Source of the DNA: an uncultured Ignavibacteriota bacterium
GTDB lineage: Bacteria > Bacteroidota > Ignavibacteria > Palsa-1295
Length of the DNA: 53,537 nucleotides
Assembly (NCBI GenBank): GCA_903900335.1
Contig: CAIUMP010000006.1
Span: forward strand, 1 to 53,537
Reading direction: 5' to 3'
This document shows positions 1-53,537 of the stretch, piece after piece (positions within the stretch are counted from its first letter, which is position 1; the number at the start of each line of letters is the position of its first letter). The notes under the pieces were generated by a model that saw nothing but the letters and a program-made list of their open reading frames with translations, was not told the origin of the DNA and did not search any database. The translations under genes and the position numbers were made by a program.

Positions 1-555
1 ACAGAATTTGTGACCGGGATGGATCTCGTCCGGGAGCAATTCCGAATCGCGGAAGGGGAGAAGCTTGGGCTGAAGCAGGAGGATATTCATTTCAACGGAC
101 ACGCAATAGAGCTTCGCGTTCAGGCGGAAGATGTGTGGAATGACTTCCTTCCGAGTCTTGGCACAATCTCGTATGTCCGTCATCCTGGTGGCGCATTCGT
201 TCGCAATGACACAGCGATGTTCGCGGGACTTGAAGTATCGGGTCATTATGATTCGCTTCTCTCGAAACTGATCGTTTGGGATCGCGACCGCAAGGGTGCC
301 ACCCAACGCATGATCCGCTCGCTCGAAGAGATGCGAGTAGTTGGAGTATCGACAAGCATTCCGTTTGGACTCTTCGCGTTTCGGAATGAGAGATTCAACT
401 CCGGCGAGTTATCGACCGCATTCGTGGAACAGGAATTCACCACAGAAATAAAGGGCGCCTTGCTTGAGCAGCAAATTCGGGAGGCCGAGCCATCCTTTGT
501 GGCGGTGCAAAGACATCGGGATATGAAGCGTGCCAGGGTGCGATTTATCCAATAA
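1..555 (+). CDS. Biotin carboxylase, C-terminal part (cut by window edge)
   Basis: The reading frame is open from base 1 and the N-terminus lies outside the window. The visible 184 residues are the end of the ATP-grasp domain (TGMDLVREQ, compare TGxDLVxEQ in AccC) and the biotin-carboxylase C-terminal domain, with GHAIELRVQAED near residue 33 and YDSLLSKLIVW near residue 83. The family carboxylates the biotin of a carrier protein using ATP and bicarbonate, for acetyl-, propionyl- or pyruvate-type carboxylases. No biotinyl domain follows, because the protein stops shortly after the BC C-terminal domain, so this is a stand-alone biotin-carboxylase subunit. Which acyl-CoA carboxylase it serves cannot be told. 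The family is clear; the symbol is left blank for that reason. Confidence 0.9.
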   Translation, partial: TEFVTGMDLVREQFRIAEGEKLGLKQEDIHFNGHAIELRVQAEDVWNDFLPSLGTISYVRHPGGAFVRNDTAMFAGLEVSGHYDSLLSKLIVWDRDRKGATQRMIRSLEEMRVVGVSTSIPFGLFAFRNERFNSGELSTAFVEQEFTTEIKGALLEQQIREAEPSFVAVQRHRDMKRARVRFIQ

Positions 556-664
556 TATTTTAGGGGCTAAGGGAGATGTTTTGCATTCCATCCTGTTTAT
601 CGAACGTGATCTCCCCCGCATTGTATGAAGATCTCAATGCTTGTTTGATTCGCATATTGCTCTT

Positions 665-937
665 ATGAAGTCGCGTCAATGCCCGACCTGTTTGTCCATA
701 GGGACACTTAGCCCGTCACACCGGCGAGATTCCCACGAAACCTTCCTTGCAGTGGTCTTTCCTTTCGTTTATCCTTACCGTTGTTCCGCGTGTAATTGGC
801 GCGGAATGATGGGGCGGATTTCCCTTGATCAGCATAGAAATCTGAATATCGGGATCAACGCAGCGATATACTGCTTGCTATTTGTGGTCACGGTATATGT
901 GTTGGTCACCGTGCGCGAGCGGATACATCCGTCGTAA
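665..937 (+). CDS. Small zinc-ribbon membrane protein
   Basis: A 90-residue protein if started at ATG 665; a TTG at 641 would add 8 residues. It has two cysteine pairs, CPTC at residues 6-9 and RCSACNWRG at 40-46, spaced like a one-domain zinc ribbon. One hydrophobic helix follows at about residues 62-84, with a basic tail. It is probably anchored in the inner membrane with the zinc ribbon in the cytoplasm. No family name is recognised. It lies alone between the biotin carboxylase and purL, both on the same strand. The function is unknown. Confidence 0.6.
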   Translation: MKSRQCPTCLSIGTLSPSHRRDSHETFLAVVFPFVYPYRCSACNWRGMMGRISLDQHRNLNIGINAAIYCLLFVVTVYVLVTVRERIHPS

Positions 938-1024
938 GAGATTTCCCACGAGTGATTAGTAAGTGTTGCGACGGGGCACGTCGGTACGGTGAAACGGTGT
1001 TTGTCTGCCTCAATAAATAACTGG

Positions 1025-3364
1025 ATGCAGAATCAAATCACCACCCTCGAACAAGCCGAAAAAGTAGCGATCGAATTAGGACTCTTAAAAGAGGAATTCG
1101 ATAGCATAGTGACGATCCTGAATGGCCGAATCCCGAGCTACACCGAACTCGGGATCTTCTCCGTTATGTGGAGCGAACACTGCTCGTATAAGAATAGCAT
1201 TTCGCTCCTGAAGACGCTCCCGCGCAAAGGTGGACGCCTGCTCGTCGAAGCGGGGGAGGAGAACGCGGGATTGATGGACATTGGCGATGGCCTCGCGGTG
1301 GCGTTCAAGATCGAGTCCCACAATCATCCATCTGCTGTTGAGCCGTATCAAGGCGCTGCCACGGGCGTTGGCGGAATTCTCCGCGACATTTTCACGATGG
1401 GTGCGCGGCCAATTGCGGCGCTGAATTCACTCCGCTTCGGTCCGCTTGAAGAGGGAAGCTCCTCCCTTACTGATCGCACCAAATTCCTCGTTCGTGGCGT
1501 CGTGCATGGCATCGCAGACTATGGTAATTCCTTCGGTGTGCCGACAGTTGGAGGCGAGGTGTATTTCGATAAATGCTATCAAGGCAATCCGCTCGTCAAT
1601 GCGATGGCAGTCGGGATCGTCGAGCATGGCAAGACAGTAAGCGCGACTGCGGAGGGCATCGGGAATGTCGTGATGATCGTAGGTTCGCGGACTGGACGCG
1701 ATGGTATCCACGGTGCGAGTTTGCTGGCGAGCGCAGTCTTCAGCGAGGCGGCAGAGTCATTGCGTCCGACAGTGCAGGTGGGTGATCCATTTGCTGAGAA
1801 GCTTCTACTCGAAGCAACCCTCGAAGCCATCGCCGCTGGTGTCGTCGTTGGTATGCAGGATATGGGTGCGGCGGGAATAAGCTGCAGCACTGCTGAGATG
1901 AGCGCAAAGGCTGGCACCGGCATGATGATAACGCTCGACAAAGTGCCGCTACGCGAAGCCAGCATGTCCGCGTACGAGATCATGCTCTCGGAATCTCAAG
2001 AGAGAATGCTCGTGATCGTAAAGCCGGAGAATGTGCAAGCGATCCAAGCGATCTTTCAGAAGTGGGATTTGCAAGCCGAGATCATCGGTGATGTGACGGA
2101 CACCGGCCGCGTCGTTATTGATTATCGCGGCGAACGAGTTGCGGATATTCCGTCACGTTCGCTTGCGCTTGGTGGCGATCAGACCCCCGTCTATAAGAGA
2201 GAGACGAGCAAACCGAAGTATCTCGCGGAGACACAAGCTTACGATTTCTCCACGCTCACCGATGTCGAAGATTGCAACGCAATGCTTCGCGAACTTCTCG
2301 CATCTCCGAATATCGCATCGAAGCGCTGGGTTTTCGAGCAGTATGATTCGATGGTGCGAACGAACTCACTCTATCTCACTGGAAGCGACGCCGCCGTTGT
2401 GCGCATGAAGGGCACGACGAAGGGGCTTGCAATGAAGACCGATTGCAATTCACGCTACGTTTATCTCGATCCGTATCGCGGCGGGATGCTCGCGGTTGTG
2501 GAGTCCGCGCGCAACGTGGCCTGCACCGGCGCTACGCCGATTGGTGTGACGAACTGCCTCAACTTCGGCAATCCATACGACCCCGAAGTCTATTACCAAT
2601 TCACCGAGGCCATTCGCGGCATGAGCGATGCGTGCCTCGCGCTTGAGACGCCGGTCACGGGCGGCAATGTGAGCTTCTATAATCAAAGTCCCGATGGCGC
2701 GATCTATCCTACGCCGACGATCGGGATGCTCGGGCTGATCGAAGACATTTCGAAAGTCGTCTCCAGCGATTTCAAGAAGGAGGGCGATGCCATCATTCTG
2801 CTTTCCGCCGCCGATAACGACAACGCATTCGATGGACTCGGTGGCAGCGAGTATCTCTATGCTCGCACCGGACTCGTAACCGGCCCAGCGCCGGAGACGA
2901 ATCTCGCGAAAGAAGCCGCGCTCGTTCGCGCACTTGTAGAGATGGCCGACGGCGGACTTCTCCGTTCGGCGCATGATGTAAGCGAAGGCGGCGTTGCCGT
3001 TACGCTCGCCGAGTGCTGCTTCGGACAAAGCACTGAGCGCCAGCTTGGCGCTCTGATCGAGAGCGTTGCCACCCTCTGCAATCCGCGTATTGCAAACGCC
3101 CGACTCGACGCCACGCTCTTCGGCGAGCGGCAAGGGCAGGTCATTGTTTCTGCTGACCCCGCGAAGGTGGATGCGCTGCTCCTTATAGCGAGCAAGCATG
3201 GCATCCCCGCCACAAAGCTCGGCCGCGTGATGGGTGATCGCCTCATCATTGGCGATGTGATCCACGAGTCGGTGGCGGAGTTGCACGCGGTGTATTCCTG
3301 TGCGCTCGCGGAGGCGTTGGGGGAGGGGATGGGGGGAATATCTAGCCCGGCTACCGTGGAATAA
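1025..3364 (+). CDS. purL: Phosphoribosylformylglycinamidine synthase subunit PurL
   Basis: About 779 residues, the size of the short PurL that works with separate PurS and PurQ. It makes formylglycinamidine ribonucleotide in step 4 of purine synthesis. The sequence shows MWSEHCSYK near residue 45, the ATP-binding KIESHNHPS and the [14 protein letters not shown] stretch typical of the family, and a second AIR-synthase-like half after residue about 390. ATG 1025 fits the family N-terminus ([15 protein letters not shown]); an upstream GTG at 989 is possible. purS and purQ are not adjacent. The last residues ([10 protein letters not shown]) do not look like the family tail. A second purL-like tail ending GEGIGVE lies at 5905-5961, so the original C-terminus was probably replaced. 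The 3' end overlaps the convergent gene at 3351 by 14 bp. Confidence 0.97.
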
Positions 3365-4757
3365 CCATTACTCTGCCGCCGAATTCAGCGTTGCCTGATC
3401 TTCCGATTAGGACCCAATACATACCGGGGGGAAGACCCGACACATTTACCGAAGCGCGACCAGTCGCATCCAATACATCGCGAAGCACCTGCCTGCCGAG
3501 CACATCCATCAAGCTGACCGGCTCAGAATATCTGTTTGAGGTTATGGTGACCAGTTCCGCCGAGGGGTTCGGGTACAATCGTGTTTTCGGGTCAAGAGGC
3601 TGTTGTGCACTAACACTGTTCTTCGAGGGCAGAGTGAACCGAGCGATCCATCCGATCGAGGCGGGTACGAAAAGCGAGCCATCGTCAAGAAGCGCAAGGC
3701 CATGGTGTTGATCGAGGATGGCCATTTGTGGAATTTGATAGTATTGTACCGGAGCGATTATTGTGTCCACGTACCAGTTTGTGCCACGCCACTGCTCCGT
3801 CCAAAGTAGCATTCCTATGCCCCAGGAAAGAATTCCCGTGCCATTTTCCAAGGCGTTGAGAGTCCCAGAATTATTTAGACTAAGCGGTCGGTCAAAAATT
3901 GTCTTCCAATTCGTGCCCGCGTCTGATGTAGTTACAAGAAGGATCTGTTGGGGCTGTTGGCTGGTAGGCCAATGATACCCCATTCCGATTCCCTCTCCGT
4001 GATTACCAACCCACGCTATTCCAGTTATGGACTTAAGCCCACCCGTATCTGACTGAGGGGGGTTGAATATCCACTTCGAACTATCGACTTCTGTTCCCGC
4101 GTGTGATATCGAGTAAAGTCTGTCCGAACCATTTTGATAGACAACAAACGAATCAGGGGAGTACATCTTGGGTGCCAACAAATAAGCGTTAGGTAGTCCT
4201 TGCGTTGGCTGCCAGTGTGCTCCCGCGTCGGAAGTTCGTATGAGGACTCCACCACCCATCGCAATAACGCCATTCGTGGAATCAAAGAAGGACACCCCCC
4301 CCGCGGCAGCAATCCAAGGATATGACTGGTCGATCCAGTTAACACCAGCGTCTGTAGTCCGATAGATAAGCCCGCTGTCACCTGTCAATAAGATATTGAC
4401 CGAATCTATATAATAGACCTTGCTAAAAAACCGTTGGATTTGATCCGTAAGCGGATGAAAGGGGAGATTTTGACGATTCCATGTTAGCCCACCGTCTACG
4501 GTCCGCTCAATGTATGGATGGTAAGGGGAAAGCGAATCCCACCAGTATGCGGTTGCCACTGCCAGACAATTGTGATCGTCGAGGCAACCAAGCGCGGTAT
4601 AAACGATTTGACCGGTGTCCGTCGGTCGAGGTAAAACGACTAGTGGTTCGATCTGCCCGAACACCGGATACGGCACTAGGTATTGGACAAATAAGGCTAG
4701 GGTGGCGACTCGCACCACCCTCAAAAAATTGCGCTCAAGTTTCGTCAGTTCGAACAT
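3351..4757 (-). CDS. Secreted YCF48/BNR-repeat protein with T9SS sorting domain (cassette copy A, gene 2)
   Basis: 468 residues from ATG 4757; the frame stays open to 4790. A signal peptide ends near VFGQ. The body has repeated Asp-box-like units ([32 protein letters not shown]), as in YCF48/HCF136 and BNR beta-propellers. The last ~80 residues are a type IX secretion sorting domain (LYPNPSAE ... [10 protein letters not shown] ... LPPGMYWV). It is therefore expected to cross the outer membrane by the T9SS and stay on the surface. Its ATG lies 13 bases inside the end of the upstream cysteine-rich gene, which suggests translational coupling. It is paralogous to the gene at 46674-48023; both contain GDSGLI followed by WIDQS. 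A run of eight Gs on the coding strand (4295-4302) could shift its frame. The ligand or role is unknown. Confidence 0.85.
4295..4302 (-). repeat. Poly-G tract (G8) inside the copy A YCF48/BNR gene
   Basis: Eight consecutive Gs on the coding strand encode part of AAAGGVSFF in the propeller. At the current length the frame is open. A gain or loss of one G would cut the protein before the T9SS sorting domain. The paralogue at 46674 has no such run at the matching place. It could be a slippage site or chance. Confidence 0.55.
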
Positions 4758-5392
4758 GCGTCCACTCCATAGCAAACACCCACAGGCCAAATTCCACCAG
4801 GGTCAGGGTTAGTGCTAATGTCACATCCGTTATTGACCACAGTGGTATTGGTAAGATACGTTGCAATGTGACCAAGGTTATCGCAACAAAGTGAGTACGT
4901 CTTTTCGCAAAGATTTGCGTCGGGACAAACTGTGGAGACAGGGAAGTCTGGTCCGCCATTTGGGTCCGCGACTAAATTCGTTTGCCAGCAAAGTCCTGTG
5001 ATATACGTTTCGTACACCGGACTTAGCGGATTGGGTGGGCAGGGGCCAAGTCCGGGAGGACAGTTCCTATCGGGTGGTCCACCTTGGAATGTTCTTCCGA
5101 CGGCAGCTATTTCCGTACCCCAGTTAACTCCATCACATGCGTGCAGCGAATGGGGTGTAATTGAGCATAAGTAATACTGAGTAACACCGCTTACTACCCG
5201 TGTGCAATAGGTTATATCCACCCAGCATGGAGTGATATTAAGAGTCATAGGTATGGGACCAGTCCAAGGAATCGTAGTTGGGGTTATTGTGGTCGGACAC
5301 TGGGCCCGAACTGGACTGACCAGACTAAGAGCGAATAACAAACATACTACCCCCCCCAGTGTCTTCAGGAATGCCATCTTGTGTTTTCTCAT
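4745..5392 (-). CDS. Cysteine-rich secreted protein (cassette copy A, gene 1)
   Basis: 215 residues from ATG 5392; ATG 5377 is also possible and the frame is open to 5431. It has a basic start, a hydrophobic core (LGGVVCLLFALSLV) and cleavage near VRAQ|CP, so it is exported by Sec; whether the Cys after the Gln is free or lipidated is open. The mature part has about 20 cysteines in patterns such as ITYC, CEKTYSLCC and a C-terminal WPVGVCY. No T9SS tail is present. The family is not recognised, but the protein at 46079-46677 matches it in Cys order and in the IWPVGxCY end. The hydrophobic core is encoded by a G8 run. The YCF48/BNR gene downstream overlaps its last bases. Disulfide-stabilised surface or periplasmic protein is the inference. 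Confidence 0.75.
   Translation of the reverse strand: MRKHKMAFLKTLGGVVCLLFALSLVSPVRAQCPTTITPTTIPWTGPIPMTLNITPCWVDITYCTRVVSGVTQYYLCSITPHSLHACDGVNWGTEIAAVGRTFQGGPPDRNCPPGLGPCPPNPLSPVYETYITGLCWQTNLVADPNGGPDFPVSTVCPDANLCEKTYSLCCDNLGHIATYLTNTTVVNNGCDISTNPDPGGIWPVGVCYGVDACSN
5350..5357 (-). repeat. Poly-G tract (G8) in signal peptide of copy A cysteine-rich gene
   Basis: Read on the minus strand the sequence is ACACT-G8-TAGTATG. With eight Gs the codons give TLGGVV and the frame is open (ON). Seven or nine Gs would stop translation within the signal peptide. The same position in copy B carries nine Gs, out of frame. Confidence 0.7.
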
Positions 5393-5446
5393 ATGTTTTG
5401 ACAGGAAGACTAAACTGATTTTCAAAAACAAAGCAACTTAGTAACT

Positions 5447-5466
5447 TGTCGAGAAATAACTCGACA
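5447..5466. promoter_or_regulatory. Perfect 7-6-7 palindrome upstream of cassette A
   Basis: TGTCGAG-AAATAA-CTCGACA, 55-74 bp upstream of the cysteine-rich gene's ATG at 5392, in the gap before the kinase remnant. The symmetry and position fit a dimeric regulator's operator or a small hairpin. A TGTCGAG half also occurs at 8293-8299 upstream of the kinase gene. No regulator can be assigned. Confidence 0.35.
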
Positions 5467-5555
5467 TTGTGAAAAGCTCTCAGACACACTTAGTTCCCAG
5501 GCCCCTAAATTGCTCCCCTAAGGAGTGACTTTTCCCCGCTCCGTTCATCTCATCG

Positions 5556-5675
5556 ATGTTCACAATGCTTCGGCCCAAGCTGTTTGTTGGGTTTCTGCTT
5601 ATTCTGCTGCTGCTGGTGGGGTTGGCCGGAATTCAATCCGCCCCCCTGCGGTGTTATGATGCATGGATCAAATGA
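5556..5675 (+). pseudogene. Remnant copy of the 5' end of the histidine kinase gene
   Basis: Starting at ATG 5556, 68 of 75 bases match the start of the intact kinase at 8389-8463. The translation MFTMLRPKLFVGF matches MFTTLRAKVFVGF and runs on through the same first membrane helix. Similarity stops after LAG; the frame then reads 14 unrelated residues to a TGA at 5673. Several differences are synonymous, so the copy is old or came from a related strain. Nothing upstream of the ATG matches the intact gene's upstream region. As it stands it encodes at most a 39-residue single-helix peptide. It marks a recombination junction in the purL-kinase interval. Confidence 0.85.
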
Positions 5676-5887
5676 ACCTTCTTCGTGGCATCGAGCAACT
5701 CCCTGCATACAAGCGCATGGAGGCGCAGGACTTCATCGAATTTCTCGCATCGCAGGAAGATACGAAGCGCGCTCAGGCTCCCATGAGCTTCTCATGGGCT
5801 GGCGGGCTAAGCGATCTGAAGGATGAGTATTCCTCCCGCGCTCTCAAAAAGCAAGCAGTTGAATGGATGACAGCCGATTCTGATTGA
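5663..5887 (+). CDS. DUF2281-like antitoxin-type protein, orphan
   Basis: 74 residues. IEQLPAYKRMEAQDFIEFL followed by FSWAGGLSDLKDEYSS and ALKKQAVEW is the pattern of DUF2281 proteins, which often sit upstream of PIN-domain (VapC-type) toxin genes. No toxin gene follows; the next 15 bases lead into a remnant of the purL 3' end. Its start overlaps the end of the kinase remnant. It is either an orphan antitoxin left after loss of its partner or a small regulator of its own. The family assignment is from memory of the motif; the antitoxin role is inferred. Confidence 0.65.
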   Translation: MDQMNLLRGIEQLPAYKRMEAQDFIEFLASQEDTKRAQAPMSFSWAGGLSDLKDEYSSRALKKQAVEWMTADSD

Positions 5888-5904
5888 AGAGGACTTAATT
5901 GATT

Positions 5905-5961
5905 GCGGTGTCTTCCGTGGCGCTTGCGGCGGCGTTGGGGGAGGGGATTGGGGTGGAGTAA
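5905..5961 (+). pseudogene. Remnant copy of the purL 3' end
   Basis: Bases 5905-5952 match purL 3287-3334 at 41 of 48 positions. In the purL frame they read AVSSVALAAALGEGIGVE and stop at 5959-5961. This ending looks more like a natural PurL C-terminus than the tail of the intact gene, whose last ten residues diverge just where the match ends. A strong hairpin follows at 6005-6038. The simplest reading is that this is the original 3' end of purL and that DNA between 3335 and 5904 was inserted upstream of it. Confidence 0.75.
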
Positions 5962-6004
5962 AAGTGTAGGACGAGCATCCTCAGTTGACTATTGGCTGGA
6001 TTGC

Positions 6005-6038
6005 CAATGCCCCGGTTTCGGACGAAACCGGGGCATTG
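6005..6038 (+). terminator. Strong hairpin, probable original purL terminator
   Basis: CAATGCCCCGGTTTC pairs with GAAACCGGGGCATTG around a GGAC loop, giving a 15-bp perfect stem 44 bp after the purL-like stop at 5961. The T-tract is weak. The intact purL at 3364 has no such hairpin, in keeping with insertion having separated purL from its terminator. Confidence 0.6.
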
Positions 6039-6102
6039 TCATTGTAAACTATCGAAAAGACTGTAGAAAAAGGGAACCACTCTTGGGTACACAGTTTTTG
6101 GA

Positions 6103-6810
6103 ATGTGCTCCGGTTCTATTCCTAATGATTTCGGAGTCGTTCACGAAGTTATATCAAGCTCTACCCCTATGTCCTGGGAAGTACTTGTCCGAGGTGCATA
6201 CAGCGTGTGTCCTCATGTTCTGACGTTTTTACGTAATCATTTTAAATCATCGGATATCTCCGATTTGGAGACGGCTACATCGGAAGCATTTTTTTCCTAT
6301 CTGATTGTGGCTCGCGATGGGAAACTCCAATCGGATGAAGGTGCTTTTTCGTTCATCCGTAAATCTGCCTACAGAGCGGTTCTAAAACAAATCCGCAGAA
6401 GTACACATGAGGAGCATATCGACGATTTGCAATTTGAACCTGCGATTTTAGATGCCTCTTTGAATCGACTGGAGATTATCGACGCACTCGACAACATTCT
6501 ATCCAAACTCCCAGAGCGGGATGCAGAAGTGATCACTCTCTACAGAGTGGAGGGACTCAGCGTCGATGAAATTGCAGCGAAGCAGAACAGGTCAGTCAAG
6601 GCAGTCCATCATTCGTTCGAGCGGAACATGAAGAAAGCCCATGATATTGCGATTGAGTTCGGTTTGGTCTCCGCAGAGCGGACGAACGACGAACGACGAA
6701 CGACGAACGACGAACGACGAACTGGAGAAGGCGTGACGGTAAAAATAATTCCGAGAAAAAATAATTTTGCGTGGGGAAATTTGCCTAAGCAGTGGCTCTT
6801 AACTCTATGA
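6103..6810 (+). CDS. RNA polymerase sigma-70 family (ECF-like) factor
   Basis: 235 residues from ATG 6103; ATG 6169 (MSWEVLV) is an alternative start. Residues about 25-110 fit region 2 weakly (DISDLETATSEAFFSYL). Residues about 125-185 fit region 4: LDNILSKLPERDAEVITLYRVEGLSVDEIAAKQNRS then an HTH recognition segment. No anti-sigma gene is next to it. A 7-bp tandem repeat (6681-6722) follows region 4 and encodes ERTNDERRTTNDERR; because 7 is not a multiple of 3, copy-number change would alter the C-terminal tail. GC is lower than in flanking genes. The T9SS cargo gene at 6902 is 91 bp downstream and may be its target; that is inference. Confidence 0.75.
   Translation: MCSGSIPNDFGVVHEVISSSTPMSWEVLVRGAYSVCPHVLTFLRNHFKSSDISDLETATSEAFFSYLIVARDGKLQSDEGAFSFIRKSAYRAVLKQIRRSTHEEHIDDLQFEPAILDASLNRLEIIDALDNILSKLPERDAEVITLYRVEGLSVDEIAAKQNRSVKAVHHSFERNMKKAHDIAIEFGLVSAERTNDERRTTNDERRTGEGVTVKIIPRKNNFAWGNLPKQWLLTL
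6681..6722 (+). repeat. Six perfect copies of the heptamer GACGAAC
   Basis: 42 bp, no mismatches, inside the sigma-factor gene after region 4. Loss of one unit would give the tail NDELEKA and a stop; gain of one would give a different tail ending in a run of charged residues. This is a simple sequence repeat of the kind that changes length by slippage. Confidence 0.9.
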
Positions 6811-6901
6811 TAATTGATCGCTCGCGATAAGTTCGTGAGGAGTTTTATGGCAACCAACTACTTGTAGAGAGGTTTTTCGTGAAACAATCCGAAAATGTAA
6901 G

Positions 6902-7978
6902 ATGCTACTAAATGTGAAACGGTTAGCTTTTTTTACCATTCTGATAACCTTCTCTCTTTTGCGAGAGAATGCAGCGATTGGACAATCTTTCAACTGGGGA
7001 AGCTGGCCTACTTCAATCGATACGGCTCAGGGTCGCATGCTGATCTCTGCCTTGCCGGATTCGACCCTAATAGAATATGAAATCACCCAGCTTAGGATCA
7101 GGAATGGTTCATTCGATCACTTCATAGCGTTCGACAGCACTACCGACTCGTTCCCAGGGTACTATAAAACGAGAGCGTTCTCTTCCGTGTCTGCCCACGA
7201 TACCCTGAGTTTCATGTGTTTTGCGTCATTCAATAACCAAAGCATGCTCCGGGCAGACAACCTCCAAAATATGGATACTACCCAATTGGATTCTCTTTTC
7301 AGAAGCTGGAAAGATCTAATGGTGGGCTCATTCATAACACCCAGTCCGGCCTACTTTAACGACACTTCGTTCGTATTTTATACTATGGAATTGAGGAATG
7401 CAGCCAATGATGCAGTGCTCATGGCACTCGACACTATCAGATGTTTCACACATCCTTCGACAGGACACATTTTTTATTCAGCCTCAAATGACAGGCCTGA
7501 CTTCATTCGTATGCCACTTCTTTTTGACAGTGGGACCAGTATGTATGTGAAAATCAAGCGTACAACCATTCTTCCAAGCGGTTCCTCTTTAACCGACAAA
7601 TCAATCATATTTAATAATCAGAGAGGTTTGCGAGAAGATACCGCGTATGAAGGCTTTCAGCGAAAGTATCCTATGGGTTATGCTCCGAAGGTCACTTCGC
7701 CTATTCCTTGGCACAGTTCAAACTTAGATCTTTCTGCGCTCTCCCCGAATCCCGCTTCTTCGGTAATCCGATTCACTATTGAGGTTTCCGTTCCCGATGC
7801 ATCGAAGATTTCTTTAGTCGATAATCTTGGAAGGTCGGTTCTTACAGATTATGTAAAACTGAAATCTGGGCGTAACAGCATTGAACTTAATATCACGGCG
7901 CTTTCTCCAGGCGAGTATACAATCAGGATACCACTTTCCTCGAAGTTCTTTGCTAGTAAGTTCATCAAAGTCCAATAA
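6902..7978 (+). CDS. Secreted protein with T9SS C-terminal sorting domain
   Basis: 358 residues. A signal peptide (LAFFTILITFSLL, cleavage near AIGQ) is followed by a ~260-residue body with no recognised domain. The final ~75 residues are a T9SS sorting domain (ALSPNPASSVIRF ... LVDNLGRSVL ... LSPGEYTIRI ... KFIKVQ). It is expected to be exported through the outer membrane. It lies in the low-GC hot spot between the sigma-factor gene and a small secreted protein, all on the same strand, which suggests a shared transcript. It is not similar to the YCF48/BNR cassette proteins except in the sorting domain. Confidence 0.8.
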   Translation: MLLNVKRLAFFTILITFSLLRENAAIGQSFNWGSWPTSIDTAQGRMLISALPDSTLIEYEITQLRIRNGSFDHFIAFDSTTDSFPGYYKTRAFSSVSAHDTLSFMCFASFNNQSMLRADNLQNMDTTQLDSLFRSWKDLMVGSFITPSPAYFNDTSFVFYTMELRNAANDAVLMALDTIRCFTHPSTGHIFYSASNDRPDFIRMPLLFDSGTSMYVKIKRTTILPSGSSLTDKSIIFNNQRGLREDTAYEGFQRKYPMGYAPKVTSPIPWHSSNLDLSALSPNPASSVIRFTIEVSVPDASKISLVDNLGRSVLTDYVKLKSGRNSIELNITALSPGEYTIRIPLSSKFFASKFIKVQ

Positions 7979-7990
7979 GGAAAATAAACA

Positions 7991-8278
7991 ATGAGACATC
8001 TAATCTTGATCTTTTCGCTGTGGGTAAGTGCCTTTTTCTCGGGTGGAGGTGGCGGGTCTGTCGTTCCCTTGGGTTGTGAGGATCTTCATGGGGCTTTCAA
8101 GAGTTGGAGACAGTATAATGGGCCTTCAAACGATGATTATTCTTCCGGCGAAGTCGTTGGTATGAATATTAGGATAACCAAGGAGCATTGTACTGACCCC
8201 GGGGAGGATTACGTCGGGCAGGGTTATATTGATTTACGAGGCATCTTCGGTTTGCTTAATATGCTGGGCAATTTGTAA
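7991..8278 (+). CDS. Small exported hypothetical protein
   Basis: 95 residues, 12 bp after the T9SS cargo gene and preceded by an AAGGAAA stretch. The start MRHLILIFSLWVSAFF is a signal peptide or anchor, followed by a glycine run and a small domain with two cysteines. No family is recognised. Probably co-transcribed with the gene at 6902 and exported to the periplasm or outer membrane. Confidence 0.55.
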   Translation: MRHLILIFSLWVSAFFSGGGGGSVVPLGCEDLHGAFKSWRQYNGPSNDDYSSGEVVGMNIRITKEHCTDPGEDYVGQGYIDLRGIFGLLNMLGNL

Positions 8279-8388
8279 AATGTTATGTTCAAATGTCGAG
8301 CGTTCTCGCCCGACGATTCGCAAATCTCGAAGTAGGAAAGTCTGACCATCGGGAATATATTCCCAGTTCCGTACCGTTGCAGTGATTG

Positions 8389-10341
8389 ATGTTCACAACG
8401 CTTCGGGCCAAGGTGTTTGTTGGGTTTCTACTTATTCTGCTGCTGCTGGTGGGATTGGCGGGGTATGCTATCGTGTCGCTGGCCTCGTTGGCGGATGTGA
8501 CGTCTGCGGCATTAGAGAAGAACGCCGAGCAGAGCCTTGCCAACACCAGCATGTACGAAAGCCTCGTCCGCATTGACCGCGCCGAGCTTCGTATGCTTGC
8601 CGGCGACACCGCCGCCGCCGGTCCCATTCTCTTCGATGAACCCGCGCTCTTCTATCGCTCGCTGCGCGATGCCTGGAATGCCACCGCCGCGCAGGACTCC
8701 ACATCGAGCATCCTCAACGACATCGAGGTGCGTTGGCAGGATTATCAATCGCATCTGAATCTGTTTTATACGTTGGCGTTGCACAGGCCGCAGTCCGCGC
8801 GGCGATTTTATGAGGACACACTTTCTCACGAGGTCGAGGCGCTGAAGACATCGGAAGTCGCGCTTCAGGAGAAGAACTTCAACGCGTTTCGCAATGCAAA
8901 GATACAAGCACGAGAGCGTGCTCAGTCATCTACGCTCGGCGTTATACTGGTTGCTGTGATCGCGCTGGTTGTTGGTATTGGCGGTAGCTATTATATCGCG
9001 CGCCGGACAATCCAACCCTTGAAAGATCTAACCGACAGTGTGAAAGAACTACGCGCAGGAAATCTCGATACGCGCATCCCCATCCGAGGCGCGGATGAGA
9101 TCACTGATCTCGGTTTTGAATTCAATCGACTCACAGAGCGGCTACGCGAGTTCGAGGAGATGAACATCAACGAGATCGTCCGCGAGAAGCAGAAGTCGGA
9201 GGCGATCATCGAGTCTATTGATGACCCGCTGCTGCTATTCGATCCGAACGGGTTGTTGCTCTTGATGAATAAGTCTGCGGAGGAGATCATTGGTGTGACG
9301 GAGCAGACTGCGCTTGGTCGTCCGCTGTGGCAGCTCTTCCGGGATAAGCGTGTGCTCAAGGATGTGGAGCGCGCGTTGGAACACGCGGCAGAAGGCTCTC
9401 GCGCGGCAGGCACTTCATCCATTGAAGACGCCATCGCATCCGCGCCGCCCATTGTCTCCATCGAACGTCGCGGACGAATGCGCTACTTCCGCATTCGTGT
9501 TGCACGGATTGTGACGGATCAGCCTTCGTCGTTGCCCCTCGTGGGTGTGCTGGTGTTGTTCACGGACATCACGCACTTCAAGGAGATCGACGAGATGAAG
9601 TCGGACTTCATCGCAAAGGTCTCGCACGAATTCCGCACACCGCTGACCTCGATGACGATGTCGCTCGATATTCTCGGCGATGAGTTGCTCGGCGGACTTA
9701 ATGTAGAGCAACACGAGATCATCGACACATCCAAGCAAGATGCGCGGCGTCTCTCCAAACTCATTCGCGATTTGCTAACCCTCTCGCGATTGGAAAGTAC
9801 CAAGCAAAAAGCGGATGCCTCCGACGAGGAGTTCGATGTGCCGCAAACCATCGAGCAACTGCTGCGCTCGATGTCGCCGCAGTATCAGGAGCGACGGGTA
9901 GCGCTCGAAGCGACCGAGATGATGAGCGGGCGGCTGCGGATGTCGCGCGAGCATTTTACCAGCATCCTTTCGAACTTGCTATCGAACGCGCTGAAGTACA
10001 CCCCAGCTGGTGGGTCGGTGTCGGTGTATTCGGAGTGGGACGCGGCGCGTTCTGAGGCGGTTGTGAAAGTAACTGACACCGGCGTTGGAATTGCGCCGGA
10101 AGATCAGAAGCGCATTTTCGATAAGTTTGTGCAGATCAAGCATCGCGATTCAAGCACACCGGGTTCGGTGGGACTGGGGCTTGCCATTGTGCGGGAGATC
10201 GCGGCTCGATACAACGGTACGGTAGAACTTGAGAGCACGGTGGGAGTGGGGAGTATGTTTACGGTAAGGCTGCTGGTGGAGAGAAGTCTGAGTGATGAAT
10301 CGATGCAGACAGATATGATACAACAGGGGCGAACGATATGA
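8389..10341 (+). CDS. Membrane sensor histidine kinase, HAMP-PAS-HisKA-HATPase (KinB-like)
   Basis: 650 residues from ATG 8389. TM1 is at about residues 9-28, a periplasmic helical sensor domain at 29-182, TM2 at 183-204, HAMP at 205-258 (RRTIQPLKDL ... EITDLGFEFNRL) and PAS at 268-395. The dimerisation/phosphoacceptor domain has His413 in VSHEFRTPL. The ATPase has the N-box NLLSNALKYT, DTGVGI and GLGLAI. The gene overlaps the next one by ATGA, so kinase and regulator are coupled. Pairing of this kinase architecture with an NtrC-type regulator resembles KinB/AlgB of Pseudomonas. The signal is unknown. A diverged copy of its first 75 bases lies at 5556. Confidence 0.92.
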   Translation: MFTTLRAKVFVGFLLILLLLVGLAGYAIVSLASLADVTSAALEKNAEQSLANTSMYESLVRIDRAELRMLAGDTAAAGPILFDEPALFYRSLRDAWNATAAQDSTSSILNDIEVRWQDYQSHLNLFYTLALHRPQSARRFYEDTLSHEVEALKTSEVALQEKNFNAFRNAKIQARERAQSSTLGVILVAVIALVVGIGGSYYIARRTIQPLKDLTDSVKELRAGNLDTRIPIRGADEITDLGFEFNRLTERLREFEEMNINEIVREKQKSEAIIESIDDPLLLFDPNGLLLLMNKSAEEIIGVTEQTALGRPLWQLFRDKRVLKDVERALEHAAEGSRAAGTSSIEDAIASAPPIVSIERRGRMRYFRIRVARIVTDQPSSLPLVGVLVLFTDITHFKEIDEMKSDFIAKVSHEFRTPLTSMTMSLDILGDELLGGLNVEQHEIIDTSKQDARRLSKLIRDLLTLSRLESTKQKADASDEEFDVPQTIEQLLRSMSPQYQERRVALEATEMMSGRLRMSREHFTSILSNLLSNALKYTPAGGSVSVYSEWDAARSEAVVKVTDTGVGIAPEDQKRIFDKFVQIKHRDSSTPGSVGLGLAIVREIAARYNGTVELESTVGVGSMFTVRLLVERSLSDESMQTDMIQQGRTI

Positions 10342-11699
10342 CCGGTAGAATTCTCATCGTCGATGACGAGCCGCATATTTTGAAGACGATGGCGATCGGG
10401 CTGCGCGCGGTGGGCTTCGATGTCGTGAGCTTCGAGCAGGCAGAGGATGCGCTGAAGGAGATCGACAAGGACATCTTCAGCGAAGTGAAGTTCGATCTCG
10501 CCTTTATCGACCTGATGATGTTTCCGATGAACGGCATCGCGCTTATGCAGGAGTTGCATCGGCGGATGCCGGAGTTGACGGTGGTGATCATCACCGCGCA
10601 TGGCACCGTTGAGACGGCAGTCTCCGCGCTCAAGCTCGGCGCGTACGATTATTTGCAAAAGCCATTCGAGTTGCGCGAGTTAACGGACTTTGCGCAACGC
10701 GTGATGAAGTCGCATGAGATACAATCCGGCGTGCACGGTTCGCAGGAGATACTCACCACGAACCCGACGTTCCTGGGTGTCATCCGCATGGCGGAGCGCG
10801 TGGCAAGCTCCGCGCTGACGATCCTCATCGAAGGGGAGACCGGCACCGGAAAAGAGCTGCTCGCGGATTTCATCCACAACAACAGCGACCGAGCGGGGAA
10901 GCCGATGATAAAGCTAAACTGCGCGGCGCTATCGAGCGAGCTGATCGAGTCTGAATTGTTTGGGCACACGAAGGGCGCATTCACCGGCGCGATGAAGGAT
11001 CGCGTTGGCCGCGTGGAAGCGGCGGATGGCGGCACGCTCTTCCTCGATGAAGTGGGCGAAATGCCCGTTCCGATGCAGGCGAAGCTGCTGCGCTTTTTGC
11101 AGAGCCGGGAATTCCAGCGAGTGGGGGAGAATGACACGCGCTACGCCGATGTGCGCATCGTCGCGGCGACGAACCGGAATTTGGAAGAGGCGATCAATCG
11201 CGGTGAGTTTCGAGAGGATCTGTTCTATCGGTTGAGCGGTGTGCGGTTGATGATACCGCCGCTGCGCGTTCGACGTGAGGATATTCTGCCATTAGCAGAG
11301 CGGTTTGTAACGGAGGCATCGCGAGGGGCGCAGGTGCCGATACTATCGGACACTGTTGCAGCCGCACTCAACGAATACGATTGGCGCGGCAACGTCCGCG
11401 AGTTACAGAACGCTGTCTTCCGCGCTACGATACTCGCAGAGAGCGGGGGCGCGAACGGGCCTCGGCGCACCATCGAGTTGCAGGATCTACCGGAGCATAT
11501 TTCTCTGGACGCGCGGTATGAGAAGAATGGTTCGAATTTCATTCCAAGCGATTCGAGCAACCTCAAATCACTGGATGAGGTAGAGCGGGACTACATCGCT
11601 CTGGTGATCAGCAAGACGCTGAGCCTGGAAGACGCTGCGCGGGTTTTGAAGATCGACAACGCCACCCTTTGGCGAAAACGGAAGAAATATTCTTTGTAA
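10338..11699 (+). CDS. Sigma-54-dependent response regulator, NtrC/AlgB family
   Basis: 453 residues. The receiver domain (1-120) has the acidic pair DDE and phospho-acceptor Asp58 in FIDLMM. The AAA+ domain has Walker A GETGTGKE (166-173), the sigma-54 contact loop GAFTGA (213-218) and Walker B LFLDEVG (234-240), followed by R-finger segments. The C-terminal Fis-type HTH ends the protein (LEDAARVLKIDNATLWRKRKKY). It activates transcription from -24/-12 promoters when phosphorylated by the coupled kinase upstream. Its target genes cannot be told from this window; no clear -24/-12 promoter was spotted. Confidence 0.95.
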   Translation: MTGRILIVDDEPHILKTMAIGLRAVGFDVVSFEQAEDALKEIDKDIFSEVKFDLAFIDLMMFPMNGIALMQELHRRMPELTVVIITAHGTVETAVSALKLGAYDYLQKPFELRELTDFAQRVMKSHEIQSGVHGSQEILTTNPTFLGVIRMAERVASSALTILIEGETGTGKELLADFIHNNSDRAGKPMIKLNCAALSSELIESELFGHTKGAFTGAMKDRVGRVEAADGGTLFLDEVGEMPVPMQAKLLRFLQSREFQRVGENDTRYADVRIVAATNRNLEEAINRGEFREDLFYRLSGVRLMIPPLRVRREDILPLAERFVTEASRGAQVPILSDTVAAALNEYDWRGNVRELQNAVFRATILAESGGANGPRRTIELQDLPEHISLDARYEKNGSNFIPSDSSNLKSLDEVERDYIALVISKTLSLEDAARVLKIDNATLWRKRKKYSL

Positions 11700-11794
11700 G
11701 GGCCAAAAAGTGCATGATTGGGCATTCTGCCCGGAACCGTGCGAACGGTTAAGCCTGTTGTTGCCGCGCTTCCGAGATTTCCGGTGGCAAATAT

Positions 11795-11868
11795 TCCTGA
11801 GTAGCTCAGTTGGTTAGAGCATCTGACTGTTAATCAGAGGGTCGTAGGTTCAAGTCCTACCTCAGGAG
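11795..11868 (+). tRNA. tRNA-Asn (GTT)
   Basis: The acceptor stem TCCTGAG pairs with CTCAGGA. The D arm holds AGCTCAGTTGGTTAGAGC, the anticodon loop is CTGTTAA with anticodon GTT, and the T arm holds GTTCAAGTC. The 3' CCA is encoded at 11869-11871. All cloverleaf arms can be drawn. Confidence 0.97.
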
Positions 11869-11872
11869 CCAG

Positions 11873-11905
11873 AAAGCCCGAATACGATTCGTATTCGGGC
11901 TTTTT
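11873..11905 (+). terminator. Rho-independent terminator after tRNA-Asn
   Basis: AAAGCCCGAATACG pairs with CGTATTCGGGCTTT around an ATT loop, a 14-bp perfect stem followed by Ts. It starts 2 bp after the encoded CCA. Confidence 0.9.
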
Positions 11906-11953
11906 CGTTTGTGGCGACACACTTTCCTCGACGGCGAGTTCAATGCTCAGGTG

Positions 11954-12442
11954 CTACGAAAGCGGCGCGTTGAATTTTCCATTTGTGATCCTGGCCGTGT
12001 CCCCGCGTCCATCACTTTTAATCATCACATCAAATGTGCCTTGCACATTCGTTGCGGTCAGCGCGGTTATCGTGATCGAGCCGGATAGTACCCTCCCGTA
12101 GGTCTCTTTTGCGTTTAGATAGTGAATCCAAACAAAATTGCCGCTGGGTGTCGCGTCCGTCAGCGGGAAACTTCCGACGCTGTTAATGTCCGGACTCAAG
12201 CTTATAGCGATCTGGTCGGTGGGGATGATGAAACCCTCAAATTGGGCATTGTTAAGCACGCCAGCGTGGCGATACCCGCCCGCTTGCCCAACCCAGGGTG
12301 CGTTGTTGATCGTGGCTGTCATTACACCGGACGCGACGCCGGTGCTGTTAGTATCACTCGCGGAAGTGCTGTTGCTTTTGCACGAGGAAAGGAGTGAGAG
12401 CGAAAGGAGCGCTACGGAAGCAAAGGCTATGGTACTTTTCAT
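11954..12442 (-). CDS. Lipoprotein, DUF6252-like
   Basis: 162 residues. The signal ends in lipobox LSSC (Cys about 20), followed by a Ser/Thr-rich spacer. The remaining domain begins MTATINNAPWVG and ends ITNGKFNAPLS, a beta-rich pattern seen in small Bacteroidota lipoproteins of the DUF6252 type: 'F.A.ing..w' at the start and 'GtF.a' strands later. The exact family is uncertain. It is expected in the outer or inner membrane facing the periplasm. It stands alone between tRNA-Asn and the DUF4159 gene. The function is unknown. Confidence 0.7.
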   Translation of the reverse strand: MKSTIAFASVALLSLSLLSSCKSNSTSASDTNSTGVASGVMTATINNAPWVGQAGGYRHAGVLNNAQFEGFIIPTDQIAISLSPDINSVGSFPLTDATPSGNFVWIHYLNAKETYGRVLSGSITITALTATNVQGTFDVMIKSDGRGDTARITNGKFNAPLS

Positions 12443-12600
12443 TGATGAAAGAAGATTATGAGCTTCGACAAAGGGATGCCAGTCTACATCGGCACAACTA
12501 TGATTAACGAATCAGGGATACGATTCCTGACAAACTAGGATAGTGCTTTCACGCGATCCTCCATCTCCGCCCTGATTCTACCTCGCCCCTAGGACAAGAC

Positions 12601-13353
12601 TCAATGTCCGAGCGCCCAGACAACAATGTTGGTCCCGATCCGCATGGCCTCTTGACGTTTTTGTTCGGGGTCATTGTGAACATCGGGGTCGGCCCAGCCA
12701 TCGCTCGGGTTTGTCTCATAGGTGTAAAATACGGAGAGCCGTCCATTGGAGAATAGCCCGAAACCTTGCGGCTGTTTGCCATCGTGCTCGTGTGTCTTTG
12801 GAAGTCCGTGCGGAAAATCGAAGTGCGAGTGATAGATGCCGTGGGAGAATGGCAGTTCCTGAAACTCCTGCTCTGGAAAGACCTTTTTCATCTCACGACG
12901 TATGGGCTTGTCGAGCCCGTAGTCATCGTCGATGTAGAGAAATCCACCAGCATCGCAATAGGCGCGAAGCCGCTTGGCTTCCGTTGCCGAGAACTCCACA
13001 TTCCCGTGGCCGGTCACGAAGAGAAATGGGTAGTTGAAGATGTCATCGCTCCCAAGATCCACCCAGAAATACTCTGGGGCAACATCGATGTTCGTATTTT
13101 CTCGGATGAAACGGAGGAGATTCGGTTCGCTGGATGGGTCGTTATACCAATCGCTGCCGCCAGCATATTTCAGACGTGCGATGCGAAATTGTGAACCGGA
13201 CTTGCTGATAGACGTTGGAAAGGAGCCTGCGCCTTGAGCACCCGCGCGAGATGTCAGGGCGATAATCACTATGAGACAGCATCGAAATGTTGTCCCGCGA
13301 ACAGAGGATAATACCTTAGAAATGGCGACCATACATACATCAAGCACTGACAC
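12601..13353 (-). CDS. DUF4159 domain exported protein
   Basis: 250 residues from ATG 13353; ATG 13332 is an alternative start. The signal segment ends near RAGAQ. The body, RIARLKYAGGSDWYNDPSS near residue 58, then PFLFVTGHG, FLYIDDDYG and the motif HGIYHSHFDFPHGLP, is the DUF4159 fold, which resembles a ThuA/GATase-like domain. Such genes are common in Bacteroidota and Planctomycetota, often near MoxR/aerotolerance-type operons, but none is here. It diverges from the YfhO-like gene; the two 5' ends are within a few bases or overlap, so one of the assigned starts may be too long. The role is unknown. Confidence 0.8.
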   Translation of the reverse strand: MSVLDVCMVAISKVLSSVRGTTFRCCLIVIIALTSRAGAQGAGSFPTSISKSGSQFRIARLKYAGGSDWYNDPSSEPNLLRFIRENTNIDVAPEYFWVDLGSDDIFNYPFLFVTGHGNVEFSATEAKRLRAYCDAGGFLYIDDDYGLDKPIRREMKKVFPEQEFQELPFSHGIYHSHFDFPHGLPKTHEHDGKQPQGFGLFSNGRLSVFYTYETNPSDGWADPDVHNDPEQKRQEAMRIGTNIVVWALGH

Positions 13354-13360
13354 CTCAGGA

Positions 13361-15721
13361 ATGTTCCGTGAGGCGATGCACAGCGAGGGGCAAACGCGCT
13401 CCTCGGAGTCTGGGTGGCTTGAATTGAGGGTCTCGACGTGGGTAGCGTATCTTGTCTATCTACTCTACACTTTCCTCGTCTATTGGCCGGTCTTTTGGGG
13501 GAAGAGGTTCTTATGGGAAGATTTCTTTGGTCAGGAGTACCCTATCCGTGAATACAGCTTTTACATGGCAGGGCTTCGGCACGCGTTGCCATTCTGGAAT
13601 CCTTACTCCTGGGGTTGGGGTCCACTGATTGCGGACGCTCAGAATGGATTCTGGTATCCGACGAATTTGCTTGGCATCGCGATCACACGACTGCTCTTTC
13701 CCTCGGCGACGCACCTTCCCGTCCTCATCCCCGAGGCGATGACGCTGCTGCACCTTTCAATCGCCTCGCTGGGTGTCTTCGTTCTTTTGAAATCGCAATT
13801 CCGGGTTGCGCCAGTGGTTGCGCTGATCGCAGGCTTTGCGTGGGGGTTCGGAGCGCGAATGGTCGCTGAGCAAAACCATCCCATGCAAGTAATTCAGCTC
13901 TCACTGTTGCCTTGGGAAGTTCTGCTGACGATGTGCGCATGGAATTCTTGGAAATATGCTATTGGATTGGGTCTGCAGTTTGGCATCAGCTTTTTTGCGG
14001 GACAGCCACAGACGTTCTTGTACATCGCGATCTTCCTTGGAGCGTTAACACTTTCCGAGTCGGTTCAGCGCTTTAGGGACGGAAAGAGCTGGCAGTCAGT
14101 TGCACCACTTGGGCTCTATTCGCTATCCGTTATAGTAGCATTAGGAGTAGCCGCCATCCAAATACTGCCGATGTTAGAGTTGCTGGCTCTTTCCGCGCGT
14201 GAGCATCTCTCCTACGAAGAGGCCGGTATCGGAGCAATCCATCTTGGTCATTTCCTGAACTTCTTCGTGCCGAAGTTTTACGGAGAGAATCCGGGATTTG
14301 GGTTTCCGGCGAGCGCGACGGTCAACGACCATTTTTGGTATTGGGAGTCCACGTATTACTGGGGAGCACTGGCGGAGATTCTCGCACTGTTTGGAGTCGT
14401 GCAGCTTTGGAAGAAGCATAGGGTAGGAATTGGCAAGAATTCTAGAAACGACCCGAAGCTCAGGCACATTGCCTTCTTGGTGTGCTTCAGCATCTTCTCC
14501 CTCGCTTTCGGCATGGGGGGCAATCTCCACCTGCAGTGGCTCTTCTGGCGCTTTGTGCCGCTCTTCGATCATATTCGTGCACCGAACAGAATGATCTGGT
14601 TTTTCTGGTTCATTGGCGTACTGGCGACGGCGTTCGGGCTCGAAGAACTTGTTCGCAGCCTGAGGACGAGGGGGACGTACAAGCGATTGTTGCTCTGGTC
14701 TTCAGGGATCTTGCTTTTGATGAACGTGCTGGCATCAGTTGGAATATTCGATCTGATCTTTGCACCGCATACCGTCCGAGACGGACTATGGCGCCTGATC
14801 TTTCACTCGCTCGTGGCAAGCATTGCCGCCATCGCTTTCTGTGTTGCCTATCTTCGCGGTTGGCTTTCGACCCGATGGATCGTGCCGATCGCGGCACTCC
14901 TTATGCTTGTCGATCTTTACTACGTTGATACAACTTGGCACCGAAATACCCTGAACCGGGTGACCGTCGTTGCGAGGGACTCCTCAAGCCAACTTATCCG
15001 CGATTTCAGGCGTCAGCACACGGACGATCATTCGAAATTACTGATCTTGAAGGAGGATTCTGCTCGCAAGATCGAAGCAAATCTGGGGATGTTCCTCCGG
15101 CTCCCGATAGAGTATGCAAATGACGAGGAGGGGCTTCATGCGACGAACCCGCTTTGTTTGAGGCGAACACTGCCGCAATCGGTTGACACCGTCAGGCGCA
15201 TGGAGATCATGGGAGTCCGAACGTGTTTGACGAACAACGGACGCGTTACCGAGTATGCGCATGGATTACCATTCGCCAAGCTATATCACAAATGGATTGT
15301 TGGAAGGGACACGGCAGCGGAGGCCAGGATACTCAACGACAGCAACTTCGACTTTGAGCAGACAATACTGCTCGATATGCCGCCGCAGTGTCGTTCCGAT
15401 TCAGTAGTAGCAAATGACTCGCTCTTCATGGAGCGTTTTTCCGAGAACGAACTGCGCTTGAACGTGCGGCCGCACACTTCCTGTGTACTTCTCATCAACG
15501 ACCTCTACTACCCCGCATGGAAGGCGACCGTTGATGGAAACCCAGTTCACGTCTTTCGGGCATTCGGCTGCCTGCGTGCTGTGCCGGTGCCGTCAGGATT
15601 TCATCGGGTGGAGATGCGATATGAGAGTGACGCCTTCGATCTGGGTTGGAAGATCACATTGAGCGTTATGTTGTTTGCAGGCATTGCTCTGTCGATGGGG
15701 AAAAAGCGCCAGAAAAAATGA
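13361..15721 (+). CDS. YfhO-like multi-pass membrane protein
   Basis: About 786 residues from ATG 13361; the frame is open from 13271 and ATGs at 13322 and 13376 are also possible. It has roughly 11-12 hydrophobic helices, a first loop DFFGQEYPIREYSFYMAG and WNPYSWGWGPLIADAQNG as in YfhO/DUF6044-type GT-C fold proteins, and a C-terminal soluble beta-sandwich ending in NDLYYPAWKATVDG. The last motif is typical of the YfhO C-terminal region. Family members are thought to act in cell-surface polymer glycosylation. It lies alone and is followed by a terminator. The glycosyltransferase activity is inferred from the fold. Confidence 0.8.
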   Translation: MFREAMHSEGQTRSSESGWLELRVSTWVAYLVYLLYTFLVYWPVFWGKRFLWEDFFGQEYPIREYSFYMAGLRHALPFWNPYSWGWGPLIADAQNGFWYPTNLLGIAITRLLFPSATHLPVLIPEAMTLLHLSIASLGVFVLLKSQFRVAPVVALIAGFAWGFGARMVAEQNHPMQVIQLSLLPWEVLLTMCAWNSWKYAIGLGLQFGISFFAGQPQTFLYIAIFLGALTLSESVQRFRDGKSWQSVAPLGLYSLSVIVALGVAAIQILPMLELLALSAREHLSYEEAGIGAIHLGHFLNFFVPKFYGENPGFGFPASATVNDHFWYWESTYYWGALAEILALFGVVQLWKKHRVGIGKNSRNDPKLRHIAFLVCFSIFSLAFGMGGNLHLQWLFWRFVPLFDHIRAPNRMIWFFWFIGVLATAFGLEELVRSLRTRGTYKRLLLWSSGILLLMNVLASVGIFDLIFAPHTVRDGLWRLIFHSLVASIAAIAFCVAYLRGWLSTRWIVPIAALLMLVDLYYVDTTWHRNTLNRVTVVARDSSSQLIRDFRRQHTDDHSKLLILKEDSARKIEANLGMFLRLPIEYANDEEGLHATNPLCLRRTLPQSVDTVRRMEIMGVRTCLTNNGRVTEYAHGLPFAKLYHKWIVGRDTAAEARILNDSNFDFEQTILLDMPPQCRSDSVVANDSLFMERFSENELRLNVRPHTSCVLLINDLYYPAWKATVDGNPVHVFRAFGCLRAVPVPSGFHRVEMRYESDAFDLGWKITLSVMLFAGIALSMGKKRQKK

Positions 15722-15723
15722 AA

Positions 15724-15746
15724 GGCCTCGACTTGCGTCGAGGCCC
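15724..15746 (+). terminator. Terminator hairpin after the YfhO-like gene
   Basis: GGCCTCGAC pairs with GTCGAGGCC around TTGC, starting 3 bp after the stop. The T-tract is short (CCTTCG). Confidence 0.65.
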
Positions 15747-15871
15747 TTCGCTAAAGTAAGGTGAGATGTCTTACTTATAGATTGCCGACTCCGCCTTGCG
15801 GCTGAGAGTCGACAGTTCCATCTACATTAAACGCCCATTCACCGGGAAAATGTGCCACCAGATTTGAAACA

Positions 15872-17716
15872 TCAATGCCGCACGACGAATCTACTGGTGG
15901 TTACGTCCCCAAATGATTCAATTCGCAGGAGATAGACACCATTCGAGAGATCCGCAGTGCTCACCGTCGCTCCCGGTGCCCGCTCAACCCTGGAGACAAG
16001 CGAATGCCCGAGTTCATCCAGGATTTCAATGAAGAACTCCTGACCAAGGCTTCCCTCAAGGACAACATTCAGGTAACGATCAGAAGGGGTGGGGTAGAGA
16101 CGTGCCCCTGAGGCAGGACTAACGCTCTCCACTGAAGCACTGACCTTGTTGCAGATGTAGGTGCTTGCTGCTTGAATGGAATCCATGTCCGCTCCGAGAT
16201 CTCTGCCATCGTTGCCCGCATTCTTGTAGGGGCTTGTGGAGATCAGTCGGAAATTTCCAGACGCGGAATCCACGAAGCCCACTACGTTGCTCTTCGGCGG
16301 AAAGTAGTTGCCAGAAGGATAATTCGTCGTCGAGCCGCCGATGACCGCGTTGTTCGAGATCGTCCAGTTGGCATTGAAGAACGCGGCAAGTGTGGTGTTC
16401 GCATTGGCAGTGCCCGTGCCGATGAAGCCATACACACCTTGCGAGACGATGTTGTTCGTGAAGGAAAAGGAATCCGTCTTGGGAGTGCCATCTGCCACTA
16501 CATAAGCTACAGGACAAAACGCCGTGTTGTGGTCGATAGTGACTTTCTCTGGGTCACCCAGAATTTGGAACATTCTGCCGTCGCTGTTAGCCATCTTCAC
16601 TGCATTAATGACATTGTCCCGAATCAGCACGCGCGTTGTCCGCTGGCTGATATTGGGTGCATCTCGCCCAAGCAAGTTGATACCCTGCGCAATATTGACG
16701 AAAACATTGCGGCGAATCGTGATGTCCTGCGTGACGCACCACGGAGCGGTGTTATTCTGATTACGCGGTGTGAGGAGCAGGGCGAAGCCATTTTGTCCGC
16801 TCGGCCAGCAGTTCTCGAAGCGGTTGCCTTCGACGAGGACTCGTTGCGCGTTTTTGAACTCCAGCAAATTCTTGACGACCCAGGACTTCGTCATCCAAGA
16901 GAGCGGCTTGAAGAAATAATTACACCGAATCTCAATGTCAGAGGGTACCGCATTCGGGATCGTAGGGTCAGAGCCCCCGAACATGACATTCTCACCCGCC
17001 GCTTCCAAGTAGTTGTTAACGATCTTGATCGGCCCCGTTGCAGACCATCCCCCGGCCGCCTGTGTATCTGCTCCAGCCTCTTTGCAATCCGAGATATAGC
17101 TGTCAATGACCGCAATTGCCGCACCATTCATCATCACACCGCGCCTGCTACCCGCTACGGAGTCCCCGTGCACATAGCAACGGTCGAGGATGATATTGTT
17201 GGGCAATGCGCTCTCGGTGGTTTCCGCATTGCCGATTTGGACGATGTTATAGACGAAATTTCCATCAACGGGCTTGAATTCAATTCCCACAAAGCGGTAG
17301 TGGTGTGCGCCGGACGCGGTTTGGATCGTGCCACCCGCGCCGGCCGAGACGACGATAGAGGGCATATTCGGGGCGTCCGAAGGGGAAACCCGCGTGCATG
17401 GTGAAGGAAGCTTGGCAAGCGCGCTTGAGGTAATGTAGATCCACCCCGTGCCGCTCGTCTTGTTTGGAAGAGTGAACGGTCCTTTGTATGTAGCCCCCGC
17501 CGATAGTTCAATGATGTCCCCAAGCTTGCAGGTGTTGAGCGCGGTTTGGAAATCGGCGGAGGTCTGAGGGCGATAGATGGTGGGGTTCGTCGGTGGCGCG
17601 TAGGCCGTTTGCATGAAGACTCGGGGCAACTCGGGTAGTGTCGTTCCCTGACATGGAAATATCCCGGTCGCACCGAGCGAAGCCATTGCGAGGAGCGCGT
17701 AAATCGTTCGTTTCAT
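15872..17716 (-). CDS. Right-handed beta-helix protein with T9SS sorting domain
   Basis: 614 residues. A signal peptide (cleavage near the GIFPCQG region) is followed by a pectate-lyase-like parallel beta-helix with repeated coil turns such as NNIILDRCYVHGDSV, AIAVIDSYISDC, VLVEGNRFENC, ITIRRNVFVNI and VLIRDNVINAV. The last ~80 residues are a T9SS sorting domain (LYPTPSDRYLNVVL ... ILDELGHSLV ... LSNGVYLLRIES). Beta-helix proteins of this kind bind or cleave polysaccharides, but no catalytic signature could be confirmed by eye. It is expected on the cell surface. A 410-residue open frame on the opposite strand is a shadow of this gene. Confidence 0.85.
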   Translation of the reverse strand: MKRTIYALLAMASLGATGIFPCQGTTLPELPRVFMQTAYAPPTNPTIYRPQTSADFQTALNTCKLGDIIELSAGATYKGPFTLPNKTSGTGWIYITSSALAKLPSPCTRVSPSDAPNMPSIVVSAGAGGTIQTASGAHHYRFVGIEFKPVDGNFVYNIVQIGNAETTESALPNNIILDRCYVHGDSVAGSRRGVMMNGAAIAVIDSYISDCKEAGADTQAAGGWSATGPIKIVNNYLEAAGENVMFGGSDPTIPNAVPSDIEIRCNYFFKPLSWMTKSWVVKNLLEFKNAQRVLVEGNRFENCWPSGQNGFALLLTPRNQNNTAPWCVTQDITIRRNVFVNIAQGINLLGRDAPNISQRTTRVLIRDNVINAVKMANSDGRMFQILGDPEKVTIDHNTAFCPVAYVVADGTPKTDSFSFTNNIVSQGVYGFIGTGTANANTTLAAFFNANWTISNNAVIGGSTTNYPSGNYFPPKSNVVGFVDSASGNFRLISTSPYKNAGNDGRDLGADMDSIQAASTYICNKVSASVESVSPASGARLYPTPSDRYLNVVLEGSLGQEFFIEILDELGHSLVSRVERAPGATVSTADLSNGVYLLRIESFGDVTTSRFVVRH

Positions 17717-17795
17717 GAGACAGTGGAAGCTGGTGGTTAACTCAGGACGAACACATCGGAATCAACCGAGTCACGCTGGTTGCATCGAATTCTTT

Positions 17796-18167
17796 CTACA
17801 CCCTCAAAAAAGGAACAACTCTGGCAAGTCCACACAGAGCAAACGTGGTGAGAAGGGCGAGAAGCAGACCGGTGTTTGATAATTCCACACTCCGAGGTTG
17901 CCCTTTTCGGAGATTTTCAAAGGCGAACACGAAGATATAGACTGAAAGTGAAAGCCCGAATATGAGCGCGCCTTCCGTCAAGGCAGGCGTTCCGAAGAGC
18001 AAGGAGGCGATCTTAATGGAGAAGCGAATTCCCCACATTAGCACGAGCAGACTCAGCACGCCCTTCAGGCCCTCCGCCGTGTCGGTTACAACCGGGAGCG
18101 TTATCGCACCGGTTGGCTGGTACGGCAGCGGCGGATGCTGAACGGCAAACGATGTCAATGGGTACAC
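17796..18167 (-). CDS. Small multi-pass membrane protein
   Basis: 123 residues with three likely membrane helices (about 33-52, 62-84, 98-118). No motif or family is recognised. It lies 29 bp downstream of the 103-residue membrane gene, at the end of the nuoE-nuoF-sdhB operon, and on the same strand. The position would fit a membrane partner of the iron-sulfur subunit, but the helices carry no obvious haem-ligand histidine, so an SdhC/SdhD role is not supported by the sequence. Confidence 0.55.
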   Translation of the reverse strand: MYPLTSFAVQHPPLPYQPTGAITLPVVTDTAEGLKGVLSLLVLMWGIRFSIKIASLLFGTPALTEGALIFGLSLSVYIFVFAFENLRKGQPRSVELSNTGLLLALLTTFALCGLARVVPFLRV

Positions 18168-18196
18168 GGATCTCTAGTGTAATTGGGAAGACTGAA

Positions 18197-18508
18197 TCAG
18201 AAGTGTATCATGTACTTCGTCACCAGACAGACAAAAGCTGTCGGGAAGAACGCGGCCAGTGAAACGCCAAGATAGAATTTCCCGCTTGGCATAGCTGTCA
18301 CAATGGAGCGATGGTAGAACTCCGCAAAAAAGCCAATGCTCAGGGCAAGGTTTAGGCCCGTAGCAGTTGCGAATTGCGTCGAGGTTAGGTTGAATGCCCA
18401 AGCCCAGAGGCCCGATCCGAGACCAATTAAGAGTATGGTCACGATTGCCCCGCCGGCATTTCTTAGCCAAGCGGAACCGCCAATTTCGAGTGAGTCCTGA
18501 GCGATCAT
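18197..18508 (-). CDS. Small membrane protein coupled to sdhB
   Basis: 103 residues from ATG 18508, which overlaps the sdhB stop as ATGA; the longer open frame to 18589 lies inside sdhB and is less likely. It has three likely membrane helices (about 20-40, 50-68, 82-100). No family is recognised. Tight coupling to sdhB suggests equal synthesis and perhaps contact with the iron-sulfur subunit. One His (FYHRS) sits between helices 2 and 3. An anchor role is possible but unproven. Confidence 0.6.
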   Translation of the reverse strand: MIAQDSLEIGGSAWLRNAGGAIVTILLIGLGSGLWAWAFNLTSTQFATATGLNLALSIGFFAEFYHRSIVTAMPSGKFYLGVSLAAFFPTAFVCLVTKYMIHF

Positions 18509-19221
18509 GCCTCCATTGAGACCAGCTTCTTCTTTACTTGTGAAATATGCCAGGTGATGTTGATCTCCTTCGGACATGCTTCGACGCAATTGAAGATGGT
18601 ATGGCAGCGCCAGACGCCATCGGGGGAGTCCATCGCCGACATGTGCTCACCAGGAGCTTCGTCGCGAGTGTCAAAGCCGAAGCGGAAGCCCTTGAGGATA
18701 GCCGCTGGTCCGAGGTAATTCTCGTTTGACCAAAGCGACGGGCAACTCGTGGTGCAACAGGCGCACATGATGCACTTGGTCGGCTCCATTAGTAACTCCG
18801 CGTCTTCGGGAGACTGCAAACGCTCCATCTCCGGCGGCTCTTGCGAGGTGATGAGATAGGGCTTGACCATCTCATACTTGCGGAAGAAGTCCGTCTGGTC
18901 AACGGCGAGATCCTTAATGATCGGCAGATAGGGGAGAGGCTCGATCACGATCGGCTTGCCGGTCTTGAATCCTTTCACGTCCTGTAACAGGATCGCGCAT
19001 GCTAATCCGTTCTTGCCGTTGATCCGCATACCGTCCGAGCCACACATGCCGTGGGCACACGAGCGGCGAAAAGTCAGTGTACCGTCGAGCTTCCACTTAA
19101 TATCATGGAGCGCATCGAGGACGCGAACGGTGCCATCGAGGTTGTCGAGTGTGTAGTCAGCGAAGTAGGGCTTCGCGTCCTTCTCGGGGTTGTAACGTTG
19201 AATGCGGAATGTTGCAGTCAT
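18505..19221 (-). CDS. sdhB: Succinate dehydrogenase/fumarate reductase iron-sulfur subunit
   Basis: 238 residues. The ferredoxin-like N-terminal domain has the [2Fe-2S] ligands in RRSCAHGMCGSDG and the later Cys of NGLAC. The C-terminal domain has CIMCACCTTSCP and CHTIFNCVEACPK for the [4Fe-4S] and [3Fe-4S] clusters. SNENYLGPAA is also typical. It passes electrons from the flavoprotein SdhA to quinone in complex II. sdhA and a normal cytochrome-b anchor are absent here. Instead it sits 22 bp after nuoF and is overlapped by a small membrane protein gene. The identity is clear; the genomic setting is unusual. Confidence 0.95.
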   Translation of the reverse strand: MTATFRIQRYNPEKDAKPYFADYTLDNLDGTVRVLDALHDIKWKLDGTLTFRRSCAHGMCGSDGMRINGKNGLACAILLQDVKGFKTGKPIVIEPLPYLPIIKDLAVDQTDFFRKYEMVKPYLITSQEPPEMERLQSPEDAELLMEPTKCIMCACCTTSCPSLWSNENYLGPAAILKGFRFGFDTRDEAPGEHMSAMDSPDGVWRCHTIFNCVEACPKEINITWHISQVKKKLVSMEA

Positions 19222-19243
19222 GATACTTAAATTACAGCAGCTC

Positions 19244-20611
19244 TTAAACTCGTTCTACCACAGGTACGTGCACCTGGACAATATCCAATCCACCCTTGCG
19301 AAGCGAATGCACGCGGTTGGGGCTCTCGACTGTCAGGCCGGGCTTCACGCGCTTCTCGAACTCCTCTCGGAAGCGTTCGACGGTGAAGCGTACAGGCCAT
19401 GCAGCAGCTTCGCCGAGCGCGCAGATGGTGCGGCCTTCGATGTTGAATGCTACGTCATGTAGGAGGTCAATGTCGGATGCCATTGCTTCACCTGCGTCGA
19501 AGCGCTGAAGAAGCTTTAGGAGCCAGCCCGTGCCTTCGCGGCAAGGCGTACACTGCCCGCACGACTCGTGCCAGTAGAATTTCGCGATACGTGTGAGGAC
19601 GTGAATGATGTCCGTGTCTTCGTCCATAACCATGACTCCGGCAGTGCCAATGGATGAACCGGCAGCCTTCAGGTTCTCGGCATCCATTTTTACGCCTTCC
19701 AATTGCTCCCCGCGCAGTGGAGGCATGGAGGAGCCACCGGGAATGACCATCTTGATCTTCTTGCCATTCGGCACGCCGCCAGCGTGGACGTTGATAACGT
19801 CAGTAAGAAGAGTGCCCGTTGGCAGTTCATACACTCCTGGACGGTTGACGTGACCACTGACCCCGAAGAGCAATGTGCCAGGGTGCTTCGGATCACCGAT
19901 CTTCGAATACGCCTCTCCACCCATCTTCATGATCGGTGGGACGCTTGCCATCGTCTCGATATTGTTGATGGTCGTCGGCATACCCCAGAGTCCCGACTGG
20001 GCAGGGAAGGGTGGCTTGATACGCGGAAGACCGCGGCCGCCTTCGAGCGAACTCATCATCGCCATTTCTTCGCCGACGATATAGGCACCGGCACCCTTAT
20101 GGACGGTTATGTCCACGGAGAACTCGACGCCGTCGCCACTAGGGCGGAAGTTCTCCTTCATACGCGGTCCAATAAAGCCTTTCGCGTATGCATCGGCAAC
20201 GGCCTTTTCGACCATCTTCACCCAGTATCCATACTCACCACGAATGTAGATGTAGGCATGGTCGATCTGCATTGCATACGATGCGATCAGAATGCCTTCG
20301 ATGAGCTGGTGCGGATTGAACTCAAAGATCTGGCGATCTTTGAAAGAGCCGGGTTCGGATTCGTCGCCGTTGATGAGAAGATACTTCTTCTTCTCGTTGG
20401 TCTTCGGCATAAAGCTCCACTTAAGGCCAGTGGGGAATGCCGCGCCTCCACGCCCGCGAAGACCGGATTTCTTCACCTCATCGGTCACTGCAGTGGGTGC
20501 CATCGAGTACGCCTTGCCTATCGCATCGCGGTAGCCGCCGTGAGCGATGTAGGTTTCGATGTTTCGAAGCCCGGGAATATCAGGAAGAACAAGTTTTGGT
20601 GTGTCAGCCAT
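19244..20611 (-). CDS. nuoF: NADH-quinone oxidoreductase subunit F
   Basis: 455 residues, the usual size. It carries the FMN/NADH-binding segment (GLRGRGGAAFPTGLKW near residue 49, NGDESEPGSFKDR near 81, YIRGEYGYW near 123), a SLBB region (NRPGVYELPTGT) and the cluster N3 ligands in ESCGQCTPCREGT with the later Cys in TICALGEAA. It oxidises NADH and feeds electrons into complex I. It lies in a nuoE - T9SS-tail protein - nuoF order, so NuoE and NuoF are split by an unrelated small gene. The other nuo genes are not in the window. Confidence 0.97.
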   Translation of the reverse strand: MADTPKLVLPDIPGLRNIETYIAHGGYRDAIGKAYSMAPTAVTDEVKKSGLRGRGGAAFPTGLKWSFMPKTNEKKKYLLINGDESEPGSFKDRQIFEFNPHQLIEGILIASYAMQIDHAYIYIRGEYGYWVKMVEKAVADAYAKGFIGPRMKENFRPSGDGVEFSVDITVHKGAGAYIVGEEMAMMSSLEGGRGLPRIKPPFPAQSGLWGMPTTINNIETMASVPPIMKMGGEAYSKIGDPKHPGTLLFGVSGHVNRPGVYELPTGTLLTDVINVHAGGVPNGKKIKMVIPGGSSMPPLRGEQLEGVKMDAENLKAAGSSIGTAGVMVMDEDTDIIHVLTRIAKFYWHESCGQCTPCREGTGWLLKLLQRFDAGEAMASDIDLLHDVAFNIEGRTICALGEAAAWPVRFTVERFREEFEKRVKPGLTVESPNRVHSLRKGGLDIVQVHVPVVERV

Positions 20612-20618
20612 CGTTCTA

Positions 20619-21008
20619 TTATCGTACCAAATACATTCGTTTAGTCAGCTTTTCCTTCGTCCCATCATCGGTTCGTGTGAATTCGAGGATGTAGGTGTAT
20701 TGTCCGCTAGGGTAGCTCCTGCCATCAAAGCGTGCCACATAATCGCCACTCGGCTTGGTCTCGTTGACCAGCGACTGGATCTCCAGTCCGAGTGTGTTCG
20801 CCACACGTAGCACAACATGTCCTGGCGCAGGAGTGACATAGCGGATCTCCGTAAGGTCGCTAAAGGGATTGGGAAAATTCTGTTTGAGTTGCAAACCATC
20901 CAAAGGGTCGGTAGAGGGCATCGCCAGCGTAACCGAAACCACGGCTACAAGAGACAGCGCCACGAACAGGGGCCATCTTCTCCGGAATGACGATATTCTA
21001 TCCAGCAC
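20619..21008 (-). CDS. Small exported protein consisting of a T9SS/FlgD-like sorting domain
   Basis: 129 residues from a GTG at 21008 whose first base is the last base of the nuoE stop (TAGTG). An N-terminal helix (PLFVALSLVAVVSVTLA) is followed at once by LQLKQNFPNPFSDLTEIRY and YPSGQYTYILEF, i.e. a T9SS type A/FlgD Ig-like sorting domain with no cargo in front. The gene lies between nuoE and nuoF, eight bases before nuoF. It may be a cargo gene reduced to its tail, or a small surface protein. Its place inside a respiratory operon is odd. Confidence 0.75.
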   Translation of the reverse strand: MLDRISSFRRRWPLFVALSLVAVVSVTLAMPSTDPLDGLQLKQNFPNPFSDLTEIRYVTPAPGHVVLRVANTLGLEIQSLVNETKPSGDYVARFDGRSYPSGQYTYILEFTRTDDGTKEKLTKRMYLVR

Positions 21009-21547
21009 TATCGATTGGTCGCTTCTGATAACTCCGGCAATTGGGAGAAAAACTTCGGGGTCGGAAGATTTCCGCTTGCCCCCACTTGATCAATGATCGT
21101 AAAAGCCTCGTCTGTGGAGATCTTTTCATAGAAGCGCTCATTGACGGCCATCATCGGTGCGCCACCACAGGCGCCCATACACTCGACTTCCTCAAGCGAA
21201 AACATGCCGTCTTCGGTTCGTCCATGATTCGGAATGCCGAGCTTACCTTTCACGTCATTATACAACTTCTCGCTGCCGTGAAGCATACAACTAACGTTAG
21301 TACAGACCTGAACGTGGAAGCGCCCCATGGGCTTATCGAAGAACATGGTGTAGAAACTCACGACACCTTGTATGTGGCTCTTCGGTACCTGACAGATCGC
21401 GGCTGCCTCTTCCATCGCGCTGTCGTCTATCCAGCCCATCTTTTCCTGAATACGCCACAACACTGGGAGAACGGTGGCGGCAGGTGCGCCGTAGCGCTTC
21501 TGAAGCTCTGCGAATTCCTGGACTTCTTGTTCTGAAAATATTGGCAT
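21008..21547 (-). CDS. nuoE: NADH-quinone oxidoreductase subunit E
   Basis: 179 residues. The N-terminal helical domain has LPVLWRIQEKMGWI and GVVSFYTMF. The thioredoxin-like domain has the [2Fe-2S] ligands in VCTNVSCML and VECMGACGGAP. It is part of the NADH-dehydrogenase module of complex I. First gene of the minus-strand operon nuoE - tail protein - nuoF - sdhB; its stop shares a base with the next GTG start. Confidence 0.96.
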   Translation of the reverse strand: MPIFSEQEVQEFAELQKRYGAPAATVLPVLWRIQEKMGWIDDSAMEEAAAICQVPKSHIQGVVSFYTMFFDKPMGRFHVQVCTNVSCMLHGSEKLYNDVKGKLGIPNHGRTEDGMFSLEEVECMGACGGAPMMAVNERFYEKISTDEAFTIIDQVGASGNLPTPKFFSQLPELSEATNR

Positions 21548-21691
21548 GAAGGTTTGCTTTTATTTTTCTCGAATGACATAACACATCCAATTTCAGTCTC
21601 GCTCCGCAAGAATCCGTTTCAATGTGCCGATGACGAATCATCCCGAGCCAAAGGCCGATAGCGTGGACGCCCATATAAGGGGGCAACGAGC

Positions 21692-23425
21692 TTAACGTAT
21701 CACGACAGCCTGTTCAATGACCTTGGACTCCGGCGTGGTAAGTAAGGCCCAGTAGCGCCCGCTTCGAAGTCCTACCGTGGTTATCGTTACTTCTTGCTGC
21801 CCTTTTTCCAGAGTAATTGCTCGGGAGCGCACGCAGACACCACAGTCATCCCATAGTGACAAACTGGCTTGCTGGCGATCCCGGGCGACCACAGTGAAAT
21901 TCAGTCCGTCCTGCGTATGGGTTGTGGTGATGGATTCGAGTGCCACTCGCTTGACGGATGCCGGTGCAAGAGTGGTATTGACAGGCAGTTTGTAGAACGC
22001 GGTGGCGAATATGGTGTCCCCGCTGGTCGGTTCGATAGTTGCAAGTGGTGCGGTGTTTGCTCGGGCAATCGGATCGTAGGTGAGCTGCCACTGATGTGAC
22101 GGATCGATCGCAGTATGCCGAAGTCCCGTGAGAACATGGGTTGAGTCCTCAGAGATACGGTACCACACCTCTGACGTGTCGTAGGCAAGCCCATTCTCGT
22201 ACAGAGCAAAATACTGAGTAGGTTGTACGGACCGAAGTTTGGTTGAGACACCTCCTCGATTCCAACCGAGCGAAAAACAATATCGGCCAATAATGCTTCC
22301 ATCGAGGATCGAGTCGAGCCTCGCGACTGTGTCCGGCATTAGCGGCGGGTACATTGGCGAACTAATACCGTATCTCTCCTTCAAGATCGCTCCGGCGAAC
22401 ATTTTCCCTACCGCCCAGAGTGTGGTAACATCAAAGTGGAGGCCGTCTCCTTCGACGGAGCGCCCAACGGCAGTGCCTACAAGCGTGGAGGAGGGAAGCA
22501 TGCGGTGTGCTTCACGGACTTGTGGGACCGTATTGGTCGGCGCACCTGCACTTGAATTTCCAGATATCTGTAGGTGGAAGACTTGGAATGTGTCCGTCGC
22601 AGGCGTTGGGTGGTTATTCAGATCCTTTGCAAAATTGCTCATCAGACCCTTGAATACCATTCGATACTCTTCTGGATCTTCGAGCGTGAATCCGTCAGCC
22701 TCCCCTTGGATCCAGGCCAAACATTCCAGTTCACTTCCTGCAGTTAGAAATCGAAGTAACGCACGACCATAGATTGATGTGTCTTCTGGCGAAAGCGGAT
22801 TTCGAACCCATTGAGGTCCAGTTTGGCCCATAATTCCAGAACTTGGTACTGCAACATTGACGATGCCAATTGGAAGGGAGTCGTTCAAGACTTGAAACAG
22901 CATGTTCGCCATGACGATCCATGGCCCGCCACCCATGCTTCCTGTCGGTTCTTTTGCCGGTTGCCAATGCGCCAGATCTCGGAGCATTCGTATGTCCCCC
23001 CAGGCTCCTGCCACCATCTCCCAACAACCTCCTGCAGCATTGGATTGGCCCGCAACTCCAATTATGTGACCTGGTGTAAGATTGCCAATCAGGCCGCCCG
23101 TATCGACACCGGAAGAATCCGCCCGCCAGTACACTGTGTAACTGCGTAGTGAGCGAGGCAGAAGAATTAGTGTATCAACCAGACCACCTACAGCATTAAC
23201 GGCAAACCAATTTTGGGTAGGACCGCTGGTGTCGACGTCGGAGCTGATCTTGTACCGAAACGAGCCGTAGGATGGAGGTACGTGGGCGGTCAGCCTTAAA
23301 TGAGCATGTTCACCTCGAACCTGGAGAATGCCGGCAGGCCGTGGAGATACAACTGCAACTTGCGCCTGAGACTGGATCGAGAAAGACAGGAGGAGGGCGA
23401 TGATCGCAAGCCGAGTGAGTATCAT
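21692..23425 (-). CDS. SASA-family (sialate O-acetylesterase-like) esterase with T9SS sorting domain
   Basis: 577 residues. After a signal peptide (IALLLSFSIQSQAQ) comes a beta-sandwich segment, then an SGNH-like esterase domain with the block I serine in VAGQSNAAGG (near residue 130), PIGIVNVAVPSSG and WIQGEADG; the late His of DGLHFD fits the catalytic His. The last ~80 residues look like a T9SS sorting domain (LSLWDDCGVCVRSRAI ... GLRSGRYWALLTT ... QAVVIR). Family members remove acetyl groups from sugars. It is probably displayed on the surface to deacetylate polysaccharides. A 16-base promoter-like element lies directly before the ATG (23427-23442). Confidence 0.85.
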   Translation of the reverse strand: MILTRLAIIALLLSFSIQSQAQVAVVSPRPAGILQVRGEHAHLRLTAHVPPSYGSFRYKISSDVDTSGPTQNWFAVNAVGGLVDTLILLPRSLRSYTVYWRADSSGVDTGGLIGNLTPGHIIGVAGQSNAAGGCWEMVAGAWGDIRMLRDLAHWQPAKEPTGSMGGGPWIVMANMLFQVLNDSLPIGIVNVAVPSSGIMGQTGPQWVRNPLSPEDTSIYGRALLRFLTAGSELECLAWIQGEADGFTLEDPEEYRMVFKGLMSNFAKDLNNHPTPATDTFQVFHLQISGNSSAGAPTNTVPQVREAHRMLPSSTLVGTAVGRSVEGDGLHFDVTTLWAVGKMFAGAILKERYGISSPMYPPLMPDTVARLDSILDGSIIGRYCFSLGWNRGGVSTKLRSVQPTQYFALYENGLAYDTSEVWYRISEDSTHVLTGLRHTAIDPSHQWQLTYDPIARANTAPLATIEPTSGDTIFATAFYKLPVNTTLAPASVKRVALESITTTHTQDGLNFTVVARDRQQASLSLWDDCGVCVRSRAITLEKGQQEVTITTVGLRSGRYWALLTTPESKVIEQAVVIR

Positions 23426-23426
23426 C

Positions 23427-23442
23427 CTGCAAAGTTACACAA
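23427..23442 (-). promoter_or_regulatory. Promoter element TTGTGTAACTTTGCAG abutting the esterase ATG
   Basis: It contains TAACTTTG, a match to the Bacteroidota -7 box TAnnTTTG, ending 4 bases before ATG 23425. The same 16 bases occur at 31595-31610, just before ATG 31613. A start site about 5-7 bases downstream of the box would give a leaderless transcript. No clear -33 box was found. Confidence 0.5.
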
Positions 23443-23503
23443 TTTTGGAGGCTACGGATTAAGGCTCTGTTTTGAATATTATCGCGCATCCGATCGAATC
23501 GCG

Positions 23504-23511
23504 TATATTTG
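23504..23511 (+). promoter_or_regulatory. Possible -7 box (TATATTTG) upstream of the 23596 gene
   Basis: It matches TAnnTTTG and lies 85 bp before ATG 23596 in the divergent intergenic region. No -33 box at the right spacing, so this is weak. Confidence 0.3.
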
Positions 23512-23595
23512 CAATGAGTTCTCCCGGTTGAGGGCTTTTACTTGTTCGCGTTCTTAGACCTTTCGTACGAATTGATTCCTATCCCGTAGTTCAAT

Positions 23596-24969
23596 ATGAA
23601 TATGAAATTTTGTCGCAACGCTGTTTGTCGTGTGGCAGCTGCATGGCTGCTGCTATCCTTATGCTTCGCCAACTCCTATGCACAAGGCGCTTCGGTCTTC
23701 TTTGGCGTTCGTACTGTAATATTTGGGATTGTTACTGATGGCACCACAGCCAAACAGATGCTCATAATCACTAACACAGATTCCGTTGGCTGGGTGCATG
23801 GCCATGTGGGAGCACCTTCAAAATCGGTATTTGCGATCTCCGGCTCCGACACATTCTCGATCGGGCCAGGACAGAAGGACACAACCTACTTCACGTTTTC
23901 ACCAGTGGATGTAAGCATTCTTCGAGACTCCGTCTGGATCACGCATGACGCATGGCTGGGGCTGGGTGTGACGAATCCCCAAAAAATTGTCCTGACCGGA
24001 CAGGGATTGTCACCGAATGACTCCTCAGCACAGTTAAAGCTCGGGGGATTTGGTGGAACCACCATCCCGTGGAGCTTGCAAGTCGATAGTTCTGCTTTGC
24101 GCCCTTTCGCATTTCGAAATGTGTCCGCGAATCCTGCTCGCCACCTTTATGGAACGATCTCTGGTATTCATGAGCCATTCGGATTTGGAATTGGGACGCC
24201 GAATTTCGATCTGCCAGATTCCGCATGGGATACCATCCAATTTGCATTCAGCCCGACATCGGTCGGCACGTTCCGCGACACTTTGGTGATGACCAGTAAT
24301 GCCACCCCTCCGAACAATCTAATTAAGATCTATCTCAGCGGAGTAGCCACAGCCAGAACGGGATCGATGCCGGATGCCGCGATCACTTCTACTTTCATCC
24401 AATTTCTGGGGGATAGCGTTGGGACTTTCACCCAGCAGTTTACGGTGCTTGTGAACCCGTCCGTAGAAGCTCCGCTCCATATTACGGTTGCGCATACCCC
24501 AAACCCGCCGTTTACCGTCAGTGGGCAACAGAGTATCTTAGATACTCTCAAGGCCGATACCATCTTATTCTCATTTGCTCCAACGAAGGGAGGCAAATTC
24601 ACGGATTCGCTTGTATTGCTGACGGATGCACCGCCTCCGCATAACCATATCAAGATCAACCTCAGCGGTACGGCCCTTTCCTCATCTGTCGCCACCGCCT
24701 CCATCGCGAGTGGGATCCGTTTGACAGCAGTATGCTTACAAAATTCCGAGCTTGCTCGAATCACCATGGGAGGGGTGGATGGGGAACATGTTACACTGAG
24801 GCTCTATGATGAGTCCGGTGCAGCGCTGGGACAGCTCTTCGAAGGGATTGCTGTTCCTGATGGGACGGATCTCAACTATTCCATTGCAGCGCTTCCTTAC
24901 GGGGTTTACTTTCTGCGCCTTGAATGCGCGCATGGCATAGTTTCGACCAAAATGAATGTCCGGCGCTAA
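23596..24969 (+). CDS. Choice-of-anchor/ASH-domain secreted protein with T9SS sorting domain
   Basis: 457 residues. A signal peptide (AAWLLLSLCFANSYAQ) is followed by three to four Ig-like ASH (ASPM-SPD2-Hydin) units of about 110 residues, each with the pattern 'F.vsg..sf.l.pg....f.FsP...G.f.D.l.i.sna..p.n.i.i.LsG' (e.g. FSPTSVGTFRDTLV, FAPTKGGKFTDSLV). The sorting domain ends the protein (LRLYDESGAALGQLF ... LPYGVYFLRLEC). ASH repeats mediate protein contacts. It is a paralogue of the next gene. Surface or secreted structural protein is the likely role. Confidence 0.85.
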   Translation: MNMKFCRNAVCRVAAAWLLLSLCFANSYAQGASVFFGVRTVIFGIVTDGTTAKQMLIITNTDSVGWVHGHVGAPSKSVFAISGSDTFSIGPGQKDTTYFTFSPVDVSILRDSVWITHDAWLGLGVTNPQKIVLTGQGLSPNDSSAQLKLGGFGGTTIPWSLQVDSSALRPFAFRNVSANPARHLYGTISGIHEPFGFGIGTPNFDLPDSAWDTIQFAFSPTSVGTFRDTLVMTSNATPPNNLIKIYLSGVATARTGSMPDAAITSTFIQFLGDSVGTFTQQFTVLVNPSVEAPLHITVAHTPNPPFTVSGQQSILDTLKADTILFSFAPTKGGKFTDSLVLLTDAPPPHNHIKINLSGTALSSSVATASIASGIRLTAVCLQNSELARITMGGVDGEHVTLRLYDESGAALGQLFEGIAVPDGTDLNYSIAALPYGVYFLRLECAHGIVSTKMNVRR

Positions 24970-24999
24970 GCATTCTCAGTTGCAATCTCGAAGTTTCTT

Positions 25000-25028
25000 A
25001 ACAGGAGCGCCGTCCTTGCGCTCCTGTT
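25000..25028 (+). terminator. Hairpin between the two ASH-domain genes
   Basis: AACAGGAGCGC pairs perfectly with GCGCTCCTGTT around a 7-base loop; the Ts after it are few (CTAT). It separates the two paralogues, so they probably have separate transcripts or a reduced read-through. Confidence 0.6.
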
Positions 25029-25057
25029 CTATACATCTGCACCATTGTACAATTCTC

Positions 25058-26011
25058 ATGATGAAGTACCTTGTTCTCCTTAGTGTATTCCTTTGCGCTA
25101 CTGCCGGCCATGGCCAGAGCTTAGTAGTTTCTCCGTCGGTTATTGTCTGGTCCAAAGTTCCGAATGCGGATACTCTGGTTCGTGCCTTCGCGGTGAAAAA
25201 TACGGCTAGCACCGATCAGGCAGGGCAGTTTTCGAATGTGGTTTTTCCATTTTCGGTCATAGAAGGAAATGCCTTCTCTATTCCCGCTGGCGTGACCGAT
25301 TCTTTTCATATTCTCTTTGTGCCCAACGGAGCGTTAGGAGGAAACTGGCAGGACACGATCTCACTGGTCACCTCCGGCTCTGCACCATACGCACAGTTGA
25401 TCATAAATGCGTCGCGCTACAACGTGAACACCGGAAACGTCCAGTACTCAACACTCGATGTGGATTTTGGGACGATCATGGCGGGCACGCTCGACACGCA
25501 GTACGTCATCGCCAAGAATGTAGGCAGCACAGTATTGCGCGTTAGCGCAGACGCGCTGGCCCACACGGGGCCATTTGCGCGTTTCGGAAAACCGATCAAT
25601 TCCCGAGCCATAAACGCCGGAGACTCGTTGCTGATCGGTATCCAATTTATGCCCATGGCGGCCGGCGCGTTCCACGATACCTTGAAGACATTTTCAAATG
25701 ATCTCGATCACCCGAATGTGAATATCGCCCTGCATGGCAAGGCAACACCGGCACTCGGAGTGCGAGAGTTAGTCGCGGATATCATGGGGGTGTTTCCTTC
25801 TGTGGTCAACTCTAATCTCATCTTGCGCTGCGGCCCCACAGGGAATGCACAAGTTCGGGTCGTGGATCTACTTGGAAGGGAAGTTGTGCGTGAAAGCTCT
25901 CGATCGAATGGCGAAAGCGTGGACGTCCGATCGCTACCTTGTGGAGTCTATGTTGCAATTCTGAAAACATCTGCTGGGGTGACATCCTACCGATTTGTAG
26001 TGGATCGATAG
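25058..26011 (+). CDS. Choice-of-anchor/ASH-domain secreted protein with T9SS sorting domain
   Basis: 317 residues from ATG 25058 or 25061, which begins a good signal peptide (YLVLLSVFLCATAGHGQ); the open frame upstream to 24956 lies across the terminator and is not used. Two ASH-type units follow (e.g. FMPMAAGAFHDTLKTFSND) and then a T9SS sorting domain (VRVVDLLGREVV ... LPCGVYVAILKT ... YRFVVDR). It is shorter than, but clearly related to, the preceding gene, suggesting tandem duplication. Expected on the cell surface. Confidence 0.82.
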   Translation: MMKYLVLLSVFLCATAGHGQSLVVSPSVIVWSKVPNADTLVRAFAVKNTASTDQAGQFSNVVFPFSVIEGNAFSIPAGVTDSFHILFVPNGALGGNWQDTISLVTSGSAPYAQLIINASRYNVNTGNVQYSTLDVDFGTIMAGTLDTQYVIAKNVGSTVLRVSADALAHTGPFARFGKPINSRAINAGDSLLIGIQFMPMAAGAFHDTLKTFSNDLDHPNVNIALHGKATPALGVRELVADIMGVFPSVVNSNLILRCGPTGNAQVRVVDLLGREVVRESSRSNGESVDVRSLPCGVYVAILKTSAGVTSYRFVVDR

Positions 26012-26166
26012 CTCACCAATCATTTTGTTATCTTGGTGGATTGTTGGAATTTCGATGCCATCGGGTAATGATTTCATCACGGCTCCAGTAGAATGATTGC
26101 GACCCGTCGGGCTGTTGCTACCGATAGACCCTAACGGGATTCATTTTCACTTTTACTTTTTCGCTT

Positions 26167-26967
26167 ATGTCAACCATGACCTCTTACGCCCCCGGCACAT
26201 TTTGCTGGGTCGATCTCGCCGCAACGGATCAGGATGCCGCGAAGCAGTTTTACAGCTCTATCTTTGGATGGACGTCCAACGATATGCCAATGCCTGACGG
26301 AGCAAACTACAGCATGATGCTCAAAGGAGGCAAGACAGTAGGGGCGATCGCTCCGATGCAGCCAATGCAAAAAGATGCAGGTTCGCCGCCTACCTGGAAT
26401 TCCTATATCGCAGTCGAGAACGTGGATAATTCTGCAAACAAAGCCGCTTCGCTAGGCGGTACAATTGTGATGCCGCCCATGGATGTGCCTGAGGCTGGCC
26501 GGATGGCAGTCGTACAAGACCCAGCTGGCGCGTATGTATCGCTGTGGCAGGCGGGAAGTCATAAAGGTGCAGAAGTTGTCAACGAAACCGGAGCAGTGGC
26601 ATGGCAGGAGTTGATTACGAATGACACTGAAAAGTCGAAGGATTTTTACTCGGGGTTGCTTGGCTGGAATCCTTCCGACATGCCGATGGGGGAGATGACC
26701 TACACCATATTCAATAATGGCGAGAAGCAAGCGGGTGGGATGTTCGCACTCGATCCGAACTGGGGACCGATCCCTCCGAATTGGACAGTCTATTTCGCGG
26801 TAGAAGACTGTGACGCCACGCTTGATACTGTCAAGGCGCTTGGCGGCAAAGTACTGATGGGACCGAATGTAGCACCAGGAGTTGGTAAGTTCGCAACTTG
26901 TCAAGACCCCCAAGGTGGAGCTTTTGCGGTCCTACAGCCAGAAATGTCCGCACAGCTGCAGGGCTAG
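26167..26967 (+). CDS. VOC (glyoxalase/bleomycin-resistance) family protein with two domains
   Basis: 266 residues, two vicinal-oxygen-chelate repeats. The first starts GTFCWVDLAATDQDAAKQFY followed by SSIFGW; the second starts AVAWQELITNDTEKSKDFY followed by SGLLGW. Each ends with a 'PxGAxxxLWQ/VLQP'-like strand. There is no signal peptide, so it is cytoplasmic. Such two-domain VOC proteins are widespread and usually uncharacterised; possible metal ligands cannot be assigned by eye. It is monocistronic and followed by a terminator. Confidence 0.88.
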   Translation: MSTMTSYAPGTFCWVDLAATDQDAAKQFYSSIFGWTSNDMPMPDGANYSMMLKGGKTVGAIAPMQPMQKDAGSPPTWNSYIAVENVDNSANKAASLGGTIVMPPMDVPEAGRMAVVQDPAGAYVSLWQAGSHKGAEVVNETGAVAWQELITNDTEKSKDFYSGLLGWNPSDMPMGEMTYTIFNNGEKQAGGMFALDPNWGPIPPNWTVYFAVEDCDATLDTVKALGGKVLMGPNVAPGVGKFATCQDPQGGAFAVLQPEMSAQLQG

Positions 26968-27001
26968 GAATAGCAGGTTTGATCCGTTCAAAGTCGATCC
27001 A

Positions 27002-27027
27002 GGCCGGGGCTCCTACCCCGGCCTTTT
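27002..27027 (+). terminator. Rho-independent terminator after the VOC gene
   Basis: GGCCGGGG, loop CTCCTA, CCCCGGCC, then TTTT. Eight G-C pairs. Confidence 0.88.
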
Positions 27028-27093
27028 ATTTCTGCCTGCGATAGTCACGCGCAGCCAATGCCCGGTGAGGGAACACTTTTTCGAATGGAATTG

Positions 27094-27114
27094 TATTAAG
27101 ATTAAGTCTTAATA
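27094..27114. promoter_or_regulatory. Fur-family operator candidate upstream of the fur-like gene
   Basis: TATTAAGA-N5-TCTTAATA, perfect 8-bp arms with a 5-base spacer, 24-44 bp before ATG 27138. Length, AT-richness and position fit an autoregulatory Fur/PerR/Zur box. A second site with 18 of 21 identical bases lies at 29308-29328. Confidence 0.6.
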
Positions 27115-27137
27115 GCATCAACCGCCGTTTCTCCTGC

Positions 27138-27788
27138 ATGGCCAAAAAAACCTCACGCACTCCAACTACCGCCGATAGCGGTCTTGCCCCGATGGCCCCC
27201 GTGCGGAGGGCTGCGGGGTCTTCGAGCAACTTAAAGCCGCACGACCACTTTCGAAAGTTTCTACAGGACGGACAGTACCGCATCACGGGGGAGCGGTTCG
27301 AGGTGCTAGATGCGGTCCTTGCCTGGAATGACCATTTCGATGCCGATAACCTATTCATCTATCTCAAAAATCACGGCTCAAAGGTTTCCAGAGCTACTGT
27401 TTACAAGACACTGAATCTTCTTCACGAGTGCGGCCTCGTTTCTCGTTATCGATTCTCCCAAGGGCACGCACAGTACGAAAAGACGACCGATCGCCCTCAC
27501 CACGACCACATGGTCTGCACAAAATGTGGCGCGATCATCGAGTTCGAGAACTCTCGAGTGGAGCGGCTGCAGGATGATGCGTGTGCGCATTATGGCTTCA
27601 CCCCGATGTATCATTCGTTCCAAATCTTTGGTATCTGCTTGGATTGCAGGACAACTGGAACTGGCAGCCGATCCTCTTCCGGGACACCATCCACCAATCA
27701 ACAGCAAGGTGTGACAGGTATCCCAGGCTCTGGAGGAGTTATGCCGCTCGACCAAAGTCGAGAGCATCATTCATCAAAGAAATCGTAG
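27138..27788 (+). CDS. Fur-family metal- or peroxide-responsive repressor
   Basis: 216 residues, longer than usual (about 140-160) because of an N-terminal ~35-residue Ala/Pro/Thr-rich extension and a C-terminal ~40-residue Ser/Gly/Gln-rich tail. The winged-helix domain contains ITGERFEVLDAVLAW and SRATVYKTLNLLHECGLV. The dimerisation domain has HHDHMVCTKCGAIIEFEN and HSFQIFGICLDC, i.e. the two CxxC pairs of the structural zinc site and the His-rich sensing region. Whether it is Fur, PerR or Zur cannot be decided from these motifs. A palindrome sits in its promoter (27094-27114), and a near copy sits in the porin gene two genes down. Confidence 0.92.
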   Translation: MAKKTSRTPTTADSGLAPMAPVRRAAGSSSNLKPHDHFRKFLQDGQYRITGERFEVLDAVLAWNDHFDADNLFIYLKNHGSKVSRATVYKTLNLLHECGLVSRYRFSQGHAQYEKTTDRPHHDHMVCTKCGAIIEFENSRVERLQDDACAHYGFTPMYHSFQIFGICLDCRTTGTGSRSSSGTPSTNQQQGVTGIPGSGGVMPLDQSREHHSSKKS

Positions 27789-28013
27789 CACCACAAGTGC
27801 GTTACAAAGTCAGCACATTCGTGAAGGAATTCGAAATGGTATTGTTCAAGATGGCGTTTGGGCCTTCGCGGATGGCTGATCATTCGCGGAAGCCACAAAT
27901 ATCCGCTTTCAAGGCAGTCATCATGGAAGTGTGGCAGCAAGCGAGCTGTTTCATTAGCCACTGTTCTGCTTCCTCGGATTACGTTTAACTCAGACCCTCT
28001 AAAACTATTACGG

Positions 28014-29243
28014 ATGAATCGTTATCTCACCGCCGTTTCCGCTTCCTTCTTAAGCATGGCAATCCTTGCCCTTCTGCCGGTCTCCGTATTCGGTCAAAGC
28101 ACATCTCCGGTCAAAGATGCCGATAATAATGTCAAAGTTGGTAAGGACACCGGCTATTCCCTCAAGACGCTCAGCATGACGCCGATCTATGGCTACGACA
28201 TGCCGAAAGAGGATAACGCGGCGATCGACTCGGCCAAGCAGTTCAAGGGTGCGAAGCCTCTTCCGGACTCATTCTATTATCCTGGCGAGCGGCACTTGAG
28301 AAACATCCAGCAGTTGACATTTGCGGGCGAGAATGCGGAGGCATATCTAAGCCCCGACGACAAATGGCTTTCATTTCAAGCGCATGGCACGCGCCCGGGA
28401 CATTGCGATCAGATCTTCATGATGGATATTGAAGGCAAGCACGTCCGCCGTATTTCGCAAGGTGTCGGTCGGACGACCTGCTCCTACGTCATGCCTTCCC
28501 AGGACAAGGTGCTTTATGCATCAACACAGGGTGCGGGCGGGCTGTGTCCAGCAGAGCCGGATATGTCGAAGGGGTACGTTTGGGCGCTTTACAGCGGTTA
28601 CGATATTTATGTCGCCGATACGAACGGCAATCCACTCGGCCGATTGACCGCCAACGACAGCGCGTACGATGCGGAGGCAACGATCTCACCCAAAGGGGAC
28701 AAGATCGTCTTCACAAGCACACGCAATGGCGACATCGATCTGTACTCAATGAATATTGATGGCTCCGGTGTCAAGCAATTGACCCATGAGGAGGGCTATG
28801 ATGGCGGGGCTTTCTATTCTCTCGATGGGAAAGAGATCGTCTATCGTGCATCGCGTCCGAAGGGGGAGGAGTTGAAGGAGTATCGCGATCTTCTCAAGCA
28901 GGGACTGATCCGCCCACATCAGTTGGAGATCTTCGTGATGAATGCCGATGGCTCCCATAAACGACAAGTGACTCACCTGAACGCGGCCAGCTTCGCTCCG
29001 TTCTTCCACCCGGACGGTAAGCGCATAATCTTCGCTTCGAACTATATGGATCCCAAGGGTCGCGAGTTCAATCTTTTCATGATCAACAAGGATGGCAGCG
29101 GGCTGGAGCAAATTACCTATGGTGGTGCCTTCAACAGCTTCGCGATGTTCACGCGTGATGGAAAAAAGCTCGTCTTTTGTTCAAATCGTAACGGCTTTCA
29201 CCCGCATAATACGAACATCTTCGTAGCAGACTGGGTCGAATAA
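28014..29243 (+). CDS. TolB/PD40-repeat exported protein
   Basis: 409 residues from ATG 28014; the open frame upstream lacks a signal and is rejected. A signal peptide (LSMAILALLPVSVFGQ) is followed by a six-bladed PD40/TolB-like propeller: AYLSPDDKWLSFQ, YVMPSQDKVLYAS, TISPKGDKIVFTSTRNGD, YSLDGKEIVYRAS, FFHPDGKRIIFASN, MFTRDGKKLVFCSNRNG. It is probably periplasmic or surface located. It lies 24 bp upstream of a porin gene and 225 bp after the Fur-like gene, suggesting one metal- or stress-linked unit. The substrate is unknown. Confidence 0.87.
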   Translation: MNRYLTAVSASFLSMAILALLPVSVFGQSTSPVKDADNNVKVGKDTGYSLKTLSMTPIYGYDMPKEDNAAIDSAKQFKGAKPLPDSFYYPGERHLRNIQQLTFAGENAEAYLSPDDKWLSFQAHGTRPGHCDQIFMMDIEGKHVRRISQGVGRTTCSYVMPSQDKVLYASTQGAGGLCPAEPDMSKGYVWALYSGYDIYVADTNGNPLGRLTANDSAYDAEATISPKGDKIVFTSTRNGDIDLYSMNIDGSGVKQLTHEEGYDGGAFYSLDGKEIVYRASRPKGEELKEYRDLLKQGLIRPHQLEIFVMNADGSHKRQVTHLNAASFAPFFHPDGKRIIFASNYMDPKGREFNLFMINKDGSGLEQITYGGAFNSFAMFTRDGKKLVFCSNRNGFHPHNTNIFVADWVE

Positions 29244-29267
29244 ACTCTCGTTTTTAACACCAGGTAG

Positions 29268-30416
29268 ATGAACGAATACTCAAATAGATCTTTACGCCCT
29301 TCGTTTCTATTTAGACGAAGTCTTAATAGCATTATTGCTCTCGTGTTTGTCCTGTCTGCTTCTTCCGCATCGGCGCAGCTGCGGAAGGATTACGTCGGCG
29401 GCTACGGCGAGATGACCTACCATCACTACGATGATGGTACGCTTCCCAGACTCGACATTTCACGTTTCGTCTTCTACTTCGACCATTTTTTCAATTCAAA
29501 GTGGTCATTCAAGTCCGAAACGGAGATCGAGCATGTCAAGATCGAAGGCGGGGCCGGAGGAGAGATCGGGGTGGAGCAGGTCTATTTGGATTACCACGCC
29601 AGCGACCGAATCGGGTGGCGCGTCGGCTTGCTTGTGTTACCAATAGGGATCATGAACCAGACCCATGAGCCAACGTCATTCTACAGCGTCGAGCGACCGC
29701 TATTTGATCAGAAGGTTATTCCCTCGACGTGGCGGGAAATTGGGATGGGAGTTTATGGGAATCTCATGACGGATGTGTCCTATCAGCTGCTCTTGACGGA
29801 AGGTATGAGGCCCAGCGGCATCACTTTTGAAGGCACAGATGGTGGGAAGCAGGAGGGCTCAGCAGGAGAGTTAACGAGCGACAATGTGGCGGGTAGCGAT
29901 GCTTCGCATCCAGCGATCTCTGCAAAACTCAATTCCTCGCCGATCCCCGGAATGCAGATCGGCGTATCGACCTATATTCAACGTGGCTCGACGCAGGCTC
30001 TCTTGCATTCATTCGCTGTTGCTGATGCAGACATGGAATACAGCGACGGGCCGTTGAGGATTCGACTGGAAGGGGCGATCGTCAGCACTGGGGACGCCGC
30101 GGATTCAAGTGTTCCGGACAGGATCCAGGGAGGGTATGTGGAAGTCGCTTACAACGTCATGCCACTGCTGTCACCCGGTAAATCGGAGCTGATCCCCTTC
30201 GTGCGATATGAGTCCTACAGCTTTTGGCAGACAAATTACTCCAGTGCAAGCTCGAGTTTCTCTGGAGCGATGTCCTACCTGCACAACGCCTTTACCGCAG
30301 GCGTTTCGTTCAAACCACTGGATGAACTGATCCTCAAGGCGGATTATCGCTGGACGAACACCGATTCCCCACGCGAGCGGCGCGGATTCAGCCTGGGAGC
30401 TGGATATGAGTTTTGA
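29268..30416 (+). CDS. Outer-membrane porin-like beta-barrel protein
   Basis: 382 residues. The signal peptide contains FRRSLNSIIALVFVLSASSASAQ. The mature part alternates amphipathic strands and ends with YEF, whose terminal Phe is the beta-barrel signature. It resembles the phosphate-selective OprO/OprP-like porin fold common in Bacteroidota (ISRFVFYFDHFFNSKWSFKS, DYHASDRIGWRVGLLVLPIG); substrate specificity cannot be told. It shares a likely transcript with the PD40 gene upstream. A Fur-box-like palindrome overlaps codons for the signal peptide (29308-29328). Confidence 0.8.
   Translation: MNEYSNRSLRPSFLFRRSLNSIIALVFVLSASSASAQLRKDYVGGYGEMTYHHYDDGTLPRLDISRFVFYFDHFFNSKWSFKSETEIEHVKIEGGAGGEIGVEQVYLDYHASDRIGWRVGLLVLPIGIMNQTHEPTSFYSVERPLFDQKVIPSTWREIGMGVYGNLMTDVSYQLLLTEGMRPSGITFEGTDGGKQEGSAGELTSDNVAGSDASHPAISAKLNSSPIPGMQIGVSTYIQRGSTQALLHSFAVADADMEYSDGPLRIRLEGAIVSTGDAADSSVPDRIQGGYVEVAYNVMPLLSPGKSELIPFVRYESYSFWQTNYSSASSSFSGAMSYLHNAFTAGVSFKPLDELILKADYRWTNTDSPRERRGFSLGAGYEF
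29308..29328. promoter_or_regulatory. Second Fur-family operator candidate, inside the porin signal-peptide codons
   Basis: TATTTAGA-N5-TCTTAATA, one arm mismatch, 18 of 21 bases identical to the site before the fur-like gene; the shared run AAGTCTTAATAGCAT is 15 bases. It lies 41-61 bases after the assigned porin start. Binding here could block elongation or an internal promoter. Confidence 0.45.
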
Positions 30417-30541
30417 GGAATGCAGGTTGTCCGGAGAGGCTCACCGATTTTTCTCGGATAATGAGTCCTCAAGTGATCCGAACGGAACTGAGTCTAAAGA
30501 GTCCATCGTTACACGCCCGCTTATTGAAACGCGGAAGACTT

Positions 30542-30565
30542 GTGTGCCCATGCTATTAGATGGGC
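30542..30565. other. Small hairpin downstream of the porin gene
   Basis: GTGCCCAT and ATGGGCAC are perfectly paired around an 8-base loop, 125 bp after the porin stop. No T-tract follows. It may be a weak terminator or a processing site before tRNA-Thr. The rest of 30417-30597 shows nothing else convincing. Confidence 0.3.
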
Positions 30566-30597
30566 ACTCCGCTCTGAACAAGCGTTCGCATAGATAA

Positions 30598-30670
30598 GCC
30601 ACCCTAGCTCAGTTGGTAGAGCAGCTGATTCGTAATCAGCAGGTCACCGGTTCAAGTCCGGTGGGTGGCT
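30598..30670 (+). tRNA. tRNA-Thr (CGT)
   Basis: Acceptor GCCACCC pairs with GGGTGGC, D arm AGCTCAGTTGGTAGAGC, anticodon stem GCTGA/TCAGC with loop TTCGTAA (anticodon CGT), and T arm ACCGG/CCGGT with TTCAAGT. CCA is not encoded (discriminator T then CTGG). Confidence 0.96.
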
Positions 30671-30679
30671 CTGGGACCT

Positions 30680-30712
30680 GGCCTCTGCATCCTCCCGGCA
30701 GGGGCCTTTTTT
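30680..30712 (+). terminator. Rho-independent terminator after tRNA-Thr
   Basis: GGCCTCTGC pairs with GCAGGGGCC (one G-T pair) around a 9-base loop and is followed by six Ts. Confidence 0.85.
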
Positions 30713-30719
30713 ATTGTCC

Positions 30720-31202
30720 TTACGCAAGTTCGGCGTTTGCTAGTGTACGCTCATCGAGCAGGTGCTCCTCAGATGCGTGATCTTTCGAGGATTTCTCGAC
30801 CATCTCCTTTGCAACTAAGCGTTCATGTCTGGCGCGCACCGAGTCCCCGATCGGCGTTGGATTTCCCTCATCATCAATTCGAACAAAGATCATCGAGGTG
30901 CTACACACCGACGTCTCCTCGCCACTATAGAGATTATAGCGTGTCACTTCGATGCGTAAGGTGATGGATGTTCTTCCCATGGCCTCGACCCCGCCGTAGA
31001 TGCGGACGTGGCTCCCGGCTTTGAGCGGTTTTTTGAAGAGCAATTCTCCGACGCGGAGCGTGACCATATTGGGTGTGGAGCAGTACTCCGTCGCAAACGC
31101 CGCTGCGGCTTCGTCGATCCAGGCCATAAGGATTCCGCCGAACATGTTGCCATGTATGCCGATATCCTTGCCCATGCAGATCTTCATGTTGAGTAGTTTC
31201 AT
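30720..31202 (-). CDS. Acyl-CoA thioesterase, hotdog fold (YciA/ACOT type)
   Basis: 160 residues from ATG 31202; the frame extends upstream to 31382 but only through a tandem repeat and a terminator. HGNMFGGILMAWIDEAAA near residue 17 is the hotdog catalytic helix with the conserved N/HGxxFGG and Asp. TSITLRIEVTRYNLYSGEE and STSMIFVRID complete the single hotdog domain. It hydrolyses acyl-CoA; chain length is unknown. It is cytoplasmic and monocistronic. Confidence 0.88.
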   Translation of the reverse strand: MKLLNMKICMGKDIGIHGNMFGGILMAWIDEAAAAFATEYCSTPNMVTLRVGELLFKKPLKAGSHVRIYGGVEAMGRTSITLRIEVTRYNLYSGEETSVCSTSMIFVRIDDEGNPTPIGDSVRARHERLVAKEMVEKSSKDHASEEHLLDERTLANAELA

Positions 31203-31249
31203 GCAATTTCTCCGATGTGGTGGCCTCTCGCCTGTGAGCGGAGGCACGC

Positions 31250-31285
31250 CGATACGACCAATAGAAACGATACGACCAATAGAAA
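31250..31285. repeat. Two perfect tandem copies of an 18-bp unit
   Basis: CGATACGACCAATAGAAA occurs twice in a row with no mismatch, in the gap between the thioesterase start and a minus-strand terminator. Its cause is unknown. Confidence 0.85.
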
Positions 31286-31318
31286 AAAGAAAAGCCCTTC
31301 GCAGAGTGCGAAAGGCTT
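31281..31318 (-). terminator. Minus-strand terminator in the 31.2-31.6 kb gap
   Basis: On the minus strand AAGCCTTTCGCA, loop CTC, TGCGAAGGGCTT (one mismatch) is followed by CTTTTCTTTTTTCT. Upstream of it on that strand lies no established gene, only the possible 36-codon frame at 31354-31464, which suggests that this gap is transcribed. The gap 31203-31612 also holds the tandem repeat and the promoter at 31595. Confidence 0.65.
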
Positions 31319-31353
31319 GCAGTACGATCTGAGCTAAAGAGCGTTCTAGTAAC

Positions 31354-31464
31354 TTACCTGCAGATATCAGCCTTTCGCACACGGTGAGATTGGTGCATAG
31401 AGCAGCCGGCCAAGGATCGGCGCAGCTCTTGAGGCTTGGTGGTAATGTAGCTGGTAAATTTCAT
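31354..31464 (-). CDS. Possible 36-residue small protein or untranslated small RNA
   Basis: ATG 31464 opens MKFTSYITTKPQELRRS and runs to a TAA 36 bp before the terminator stem (31292-31318). The protein is basic with two cysteines and has no recognised family. The only support is the frame plus the terminator placed right after it. A non-coding RNA covering the same stretch is equally possible. Confidence 0.25.
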   Translation of the reverse strand: MKFTSYITTKPQELRRSLAGCSMHQSHRVRKADICR

Positions 31465-31594
31465 TGTATGTGCAAAGACGCAAAAACGAACAGATTGTTT
31501 CAGAATCTGTCGTAGTACGCAGCGGAAGCGGTGCGCAGTAAACCGCAGAACATATAGGACAAATATTCGCAATTCGGCAAGCTTGCTTCTGGAG

Positions 31595-31610
31595 TTGTGT
31601 AACTTTGCAG
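31595..31610 (+). promoter_or_regulatory. Promoter element TTGTGTAACTTTGCAG before the envelope operon
   Basis: Identical over 16 bases to the element at 23427-23442. The TAACTTTG box ends 5 bases before ATG 31613, which would make the mRNA leaderless or nearly so. Confidence 0.5.
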
Positions 31611-31612
31611 AA

Positions 31613-32572
31613 ATGGATTGCCCCAAGTTCGTCCTGCCCTTCCTTCTCCTGCTTTGTCTCGCGGCATCAACGACCGCGCCCAGACTCCGCGCGCAGGATA
31701 CGACGCATCGGGATACAACGCATAAGTTAGTGCCGAAGGAGATCGTTTATAATATTGAGTTGACCTCCGACGAATCGCTCTTCGCAACATCTGTTCAACG
31801 TACTCGTGAAGACGGGCTGTTGGCAAAGCTGCCCGGAGGGAAAGATACGATGATCTTTGGCCGAAGGGTCGTGCGTATCACCTCGCTGAGTACGCCTCTC
31901 GTCACGCCGCGCGACCTGCCATGGGAGAGCATCCCGCTGGTTCCAGACACCGTTCCACCATGTCCACAGTGCTACTGCAACGCGCTCGAAGCAGGGAATT
32001 CGTTTTTCGAGCTTCACGGCGGAGTGACGTGGCGAGGCAACGCGCAGGATACGCTACAAACTATCGCCGGCCCAAAGGTAGTGGACGCGAGAGGATTTGG
32101 AAGCTCCAGTGAAGAGGGGACGATCGGCACACTGCAGGCAGACATGGCCTACGGATGGCGCTGGGACCGGGTGCGGTTCGGTGGATTCGTTGCAGCGTTC
32201 TCATCGGACGGTGGCTTCTTCCTACCGGCGGGCCTACACTTCGCCTACGATATTGGCTGGCTTGTGCCGGATGTATCAAAGGATATTGGCTTCTGCCCTA
32301 ACATCTTCGCAAATGCGGCGATACCATTCGACTTCCACACTCATGCTCCGATCTTCTTCTCCACCTTCAAGCGAACGCGCAAACTTCTTTCTGCCGGTCT
32401 TGGATTTGAACGTAGAATGAGTGCGAAGTGGAATTGGTCCATTGACATAGGGGAGGAATACCTTACGGTGCCGCTCTCCTATGTACCTTGCGACTGCGAT
32501 ATTCCCGAAGAGGACCACTACCCGGTTCGCTCGATCCTTTCCACGATCCTTGTAGTGGGGGTATCCTTTTGA
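31613..32572 (+). CDS. Outer-membrane beta-barrel-like exported protein
   Basis: 319 residues from ATG 31613. A signal peptide (VLPFLLLLCLAAS ... RLRAQ) leads to a ~110-residue N-terminal domain with PPCPQCYC, then repeated amphipathic strands (FFELHGGVTWRG, WRWDRVRFGGFVAAF, GLHFAYDIGWL, LLSAGLGFERRMS) ending VVGVSF with a terminal Phe. An outer-membrane barrel is likely. First gene of a three-gene operon; its stop overlaps the next ATG (TGATG). The role is unknown. Confidence 0.65.
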   Translation: MDCPKFVLPFLLLLCLAASTTAPRLRAQDTTHRDTTHKLVPKEIVYNIELTSDESLFATSVQRTREDGLLAKLPGGKDTMIFGRRVVRITSLSTPLVTPRDLPWESIPLVPDTVPPCPQCYCNALEAGNSFFELHGGVTWRGNAQDTLQTIAGPKVVDARGFGSSSEEGTIGTLQADMAYGWRWDRVRFGGFVAAFSSDGGFFLPAGLHFAYDIGWLVPDVSKDIGFCPNIFANAAIPFDFHTHAPIFFSTFKRTRKLLSAGLGFERRMSAKWNWSIDIGEEYLTVPLSYVPCDCDIPEEDHYPVRSILSTILVVGVSF

Positions 32573-34923
32573 TGAACACGATGCTGAAAACCGGGCGAGT
32601 TCTTTTGCTGGCTACGACCCTGGGGCTACTCGCGGCGTGCAGCCAGACAGTGATAAACCCTGATCTCGTCACCCCGCACCGAGTGACGGTTAGGACAATG
32701 ACCAACACCGAGAAGCCGGTGCCGAATGTGGGTGTTTCCTTTTTTCTTGATCCCCAGCATACCACCCCGATCGGACCGCAGCAGCAAACGGACACAAAGG
32801 GGCTGGCAGGAGCAGATATCCTCATACCCGTTCTCGGTCACGCGTATAGCATTCTCGTGCAGAGCGGCACAGGGCCCACGGCTTTTACCCGCAATATCGA
32901 CCTCTTTCTCCATTGTCGAGATACACTAATTCCAGTATTTCTGGATGCAGCAAGCAGTGGTGGAAACATTGGAAATGCGACGGACACAACCACAATTACG
33001 GACTGCACAAATTCCTGGCAGCCAGTGAGTGTCTCGTTACACGCATGTCCAAATGATAGCGCAAGTAAAGCCGTAACGATCACGAATGGGTGTCCGGGGC
33101 CAGTGACCTATGCGATCGCACCGAACTCGCTCTCCGCGCCGTTCGCGCTAAGCATTGCGACTAATGGGGTGCAGACAGCTAATAGCGTCACCTTGCAGCC
33201 GGGTGGCGTGCTCGTCCTGACCATCAAGTATTTCGGTGCTGGACAATCACAGGCGCAGTCAACGAGCATCTCTGCTACAGGATCCGGTGGAACGATCCCC
33301 ATTACGATTGTTGGCACGCCACGCAGCGATTGCAGTTCGCCGCCGACAACTGCGGACTGCACCGCATTGAATATTCCAGCAAAAACGATAGACTTTGGCG
33401 ACGTGTGCAACACCACGTCCGCAGGGCCAACGTGTACTTCCATTGCCAATACTGGTACCGAGGCAATGAACATCGCTGTGCCTGCAGTGGCATTGCCATT
33501 CAGCGTTGCAGTTCGGGATAACAGCGGGGGATTGACTGCGGCGAATCCTGTCACCCTGGCCGCAGGGCAGACGATGTCGCTTTGTTTTTCCGTTGCGAAT
33601 GCGTCACCTGGTAGCTTGAGTCAGAAAGTAAACGTCGGCGTGACCTGTGTTTCGAGTGGGAAGACTGCTTCGTTTCCGATCACGCTCACAGCGCAAATTC
33701 ACAAGTGTGATACGTGTGACTGTCCAGCCTCCGCCATTTCATCGTTCGATCTATCACAGCCCATTAACGTGACGACTGGGGATACCACGATCACGATCCC
33801 GATCTTTACGAATACAACTAGCTGCGAGGTTACTGTTTCCCCATCAGGTGTGCTGAAAGGCGATGATTGGCAACTCGTCCCACAAGCACCGTTCTCAGAT
33901 ATTGTCCCTCCCAATGGGGTGCTTCAGAAGATCTTCCGATTTACCCCACGCTCACATGCAGGGAGGCACACATTTACACTTCCACTGACACTACTCGTTG
34001 GGCCACAACAGAAAGCCTGCACCGGGCAGACGACTGTAGAAGGCACAGCCTGTCGCGACACGTGCTATACCATCTCTTCGAAACCGACGCATCTGTACGC
34101 GAAGAAGGGAAGCGATCCGTTCGACACGATCTGGTCGCAGGAGTCGGGGAATGTGAAGGTGCAGGTGAGTTATCCGGGAACGACGAATACGGCCGTGCCG
34201 GAGTGTCTTACCTTGTCTAATCCGGATTCTGCGTGTAACACGATCAATATCTCCGTAAGCAGCCCTGGCTCACCGTTCGGAGTGTCGCCTTCCGGGAGCA
34301 TATCGCTTGCGCCAGGAGCGAAGCAAGATGTCTGCGTTACGTTTACGGCCCCGACAGTCGAGCAAATTCGAGCACGAAAAAGTCTGATCTATTCGGATCA
34401 TTTGACACTCTTCCAAACGAATAAGTGCAGTAGCGACTACACTCTCTATGCTGTCGTGGATACTTTCCAGCATTGCAGGATCGAGCAGAAGCTGACGGTA
34501 TATTCCGAGACGACACCAGCGCAACGGGTGGCACTTGAGGAGGTGTATGATTTCCGAGACGATAAGGTCTATAACCAGGTGCCGGAGGCGAGTGCAGGAG
34601 TGCCGAATGCCCATGATCTGTATCTGACAAATTCTACAACGCTCCAACTTCTGCCAAAAGGGACCACAAAGCGAGGCCTGGTGACGCTTTCGTCCGCTGA
34701 TCCTCTGTTCACGGATTTCTGCAACAACGCGGAGAAGATCGCAACAAAGTATCAGCCGCAGCTGCCTGGGATGAGTTACAGTGCGACGACGACTATTGGA
34801 ATCGGGGATGTTGTTGCGGCCCAGCTCGATAACAATACCTACGCCTTGCTATACGTCACTGCTGCCGGGATGAATTCGCTCGGGCTGCATTATGTGCTCT
34901 TTGTTGTCATCTATCCACTGTAG
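32572..34923 (+). CDS. Large lipoprotein with repeated beta-sandwich (ASH-like) domains
   Basis: 783 residues from ATG 32572, which overlaps the preceding stop; the longer frame upstream lies in the previous gene. Lipobox LLAAC (Cys about 24). A CNA-B/peptidase-like segment (VRTMTNTEKPVPNVGVSFFL) is followed by three to four ~110-residue ASH-type repeats with Cys pairs (DFGDVCNTTSAGPTCTSI, TVSLQPGGVLVLTIKYFG-like strands) and a C-terminal ~170-residue domain. It is expected to be anchored to the outer membrane. No family name is known to me. Co-transcription suggests a complex with the barrel protein and the PD40 protein. Confidence 0.75.
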   Translation: MNTMLKTGRVLLLATTLGLLAACSQTVINPDLVTPHRVTVRTMTNTEKPVPNVGVSFFLDPQHTTPIGPQQQTDTKGLAGADILIPVLGHAYSILVQSGTGPTAFTRNIDLFLHCRDTLIPVFLDAASSGGNIGNATDTTTITDCTNSWQPVSVSLHACPNDSASKAVTITNGCPGPVTYAIAPNSLSAPFALSIATNGVQTANSVTLQPGGVLVLTIKYFGAGQSQAQSTSISATGSGGTIPITIVGTPRSDCSSPPTTADCTALNIPAKTIDFGDVCNTTSAGPTCTSIANTGTEAMNIAVPAVALPFSVAVRDNSGGLTAANPVTLAAGQTMSLCFSVANASPGSLSQKVNVGVTCVSSGKTASFPITLTAQIHKCDTCDCPASAISSFDLSQPINVTTGDTTITIPIFTNTTSCEVTVSPSGVLKGDDWQLVPQAPFSDIVPPNGVLQKIFRFTPRSHAGRHTFTLPLTLLVGPQQKACTGQTTVEGTACRDTCYTISSKPTHLYAKKGSDPFDTIWSQESGNVKVQVSYPGTTNTAVPECLTLSNPDSACNTINISVSSPGSPFGVSPSGSISLAPGAKQDVCVTFTAPTVEQIRARKSLIYSDHLTLFQTNKCSSDYTLYAVVDTFQHCRIEQKLTVYSETTPAQRVALEEVYDFRDDKVYNQVPEASAGVPNAHDLYLTNSTTLQLLPKGTTKRGLVTLSSADPLFTDFCNNAEKIATKYQPQLPGMSYSATTTIGIGDVVAAQLDNNTYALLYVTAAGMNSLGLHYVLFVVIYPL

Positions 34924-34926
34924 CGC

Positions 34927-36915
34927 ATGTCAAGAGTACGAATTCTTCTTTGGAGTGGAGTCATCGTAGCGTTGCTCGGTGTCGCGAGCGTGGCGCATTC
35001 ACAGCAATTTGACGCAGTCAATCTCGGGTCAGCAGTCAATTCTCCCGAAGATGATTACGGCGCAGAGCTTACCAGTAGTGGTGACACACTGATCTTTACA
35101 AGTTCGCGCACGGTGGTCGGCAAGCTCAGAAAGGGATTGAACTCTGAGTTACTGGAAGTCTCAAGCCCGCATGTGAAGCATTGCGAATCTCGGAGCTGGG
35201 GTAGCGTGCAACTATTTGATTCGACACATCTTCAGGGAGTTTCTCTGAACCTAAATCAAGGGACGATCGCGATCTCTCATGACCGCACCTTCGCAGTTTT
35301 CGCTGCCGAGAGGATCTTCGGCAAGAGAGGGCAAAGTGCGTTTCAGGATCTGTATCAGATCGCGCTTGATGCCAGCGGTCGGCCAGCCGGTGCCCCACAG
35401 GCACTCGGTCCCGTGAATGGCACGGATAGCTGGGAGAGCCAGCCGGCGCTTTCGCCCGATGGTCAGTGGTTGTTCTTTGCCTCCGACAGGAAACATGGCT
35501 CCAATGATGGCAGAGATATTGATCTGTACTATTCGCATCGCTCCTCCGGTGGTGCCTGGTCATCACCATCGAATCTTGGCTCGAATATTAATACAAGCGG
35601 TGACGACATTTCGCCATTCGTGATCGGCGATACGCTCTATTTTGCCTCCGATAGCAACCCGGATCATGGGCAACCGGGCGCGGGTCAGGGTAAGCAGGAC
35701 ATCTACCGAGCCCGCTTCACTGTGCATGGGGATGAGTTGAGCTTCGAAAAACCGGAGCGATTGAAGCCGCCATATAATTCGGCAGAGAACGACGAGTTTC
35801 CGTTTATCACGAACAACAACGAGCTGTTCCTTTTTTCGAGCGACCGACCAGGTGGCGAGGGTGGGCTCGATCTTTATTCCGTTTGCCGATATGTCCCGCC
35901 ACCACCGCCAACCATAACGCTTCGTGGGCAAGTCTGGCAGCGTCCGGAGGAGGACAAGGATGATCGGAATGAAGTACCGCTTCCGACGACCGTGCGACTG
36001 ACCGATAGAGACAGCAACGATGTGCGGACGATCCCAACGGATGGCGCAGGACACTACGCCGCAAAACTGATGCGCGATCATCACTACACGGTGTATGCGG
36101 ATTCGCTTCCTTGTTTTCACTCGCCGGCGCAGCTAACAGCATACTCTCCGCTGCCGCTGGGAGATACGACCGTCTTTGCGAGCTTCGTCTATCTCAGCAT
36201 TCGTGAAAGGATCGGGCTACGAACCGACACCGTCGTGCCCTTCTTTGTGACCGGCTATTGGTATCCTAATTCCCCGCGCAACTTTGACACATTGATGGCA
36301 AAGGGAAGTGACCTGGCAGAACACGAGGTGCATTACATTCACCGCGTATGGGAAAATGCGGTCGAGCACGAGAAGTCGGGTGATTCGATCAACTACGAAG
36401 TAACGCGACGGGAAGTGGGGCGGCTACTGGAACAATCCATCTACAAACCAATCGAGGATATGCTTCGGAAGATGTTCCAAACATCCTGCAACGACTCCGG
36501 TTTGGTGTTGCGCATATCTGTCACTGGATTCACGGATGAGCGAGAGCTAAAGCCAGGGCCATATCGTGATGCGACCGTGATGATAGATGGGGTGAAGATC
36601 GACAGCACGATGCAGATGAATCAGGATGGATTTCGCTCCTCGCCTGGCAACAGGTTCCTTTCCAAACTTCGAGCGTATTTCACGGTAAAGACGATCGACC
36701 GCGATCTTCAGGAAGAGTCATCCGATTACCGAAGAATGAAGGGGGAGCATCGCGTGGTGTTTTCTGCGCACGGGGAAGACGTGGATGAAGCAGGGAAGGG
36801 GCAAGCCTTCAAGCGCAGGGTAGATATTCAGGTTGCTCTGGTGCGACCAACGGAAGCAGAGCAAGTACGGGCTGATTACCCGTTTGTGAATCAGAACCTC
36901 GGTGGAAGTAAGTAA
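34927..36915 (+). CDS. PD40-repeat envelope protein with CRD and OmpA-like C-terminal region (PorE-like layout)
   Basis: 662 residues. A signal peptide (VALLGVASVAHSQQ) is followed by a PD40 propeller (residues about 30-320: ALSPDGQWLFFASDRKHG, PFVIGDTLYFASDS, PFITNNNELFLFSSDRPGG), then PPPPPTITLRGQVW as linker to a carboxypeptidase-regulatory-like sandwich (about 330-420), then a C-terminal region with FFVTGYWYPNSPRNFD, VTGFTDERE and GQAFKRRVDIQVAL. The last motifs fit an OmpA-type peptidoglycan-binding domain with a long insert. PorE of the T9SS has the order TPR-PD40-CRD-OmpA; this one lacks the TPR. The OmpA assignment is moderate. Confidence 0.7.
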   Translation: MSRVRILLWSGVIVALLGVASVAHSQQFDAVNLGSAVNSPEDDYGAELTSSGDTLIFTSSRTVVGKLRKGLNSELLEVSSPHVKHCESRSWGSVQLFDSTHLQGVSLNLNQGTIAISHDRTFAVFAAERIFGKRGQSAFQDLYQIALDASGRPAGAPQALGPVNGTDSWESQPALSPDGQWLFFASDRKHGSNDGRDIDLYYSHRSSGGAWSSPSNLGSNINTSGDDISPFVIGDTLYFASDSNPDHGQPGAGQGKQDIYRARFTVHGDELSFEKPERLKPPYNSAENDEFPFITNNNELFLFSSDRPGGEGGLDLYSVCRYVPPPPPTITLRGQVWQRPEEDKDDRNEVPLPTTVRLTDRDSNDVRTIPTDGAGHYAAKLMRDHHYTVYADSLPCFHSPAQLTAYSPLPLGDTTVFASFVYLSIRERIGLRTDTVVPFFVTGYWYPNSPRNFDTLMAKGSDLAEHEVHYIHRVWENAVEHEKSGDSINYEVTRREVGRLLEQSIYKPIEDMLRKMFQTSCNDSGLVLRISVTGFTDERELKPGPYRDATVMIDGVKIDSTMQMNQDGFRSSPGNRFLSKLRAYFTVKTIDRDLQEESSDYRRMKGEHRVVFSAHGEDVDEAGKGQAFKRRVDIQVALVRPTEAEQVRADYPFVNQNLGGSK

Positions 36916-36925
36916 CAAGTGTACG

Positions 36926-36960
36926 AGTAACGAGGAACGTGTAGATACCGACTCGTTACT
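36926..36960. other. Inverted repeat between convergent genes
   Basis: AGTAACGAG and CTCGTTACT with a 17-base loop, spanning the gap between the PD40 gene and the GNAT gene. It may end transcription from both sides. The region also holds irregular GTAACGA-like units. Confidence 0.35.
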
Positions 36961-37516
36961 TATGGTCACCAAGCTGGCGCCAGTGGATCACGTCTTCATA
37001 TACGCCGTCAAGGCGCGCTGCTTCTTTCCGAAGACCTTCGCGTTCGAACCCCAGCTTGGTTAAGACAGCGATGGATGCTACGTTAGAGGCGATACAATTC
37101 GCTTCGATACGGTGCAGTTGCATTTCCTCCCAGCCGAAAGTAATTATCCGCGCTGCCGCTTCGGTCACAATGCCACGATTCCAATAGTTTTTGTTTAGTG
37201 CAAAGCCCAGATCGGCGCGATTGTCCGTGCGGTTCCACTGTGCGTAACCTACGGAGCCAACAAGCTTCGCTTCCTCTTTCAACTCTATCCCCAGATAGAT
37301 CCAGGATTCATTCTCATATCGGTGGATAGCGTCCGCAATGCCACGCATTGTCTCCTCGATAGAATTGTCCGGGAGCCACATGGCCAGTCGGCTTACTGCG
37401 CGATCCGACGAGTATTCGAAGAGATCGTCAGCGTCCGACATACGCCAGGGTCGCAGAATGAGTCTCTCTGTTTCCAGAGTAGGGGCCGGAATTCGCTGTT
37501 CAGTTAAGTGAGGCAT
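36956..37516 (-). CDS. GNAT-family N-acetyltransferase (RimJ/RimL-like)
   Basis: 186 residues. ETERLILRPWRMSDADDLF near residue 15, VGYAQWNRTDNRADLGFAL near 108, YWNRGIVTEAAARIITF near 128, RIEANCIASNVASIAVL near 157 and KLGFEREGLRKEAA at the end are the standard blocks of the Acetyltransf_3 subgroup. It transfers acetyl from acetyl-CoA to an amine, possibly a ribosomal protein N-terminus; the substrate is unknown. It is cytoplasmic. It follows the TrmH gene by 3 bp and is probably co-transcribed. Confidence 0.9.
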   Translation of the reverse strand: MPHLTEQRIPAPTLETERLILRPWRMSDADDLFEYSSDRAVSRLAMWLPDNSIEETMRGIADAIHRYENESWIYLGIELKEEAKLVGSVGYAQWNRTDNRADLGFALNKNYWNRGIVTEAAARIITFGWEEMQLHRIEANCIASNVASIAVLTKLGFEREGLRKEAARLDGVYEDVIHWRQLGDHK

Positions 37517-37519
37517 TGG

Positions 37520-38332
37520 TTAGCCGTTGGTAGCGTGTTGAAGCGCGTAGAGGAATATTCCACTCGCGATCGCAACGTTTAGTGAGTCAATTTCGTCGGC
37601 CATTGCAATGGAGGCCAATAGGTCGCACTTGTTCGAAACTTCAGGCCGGAGTCCCCAGCCTTCGGAGCCAAAGACAATGACGCAGTTTGATGGAACAGTG
37701 ATCGTGCGCAAATCCTTAGTCTCGGTACCCAGCGCCGCTCCGACGACCAGACAGGGGTGCAAACTCTTCAGCGAATGGAGCGCTGAGGCAAGATCCGGAA
37801 CCCGGATAATTTCAACATCGGTGATGGTCCCCATTGAGACGCGAACGGAGCGCCTCAGAAATGGACTACAGCTTTGGTCATCGACAAGGACAGCATCCAC
37901 GCCGAAGGCCGCAGCGTTTCGGATCATAGCGCCCATGTTCTCGGCATCTGCAATGCTATCCAGCGCGAGTACCTGGAAGGGGTGCTTCCAGGTTAATGAG
38001 GCAGCGTCCAAGATTCTATTGGCCGGAATTCGGACAGCCAACATCACGCCCTGATGAAGATTGTACCCTACGATCTTCTCCATTTCCGATTTGGGGGCGA
38101 GATAGACGTCGGTTGTGTCCTCGCGTGCCTCGAACAGCGGTTTCATTTCCTCGAAGAATTCAGGCGTCATGAATGCCGACTCGATCGCAAGGGCGCTCGT
38201 GAGCACTTTTCGAACTATCTTCGGTGCTTCGGCGATGAACAGCCCTTTTTCCACATGACCTCCTTTGCCGCGAAGTGAGCGGAAATCATCGAGAGCGGAT
38301 GGGTCGAAGGAGGAAATCAGTGCGTAGGACAT
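37520..38332 (-). CDS. TrmH/SpoU-family RNA 2'-O-methyltransferase
   Basis: 270 residues from ATG 38332; the open frame to 38428 crosses a terminator. The N-terminal substrate-binding domain (residues about 15-95) is followed by the SPOUT domain with motif 1 ADAENMGAMIRNAAAFGVDA, motif 2 VFGSEGWGLRPEV and motif 3 DSLNVAIASGIFLYAL. These form the trefoil knot that binds SAM. The usual motif 1 'NxGaixRta' appears as ENMGAMIRNA. It methylates a ribose in rRNA or tRNA; the site is unknown. Confidence 0.92.
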   Translation of the reverse strand: MSYALISSFDPSALDDFRSLRGKGGHVEKGLFIAEAPKIVRKVLTSALAIESAFMTPEFFEEMKPLFEAREDTTDVYLAPKSEMEKIVGYNLHQGVMLAVRIPANRILDAASLTWKHPFQVLALDSIADAENMGAMIRNAAAFGVDAVLVDDQSCSPFLRRSVRVSMGTITDVEIIRVPDLASALHSLKSLHPCLVVGAALGTETKDLRTITVPSNCVIVFGSEGWGLRPEVSNKCDLLASIAMADEIDSLNVAIASGIFLYALQHATNG

Positions 38333-38380
38333 TTGTTGGCTGCTAACAGTGATCTGCCGAGAGAATATCCCACGTTGCGC

Positions 38381-38416
38381 AAAACGCCGAACCCCGGAGG
38401 GATTCGGCGTTTTTTG
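38381..38416 (-). terminator. Bidirectional-looking terminator between hsp20 and trmH-like genes
   Basis: ACGCCGAA-CCCC stem pairing with GGGATTCGGCGT (one mismatch), flanked by AAAA on one side and TTTTTT on the other. By position it ends the hsp20 transcript. Confidence 0.8.
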
Positions 38417-38440
38417 GAGCCTCATCAAGTTTGATACGAT

Positions 38441-39019
38441 TTAGGCTGTTGCCTCAGTCAGTCTCTCCTTCATAGCAGTTTTGCTCATCGGAATGGCCTG
38501 GGCCTGATCGGAGCTGTTGGATTGGAGTATCTCTTTCGCTTTGTGAATCACATTGCCGATCTTGACTTCGCGCTCCCTGGGCTTCGACGGCTCTTGCTTC
38601 GGCACAACGATCTCCAGCACGCCGTTCTTTAGGTCTGCTTGAATGTCGTCTTCGCGAATGCCTTCGGGCAGGCCAAACTGCCGGACGAACTCGCCGTACG
38701 ATTGCTCCATCTTGTAGAAGCTTCGCTCCTGGTGCTCGACCTTTCGTTTCTTAATACCTCGGACCGAAAGCACACCTTCGCTGACGGTCAACTTCACATC
38801 GTCGGGCTCAAGACCAGGAAGCTCCGCAATGAAATAGAGGTTCTCTTTGTCCTCATTGATATCGAACGCTGGTATGAACGAGCCCTGGGTTGGCGAAAGC
38901 GCAGGCTTAAAGAAGTTACGGTCGAAGTCTTCGAAAAGCCGCTGAACACTTCGGTTCAAAAGGGTGAAGTGTTTTTGTGGGTTGCTGATAAATTGCGGTT
39001 CCCATTTTGCGATATTCAT
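38441..39019 (-). CDS. Small heat-shock protein, Hsp20 family
   Basis: 192 residues from ATG 39019, chosen because GGAAGGAG lies 7 bases upstream of it; the frame is open to 39121. The alpha-crystallin domain spans about residues 50-145 (FIPAFDINEDKENLYFIAEL, GLEPDDVKLTVSEGVLSVRG, RSFYKMEQSYGEFVRQFGLP, ADLKNGVLEIVVPK). The C-terminal tail of ~45 residues is longer than usual and has no IxI motif visible. It is an ATP-independent holdase in the cytoplasm. Confidence 0.93.
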   Translation of the reverse strand: MNIAKWEPQFISNPQKHFTLLNRSVQRLFEDFDRNFFKPALSPTQGSFIPAFDINEDKENLYFIAELPGLEPDDVKLTVSEGVLSVRGIKKRKVEHQERSFYKMEQSYGEFVRQFGLPEGIREDDIQADLKNGVLEIVVPKQEPSKPREREVKIGNVIHKAKEILQSNSSDQAQAIPMSKTAMKERLTEATA

Positions 39020-39213
39020 AATGCTTCTCCTTCCATAATGTTTGAAAAATTCCCCGAACTGTATTCTGTGCCCCGGGGAATGAATAATTGACGATGAGGA
39101 ACTCCTAAAATTCTGTGCCAATGCTGGGGTGGCTGCGTAGGCGCGTATGATCTGTACTTTACCGTCGGAACGCTGTCAAGTTGACCGAATGCGACTGTCA
39201 CGAATTCAGATAA

Positions 39214-39236
39214 GGTATGAAAATTCTTCATACCTC
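39214..39236. other. Inverted repeat between the large outer-membrane gene and hsp20
   Basis: AGGTATGAA and TTCATACCT, 9-bp arms with a 5-base centre, 30 bp after the stop of the 39266 gene on the minus strand and 195 bp before hsp20. No T-tract. It is either a terminator without U-run or an operator for hsp20. The remainder of 39020-39265 shows only the hsp20 ribosome-binding site. Confidence 0.35.
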
Positions 39237-39265
39237 CTACGAGCCGAAACGGATTGCGGTTGGTG

Positions 39266-42200
39266 CTAGAAGTTCGCTCGGACTTCAGCACGGGCGTTGT
39301 GAATGGTGACCCGATCTCCCGGAGCACCGAACGCGCTATTGGCTTCATTGCGTCCGTCGTATGCAATCGTGGCGAGTATACCACCGCCAAACTGATAATC
39401 CAGCGCGAGCCGCCACAGCCAGGTGATGCCGATGGAGCGACCGGATGTCAGGGCGTAGGGAAGAAGTCCGGTGTTGGAGGACTGATCGGAGAGCGTCAGT
39501 TCGTCCCGCTCGATCTCTGCGCGGATCCGAGCACGCGACTCCAGCGCGTAACTTGAACGGATCGTAACTGCATTTGCAAGGGCGGTCAGTTCGGGAGAAA
39601 CGGAATGCTCGACTGCGCGGGTGAGCTCCAAGCGAGCGCCAAAGTCAACTCGTGAAGCGAAGGGATGATAGCTCACATCGGACGCGACGCCGATCTGCGA
39701 GGTGTTGTGCGGCCTGTTGACCGAAAGGGTATCCGTTGCGGCCTGATCGGAGGTGGATGTGATGGTGGTTTCATTCGTGAATTCGAAGGAAGGACGGAAG
39801 CGAGCTCGAACGGAGCGCTCGGCGAGAAAGAGATGCTCCAAACCGGTGTTATACTGGGCGGCGGAACGGCGTTCGAGGTAATGCAGCCGGAAGGATTTGT
39901 CTGGGTCATTCTCCAGGATGTTGAAGTCCTGTTCCATTTCCATCAGACCGCTGATCGTTGTCGAATCATTGCGGAAGTGTGAGAGATGAAACAGGTAAAT
40001 GTCACTGGTGTTGGGGTCTCGGCTGGTCTCTTCAAGCTTGATCGAGGACTCGCTGGAGATATTTGATAGCGCGAGCATTTGCCATGATTGGTTTTCTTGT
40101 ACACCGAGCATTTCCCTCGGGGATATTCGCAAACGGAGATTGGAGCGAAGATCTGTTGTCGGGTAAAGCTGCTCTGTCGGAAGGGTAATGAGAATGAAGT
40201 CGCCCTGATCAGTATAACGTGAGGGAGCGAACTCGTCGGGGTCTGGCTTGCCATTGCCATTACGGTCGCCGGTGTAATAGTAGCCGCCGAGACCCTTTGG
40301 CACCGGGAGAAAAACTCGCTCCAAACGTGCGGAGCGCTGATTGGAAATCTCGTATATCGCCTCGACGCTGAGGCCGCGCGATGCCAAGACATAACGCGGC
40401 TCAAATCGCAATAATAGCGTAGATTGATCGCCGCCATTGGAAACAGAGGCGATTGAGTCCGAGTACTTTTTGTCGCGAATGGTAACATTCGCACTGGCGC
40501 TGAACCCGCCGAGACTTGAGAGCGTAGCGTTGATCTGCGCTGTCGCGGCCCGGCTAATCGGAGTAAATAGGCCAGCGCGTGCGCTGTCGTCCGTTCTGAT
40601 CTCATACTGTCCCCCGAGTAACAGGCGGCTGCCAAGCTGCAGCGTAGCGGATGGTGTCAGCGATTGATACCGGAAGCTGTGAACGGTTAGTGAGTCAATG
40701 GGTAGCGTGGGCAGTTCAAACGGAGTGGCCGATTTGGATTCTTCGCTGTGGCGAATGCCAAGCGTGAGCGCGTTGCTCGTGGTGCGGAGCGTCTTCGCGG
40801 CCTCCCACGAGAGGCGGTTCCAACTGGCCTTCTCGTGAATGGAGGAGTCGCGAGTAGGGAGGTGTTCCAGATTGAATGCGATATGGGGGAGAAGGCCTGT
40901 GTCCTCCAAGACCTCACCGTGGCCAAATATGCGTTGCGAGGAGAACTCGAAGCTGGGACGATCCAGACTTCCATAACCCACTTCGAATACGAGTGGCTTT
41001 GCGGGTCTCAGCAGGAGATCGGCATCACGGGAAAGCTGGCTTGTTCCAATACTCGATTGTGGTGTCGCGGAGGCATCGTTACCGAAGCGGCGCTGGTATT
41101 CCGCATCATCAACGCGATCAACCGGAGTGAATTGTTTACCGATGTTTCGCTGCAATACGTGGAATTCGGTGTAGCCCACCATCGGCAGCGTATCGGCAAA
41201 GAGCGCGCCCAGGCGATAGGCGTTATCGGTGATGGAGGGAATCGCCGCGAAGCGATTCTGGTCGAGCGCGGAAGAGGCGAACTCGCCAGTCAAGCCGAAG
41301 TTGTGAGTAAGGCGTACCGAACTACTAAAGGCCATGACTTGATGAAGTTCAGGCAGCGGAAGATAAATGAGTGTGTCGTAGTCACCGAGGGAGGTCCCCA
41401 CATACTGATACTGTCCAATGCCTTGACGGACGTATGCACCGCGCGCCGTCCCTGCGTGGCCGAATGTGACATTATAATTCGCGTTGATGGTGTCCAGTGG
41501 TTCGTACCGGTAGAAGATCACGGGAGTATTCCCAATCACAGAATCTACCCGCACGTAAGCACCTTGTGCTCTGCCATCCGAGGTACGCGGCACAAGCACC
41601 ACACCTGACTTGCTCGCACTTGCAGCGTTGTTACCGGCGCGAGAAAGCAACGACCGGTCACTGTCGGAAAGCGAGAGATTGAGCGGCGCATCCTGGTTGT
41701 CGCCTTCGCGCAAGTACGTAGCTGAGACTTTTAACGCGCCATCGAAGAGTTGCCCCTTCGCGTTTGTGGCAAGGAGCGAGCGGCTGTATTGTTGATCGGA
41801 GTATTGGAAATCCACCGTAATTCGGGAATCCCCGGTAATAAGCCGGCGTGGCTGAAAGCGCACTTCGCCGAGAGCATAGTCGATGATGTAGTCGTTTCGT
41901 TCGCCTCGTAGTTGAAGTACACCATCCACATAAACATTCTCTGTACCAGCCACGATGAGGATCGCCCGTTCACCGTTTTTGCCGCTGAGCCTGTATGGTC
42001 CCTGAAATGCTTCCTGACCTTGAAACGTGTTCGTTGCGAACTGCCCACGAGGAGATGCTCCGGCTATTGTTACTGAACCATCGGCAAACGTTGCTTCTGC
42101 TTCCGCGCCAATGAGCTTCCGGGAGATCACGTCGAAGGTGCTTTGGTTGAAGGAGGTAAATGCGTCCGGGTTCGGAGCGACAATAAGCGGAGAATGAGAT

Positions 42201-42964
42201 TCGGATGGTTTACTGGGGTTGTTTAGATCGAGGAAGAAATCACCGAGTGTGGAGGTGAACAGTTCTCCGGCTTTGATGCGGATGAAGACTTTGTCAATAT
42301 CATTAAGGGTCTGCGTCGTCCCCTCTGGCTGTATGGGGGTGGATTCTTCTGTTAGCGCACCCGTGATGTTGACATTCTTGGCAACATCGCCCGAGAATTG
42401 CAGATTGAATCCGCTGGTGAGGCCAAGATCGCGGTTCGATCCAACCTGGAAGCCGCGACTGATGGAGCCGGACTTCTGGAACGTGTTCAAGATGTCCGCG
42501 CGATCCGTGGTAGGCTCTGACGGTGAAATACGTTGCACAAAGTGAAGTCCTGTGTCCAGCAAGAGACGAATACTGTCCGGGAGCTGGCTACGCTGGAGAG
42601 AATGCAGAGAGAATGTCCGGGGTATTGAGAGCGGGAGAGAGTAATAGGTTAGGGAGAGACGATGTGTTGGCGACGAGTTCTGCGGAAAGAGCAGATTGCG
42701 CAGCTCCCTTGAAAGGAGCACTGTCCGGTTGGAGGTATCTACAGTGTAGTCGGACCCGGCCTGAAGGTAGAAAGAGGAGTCAACTTGAAGCCGGATCGAC
42801 GAAAGATCGGGGAAATTATCGGGAAGGAGGAGCGTCGAGTCGGAAGGGGATTGTAGTACTACCTCCAGGTTGCGCTGCTGCGCCGAGACGACAGTCGGCA
42901 CAAGCAACAGGGCCAAAATCCAGATCCTCCAATGCACGAATGTTCTAGCGTCTGGACCGAACAT
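39266..42964 (-). CDS. Very large outer-membrane protein, SprA-like in its middle part
   Basis: 1232 residues from ATG 42964, 20 bases inside rsmI; the frame is open to 43036. The signal segment is WILALLLVPTVVSAQ. Conserved blocks include GFNLQFSGDVAKNVNITGAL, PIQPEGTTQTLNDIDKVFIR, GPYRLSGKNGERAILIVAGT, NVYVDGVLQLRGERNDYIID and LGEVRFQPRRLITGDSRITV, then many amphipathic strands and a C-terminal Phe (ARAEVRANF). I know this pattern as an unnamed family in Chlorobiota/Gemmatimonadota-type genomes that recalls parts of the T9SS translocon SprA/Sov; it is half the size of SprA. Role in outer-membrane transport is inference. Confidence 0.7.
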   Translation of the reverse strand: MFGPDARTFVHWRIWILALLLVPTVVSAQQRNLEVVLQSPSDSTLLLPDNFPDLSSIRLQVDSSFYLQAGSDYTVDTSNRTVLLSRELRNLLFPQNSSPTHRLSLTYYSLPLSIPRTFSLHSLQRSQLPDSIRLLLDTGLHFVQRISPSEPTTDRADILNTFQKSGSISRGFQVGSNRDLGLTSGFNLQFSGDVAKNVNITGALTEESTPIQPEGTTQTLNDIDKVFIRIKAGELFTSTLGDFFLDLNNPSKPSESHSPLIVAPNPDAFTSFNQSTFDVISRKLIGAEAEATFADGSVTIAGASPRGQFATNTFQGQEAFQGPYRLSGKNGERAILIVAGTENVYVDGVLQLRGERNDYIIDYALGEVRFQPRRLITGDSRITVDFQYSDQQYSRSLLATNAKGQLFDGALKVSATYLREGDNQDAPLNLSLSDSDRSLLSRAGNNAASASKSGVVLVPRTSDGRAQGAYVRVDSVIGNTPVIFYRYEPLDTINANYNVTFGHAGTARGAYVRQGIGQYQYVGTSLGDYDTLIYLPLPELHQVMAFSSSVRLTHNFGLTGEFASSALDQNRFAAIPSITDNAYRLGALFADTLPMVGYTEFHVLQRNIGKQFTPVDRVDDAEYQRRFGNDASATPQSSIGTSQLSRDADLLLRPAKPLVFEVGYGSLDRPSFEFSSQRIFGHGEVLEDTGLLPHIAFNLEHLPTRDSSIHEKASWNRLSWEAAKTLRTTSNALTLGIRHSEESKSATPFELPTLPIDSLTVHSFRYQSLTPSATLQLGSRLLLGGQYEIRTDDSARAGLFTPISRAATAQINATLSSLGGFSASANVTIRDKKYSDSIASVSNGGDQSTLLLRFEPRYVLASRGLSVEAIYEISNQRSARLERVFLPVPKGLGGYYYTGDRNGNGKPDPDEFAPSRYTDQGDFILITLPTEQLYPTTDLRSNLRLRISPREMLGVQENQSWQMLALSNISSESSIKLEETSRDPNTSDIYLFHLSHFRNDSTTISGLMEMEQDFNILENDPDKSFRLHYLERRSAAQYNTGLEHLFLAERSVRARFRPSFEFTNETTITSTSDQAATDTLSVNRPHNTSQIGVASDVSYHPFASRVDFGARLELTRAVEHSVSPELTALANAVTIRSSYALESRARIRAEIERDELTLSDQSSNTGLLPYALTSGRSIGITWLWRLALDYQFGGGILATIAYDGRNEANSAFGAPGDRVTIHNARAEVRANF

Positions 42965-43646
42965 GCTGCGCAGACTCGTTGCCGCGAATGACGACGACGA
43001 ATTCTCCTTTGAACGGACGCTCAAGAAACTGGTCACGCAATTCTAAGAGTGTGCCACGGGCAACGCGTTCCTTCGGAAGTGTCAAATCCATCGCAATGCA
43101 GGCCTCGCGTTTAGGACCAAAGCCAAGCACGAGATCATCAAGAAGCATGGGAAGTCGATAGGGAGCTTCCAGCAGCAGTATTGTCTCCTTTCGTGTGGCA
43201 AGTTCTCTGGCTCTCAGTTTCCGTTCGGATTTGTCTCGCGGAAGAAACCCTGCGAAGAGAAAAGTCGCCGAGGTAAATCCGCTCACGACAAGCGCAGCAA
43301 GAAGGCTGGACGCGCCAGGAATTGGTGAGACATCGTGCCCCTCTTCGATCGCCTTTGCGACGAGCTCGCTTCCAGGGTCGGCGATGAGCGGCGTACCCGC
43401 ATCGGAAATGAGGGCAAGCGCTTTGCCTTCGCCCAAGAGTTCGAGTGCTTCATGGGTCGCGCTTTTTGCCGTATGCTCATTGAGGGGGAGCAACTCTTTT
43501 TCGATCTTTAGCTCATGGAGCAGTCTGCGCGCAGGTTTCATGTCCTCGCAGATGATAACGTCCACGGACTTGAGTGTATCGAGAGCGCGCAAGGTAATAT
43601 CTCGCGGGTCACCGATTGGTACGGAAACGATCCAGAGTTTTGACAT
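42945..43646 (-). CDS. rsmI: 16S rRNA (cytidine(1402)-2'-O)-methyltransferase
   Basis: 233 residues. VSVPIGDPRDITLRALDTLK at the start, the SAM-binding SDAGTPLIADPG near residue 80, PGASSLLAALVVSGF near 104 and LLEAPYRLPMLLDDL near 155 are the RsmI/YraL signature of the tetrapyrrole-methylase fold. It modifies C1402 of 16S rRNA. It is somewhat short (E. coli about 286) because the C-terminal winged domain is missing, which is common. It lies 6 bp after the AI-2E transporter gene and overlaps the large outer-membrane gene. Confidence 0.94.
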   Translation of the reverse strand: MSKLWIVSVPIGDPRDITLRALDTLKSVDVIICEDMKPARRLLHELKIEKELLPLNEHTAKSATHEALELLGEGKALALISDAGTPLIADPGSELVAKAIEEGHDVSPIPGASSLLAALVVSGFTSATFLFAGFLPRDKSERKLRARELATRKETILLLEAPYRLPMLLDDLVLGFGPKREACIAMDLTLPKERVARGTLLELRDQFLERPFKGEFVVVIRGNESAQHVRSRR

Positions 43647-43652
43647 TCGGTA

Positions 43653-44927
43653 TTAGCTCCGCACTCCGTTTCCGATATTCTTTCGGTATTCTTCCACGAA
43701 GAGCAGCAAAATACCGGTCACCGGGACGGCGATCAGAAGCCCGATGAAACCCATGAAATATCCGAAGACAAGCAACGCTAGGATCATGAGGATCGGCGGA
43801 ATGCCAATGTTCTGGCCGATGATCCGCGGGCTGATGACATAAATCTCCAATATATGCAGGCCCCCGATCACCAGCAAACCGCTAAGAAGTACTCCTACAT
43901 TGAGCACCATCGTAAGGACGATCACCAGCTCAACGATAAATGCGCTGAGCACCATTCCGACGATGGGAATGAGATCGAAGAGACCGAGGGTCAGTCCAAG
44001 AAGTCCCGCATAAGGAATTCCGAGAATGGAATATGCGATGGCGGCAATTATGCCGACTAACAACGCCACGGTAGCCTGTCCTCGGACATATCCATATAGC
44101 ACGCGATCAATGTTATTCATCATCTCTGCACGATGCGCAGGGTTCTTCGCCGGGAACAGCTCATTGAAGAGTGGGCCGATCTTGCTCCAATCCTTGAGGA
44201 AGTAGAACATCGCGATGGGCACGATGATTATGCTGAGGGTTCGTTCGAAAAATCTCGGAAGTCCTTCCACGACATATTTGATGAGCTCCGGAACGAGCGT
44301 GACCATCTTTCGGAGTTGGGGTGCGATCTGGGTCTTGACGAGATCATCTGCAGTGGCTGAAGGTAGACCGATGGAGACGAGTACCTTTCGGAAATACCGC
44401 GGCTCGACCATGTCCGCATTTGCCCGGGCGAATACGGAAAGCCGCAAAATGAATTCCCTCGTTTGCGCCACCAGGCTTGGTAGGAATATCCACCCCACGA
44501 CGACCAGCACGGCGCAGAACAGCAGGACGATGATGAGCGAACTCCAGGTGCGATGGAGATGACCTCGGTCATGCAGCCGAGCGACGAATGGATTGAGCAG
44601 ATAGGCGAGCACCGCACCCAGAATGAACGGGACCAGTAAGCCGGAAAGCGTGAAGAAGAACCATATCAGGAAGAGCACGAAGCCAGCCAGCATCAGCTTT
44701 CTGGCGGCGCGGTACTCCCGGAATGGCGCGAGGAGCACATAAAAAATGAGCGCAATGACGAAGGGATTCAGGATCGTTTGCACCGAAAAAGCAAGGGCCA
44801 GGAATGCTATGCCTCCGAGCACCAAAGCGACCCAGTCAAAACGGCGTGAAGGGAATAGCGCCGCCGCCCGATCATTGGTGACGGGTGATTCTGTTGGCTG
44901 GCTGTTCGTCGCGGCGTCCTCGGACAT
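43653..44927 (-). CDS. AI-2E family transporter (PerM/TqsA type)
   Basis: 424 residues. It has about eight membrane helices and typical blocks: LVPFILGAVLAYLLNPFV near residue 115, YGYVRGQATVALLVGIIAAI near 275, YAGLLGLTLGLFDLIPIVGM near 302 and PPILMILALLVFGYFMGFIG near 380. A ~40-residue hydrophilic N-terminal extension precedes the first helix. Members export small molecules or act as Na+/H+ antiporters; the substrate is unknown. It diverges from the PPK2 gene across a 181-bp gap and is upstream of rsmI. Confidence 0.92.
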   Translation of the reverse strand: MSEDAATNSQPTESPVTNDRAAALFPSRRFDWVALVLGGIAFLALAFSVQTILNPFVIALIFYVLLAPFREYRAARKLMLAGFVLFLIWFFFTLSGLLVPFILGAVLAYLLNPFVARLHDRGHLHRTWSSLIIVLLFCAVLVVVGWIFLPSLVAQTREFILRLSVFARANADMVEPRYFRKVLVSIGLPSATADDLVKTQIAPQLRKMVTLVPELIKYVVEGLPRFFERTLSIIIVPIAMFYFLKDWSKIGPLFNELFPAKNPAHRAEMMNNIDRVLYGYVRGQATVALLVGIIAAIAYSILGIPYAGLLGLTLGLFDLIPIVGMVLSAFIVELVIVLTMVLNVGVLLSGLLVIGGLHILEIYVISPRIIGQNIGIPPILMILALLVFGYFMGFIGLLIAVPVTGILLLFVEEYRKNIGNGVRS

Positions 44928-45108
44928 GCGTGGTCTGATAATTGAAGTACCGTTTCAAAGTAACCAAGAAAAGCTGTTGACCGTGCGACAAAGCACCGGG
45001 CAATTTTTAGTCGCCATGACTCGGTGAGGAATCATCGCTGCGTTCGTTGCGAACGGCCAGCCTAATAATCTTGTAGTTCATTGTCAGGATTTCTAATTTA
45101 GGACCAAC

Positions 45109-45975
45109 ATGTCTATTCACTCGCTACTTGTGCCTCCTGATGGGAAGTTTTTGCTGAGCACGATCGATCCCGGCAAGACGCCGGGTTTTCGAAGCAAGAA
45201 GAGCGCCGAGGAAAAGCTCCGGAACGACATCTTCGAACTGGAGCAATTGCAAGCGAAGCTTTATGCGCAGGGGACGTACGCACTGCTGGTGATCTTTCAG
45301 GCGATTGACACTGCGGGCAAGGATGGCGCTATTAAACACGTACTCACCGGTGTGAATCCGCAGGGGGTTGAAGTACATAACTTTCGCGTACCCAGCGCGG
45401 AGGAGTTGGCACATGACTTCATGTGGCGCTCGATGAAGGTGCTGCCAGAGCAGGGGAGGATCGGCATCTTCAACCGCTCCTATTATGAAGAAGTGCTTAC
45501 GGTCCGCGTGCACCCAGAACTGCTCGTGCGAGAGAAGTTGCCCAAGAGCGAGATGACCAAGAACATCTGGAAGCATCGCTACGAGGACATCAACGCCTTC
45601 GAGTTGTACTTGAGCCGGAACGGGATCATCCCGGTGAAATTCCACCTGTCCATCTCGAAAGCAGAGCAAAAGCGACGTTTGCTTGCCCGAATCGAAGAGC
45701 CGGACAAAAATTACAAGATCGGCACTGCGGACGTGTATGAGCGCACCTTCTGGGAAGATTACATGAAGACCTACGAAGAGGTGATTCGCAACACTAGCAC
45801 CACACATGCCCCATGGTATGTGATCCCCTCTGATCACAAGTGGTACACGCGTGTGATGGTCGCGGATATTTTGGTAAAAACGCTGAAGTCGCTCGATCTG
45901 GATTTTCCGCCGATCAGCAAGGAGAAGCAGAAGGAGATAACCAAGGCGAAGAGGCTGCTGATGCGAGAGGGGTGA
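45109..45975 (+). CDS. ppk2: Polyphosphate kinase 2 family protein
   Basis: 288 residues. Walker A region IDTAGKDGAIKHVLTGVNPQ near residue 66, then VHNFRVPSAEELAHDFMWR, the Walker B/lid stretch NRSYYEEVLTVRVHPE near 123, and FHLSISKAEQKRRLLARIEE near 182. This is the single-domain PPK2 pattern (about 230-300 residues). It moves phosphate between polyphosphate and nucleotides; whether it prefers AMP, ADP or NDPs cannot be read from sequence by eye. It is cytoplasmic and monocistronic, directly upstream of cassette copy B. Confidence 0.94.
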   Translation: MSIHSLLVPPDGKFLLSTIDPGKTPGFRSKKSAEEKLRNDIFELEQLQAKLYAQGTYALLVIFQAIDTAGKDGAIKHVLTGVNPQGVEVHNFRVPSAEELAHDFMWRSMKVLPEQGRIGIFNRSYYEEVLTVRVHPELLVREKLPKSEMTKNIWKHRYEDINAFELYLSRNGIIPVKFHLSISKAEQKRRLLARIEEPDKNYKIGTADVYERTFWEDYMKTYEEVIRNTSTTHAPWYVIPSDHKWYTRVMVADILVKTLKSLDLDFPPISKEKQKEITKAKRLLMREG

Positions 45976-46078
45976 AGCGAACAGGAACCAAATAGATTGA
46001 TTCACTTTTCACTTATTGGCGGCCAGATCGCCTTGCCGCGAGGTTGTGGTTTAGTTTATTATTTGTTGTGAATTTGCT

Positions 46079-46677
46079 ATGAAAAATCTCCGTAACTTTG
46101 TACTGGGGGGGGGCTAGTCGCCCTGTTGGTTTTGCTTAGTTTTCCGGATTCGTCCAGGGCCCAATGTCCTGATGGGTCTTGGACACCTGGAGGCGATTTC
46201 ACTATCACGATTCCGGGTTCTTCGTGTGATATTGAAATCTTCTATTGCTGGAAATTGGTTGGCGGTGTACTTAGTACATGGGTTTATGAAGTTGACCCAA
46301 AGACGAGTGGATGTAATACCTTTACCCCTGCTCAATTAATTCGCTGGGGTTCTGAATTAGCGATGGATGACCCTTACCTAATCTGGACTGTTCACGGAAT
46401 TACCCCATGCAGTAAGGGGACAACTACCGTTCAGAAATACAGACGGACATGTTGGAAGTATCAGTTCAATCCCGCAGGAGGCCCCCAATATGTTGCCTGC
46501 GATCTCTCGGACGAGTATTGCTTGGAAACATGCAAGGCATGCTATGGGGATATCGGCCCATACTACGTAATTTTCACTGACTGCTATTGGCAAGAGTCGG
46601 GGCTTCCTTCTTGTGATCTTCCTCCTAACATCTGGCCGGTCGGTACATGTTACTCTCTTGGTTGTGGAGTTGAATGA
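46079..46677 (+). CDS. Cysteine-rich secreted protein (cassette copy B, gene 1), phase OFF by one G
   Basis: From ATG 46079 the frame reads MKNLRNFVLGGG and hits TAG at 46115 because the poly-G run (46105-46113) has nine Gs. With ten Gs the frame joins the long downstream frame and gives a 199-residue protein: MKNLRNFVL-GGG-LVALLVLLSFPDSSRAQ|CPDG, a complete signal peptide. The downstream frame alone has only a TTG at 46126 and no n-region. The mature part is Cys-rich and matches the copy A protein, with the end IWPVGTCYSLGCG. The next gene's ATG overlaps its stop (ATGA). Phase-variable gene in the OFF state, or a sequencing indel. Confidence 0.75.
46105..46113 (+). repeat. Poly-G tract (G9) in signal peptide of copy B cysteine-rich gene
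   Basis: Nine consecutive Gs, flanked by TACT and CTAG. Ten Gs (or seven) restore the frame between the ATG at 46079 and the rest of the gene. It is in the same place of the signal peptide as the G8 run of copy A. The bases TAACTTTG at 46093-46100 also match a -7 promoter box, so a promoter-spacing effect cannot be excluded. Confidence 0.75.
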
Positions 46678-48023
46678 TGAAGCAGATTCGTCAGAATACT
46701 ACATGGTTGCTCACACTTCTGGTCTTGCTGGCCTCCGCTATTACGGCGGAGGCCCAGCCTTATTGGCACATCGTACGCCCAAAGTCAGACGGACAGAAGT
46801 TGTACTCGTTCACCGCACTTTCGAGCTACGGTGAGGACGTGGTGGCAGCGGCGCTTGTATTGGACAAAACTGATCCTCTTGACCGCTCAGATATTCTAAT
46901 CCTCCATAGCACGGACGCAGGAATCTCATGGATAGAACAAGACCCTGGCCTACCTGCCGAACAGGGCATGGGAGGAAAGTTCATTAAGGCACTCCAGATA
47001 ATTGACGCTCAGAACATCGTTGCGGCCGGTGATAGCGGATTGATCATACGAAGTTCGGACGGTGGTAGGACCTGGATCGACCAAAGCCTGAAGATTCATT
47101 GGCCTATCCTGAGCATCCATTTCTCAGACCCACTCACTGGCATTGTTCTTGACCAAGGACTGACAAATGTATATACTACAAGCGACGGAGGTAAACAGTG
47201 GGACTCTGCGAGCTTGCCTGCTACGGGACATTTCCCTCGTTATGGTCATTCCTATGGGCACGGCATGTTCAGGGTCTTGACCTACTTTAACGGGGGTATC
47301 CTGTACACTACCCGCGACAATTGGAAGTCAAGAGATTCCTCTTTACTCTATTCTCCTCCGTCGGATAGTCTGATCAACATCTATGGTTGTGCATTTGGGT
47401 CTGGCGACACTCTCGTCGCATACGGTGAGAATTGGAATCCAATTAGCCCAGTTCTTGCCCTTACCCGATCCACAGATGGCGGTAACCATTGGTCTCCAAT
47501 TACACTTGTGGATAGCTTGGTATATAGCCCGTCCTCAATTTCTCCTCTCGAGCGTAATACTGTTTACATGGGTGGCGGTTCGCAACTCAACTGCATTGGT
47601 GTTAGCAATGACCACGGTACGACGTGGAGAATAGACACAATCGCCCTTGACACTACACTTCCGCTGTATGCGATTGCACCGATTGAGGTCACAGCATCGG
47701 GTCAGGCGCTTGCCATCTGTTCCTATGGCCTCTTGCGACTTGAACAAGGTAGCGCCAGGGTAGAGTCGTTCGATCGAGTTGCACGTTCAACACATATCTA
47801 TCCGAATCCTACCATCGGGAGAATTGTCATCACCTCCGTGGAACCCCTTCGGTCCGTTCGACTTTTCGACGTAATTGGAAGGGAGTCGCTCCGTGACGCA
47901 CTTGATGAGCACGGCCAAGCAACCCTCGATCTCACCTCGCTCCCTCGCGGCATCTACTCCGTGATGCTTGATCACAATGGTGCGATGGTGCCGGTGGGGA
48001 AGGTGGCCGTGGTCGCAAAATGA
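46674..48023 (+). CDS. Secreted YCF48/BNR-repeat protein with T9SS sorting domain (cassette copy B, gene 2)
   Basis: 449 residues, starting at an ATG that overlaps the stop of the cysteine-rich gene. A signal peptide (LLTLLVLLASAITAEAQ) is followed by Asp-box units (HSTDAGISW, SSDGGRTW, TSDGGKQW, STDGGNHW, SNDHGTTW) and a T9SS sorting domain (IYPNPTIGRIVIT ... LFDVIGRESL ... LPRGIYSVML). It is the paralogue of 3351-4757. Expected on the cell surface. Loss of translation of the upstream gene in the OFF state should lower expression of this one if coupling holds. Confidence 0.87.
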   Translation: MMKQIRQNTTWLLTLLVLLASAITAEAQPYWHIVRPKSDGQKLYSFTALSSYGEDVVAAALVLDKTDPLDRSDILILHSTDAGISWIEQDPGLPAEQGMGGKFIKALQIIDAQNIVAAGDSGLIIRSSDGGRTWIDQSLKIHWPILSIHFSDPLTGIVLDQGLTNVYTTSDGGKQWDSASLPATGHFPRYGHSYGHGMFRVLTYFNGGILYTTRDNWKSRDSSLLYSPPSDSLINIYGCAFGSGDTLVAYGENWNPISPVLALTRSTDGGNHWSPITLVDSLVYSPSSISPLERNTVYMGGGSQLNCIGVSNDHGTTWRIDTIALDTTLPLYAIAPIEVTASGQALAICSYGLLRLEQGSARVESFDRVARSTHIYPNPTIGRIVITSVEPLRSVRLFDVIGRESLRDALDEHGQATLDLTSLPRGIYSVMLDHNGAMVPVGKVAVVAK

Positions 48024-48119
48024 TTACTTGTTCGGCTTCTTCTTATCCGGGTCGTACCGTACGATCTGATCGAAGAAGATGAAACCCGCGATCACGATGA
48101 ATAGCATCAGCGTGTTCAT
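48024..48119 (-). CDS. 31-residue membrane microprotein coupled to the DUF3078 gene
   Basis: ATG 48119 overlaps the stop of the DUF3078 gene as ATGA; the frame ends at TAA 48024, next to the convergent stop at 48023. The peptide MNTLMLFIVIAGFIFFDQIV followed by a basic tail (RYDPDKKKPNK) is a single membrane helix with positive-inside end. It is too short for default gene finders. Its support is the exact overlap, the clean helix-plus-lysine design and codon usage like its neighbours. Such a peptide may stabilise or regulate a membrane partner; the partner is unknown. Confidence 0.6.
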   Translation of the reverse strand: MNTLMLFIVIAGFIFFDQIVRYDPDKKKPNK

Positions 48120-48985
48120 AGGATCGAGTAGGATATGCCGATGGAGAGGCCCTGCTTGATCTGAGTGAACGGGGTCACGTCCGGGTCGTTGATGAAGAAA
48201 GCGGTGAGTTCTGCACTGAAGATCTTGCTGACCTTGGCCACGAGGGATGTCTCCCCATGTAGCACCACGCGATCCAGCGTTTTTATCGGCGCGAAGAGAT
48301 CGAGTTTGCCCTTGAACATGACATTATCTTCGATCGGGAGCTCGATCTCCGTCTCGGATTCAATGCCGCCGGTGATGCGGATCTTCTTCGTCTCGCTTTC
48401 CTTTGGCTCGGCGGCGTATTGATTGTAATGATTGGTCACGATCTCCCGGAGCGCCACACCAAGGCGTGTTTTCACTTCCTTCGAAATCAGGAAACCCGCG
48501 CCAGCGCCTTGCTGGAGATATGCCGGGTCGAAGAAATCCGAGACCTGCACGGCAGCACCTGTGTCTGACGGATAATTGAATCCTGGTGCGAACTGCGTCA
48601 GCAGCGATGCTGCGACATAGGGGTTGATGCGCACGCCGAGTTTGTAGGTGAGTATCGACTCGAAGTTGATCTCATCATCCATCTTACGAATGCCTTGCTC
48701 ATTGAGCTTCGCCTGCCCGTACTTGAACTTGTACGTTGTCGCCCAGTTGGTATTCGTGTCATTCCGCACGGATTTCCCATTGAGCGAGGCGAGATAAGCA
48801 AGCGCGTCGGTTCCACCTTGCGTCCAATGCGAGAAACTTACCTGGGAGAGATTGAGCCGAACGCCGAGTTCGTTCGTCCAGGGAGCTGGTGGTGGGGTGA
48901 GCTTGGTGGTGTCCTGCGCGAACAGCGAAGTGGAGATGGCTAGCAAGCAGGTAAGAAGAAATGCCCGGAGTATTGTAGTTCGCAT
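48116..48985 (-). CDS. DUF3078 family exported protein (outer-membrane barrel-like)
   Basis: 289 residues from ATG 48985; the frame is open to 49063. A signal peptide (AFLLTCLLAISTSLFAQ) is followed by the DUF3078 pattern: LGVRLNLSQVSFSHWTQGG near residue 42, DALAYLASLNG, NWATTYKFKYGQAKL, then repeated strands (INFESILTYKLGVRINPYVA) ending IGISYSIL. The family is common in Bacteroidota/Chlorobiota and probably forms an outer-membrane beta-barrel. The role is unknown. Its stop overlaps the start of the 31-residue microprotein. Confidence 0.85.
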   Translation of the reverse strand: MRTTILRAFLLTCLLAISTSLFAQDTTKLTPPPAPWTNELGVRLNLSQVSFSHWTQGGTDALAYLASLNGKSVRNDTNTNWATTYKFKYGQAKLNEQGIRKMDDEINFESILTYKLGVRINPYVAASLLTQFAPGFNYPSDTGAAVQVSDFFDPAYLQQGAGAGFLISKEVKTRLGVALREIVTNHYNQYAAEPKESETKKIRITGGIESETEIELPIEDNVMFKGKLDLFAPIKTLDRVVLHGETSLVAKVSKIFSAELTAFFINDPDVTPFTQIKQGLSIGISYSIL

Positions 48986-49048
48986 GATTAGCAGTAAGAA
49001 GTGACGTTTGCGAAAAATATTGGGGAGCAGATTCAACACTGGCGCAAT

Positions 49049-49075
49049 GAAAAACCCTCGCAATCAGCAAGGGTT
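49049..49075 (-). terminator. Terminator downstream of the RlpA gene (minus strand)
   Basis: On the minus strand AACCCTTGC, loop TGATT, GCGAGGGTT (one mismatch) then TTTT. It lies between the RlpA stop at 49107 and the DUF3078 gene. Confidence 0.75.
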
Positions 49076-49106
49076 CTTCGGTATTCTAACGCTGTAAACG
49101 ACGAGG

Positions 49107-49901
49107 TTATTCCTCGATCGCGCTCGCGAGCGGATGATCGCCGACGTGAGCCGTGCTGGTCCGAACGACCGGGATATTATCGAAAGCAGGGCGGCTCTTT
49201 GCGATGTGCAGATCGTCGGTCTGCTCCTGAGCGATGTCCTGAAATCTCGATTCCGGTCCGAGGATATGCAACTCGACCTTTGCCGTGCCGGTCTCCGTCA
49301 TTCCAATTTTCTCGGCAGCGGCGTAACTGAGGTCGATCAGCCGATGATGAGAGAATGGGCCGCGGTCGGTGATCTGGACCACGCAGGAGCGGTTATTGGC
49401 AAGGTTCGTGACGCGTACCCGTGTCCCGAAGGGGAGCGTTCGGTGCGCAGCCATCATCTCATGCGTATTGAAACGGACACCACTCGCGGTCTTGCGATTG
49501 TGGAATTCGTTACCGTACCACGAAGCGACGCCGCGGTTGGACTGATGCATCTTGTCCACCGAGCGACGGTGGTAATGGGATGCTTTCAGATGTTTCTCTT
49601 TCTTGACGCGTGTCGTTTCAGGGCTGACTTTCTTGGCAAATGCAACGGTGACGTTCGCACCCAAGGAAATAAGACTTGAAATACCTAAGAATAGTGTTGC
49701 CACTACCACGCGCAAACCAGAGCGCAGACGCTGCCGTAATTTCTCTTCCGCGCTGATGATGATCTTCGCGGTGGAGACAGCAGAGCCCGGTAGATCCCTG
49801 AGCGTCTGTTCGAACGCGTTACCCGCGCTACGAACAGCCTTCAGAGACACTGCGGCTCCCTTTGAAAGGGGACCGCCCCTAAGCTGATTTGGTTGTACCA
49901 T
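49107..49901 (-). CDS. rlpA: RlpA-like double-psi beta-barrel protein
   Basis: 264 residues. The N-terminal ~75 residues are hydrophilic with one helix (VVVATLFLGISSLISLG), so this is a type II membrane protein rather than a lipoprotein as in E. coli. The double-psi barrel spans about residues 120-215: GVASWYGNEFHNRKTASG, FNTHEMMAAHRTLPFGTRVR, ITDRGPF and IDLSYAAAEKIGM; the catalytic Asp of the lytic transglycosylase fits the Asp in ITDRGP. There is no SPOR domain. It acts on peptidoglycan in the periplasm. Confidence 0.88.
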   Translation of the reverse strand: MVQPNQLRGGPLSKGAAVSLKAVRSAGNAFEQTLRDLPGSAVSTAKIIISAEEKLRQRLRSGLRVVVATLFLGISSLISLGANVTVAFAKKVSPETTRVKKEKHLKASHYHRRSVDKMHQSNRGVASWYGNEFHNRKTASGVRFNTHEMMAAHRTLPFGTRVRVTNLANNRSCVVQITDRGPFSHHRLIDLSYAAAEKIGMTETGTAKVELHILGPESRFQDIAQEQTDDLHIAKSRPAFDNIPVVRTSTAHVGDHPLASAIEE

Positions 49902-50040
49902 GCCGCACTATACGCCGGGAGCGGCTTAATGGTTTCGAAAAATCTTGCTTTGAGAAAGGCATGGGGAAGCTGCTTCGGATTCGCAAATCTTTCTTCATGG
50001 GTGCCCCCCCGCAAACGGGTTCCTAGCGGAAACTTAGCCC

Positions 50041-50388
50041 GTGCCCTCGCAGTTCAACTCTCGTCTCTCGTTTGCCAATGGAGAGGATGCGCGTATGGTT
50101 GCTACAAAGCTCGCACAAATGTACGAACGGAAGCTGTTCACCCAATACCAAACGGAAGTGCAACTGCATCACCCGATGTTTTTCGAACGGCTGCGGGCCG
50201 TGTGCCCGTGCTTAACCAGGCCGGATATATGGATCTGCATGCTCATGCGATTGGGACTAACCGTGGACGAAATAAAATTTCAACTCAAGCTCGAGGAAGG
50301 CTCCTACTACAACCGCTGCTGGAAGCTTCGTAAAAAGCTCGGGCTGAATGAAGGGGAGAACCTTGCGTTATTTTTGATGGCGCTATGA
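50041..50388 (+). CDS. Small HTH protein, LuxR-C-like (single domain)
   Basis: 115 residues from a GTG at 50041, or 97 from ATG 50095. Residues about 45-112 match the HTH region that ends many Bacteroidota TPR/two-component regulators: FFERLRAVCPCLTRPDIWIC, MRLGLTVDEIKFQLKL, YNRCWKLRKKLGL and ENLALFLMAL at the end. It lacks any sensory domain. It overlaps the next gene by ATGA, which suggests that it regulates or is co-regulated with that secreted protein. A C7 run lies 32 bp upstream but does not fuse to this frame in any phase. Confidence 0.6.
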   Translation: MPSQFNSRLSFANGEDARMVATKLAQMYERKLFTQYQTEVQLHHPMFFERLRAVCPCLTRPDIWICMLMRLGLTVDEIKFQLKLEEGSYYNRCWKLRKKLGLNEGENLALFLMAL

Positions 50389-51647
50389 AGCTAACCTACC
50401 GGTATATTCTGCTCGCTCTCATTGCGATGACTGCGCACGCGAGAGGAGCCGATGCGCAGGTACGCTTAACCTCTGAAGACTCCTCTGCAATCTTGCAGGT
50501 CTGCCGCGATTACCTGAGCGGCGTTTCCACATTGATGAGAGCAGGAGGCGATACGGCAGAAGAGAATGTCGTGAGTCCTATTGATTTCATTCAAGGTGAC
50601 CAATCCTCTCTTTGGAGCACGCGGTACCATGGAACCCCTGATAAGTCACTAAAGAGTCTCTATCGTATGGACTCGCACGCGTTTGACGGGAGTACCTATT
50701 GGAGGCTAAAAGTCAGTGTGATAGAAAATAGCAAATACCCCACTGTACTTGCCACGCTCATGGGTCACGCACATAAATACACGATCAGGTTCTATCTGAA
50801 TCATGAGGACAGTTCGTGGCTCCTCCGCTCCAGAAGTAACCCACACCCTCCCCACATTGTATTCTCCCCATCCTGGAAGCTAATTGCACCGTGGGATGTA
50901 CTTACAGAAGCCTGGATCAGAGATACCGTTGATGGCGACACTGTGATCTACTCGCCAAAGGAACGGCTCGGGGACTCCTTCTTCCAAATGAGACGCAGGA
51001 CGAGGGACACTGTGATGAATGTTCTCGGCGTAACACGGCCAACACGGCTGGATGAGCCTTTCTATTTCAAGGAAATAATTGCAAGTGGGCCGGAGGAGTT
51101 GGCGAAATTACTTGGGTGCGTTGATTTCCCAGCCTACAGTGACGGGCTTTCTCTTCCTCCGATGTTTATTTCCAGCGGTCCTGCGGGCGAACCTTATGAA
51201 CTCACTCGGATTCTTGTCCGGACTAATCCATCTGTTCCTCGAATTATCCTCGAAGGTTTTTCTCGACTCATCGAGAACAATCCGATAGTAATCGACAAGT
51301 TGCTGGAGAGCCTGCGGTCTTATTACAGAGATGTCGAAGCTATCCGGTTCGAAGAGAATCTGCTGTGTCTCAGCGGTTACAGTGTTGATATACCTTGTAA
51401 AGACCGTGCGGCAGGTGCAGGATACCTGCTTTGTAAGTTAACATATCGGAAGCTCGGGATCGAGGGAGTGCGAACACTTATCCTTCAGGGTGGCGGGATG
51501 AGGTGGATAGTATCTGACCAAAATAAGTACCTCGTCAAAACAATTAACGAGGTACTTGGATTGGGGGGTGAGCTGCTTGATCGCGCGCTTTGGGAAGAAC
51601 TGATGAACGAGGAGACTGTGAGGCGGAGCAGATCACCTATGCGTTAG
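50385..51647 (+). CDS. Exported hypothetical protein coupled to an HTH gene
   Basis: 420 residues. The signal peptide YILLALIAMTAHARGADAQ is followed by an unfamiliar ~395-residue region without repeats, lipobox or T9SS tail. Visible features are HPPHIVFSPSWKLIAPWDVL, a ~50-residue block around MFISSGPAGEPYELTRILVR and a late GVRTLILQGGGMRWIVSD. The first gene-level context is the overlapping small HTH gene. No function can be given. Convergent with the 595-residue gene, 30 bp apart. Confidence 0.6.
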   Translation: MKLTYRYILLALIAMTAHARGADAQVRLTSEDSSAILQVCRDYLSGVSTLMRAGGDTAEENVVSPIDFIQGDQSSLWSTRYHGTPDKSLKSLYRMDSHAFDGSTYWRLKVSVIENSKYPTVLATLMGHAHKYTIRFYLNHEDSSWLLRSRSNPHPPHIVFSPSWKLIAPWDVLTEAWIRDTVDGDTVIYSPKERLGDSFFQMRRRTRDTVMNVLGVTRPTRLDEPFYFKEIIASGPEELAKLLGCVDFPAYSDGLSLPPMFISSGPAGEPYELTRILVRTNPSVPRIILEGFSRLIENNPIVIDKLLESLRSYYRDVEAIRFEENLLCLSGYSVDIPCKDRAAGAGYLLCKLTYRKLGIEGVRTLILQGGGMRWIVSDQNKYLVKTINEVLGLGGELLDRALWEELMNEETVRRSRSPMR

Positions 51648-51677
51648 CCCTTGAATGCGACCACGTTTCCATCCCTT

Positions 51678-53465
51678 TCAATGTACGCTGCGCCACATTG
51701 TGTTATCTCGCAGTATTTGACTCGGGTCAACCCTAGGTTGCGGCTGTGCTTTTTTCTTTCGCCATTCAGCGATTGCAGCTGTGGCCTTCCTCATCAACTC
51801 ATCCCAAGTCGCATCAGATGCATGCTCATTGTATGCTTTCAAAAAGACCGTTAATCCAGAGTAATCCCCTGCTGGTATTGGGCCATTAAGTAGGTCATCG
51901 AGTAGCTTTTTGATGTAATCATTCAGTACATCTCCACCACTCAAGAGGTTGTCCATTTGTTCTCGCTGAAACTTCAAACGTCGAAAGAGCCTTTCATTAT
52001 CCTTCTCTCGTTTCGCTGCTCTGGGATCTCCGAATATCTGCTTTAGCAAATTATTCAGTTCTTTGTCCATTGGATCATCATCCTTTTCCAATTTATCTTC
52101 TGTTTTCTCAAGGTTATCCTCAAATCCTTTGAAGTCCTCGGTTGCCGGACCGCCCTGGTCAGCCATAAGAAGGCCTCGGAAGAAATTCGTGTCGTCATAT
52201 GCATCACCTAATTTTTGGTTGATCTTGTTGAAGGCATCCTGATCGTCAGGACAAGGAAAACCACCCCCACTCGCCGTCCTATTTGCTGGCGGACGTACCC
52301 CGCCTTTATTCGTCCCGCCACCTCGCTGATCCAGCAACGTGGTCATCATTTTCTTCTGGAGGTTCAGGCCGTCACGATTAGCCAAAGCATCCAGGAAGTC
52401 CGGCAATGAGCTCCAATCAATGGAAGGGTCATCGGGGTTATCTATCAGATTCGCAAGCACCTTTTTCAACTCATCCGAAACGCTGAAGTCGGAGTTGTGG
52501 TAGGGTTGAAGTTCAAGTTGAATGAGCTGCTGTATCTTTTGCTCCGGTGTTAGTGGCTTTGCTGGCGGCGGCGGGTCTTCTGTGTCGCTCTTAAACTGAT
52601 TCTTAATGTCGTCAGCGGACTCTCCCGCGAACGCATCCCGCAGCCCCCACTCCGTTTTTACCTGCTTCCATTGCTTATCCAGCTCCGGGTCTTTCGACAT
52701 TTTGTCGTCGAATGTGTGGTCGCTGTAGAGATCGTTATTGGCCCCGCCGGTGGGTGAAGGCAGTGGCAGCTTCACCTTATCGGAAATCTTGTTTTTGGAG
52801 GAGCACGGGTCGTTATCCCCCTGTCCCGAGGGTTGATGCTGGTGCCAGAGATCACCCTTGACGATAGGGGTAGTGGGAACCGGCTGTTTGATGTCCTTCG
52901 GGTGCAGTTTGTCGTACATCGGCCAAATGACATCTTCGAAGTACTTGAGATCCGCAGGAGCAGCATCATCCCCGCTGTCAGCGCCACTCAAGTCAAACTC
53001 AGCGAGATAATCATCAATGGTAAGCTTCGAATCACTATTATCGATGGGAATGTATCCCAGTCCCCTGCCAACGACACCAGCGGGATCCCATTCGATCTCA
53101 ATTCCCACATTGAGGTCAATCGGAACGATAAGTCTCGTGTCATCATCAGAAGGAAGGTGCACGCCTACCCCTTGGTCGGGCGGTTCTGTTAAGGTCGTAT
53201 CATCGGTAATATCTCCCGTCCCAATCTCGCCACCTGGGGGAATAATACCGTGAAACTCGTTCCCTTCTAACGCCGGTGGTACGGGCGGTGTTTTATTCCC
53301 ACCCGCGGCACCTCCTCCGACAGGCGCGCCACCCGTGCCGGTTGCTCCAACTGGGTCCGGTGGTGGCGGCGTTGGAGTGTCATTGAGGCCACCCACACCG
53401 GAAAGCCGGATTCCTTGATCGGTCGGTCCAAACGTGTAATACGGCCAGTCTGCTGTTTTGCTCAT
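51678..53465 (-). CDS. Large acidic, proline/glycine-rich orphan protein
   Basis: 595 residues starting MSKTADWPYYTFGPTDQG, with no signal peptide and no membrane helix. A Pro/Gly-rich low-complexity stretch spans residues about 30-75 (PTPPPPDPVGATGTGG). An acidic middle region (many DD/DDP and EDP groups) and a helical C-terminal half follow (FEDNLEKTEDKLEKDDDPMD, KREKDNERLFRRLKFQREQM, MRKATAAIAEWRKKKAQPQP). No domain is recognised. A soluble scaffold, or a protein exported without Sec (for instance as cargo of a contractile system), would fit; neither is supported by neighbours inside the window. Confidence 0.6.
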   Translation of the reverse strand: MSKTADWPYYTFGPTDQGIRLSGVGGLNDTPTPPPPDPVGATGTGGAPVGGGAAGGNKTPPVPPALEGNEFHGIIPPGGEIGTGDITDDTTLTEPPDQGVGVHLPSDDDTRLIVPIDLNVGIEIEWDPAGVVGRGLGYIPIDNSDSKLTIDDYLAEFDLSGADSGDDAAPADLKYFEDVIWPMYDKLHPKDIKQPVPTTPIVKGDLWHQHQPSGQGDNDPCSSKNKISDKVKLPLPSPTGGANNDLYSDHTFDDKMSKDPELDKQWKQVKTEWGLRDAFAGESADDIKNQFKSDTEDPPPPAKPLTPEQKIQQLIQLELQPYHNSDFSVSDELKKVLANLIDNPDDPSIDWSSLPDFLDALANRDGLNLQKKMMTTLLDQRGGGTNKGGVRPPANRTASGGGFPCPDDQDAFNKINQKLGDAYDDTNFFRGLLMADQGGPATEDFKGFEDNLEKTEDKLEKDDDPMDKELNNLLKQIFGDPRAAKREKDNERLFRRLKFQREQMDNLLSGGDVLNDYIKKLLDDLLNGPIPAGDYSGLTVFLKAYNEHASDATWDELMRKATAAIAEWRKKKAQPQPRVDPSQILRDNTMWRSVH

Positions 53466-53537
53466 AATGGACTTCGGTTATTGACTTGTTCAGAAAGCGG
53501 CAGTTCGGGTAAAACTCAAGTCAATCCTCATGGCATC

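Follow-up and report, generated by a model that had tools for sequence, protein, structure and literature searches.

A tract of nine guanines (positions 46105-46113, forward strand) in the signal-peptide region of a gene for a small cysteine-rich protein is likely to be a slipped-strand, phase-variable switch controlling a putative two-gene secreted module. The tract lies in the window analyzed here, a stretch of 53,537 nucleotides from the genome of an uncultured Ignavibacteriota bacterium. An earlier note on this DNA had read the tract as a contingency device, and that reading is now supported by paralogues observed in both phases, by near-identical orthologues that differ only in tract length, and by other repeat units found at the same place in relatives.

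The 5' part of the gene (46079..46117, forward strand) begins with the ATG codon at 46079-46081 and encodes a signal-peptide n-region. In the current phase it reads MKNLRNFVLGGG and ends at the in-frame TAG at 46115-46117. The G9 tract starts 26 nt past the first base of the ATG, at the border of the n-region and the h-region, and is a mononucleotide run of at least eight within the 5' coding region. The downstream frame (46114..46677, forward strand) begins LVALLVLLSFPDSSRAQCPDGSW, runs for 187 codons to a stop at 46675-46677, and encodes the h-region, a cleavage site (SSRA/QCP) and a Cys-rich mature protein with 14 cysteines. Gain of one G or loss of two (G10 or G7) would place the gene in the ON phase, yielding a single fused protein, MKNLRNFVL(GGG)LVALLVLLSFPDSSRA/QCPDGSW, which is predicted to carry a textbook signal peptide. 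The frames on both sides of the tract are intact, a change of one unit toggles the full protein, and the downstream part is homologous to intact relatives. Re-reading of the sequence and its frames thus confirmed that the signal peptide starting at ATG 46079 is broken at TAG 46115 because the tract is one base short. Ten Gs do join it to the downstream frame, as had been claimed, but that frame is 187 rather than 180 codons long. It was also correctly described as having no credible start of its own, since the only start listed for it among the open reading frames, TTG 46126, lies inside the hydrophobic stretch and lacks a basic n-region.

Neither Pfam nor NCBIfam gave a match for the family of the downstream protein, which bears out the description of a new protein family. 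A first family alignment contained 12 invariant columns, 8 of them cysteine. The family has six members in the source genome (C6:46114, C6:4745-5392 on the reverse strand, C4, C19, C50 and C22). In four of the six, two ON and two OFF, G8-G9 interrupts the signal peptide at an equivalent point; the remaining two lack the tract and have a normal ATG. Both OFF members are otherwise intact, with 187 and 212 open codons past the tract and the conserved cysteines retained. One of the ON members, absent from the earlier note (as is the overlapping downstream gene), is located in the window (4745..5392, reverse strand; MRKHKMAFLKTLGGVVCLLFALSLVSPVRA/QCPT...), and its G8 tract (5350..5357, reverse strand) is in frame at the corresponding signal-peptide position. 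Profile comparison returned a weak match to RNase K6 (E 0.0006), driven mainly by cysteine spacing, and the catalytic CKxxNTF segment of RNase A was not conserved in the family consensus; a similarity to RNase A was considered but not adopted as an assignment. An AlphaFold model built from three sequences was too poor for use (pLDDT 44). The window protein (P0001) as a lone query found nothing in a search of genome contigs, in which a profile (A2) gave one named relative, and no plasmid match was found.

Within a class sample of 391 genomes, family members occurred in 37 genomes from 27 genera, and poly-G leaders were present in the family in three GTDB families of the class. A repeat is lacking in most members across the class, and the family as a whole is thus not defined by the switch. 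Many members in fragmented genomes start no more than about 250 bp from where the contig ends (for example G018:C92, G313:C41, G110:C1, G319:C89 and G374:C150), as if the 5' leader were repeated or hard to assemble. Two copies in another genome (G025:C63 and G025:C38) have an in-frame repeat in the N-terminal region (ADTPSGRHAFWPTRLL) that differs in copy number.

The local genomic context includes a common second gene. At the first window locus, this partner (46674..48023, forward strand) encodes a signal peptide, a BNR/YCF48-like propeller (PF14870) and a T9SS sorting tail (PF18962, TIGR04183), and its start overlaps the stop of the Cys-rich gene at 46674 (ATGATGA). The partner of the second member (3351..4757, reverse strand) is likewise BNR/YCF48-like with a T9SS sorting tail and shares a 13-nt overlap with its Cys-rich gene. 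Both tails match TIGR04183 and PF18962. Wherever the sequence beyond the Cys-rich gene was readable, the next gene was BNR/YCF48-like; together with the T9SS tails, this suggests that the genes form a two-gene exported module. In the source genome and its close relatives most of these pairs overlap, and full-length copies in G018, G313 and G076 have a gap of 60-70 nt between the two genes. From the overlap we infer that switching of the Cys-rich gene extends to its partner. The earlier attribution to a T9SS organism is supported by the partner gene (TIGR04183 and PF18962 above cut-off) and by one relative in the family (P0002) in which the Cys-rich protein itself bears a T9SS sorting tail; Pfam and NCBIfam profiles found no C-terminal T9SS sorting domain on P0001. 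One further arrangement was observed in G018:C96, which has the same leader as G313:C247 and lacks most of the Cys-rich body; its shortened open reading frame now runs into the BNR gene through an ATGA overlap, such that the switch leader is almost directly joined to the partner.

All runs of at least eight Gs in the 4.0 Mb genome, along with exact G7 runs, were surveyed by pattern search with their flanks. The number of G8+ runs in the window is not striking (4 overlapping matches versus a shuffle mean of 1.0, with 4 of 100 shuffles reaching 4), but the position of such runs in the genome is not due to chance. The signal-peptide test required an ATG no more than 75 nt upstream, a basic start, a hydrophobic core and, in any phase, an open frame of at least 45 codons. 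With a strong core, 7 of 26 G8+ runs passed, compared with 0.2 expected given how much of the window such regions make up (P about 1e-9), whereas none of 79 G7 runs did (P = 3e-5 for the contrast). Four of the seven are OFF, namely the window tract (C6:46105, G9), C50:14035 (G8), C3:39978 (G8), in a secreted protein of 665+ residues, and C56:169482 (G10), in a BNR-like secreted protein. The others are ON: C6:5350 in the window (G8), C22:142233 (G8) and C52:5675 (G12), the last in a 60-residue open reading frame. A 150-bp codon-usage score was too noisy to detect broken frames, and an ORF-span test was used instead; all six G8-G9 runs interior to coding sequence that could be judged (one G9, five G8) were in frame, as were about 27 G7 runs. 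Across the class, an ATGA...G8 pattern showed no uniform enrichment over a reversed control, so this placement of poly-G is a matter of particular genomes and genes and no class-wide property.

Several other repeats were recorded during this survey. In the source genome, G12 runs at C21:139624 and C31:36790 correspond to C12 (poly-Pro) near the 3' end of opposite-strand open reading frames, and C50:50683 is a G14 run at the 3' end of another open reading frame that looks sigma-like by eye. The ends of contigs C49 and C52 coincide with a G37 run or lie no more than 20 bp from a G17 run; these may be genuine long runs at which the assembly broke or an artefact of sequencing. The window also contains an ECF-type sigma factor gene (6103-6810, PF08281) with six perfect copies of the heptamer GACGAAC (6681-6722) close to its 3' end, and a change in copy number would alter the C-terminus of the product. 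Related genomes have further genes in which poly-G falls within the signal peptide or the first membrane segment, at G001:C17 (MKNLRRFKLSW-G8, OFF), G006:C309 (MTVRTKPYW-G8, ON) and G014:C26 (MKRSFMILTLLAFA-G13, OFF).

Variation between genomes was seen in G018 and G313, which belong to another GTDB family. Their family members share a common leader, consisting of the upstream region, AGGAGTT and MNT-VL-SRTREKL, followed by poly-G and then by divergent Cys-rich bodies; five leader copies in this genus have tracts of G11, G10, G10, G9 and G7. Over an alignment of 3,268 bp, the orthologues G018:C69 and G313:C101 show no mismatch and a single gap, which is the tract: G11 places the first out of frame (OFF) and G10 the second in frame (ON), so that tract length alone changes phase in this pair, although draft assemblies can miscount G9-G11 and this could in principle explain the difference. 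Eleven other homopolymers of 6-8 in the same stretch are identical between the two, and a tract-free control locus differed by three mismatches and no gap over 2,138 bp. In the C96/C247 pair the tract is G10/G9, and the second remains in frame owing to an extra upstream T. G076:C128 (G10, OFF, with a BNR gene behind it) comes from a third GTDB family. Other repeat units occupy the space between ATG and signal peptide in two relatives, about 7 copies of the heptamer TCAGCAC in G001:C10 and about 4 copies of the octamer ACACTCAA in G007:C5, both out of frame at present. Among the 82 members with a 5' end, an in-frame ATG before the signal peptide was missing (scored OFF) in 6 of 10 with a repeat versus 1 of 72 without; the P value of 4e-6 is a guide only, since related members were counted as independent, and the criterion considers ATG alone where some members may start at TTG or GTG.

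These observations bear on four other accounts of the window locus. We consider it unlikely that an assembly or sequencing error has hidden a true G10 here and a true G9 in the C50 paralogue, with both genes simply ON. Homopolymers are the commonest site of indels, and the two draft contigs that end at or near G17 and G37 runs indicate that poly-G did trouble the assembly. Nevertheless, general homopolymer error is hard to reconcile with the in-frame interior runs, and both ON paralogues were assembled with an in-frame G8. OFF copies turn up repeatedly in independent assemblies, in some cases at the 7-bp and 8-bp repeats, which are immune to this kind of error. Even a true error at the window locus would leave a tract whose location marks a slippage-prone gene. 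That the gene is a pseudogene, its function lost to a frameshift fixed at a site prone to mutation, seems most improbable. Members elsewhere are indeed truncated or interrupted by stops (G018:C96, G313:C31 and some G310 matches), but the two OFF members of the source genome keep their long open frames and conserved cysteines; the tract is the only lesion seen, and all four tract-bearing members of this genome are otherwise intact.

The remaining two accounts would have the gene expressed at G9. Transcriptional slippage or ribosomal frameshifting on the tract would give some ON protein at any length, making it a dosage device rather than a DNA switch. The tract does offer a slippery sequence (G GGG GGG) and can pair with a downstream GCCC to form a short hairpin, and slippage on long runs has been documented for runs of A/T (PMC1088944). 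A programmed device, however, keeps one offset, whereas the members here would need one additional G (C6, C50, G076), one fewer (C3, G018:C69) or no change (the ON members), and the 7-bp and 8-bp repeats of relatives are not expected to act in this way. We therefore rejected a single programmed frameshift and regard such decoding as very unlikely to explain the locus, although it may occur on top of the switch as leaky expression. It is likewise extremely doubtful that the gene is on at G9 through another start, at TTG 46126 or by re-initiation after TAG 46115. This TTG is 8 nt past the TAG and in the right frame, but its product (MVLLSFPDSSRAQ) lacks a basic n-region, and the upstream MKNLR segment, which such a start would leave aside, shows DNA-level conservation in two paralogues (77% in C50 and 74% in C19).

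The phase-variable switch would operate as follows. Slipped-strand mispairing during replication would lengthen or shorten the run by one G, so that the frames of signal peptide and mature protein would be joined or separated; in other bacteria, slippage of this type at repeat tracts is established as the cause of comparable variation (PMC9187656, PMC5084427), and it is the presumed cause of the length changes here. At G9 the gene would be OFF, with ribosomes halting at TAG 46115 and no Cys-rich protein exported; at G10 it would be ON. Expression of the overlapping T9SS-sorted BNR/YCF48-like gene would probably fall in the OFF state through loss of translational coupling or polarity. If paralogues switch independently, the population would therefore be a mosaic of displayed small secreted or surface proteins, which might serve in evading phage, predators or competitors, or in varying adhesion. 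More tentatively, and with somewhat more doubt than confidence, we propose that the lineage keeps a set of switchable signal-peptide leaders (a conserved start segment with poly-G, or with 7-bp or 8-bp repeats in relatives), each placed ahead of one of several divergent Cys-rich proteins with its coupled BNR/T9SS propeller gene. Several copies would switch on their own, and exchange of the leader from one body to another may occur, generating both ON/OFF and sequence variation of an exported module outside any known pathogen setting.

A 2025 review of phase variation describes knowledge of the subject as drawn mainly from pathogens and foresees that the gaps for ocean and soil bacteria will be closed (PMC11868660). 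The present locus offers such a case in bacteria that are uncultured and probably environmental, with a defined gene pair and a single genome holding several switch loci that are apparently independent. A literature search combining phase variation with Ignavibacteri- found nothing in the collection searched; the mechanism is known, and the lineage, protein family and two-gene module are new. The locus also carries a warning, in that genes of such metagenome-assembled genomes called as pseudogenes or given wrong starts may be switched genes.

The closest functional parallel is the opa genes of Neisseria, a multigene family for surface proteins in which every gene is put in or out of frame independently by a short repeat of its own within the signal-peptide region. 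Similarly, several paralogues here (4 of 6 in the source genome) have their own repeat in the signal-peptide region and differ in phase. The opa repeats are CTCTT pentamers in genes for beta-barrels, whereas those described here are G7-G11 (7-bp or 8-bp units in two relatives) ahead of a small Cys-rich secreted protein and a BNR/T9SS propeller, in an unrelated phylum; the window locus would thus work like opa without belonging to the opa family. In Campylobacter, too, surface functions are over-represented among phase-variable poly-G genes, which have long repeat tracts within them and are in part turned ON or OFF by frame. The same holds for Neisseria meningitidis, whose long intragenic tracts, including poly-G, were characterized in strain collections and by deep sequencing of single colonies (PMC5084427, PMC5953494). 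These are pathogens followed by strain and single-colony sequencing, whereas the bacteria considered here are uncultured and known from assembled genomes. Known T9SS cargo with a Por_Secre_tail (PF18962 / TIGR04183) resembles the window partner, whose tail scores above cut-off, and P0002, which carries its own; the switched Cys-rich protein of the window differs in having no sorting tail. Among non-pathogens, the nearest counterpart with a G-tract is the sortase-pilus switch of Bifidobacterium breve, in which replication slippage at an intragenic G-tract sets expression of a surface structure and the range of lengths was obtained by deep sequencing (PMC9187656). That switch concerns Gram-positive pilus clusters and is documented with population and in vivo data, whereas the present case is built on comparative genomics and places the tract in the signal peptide.
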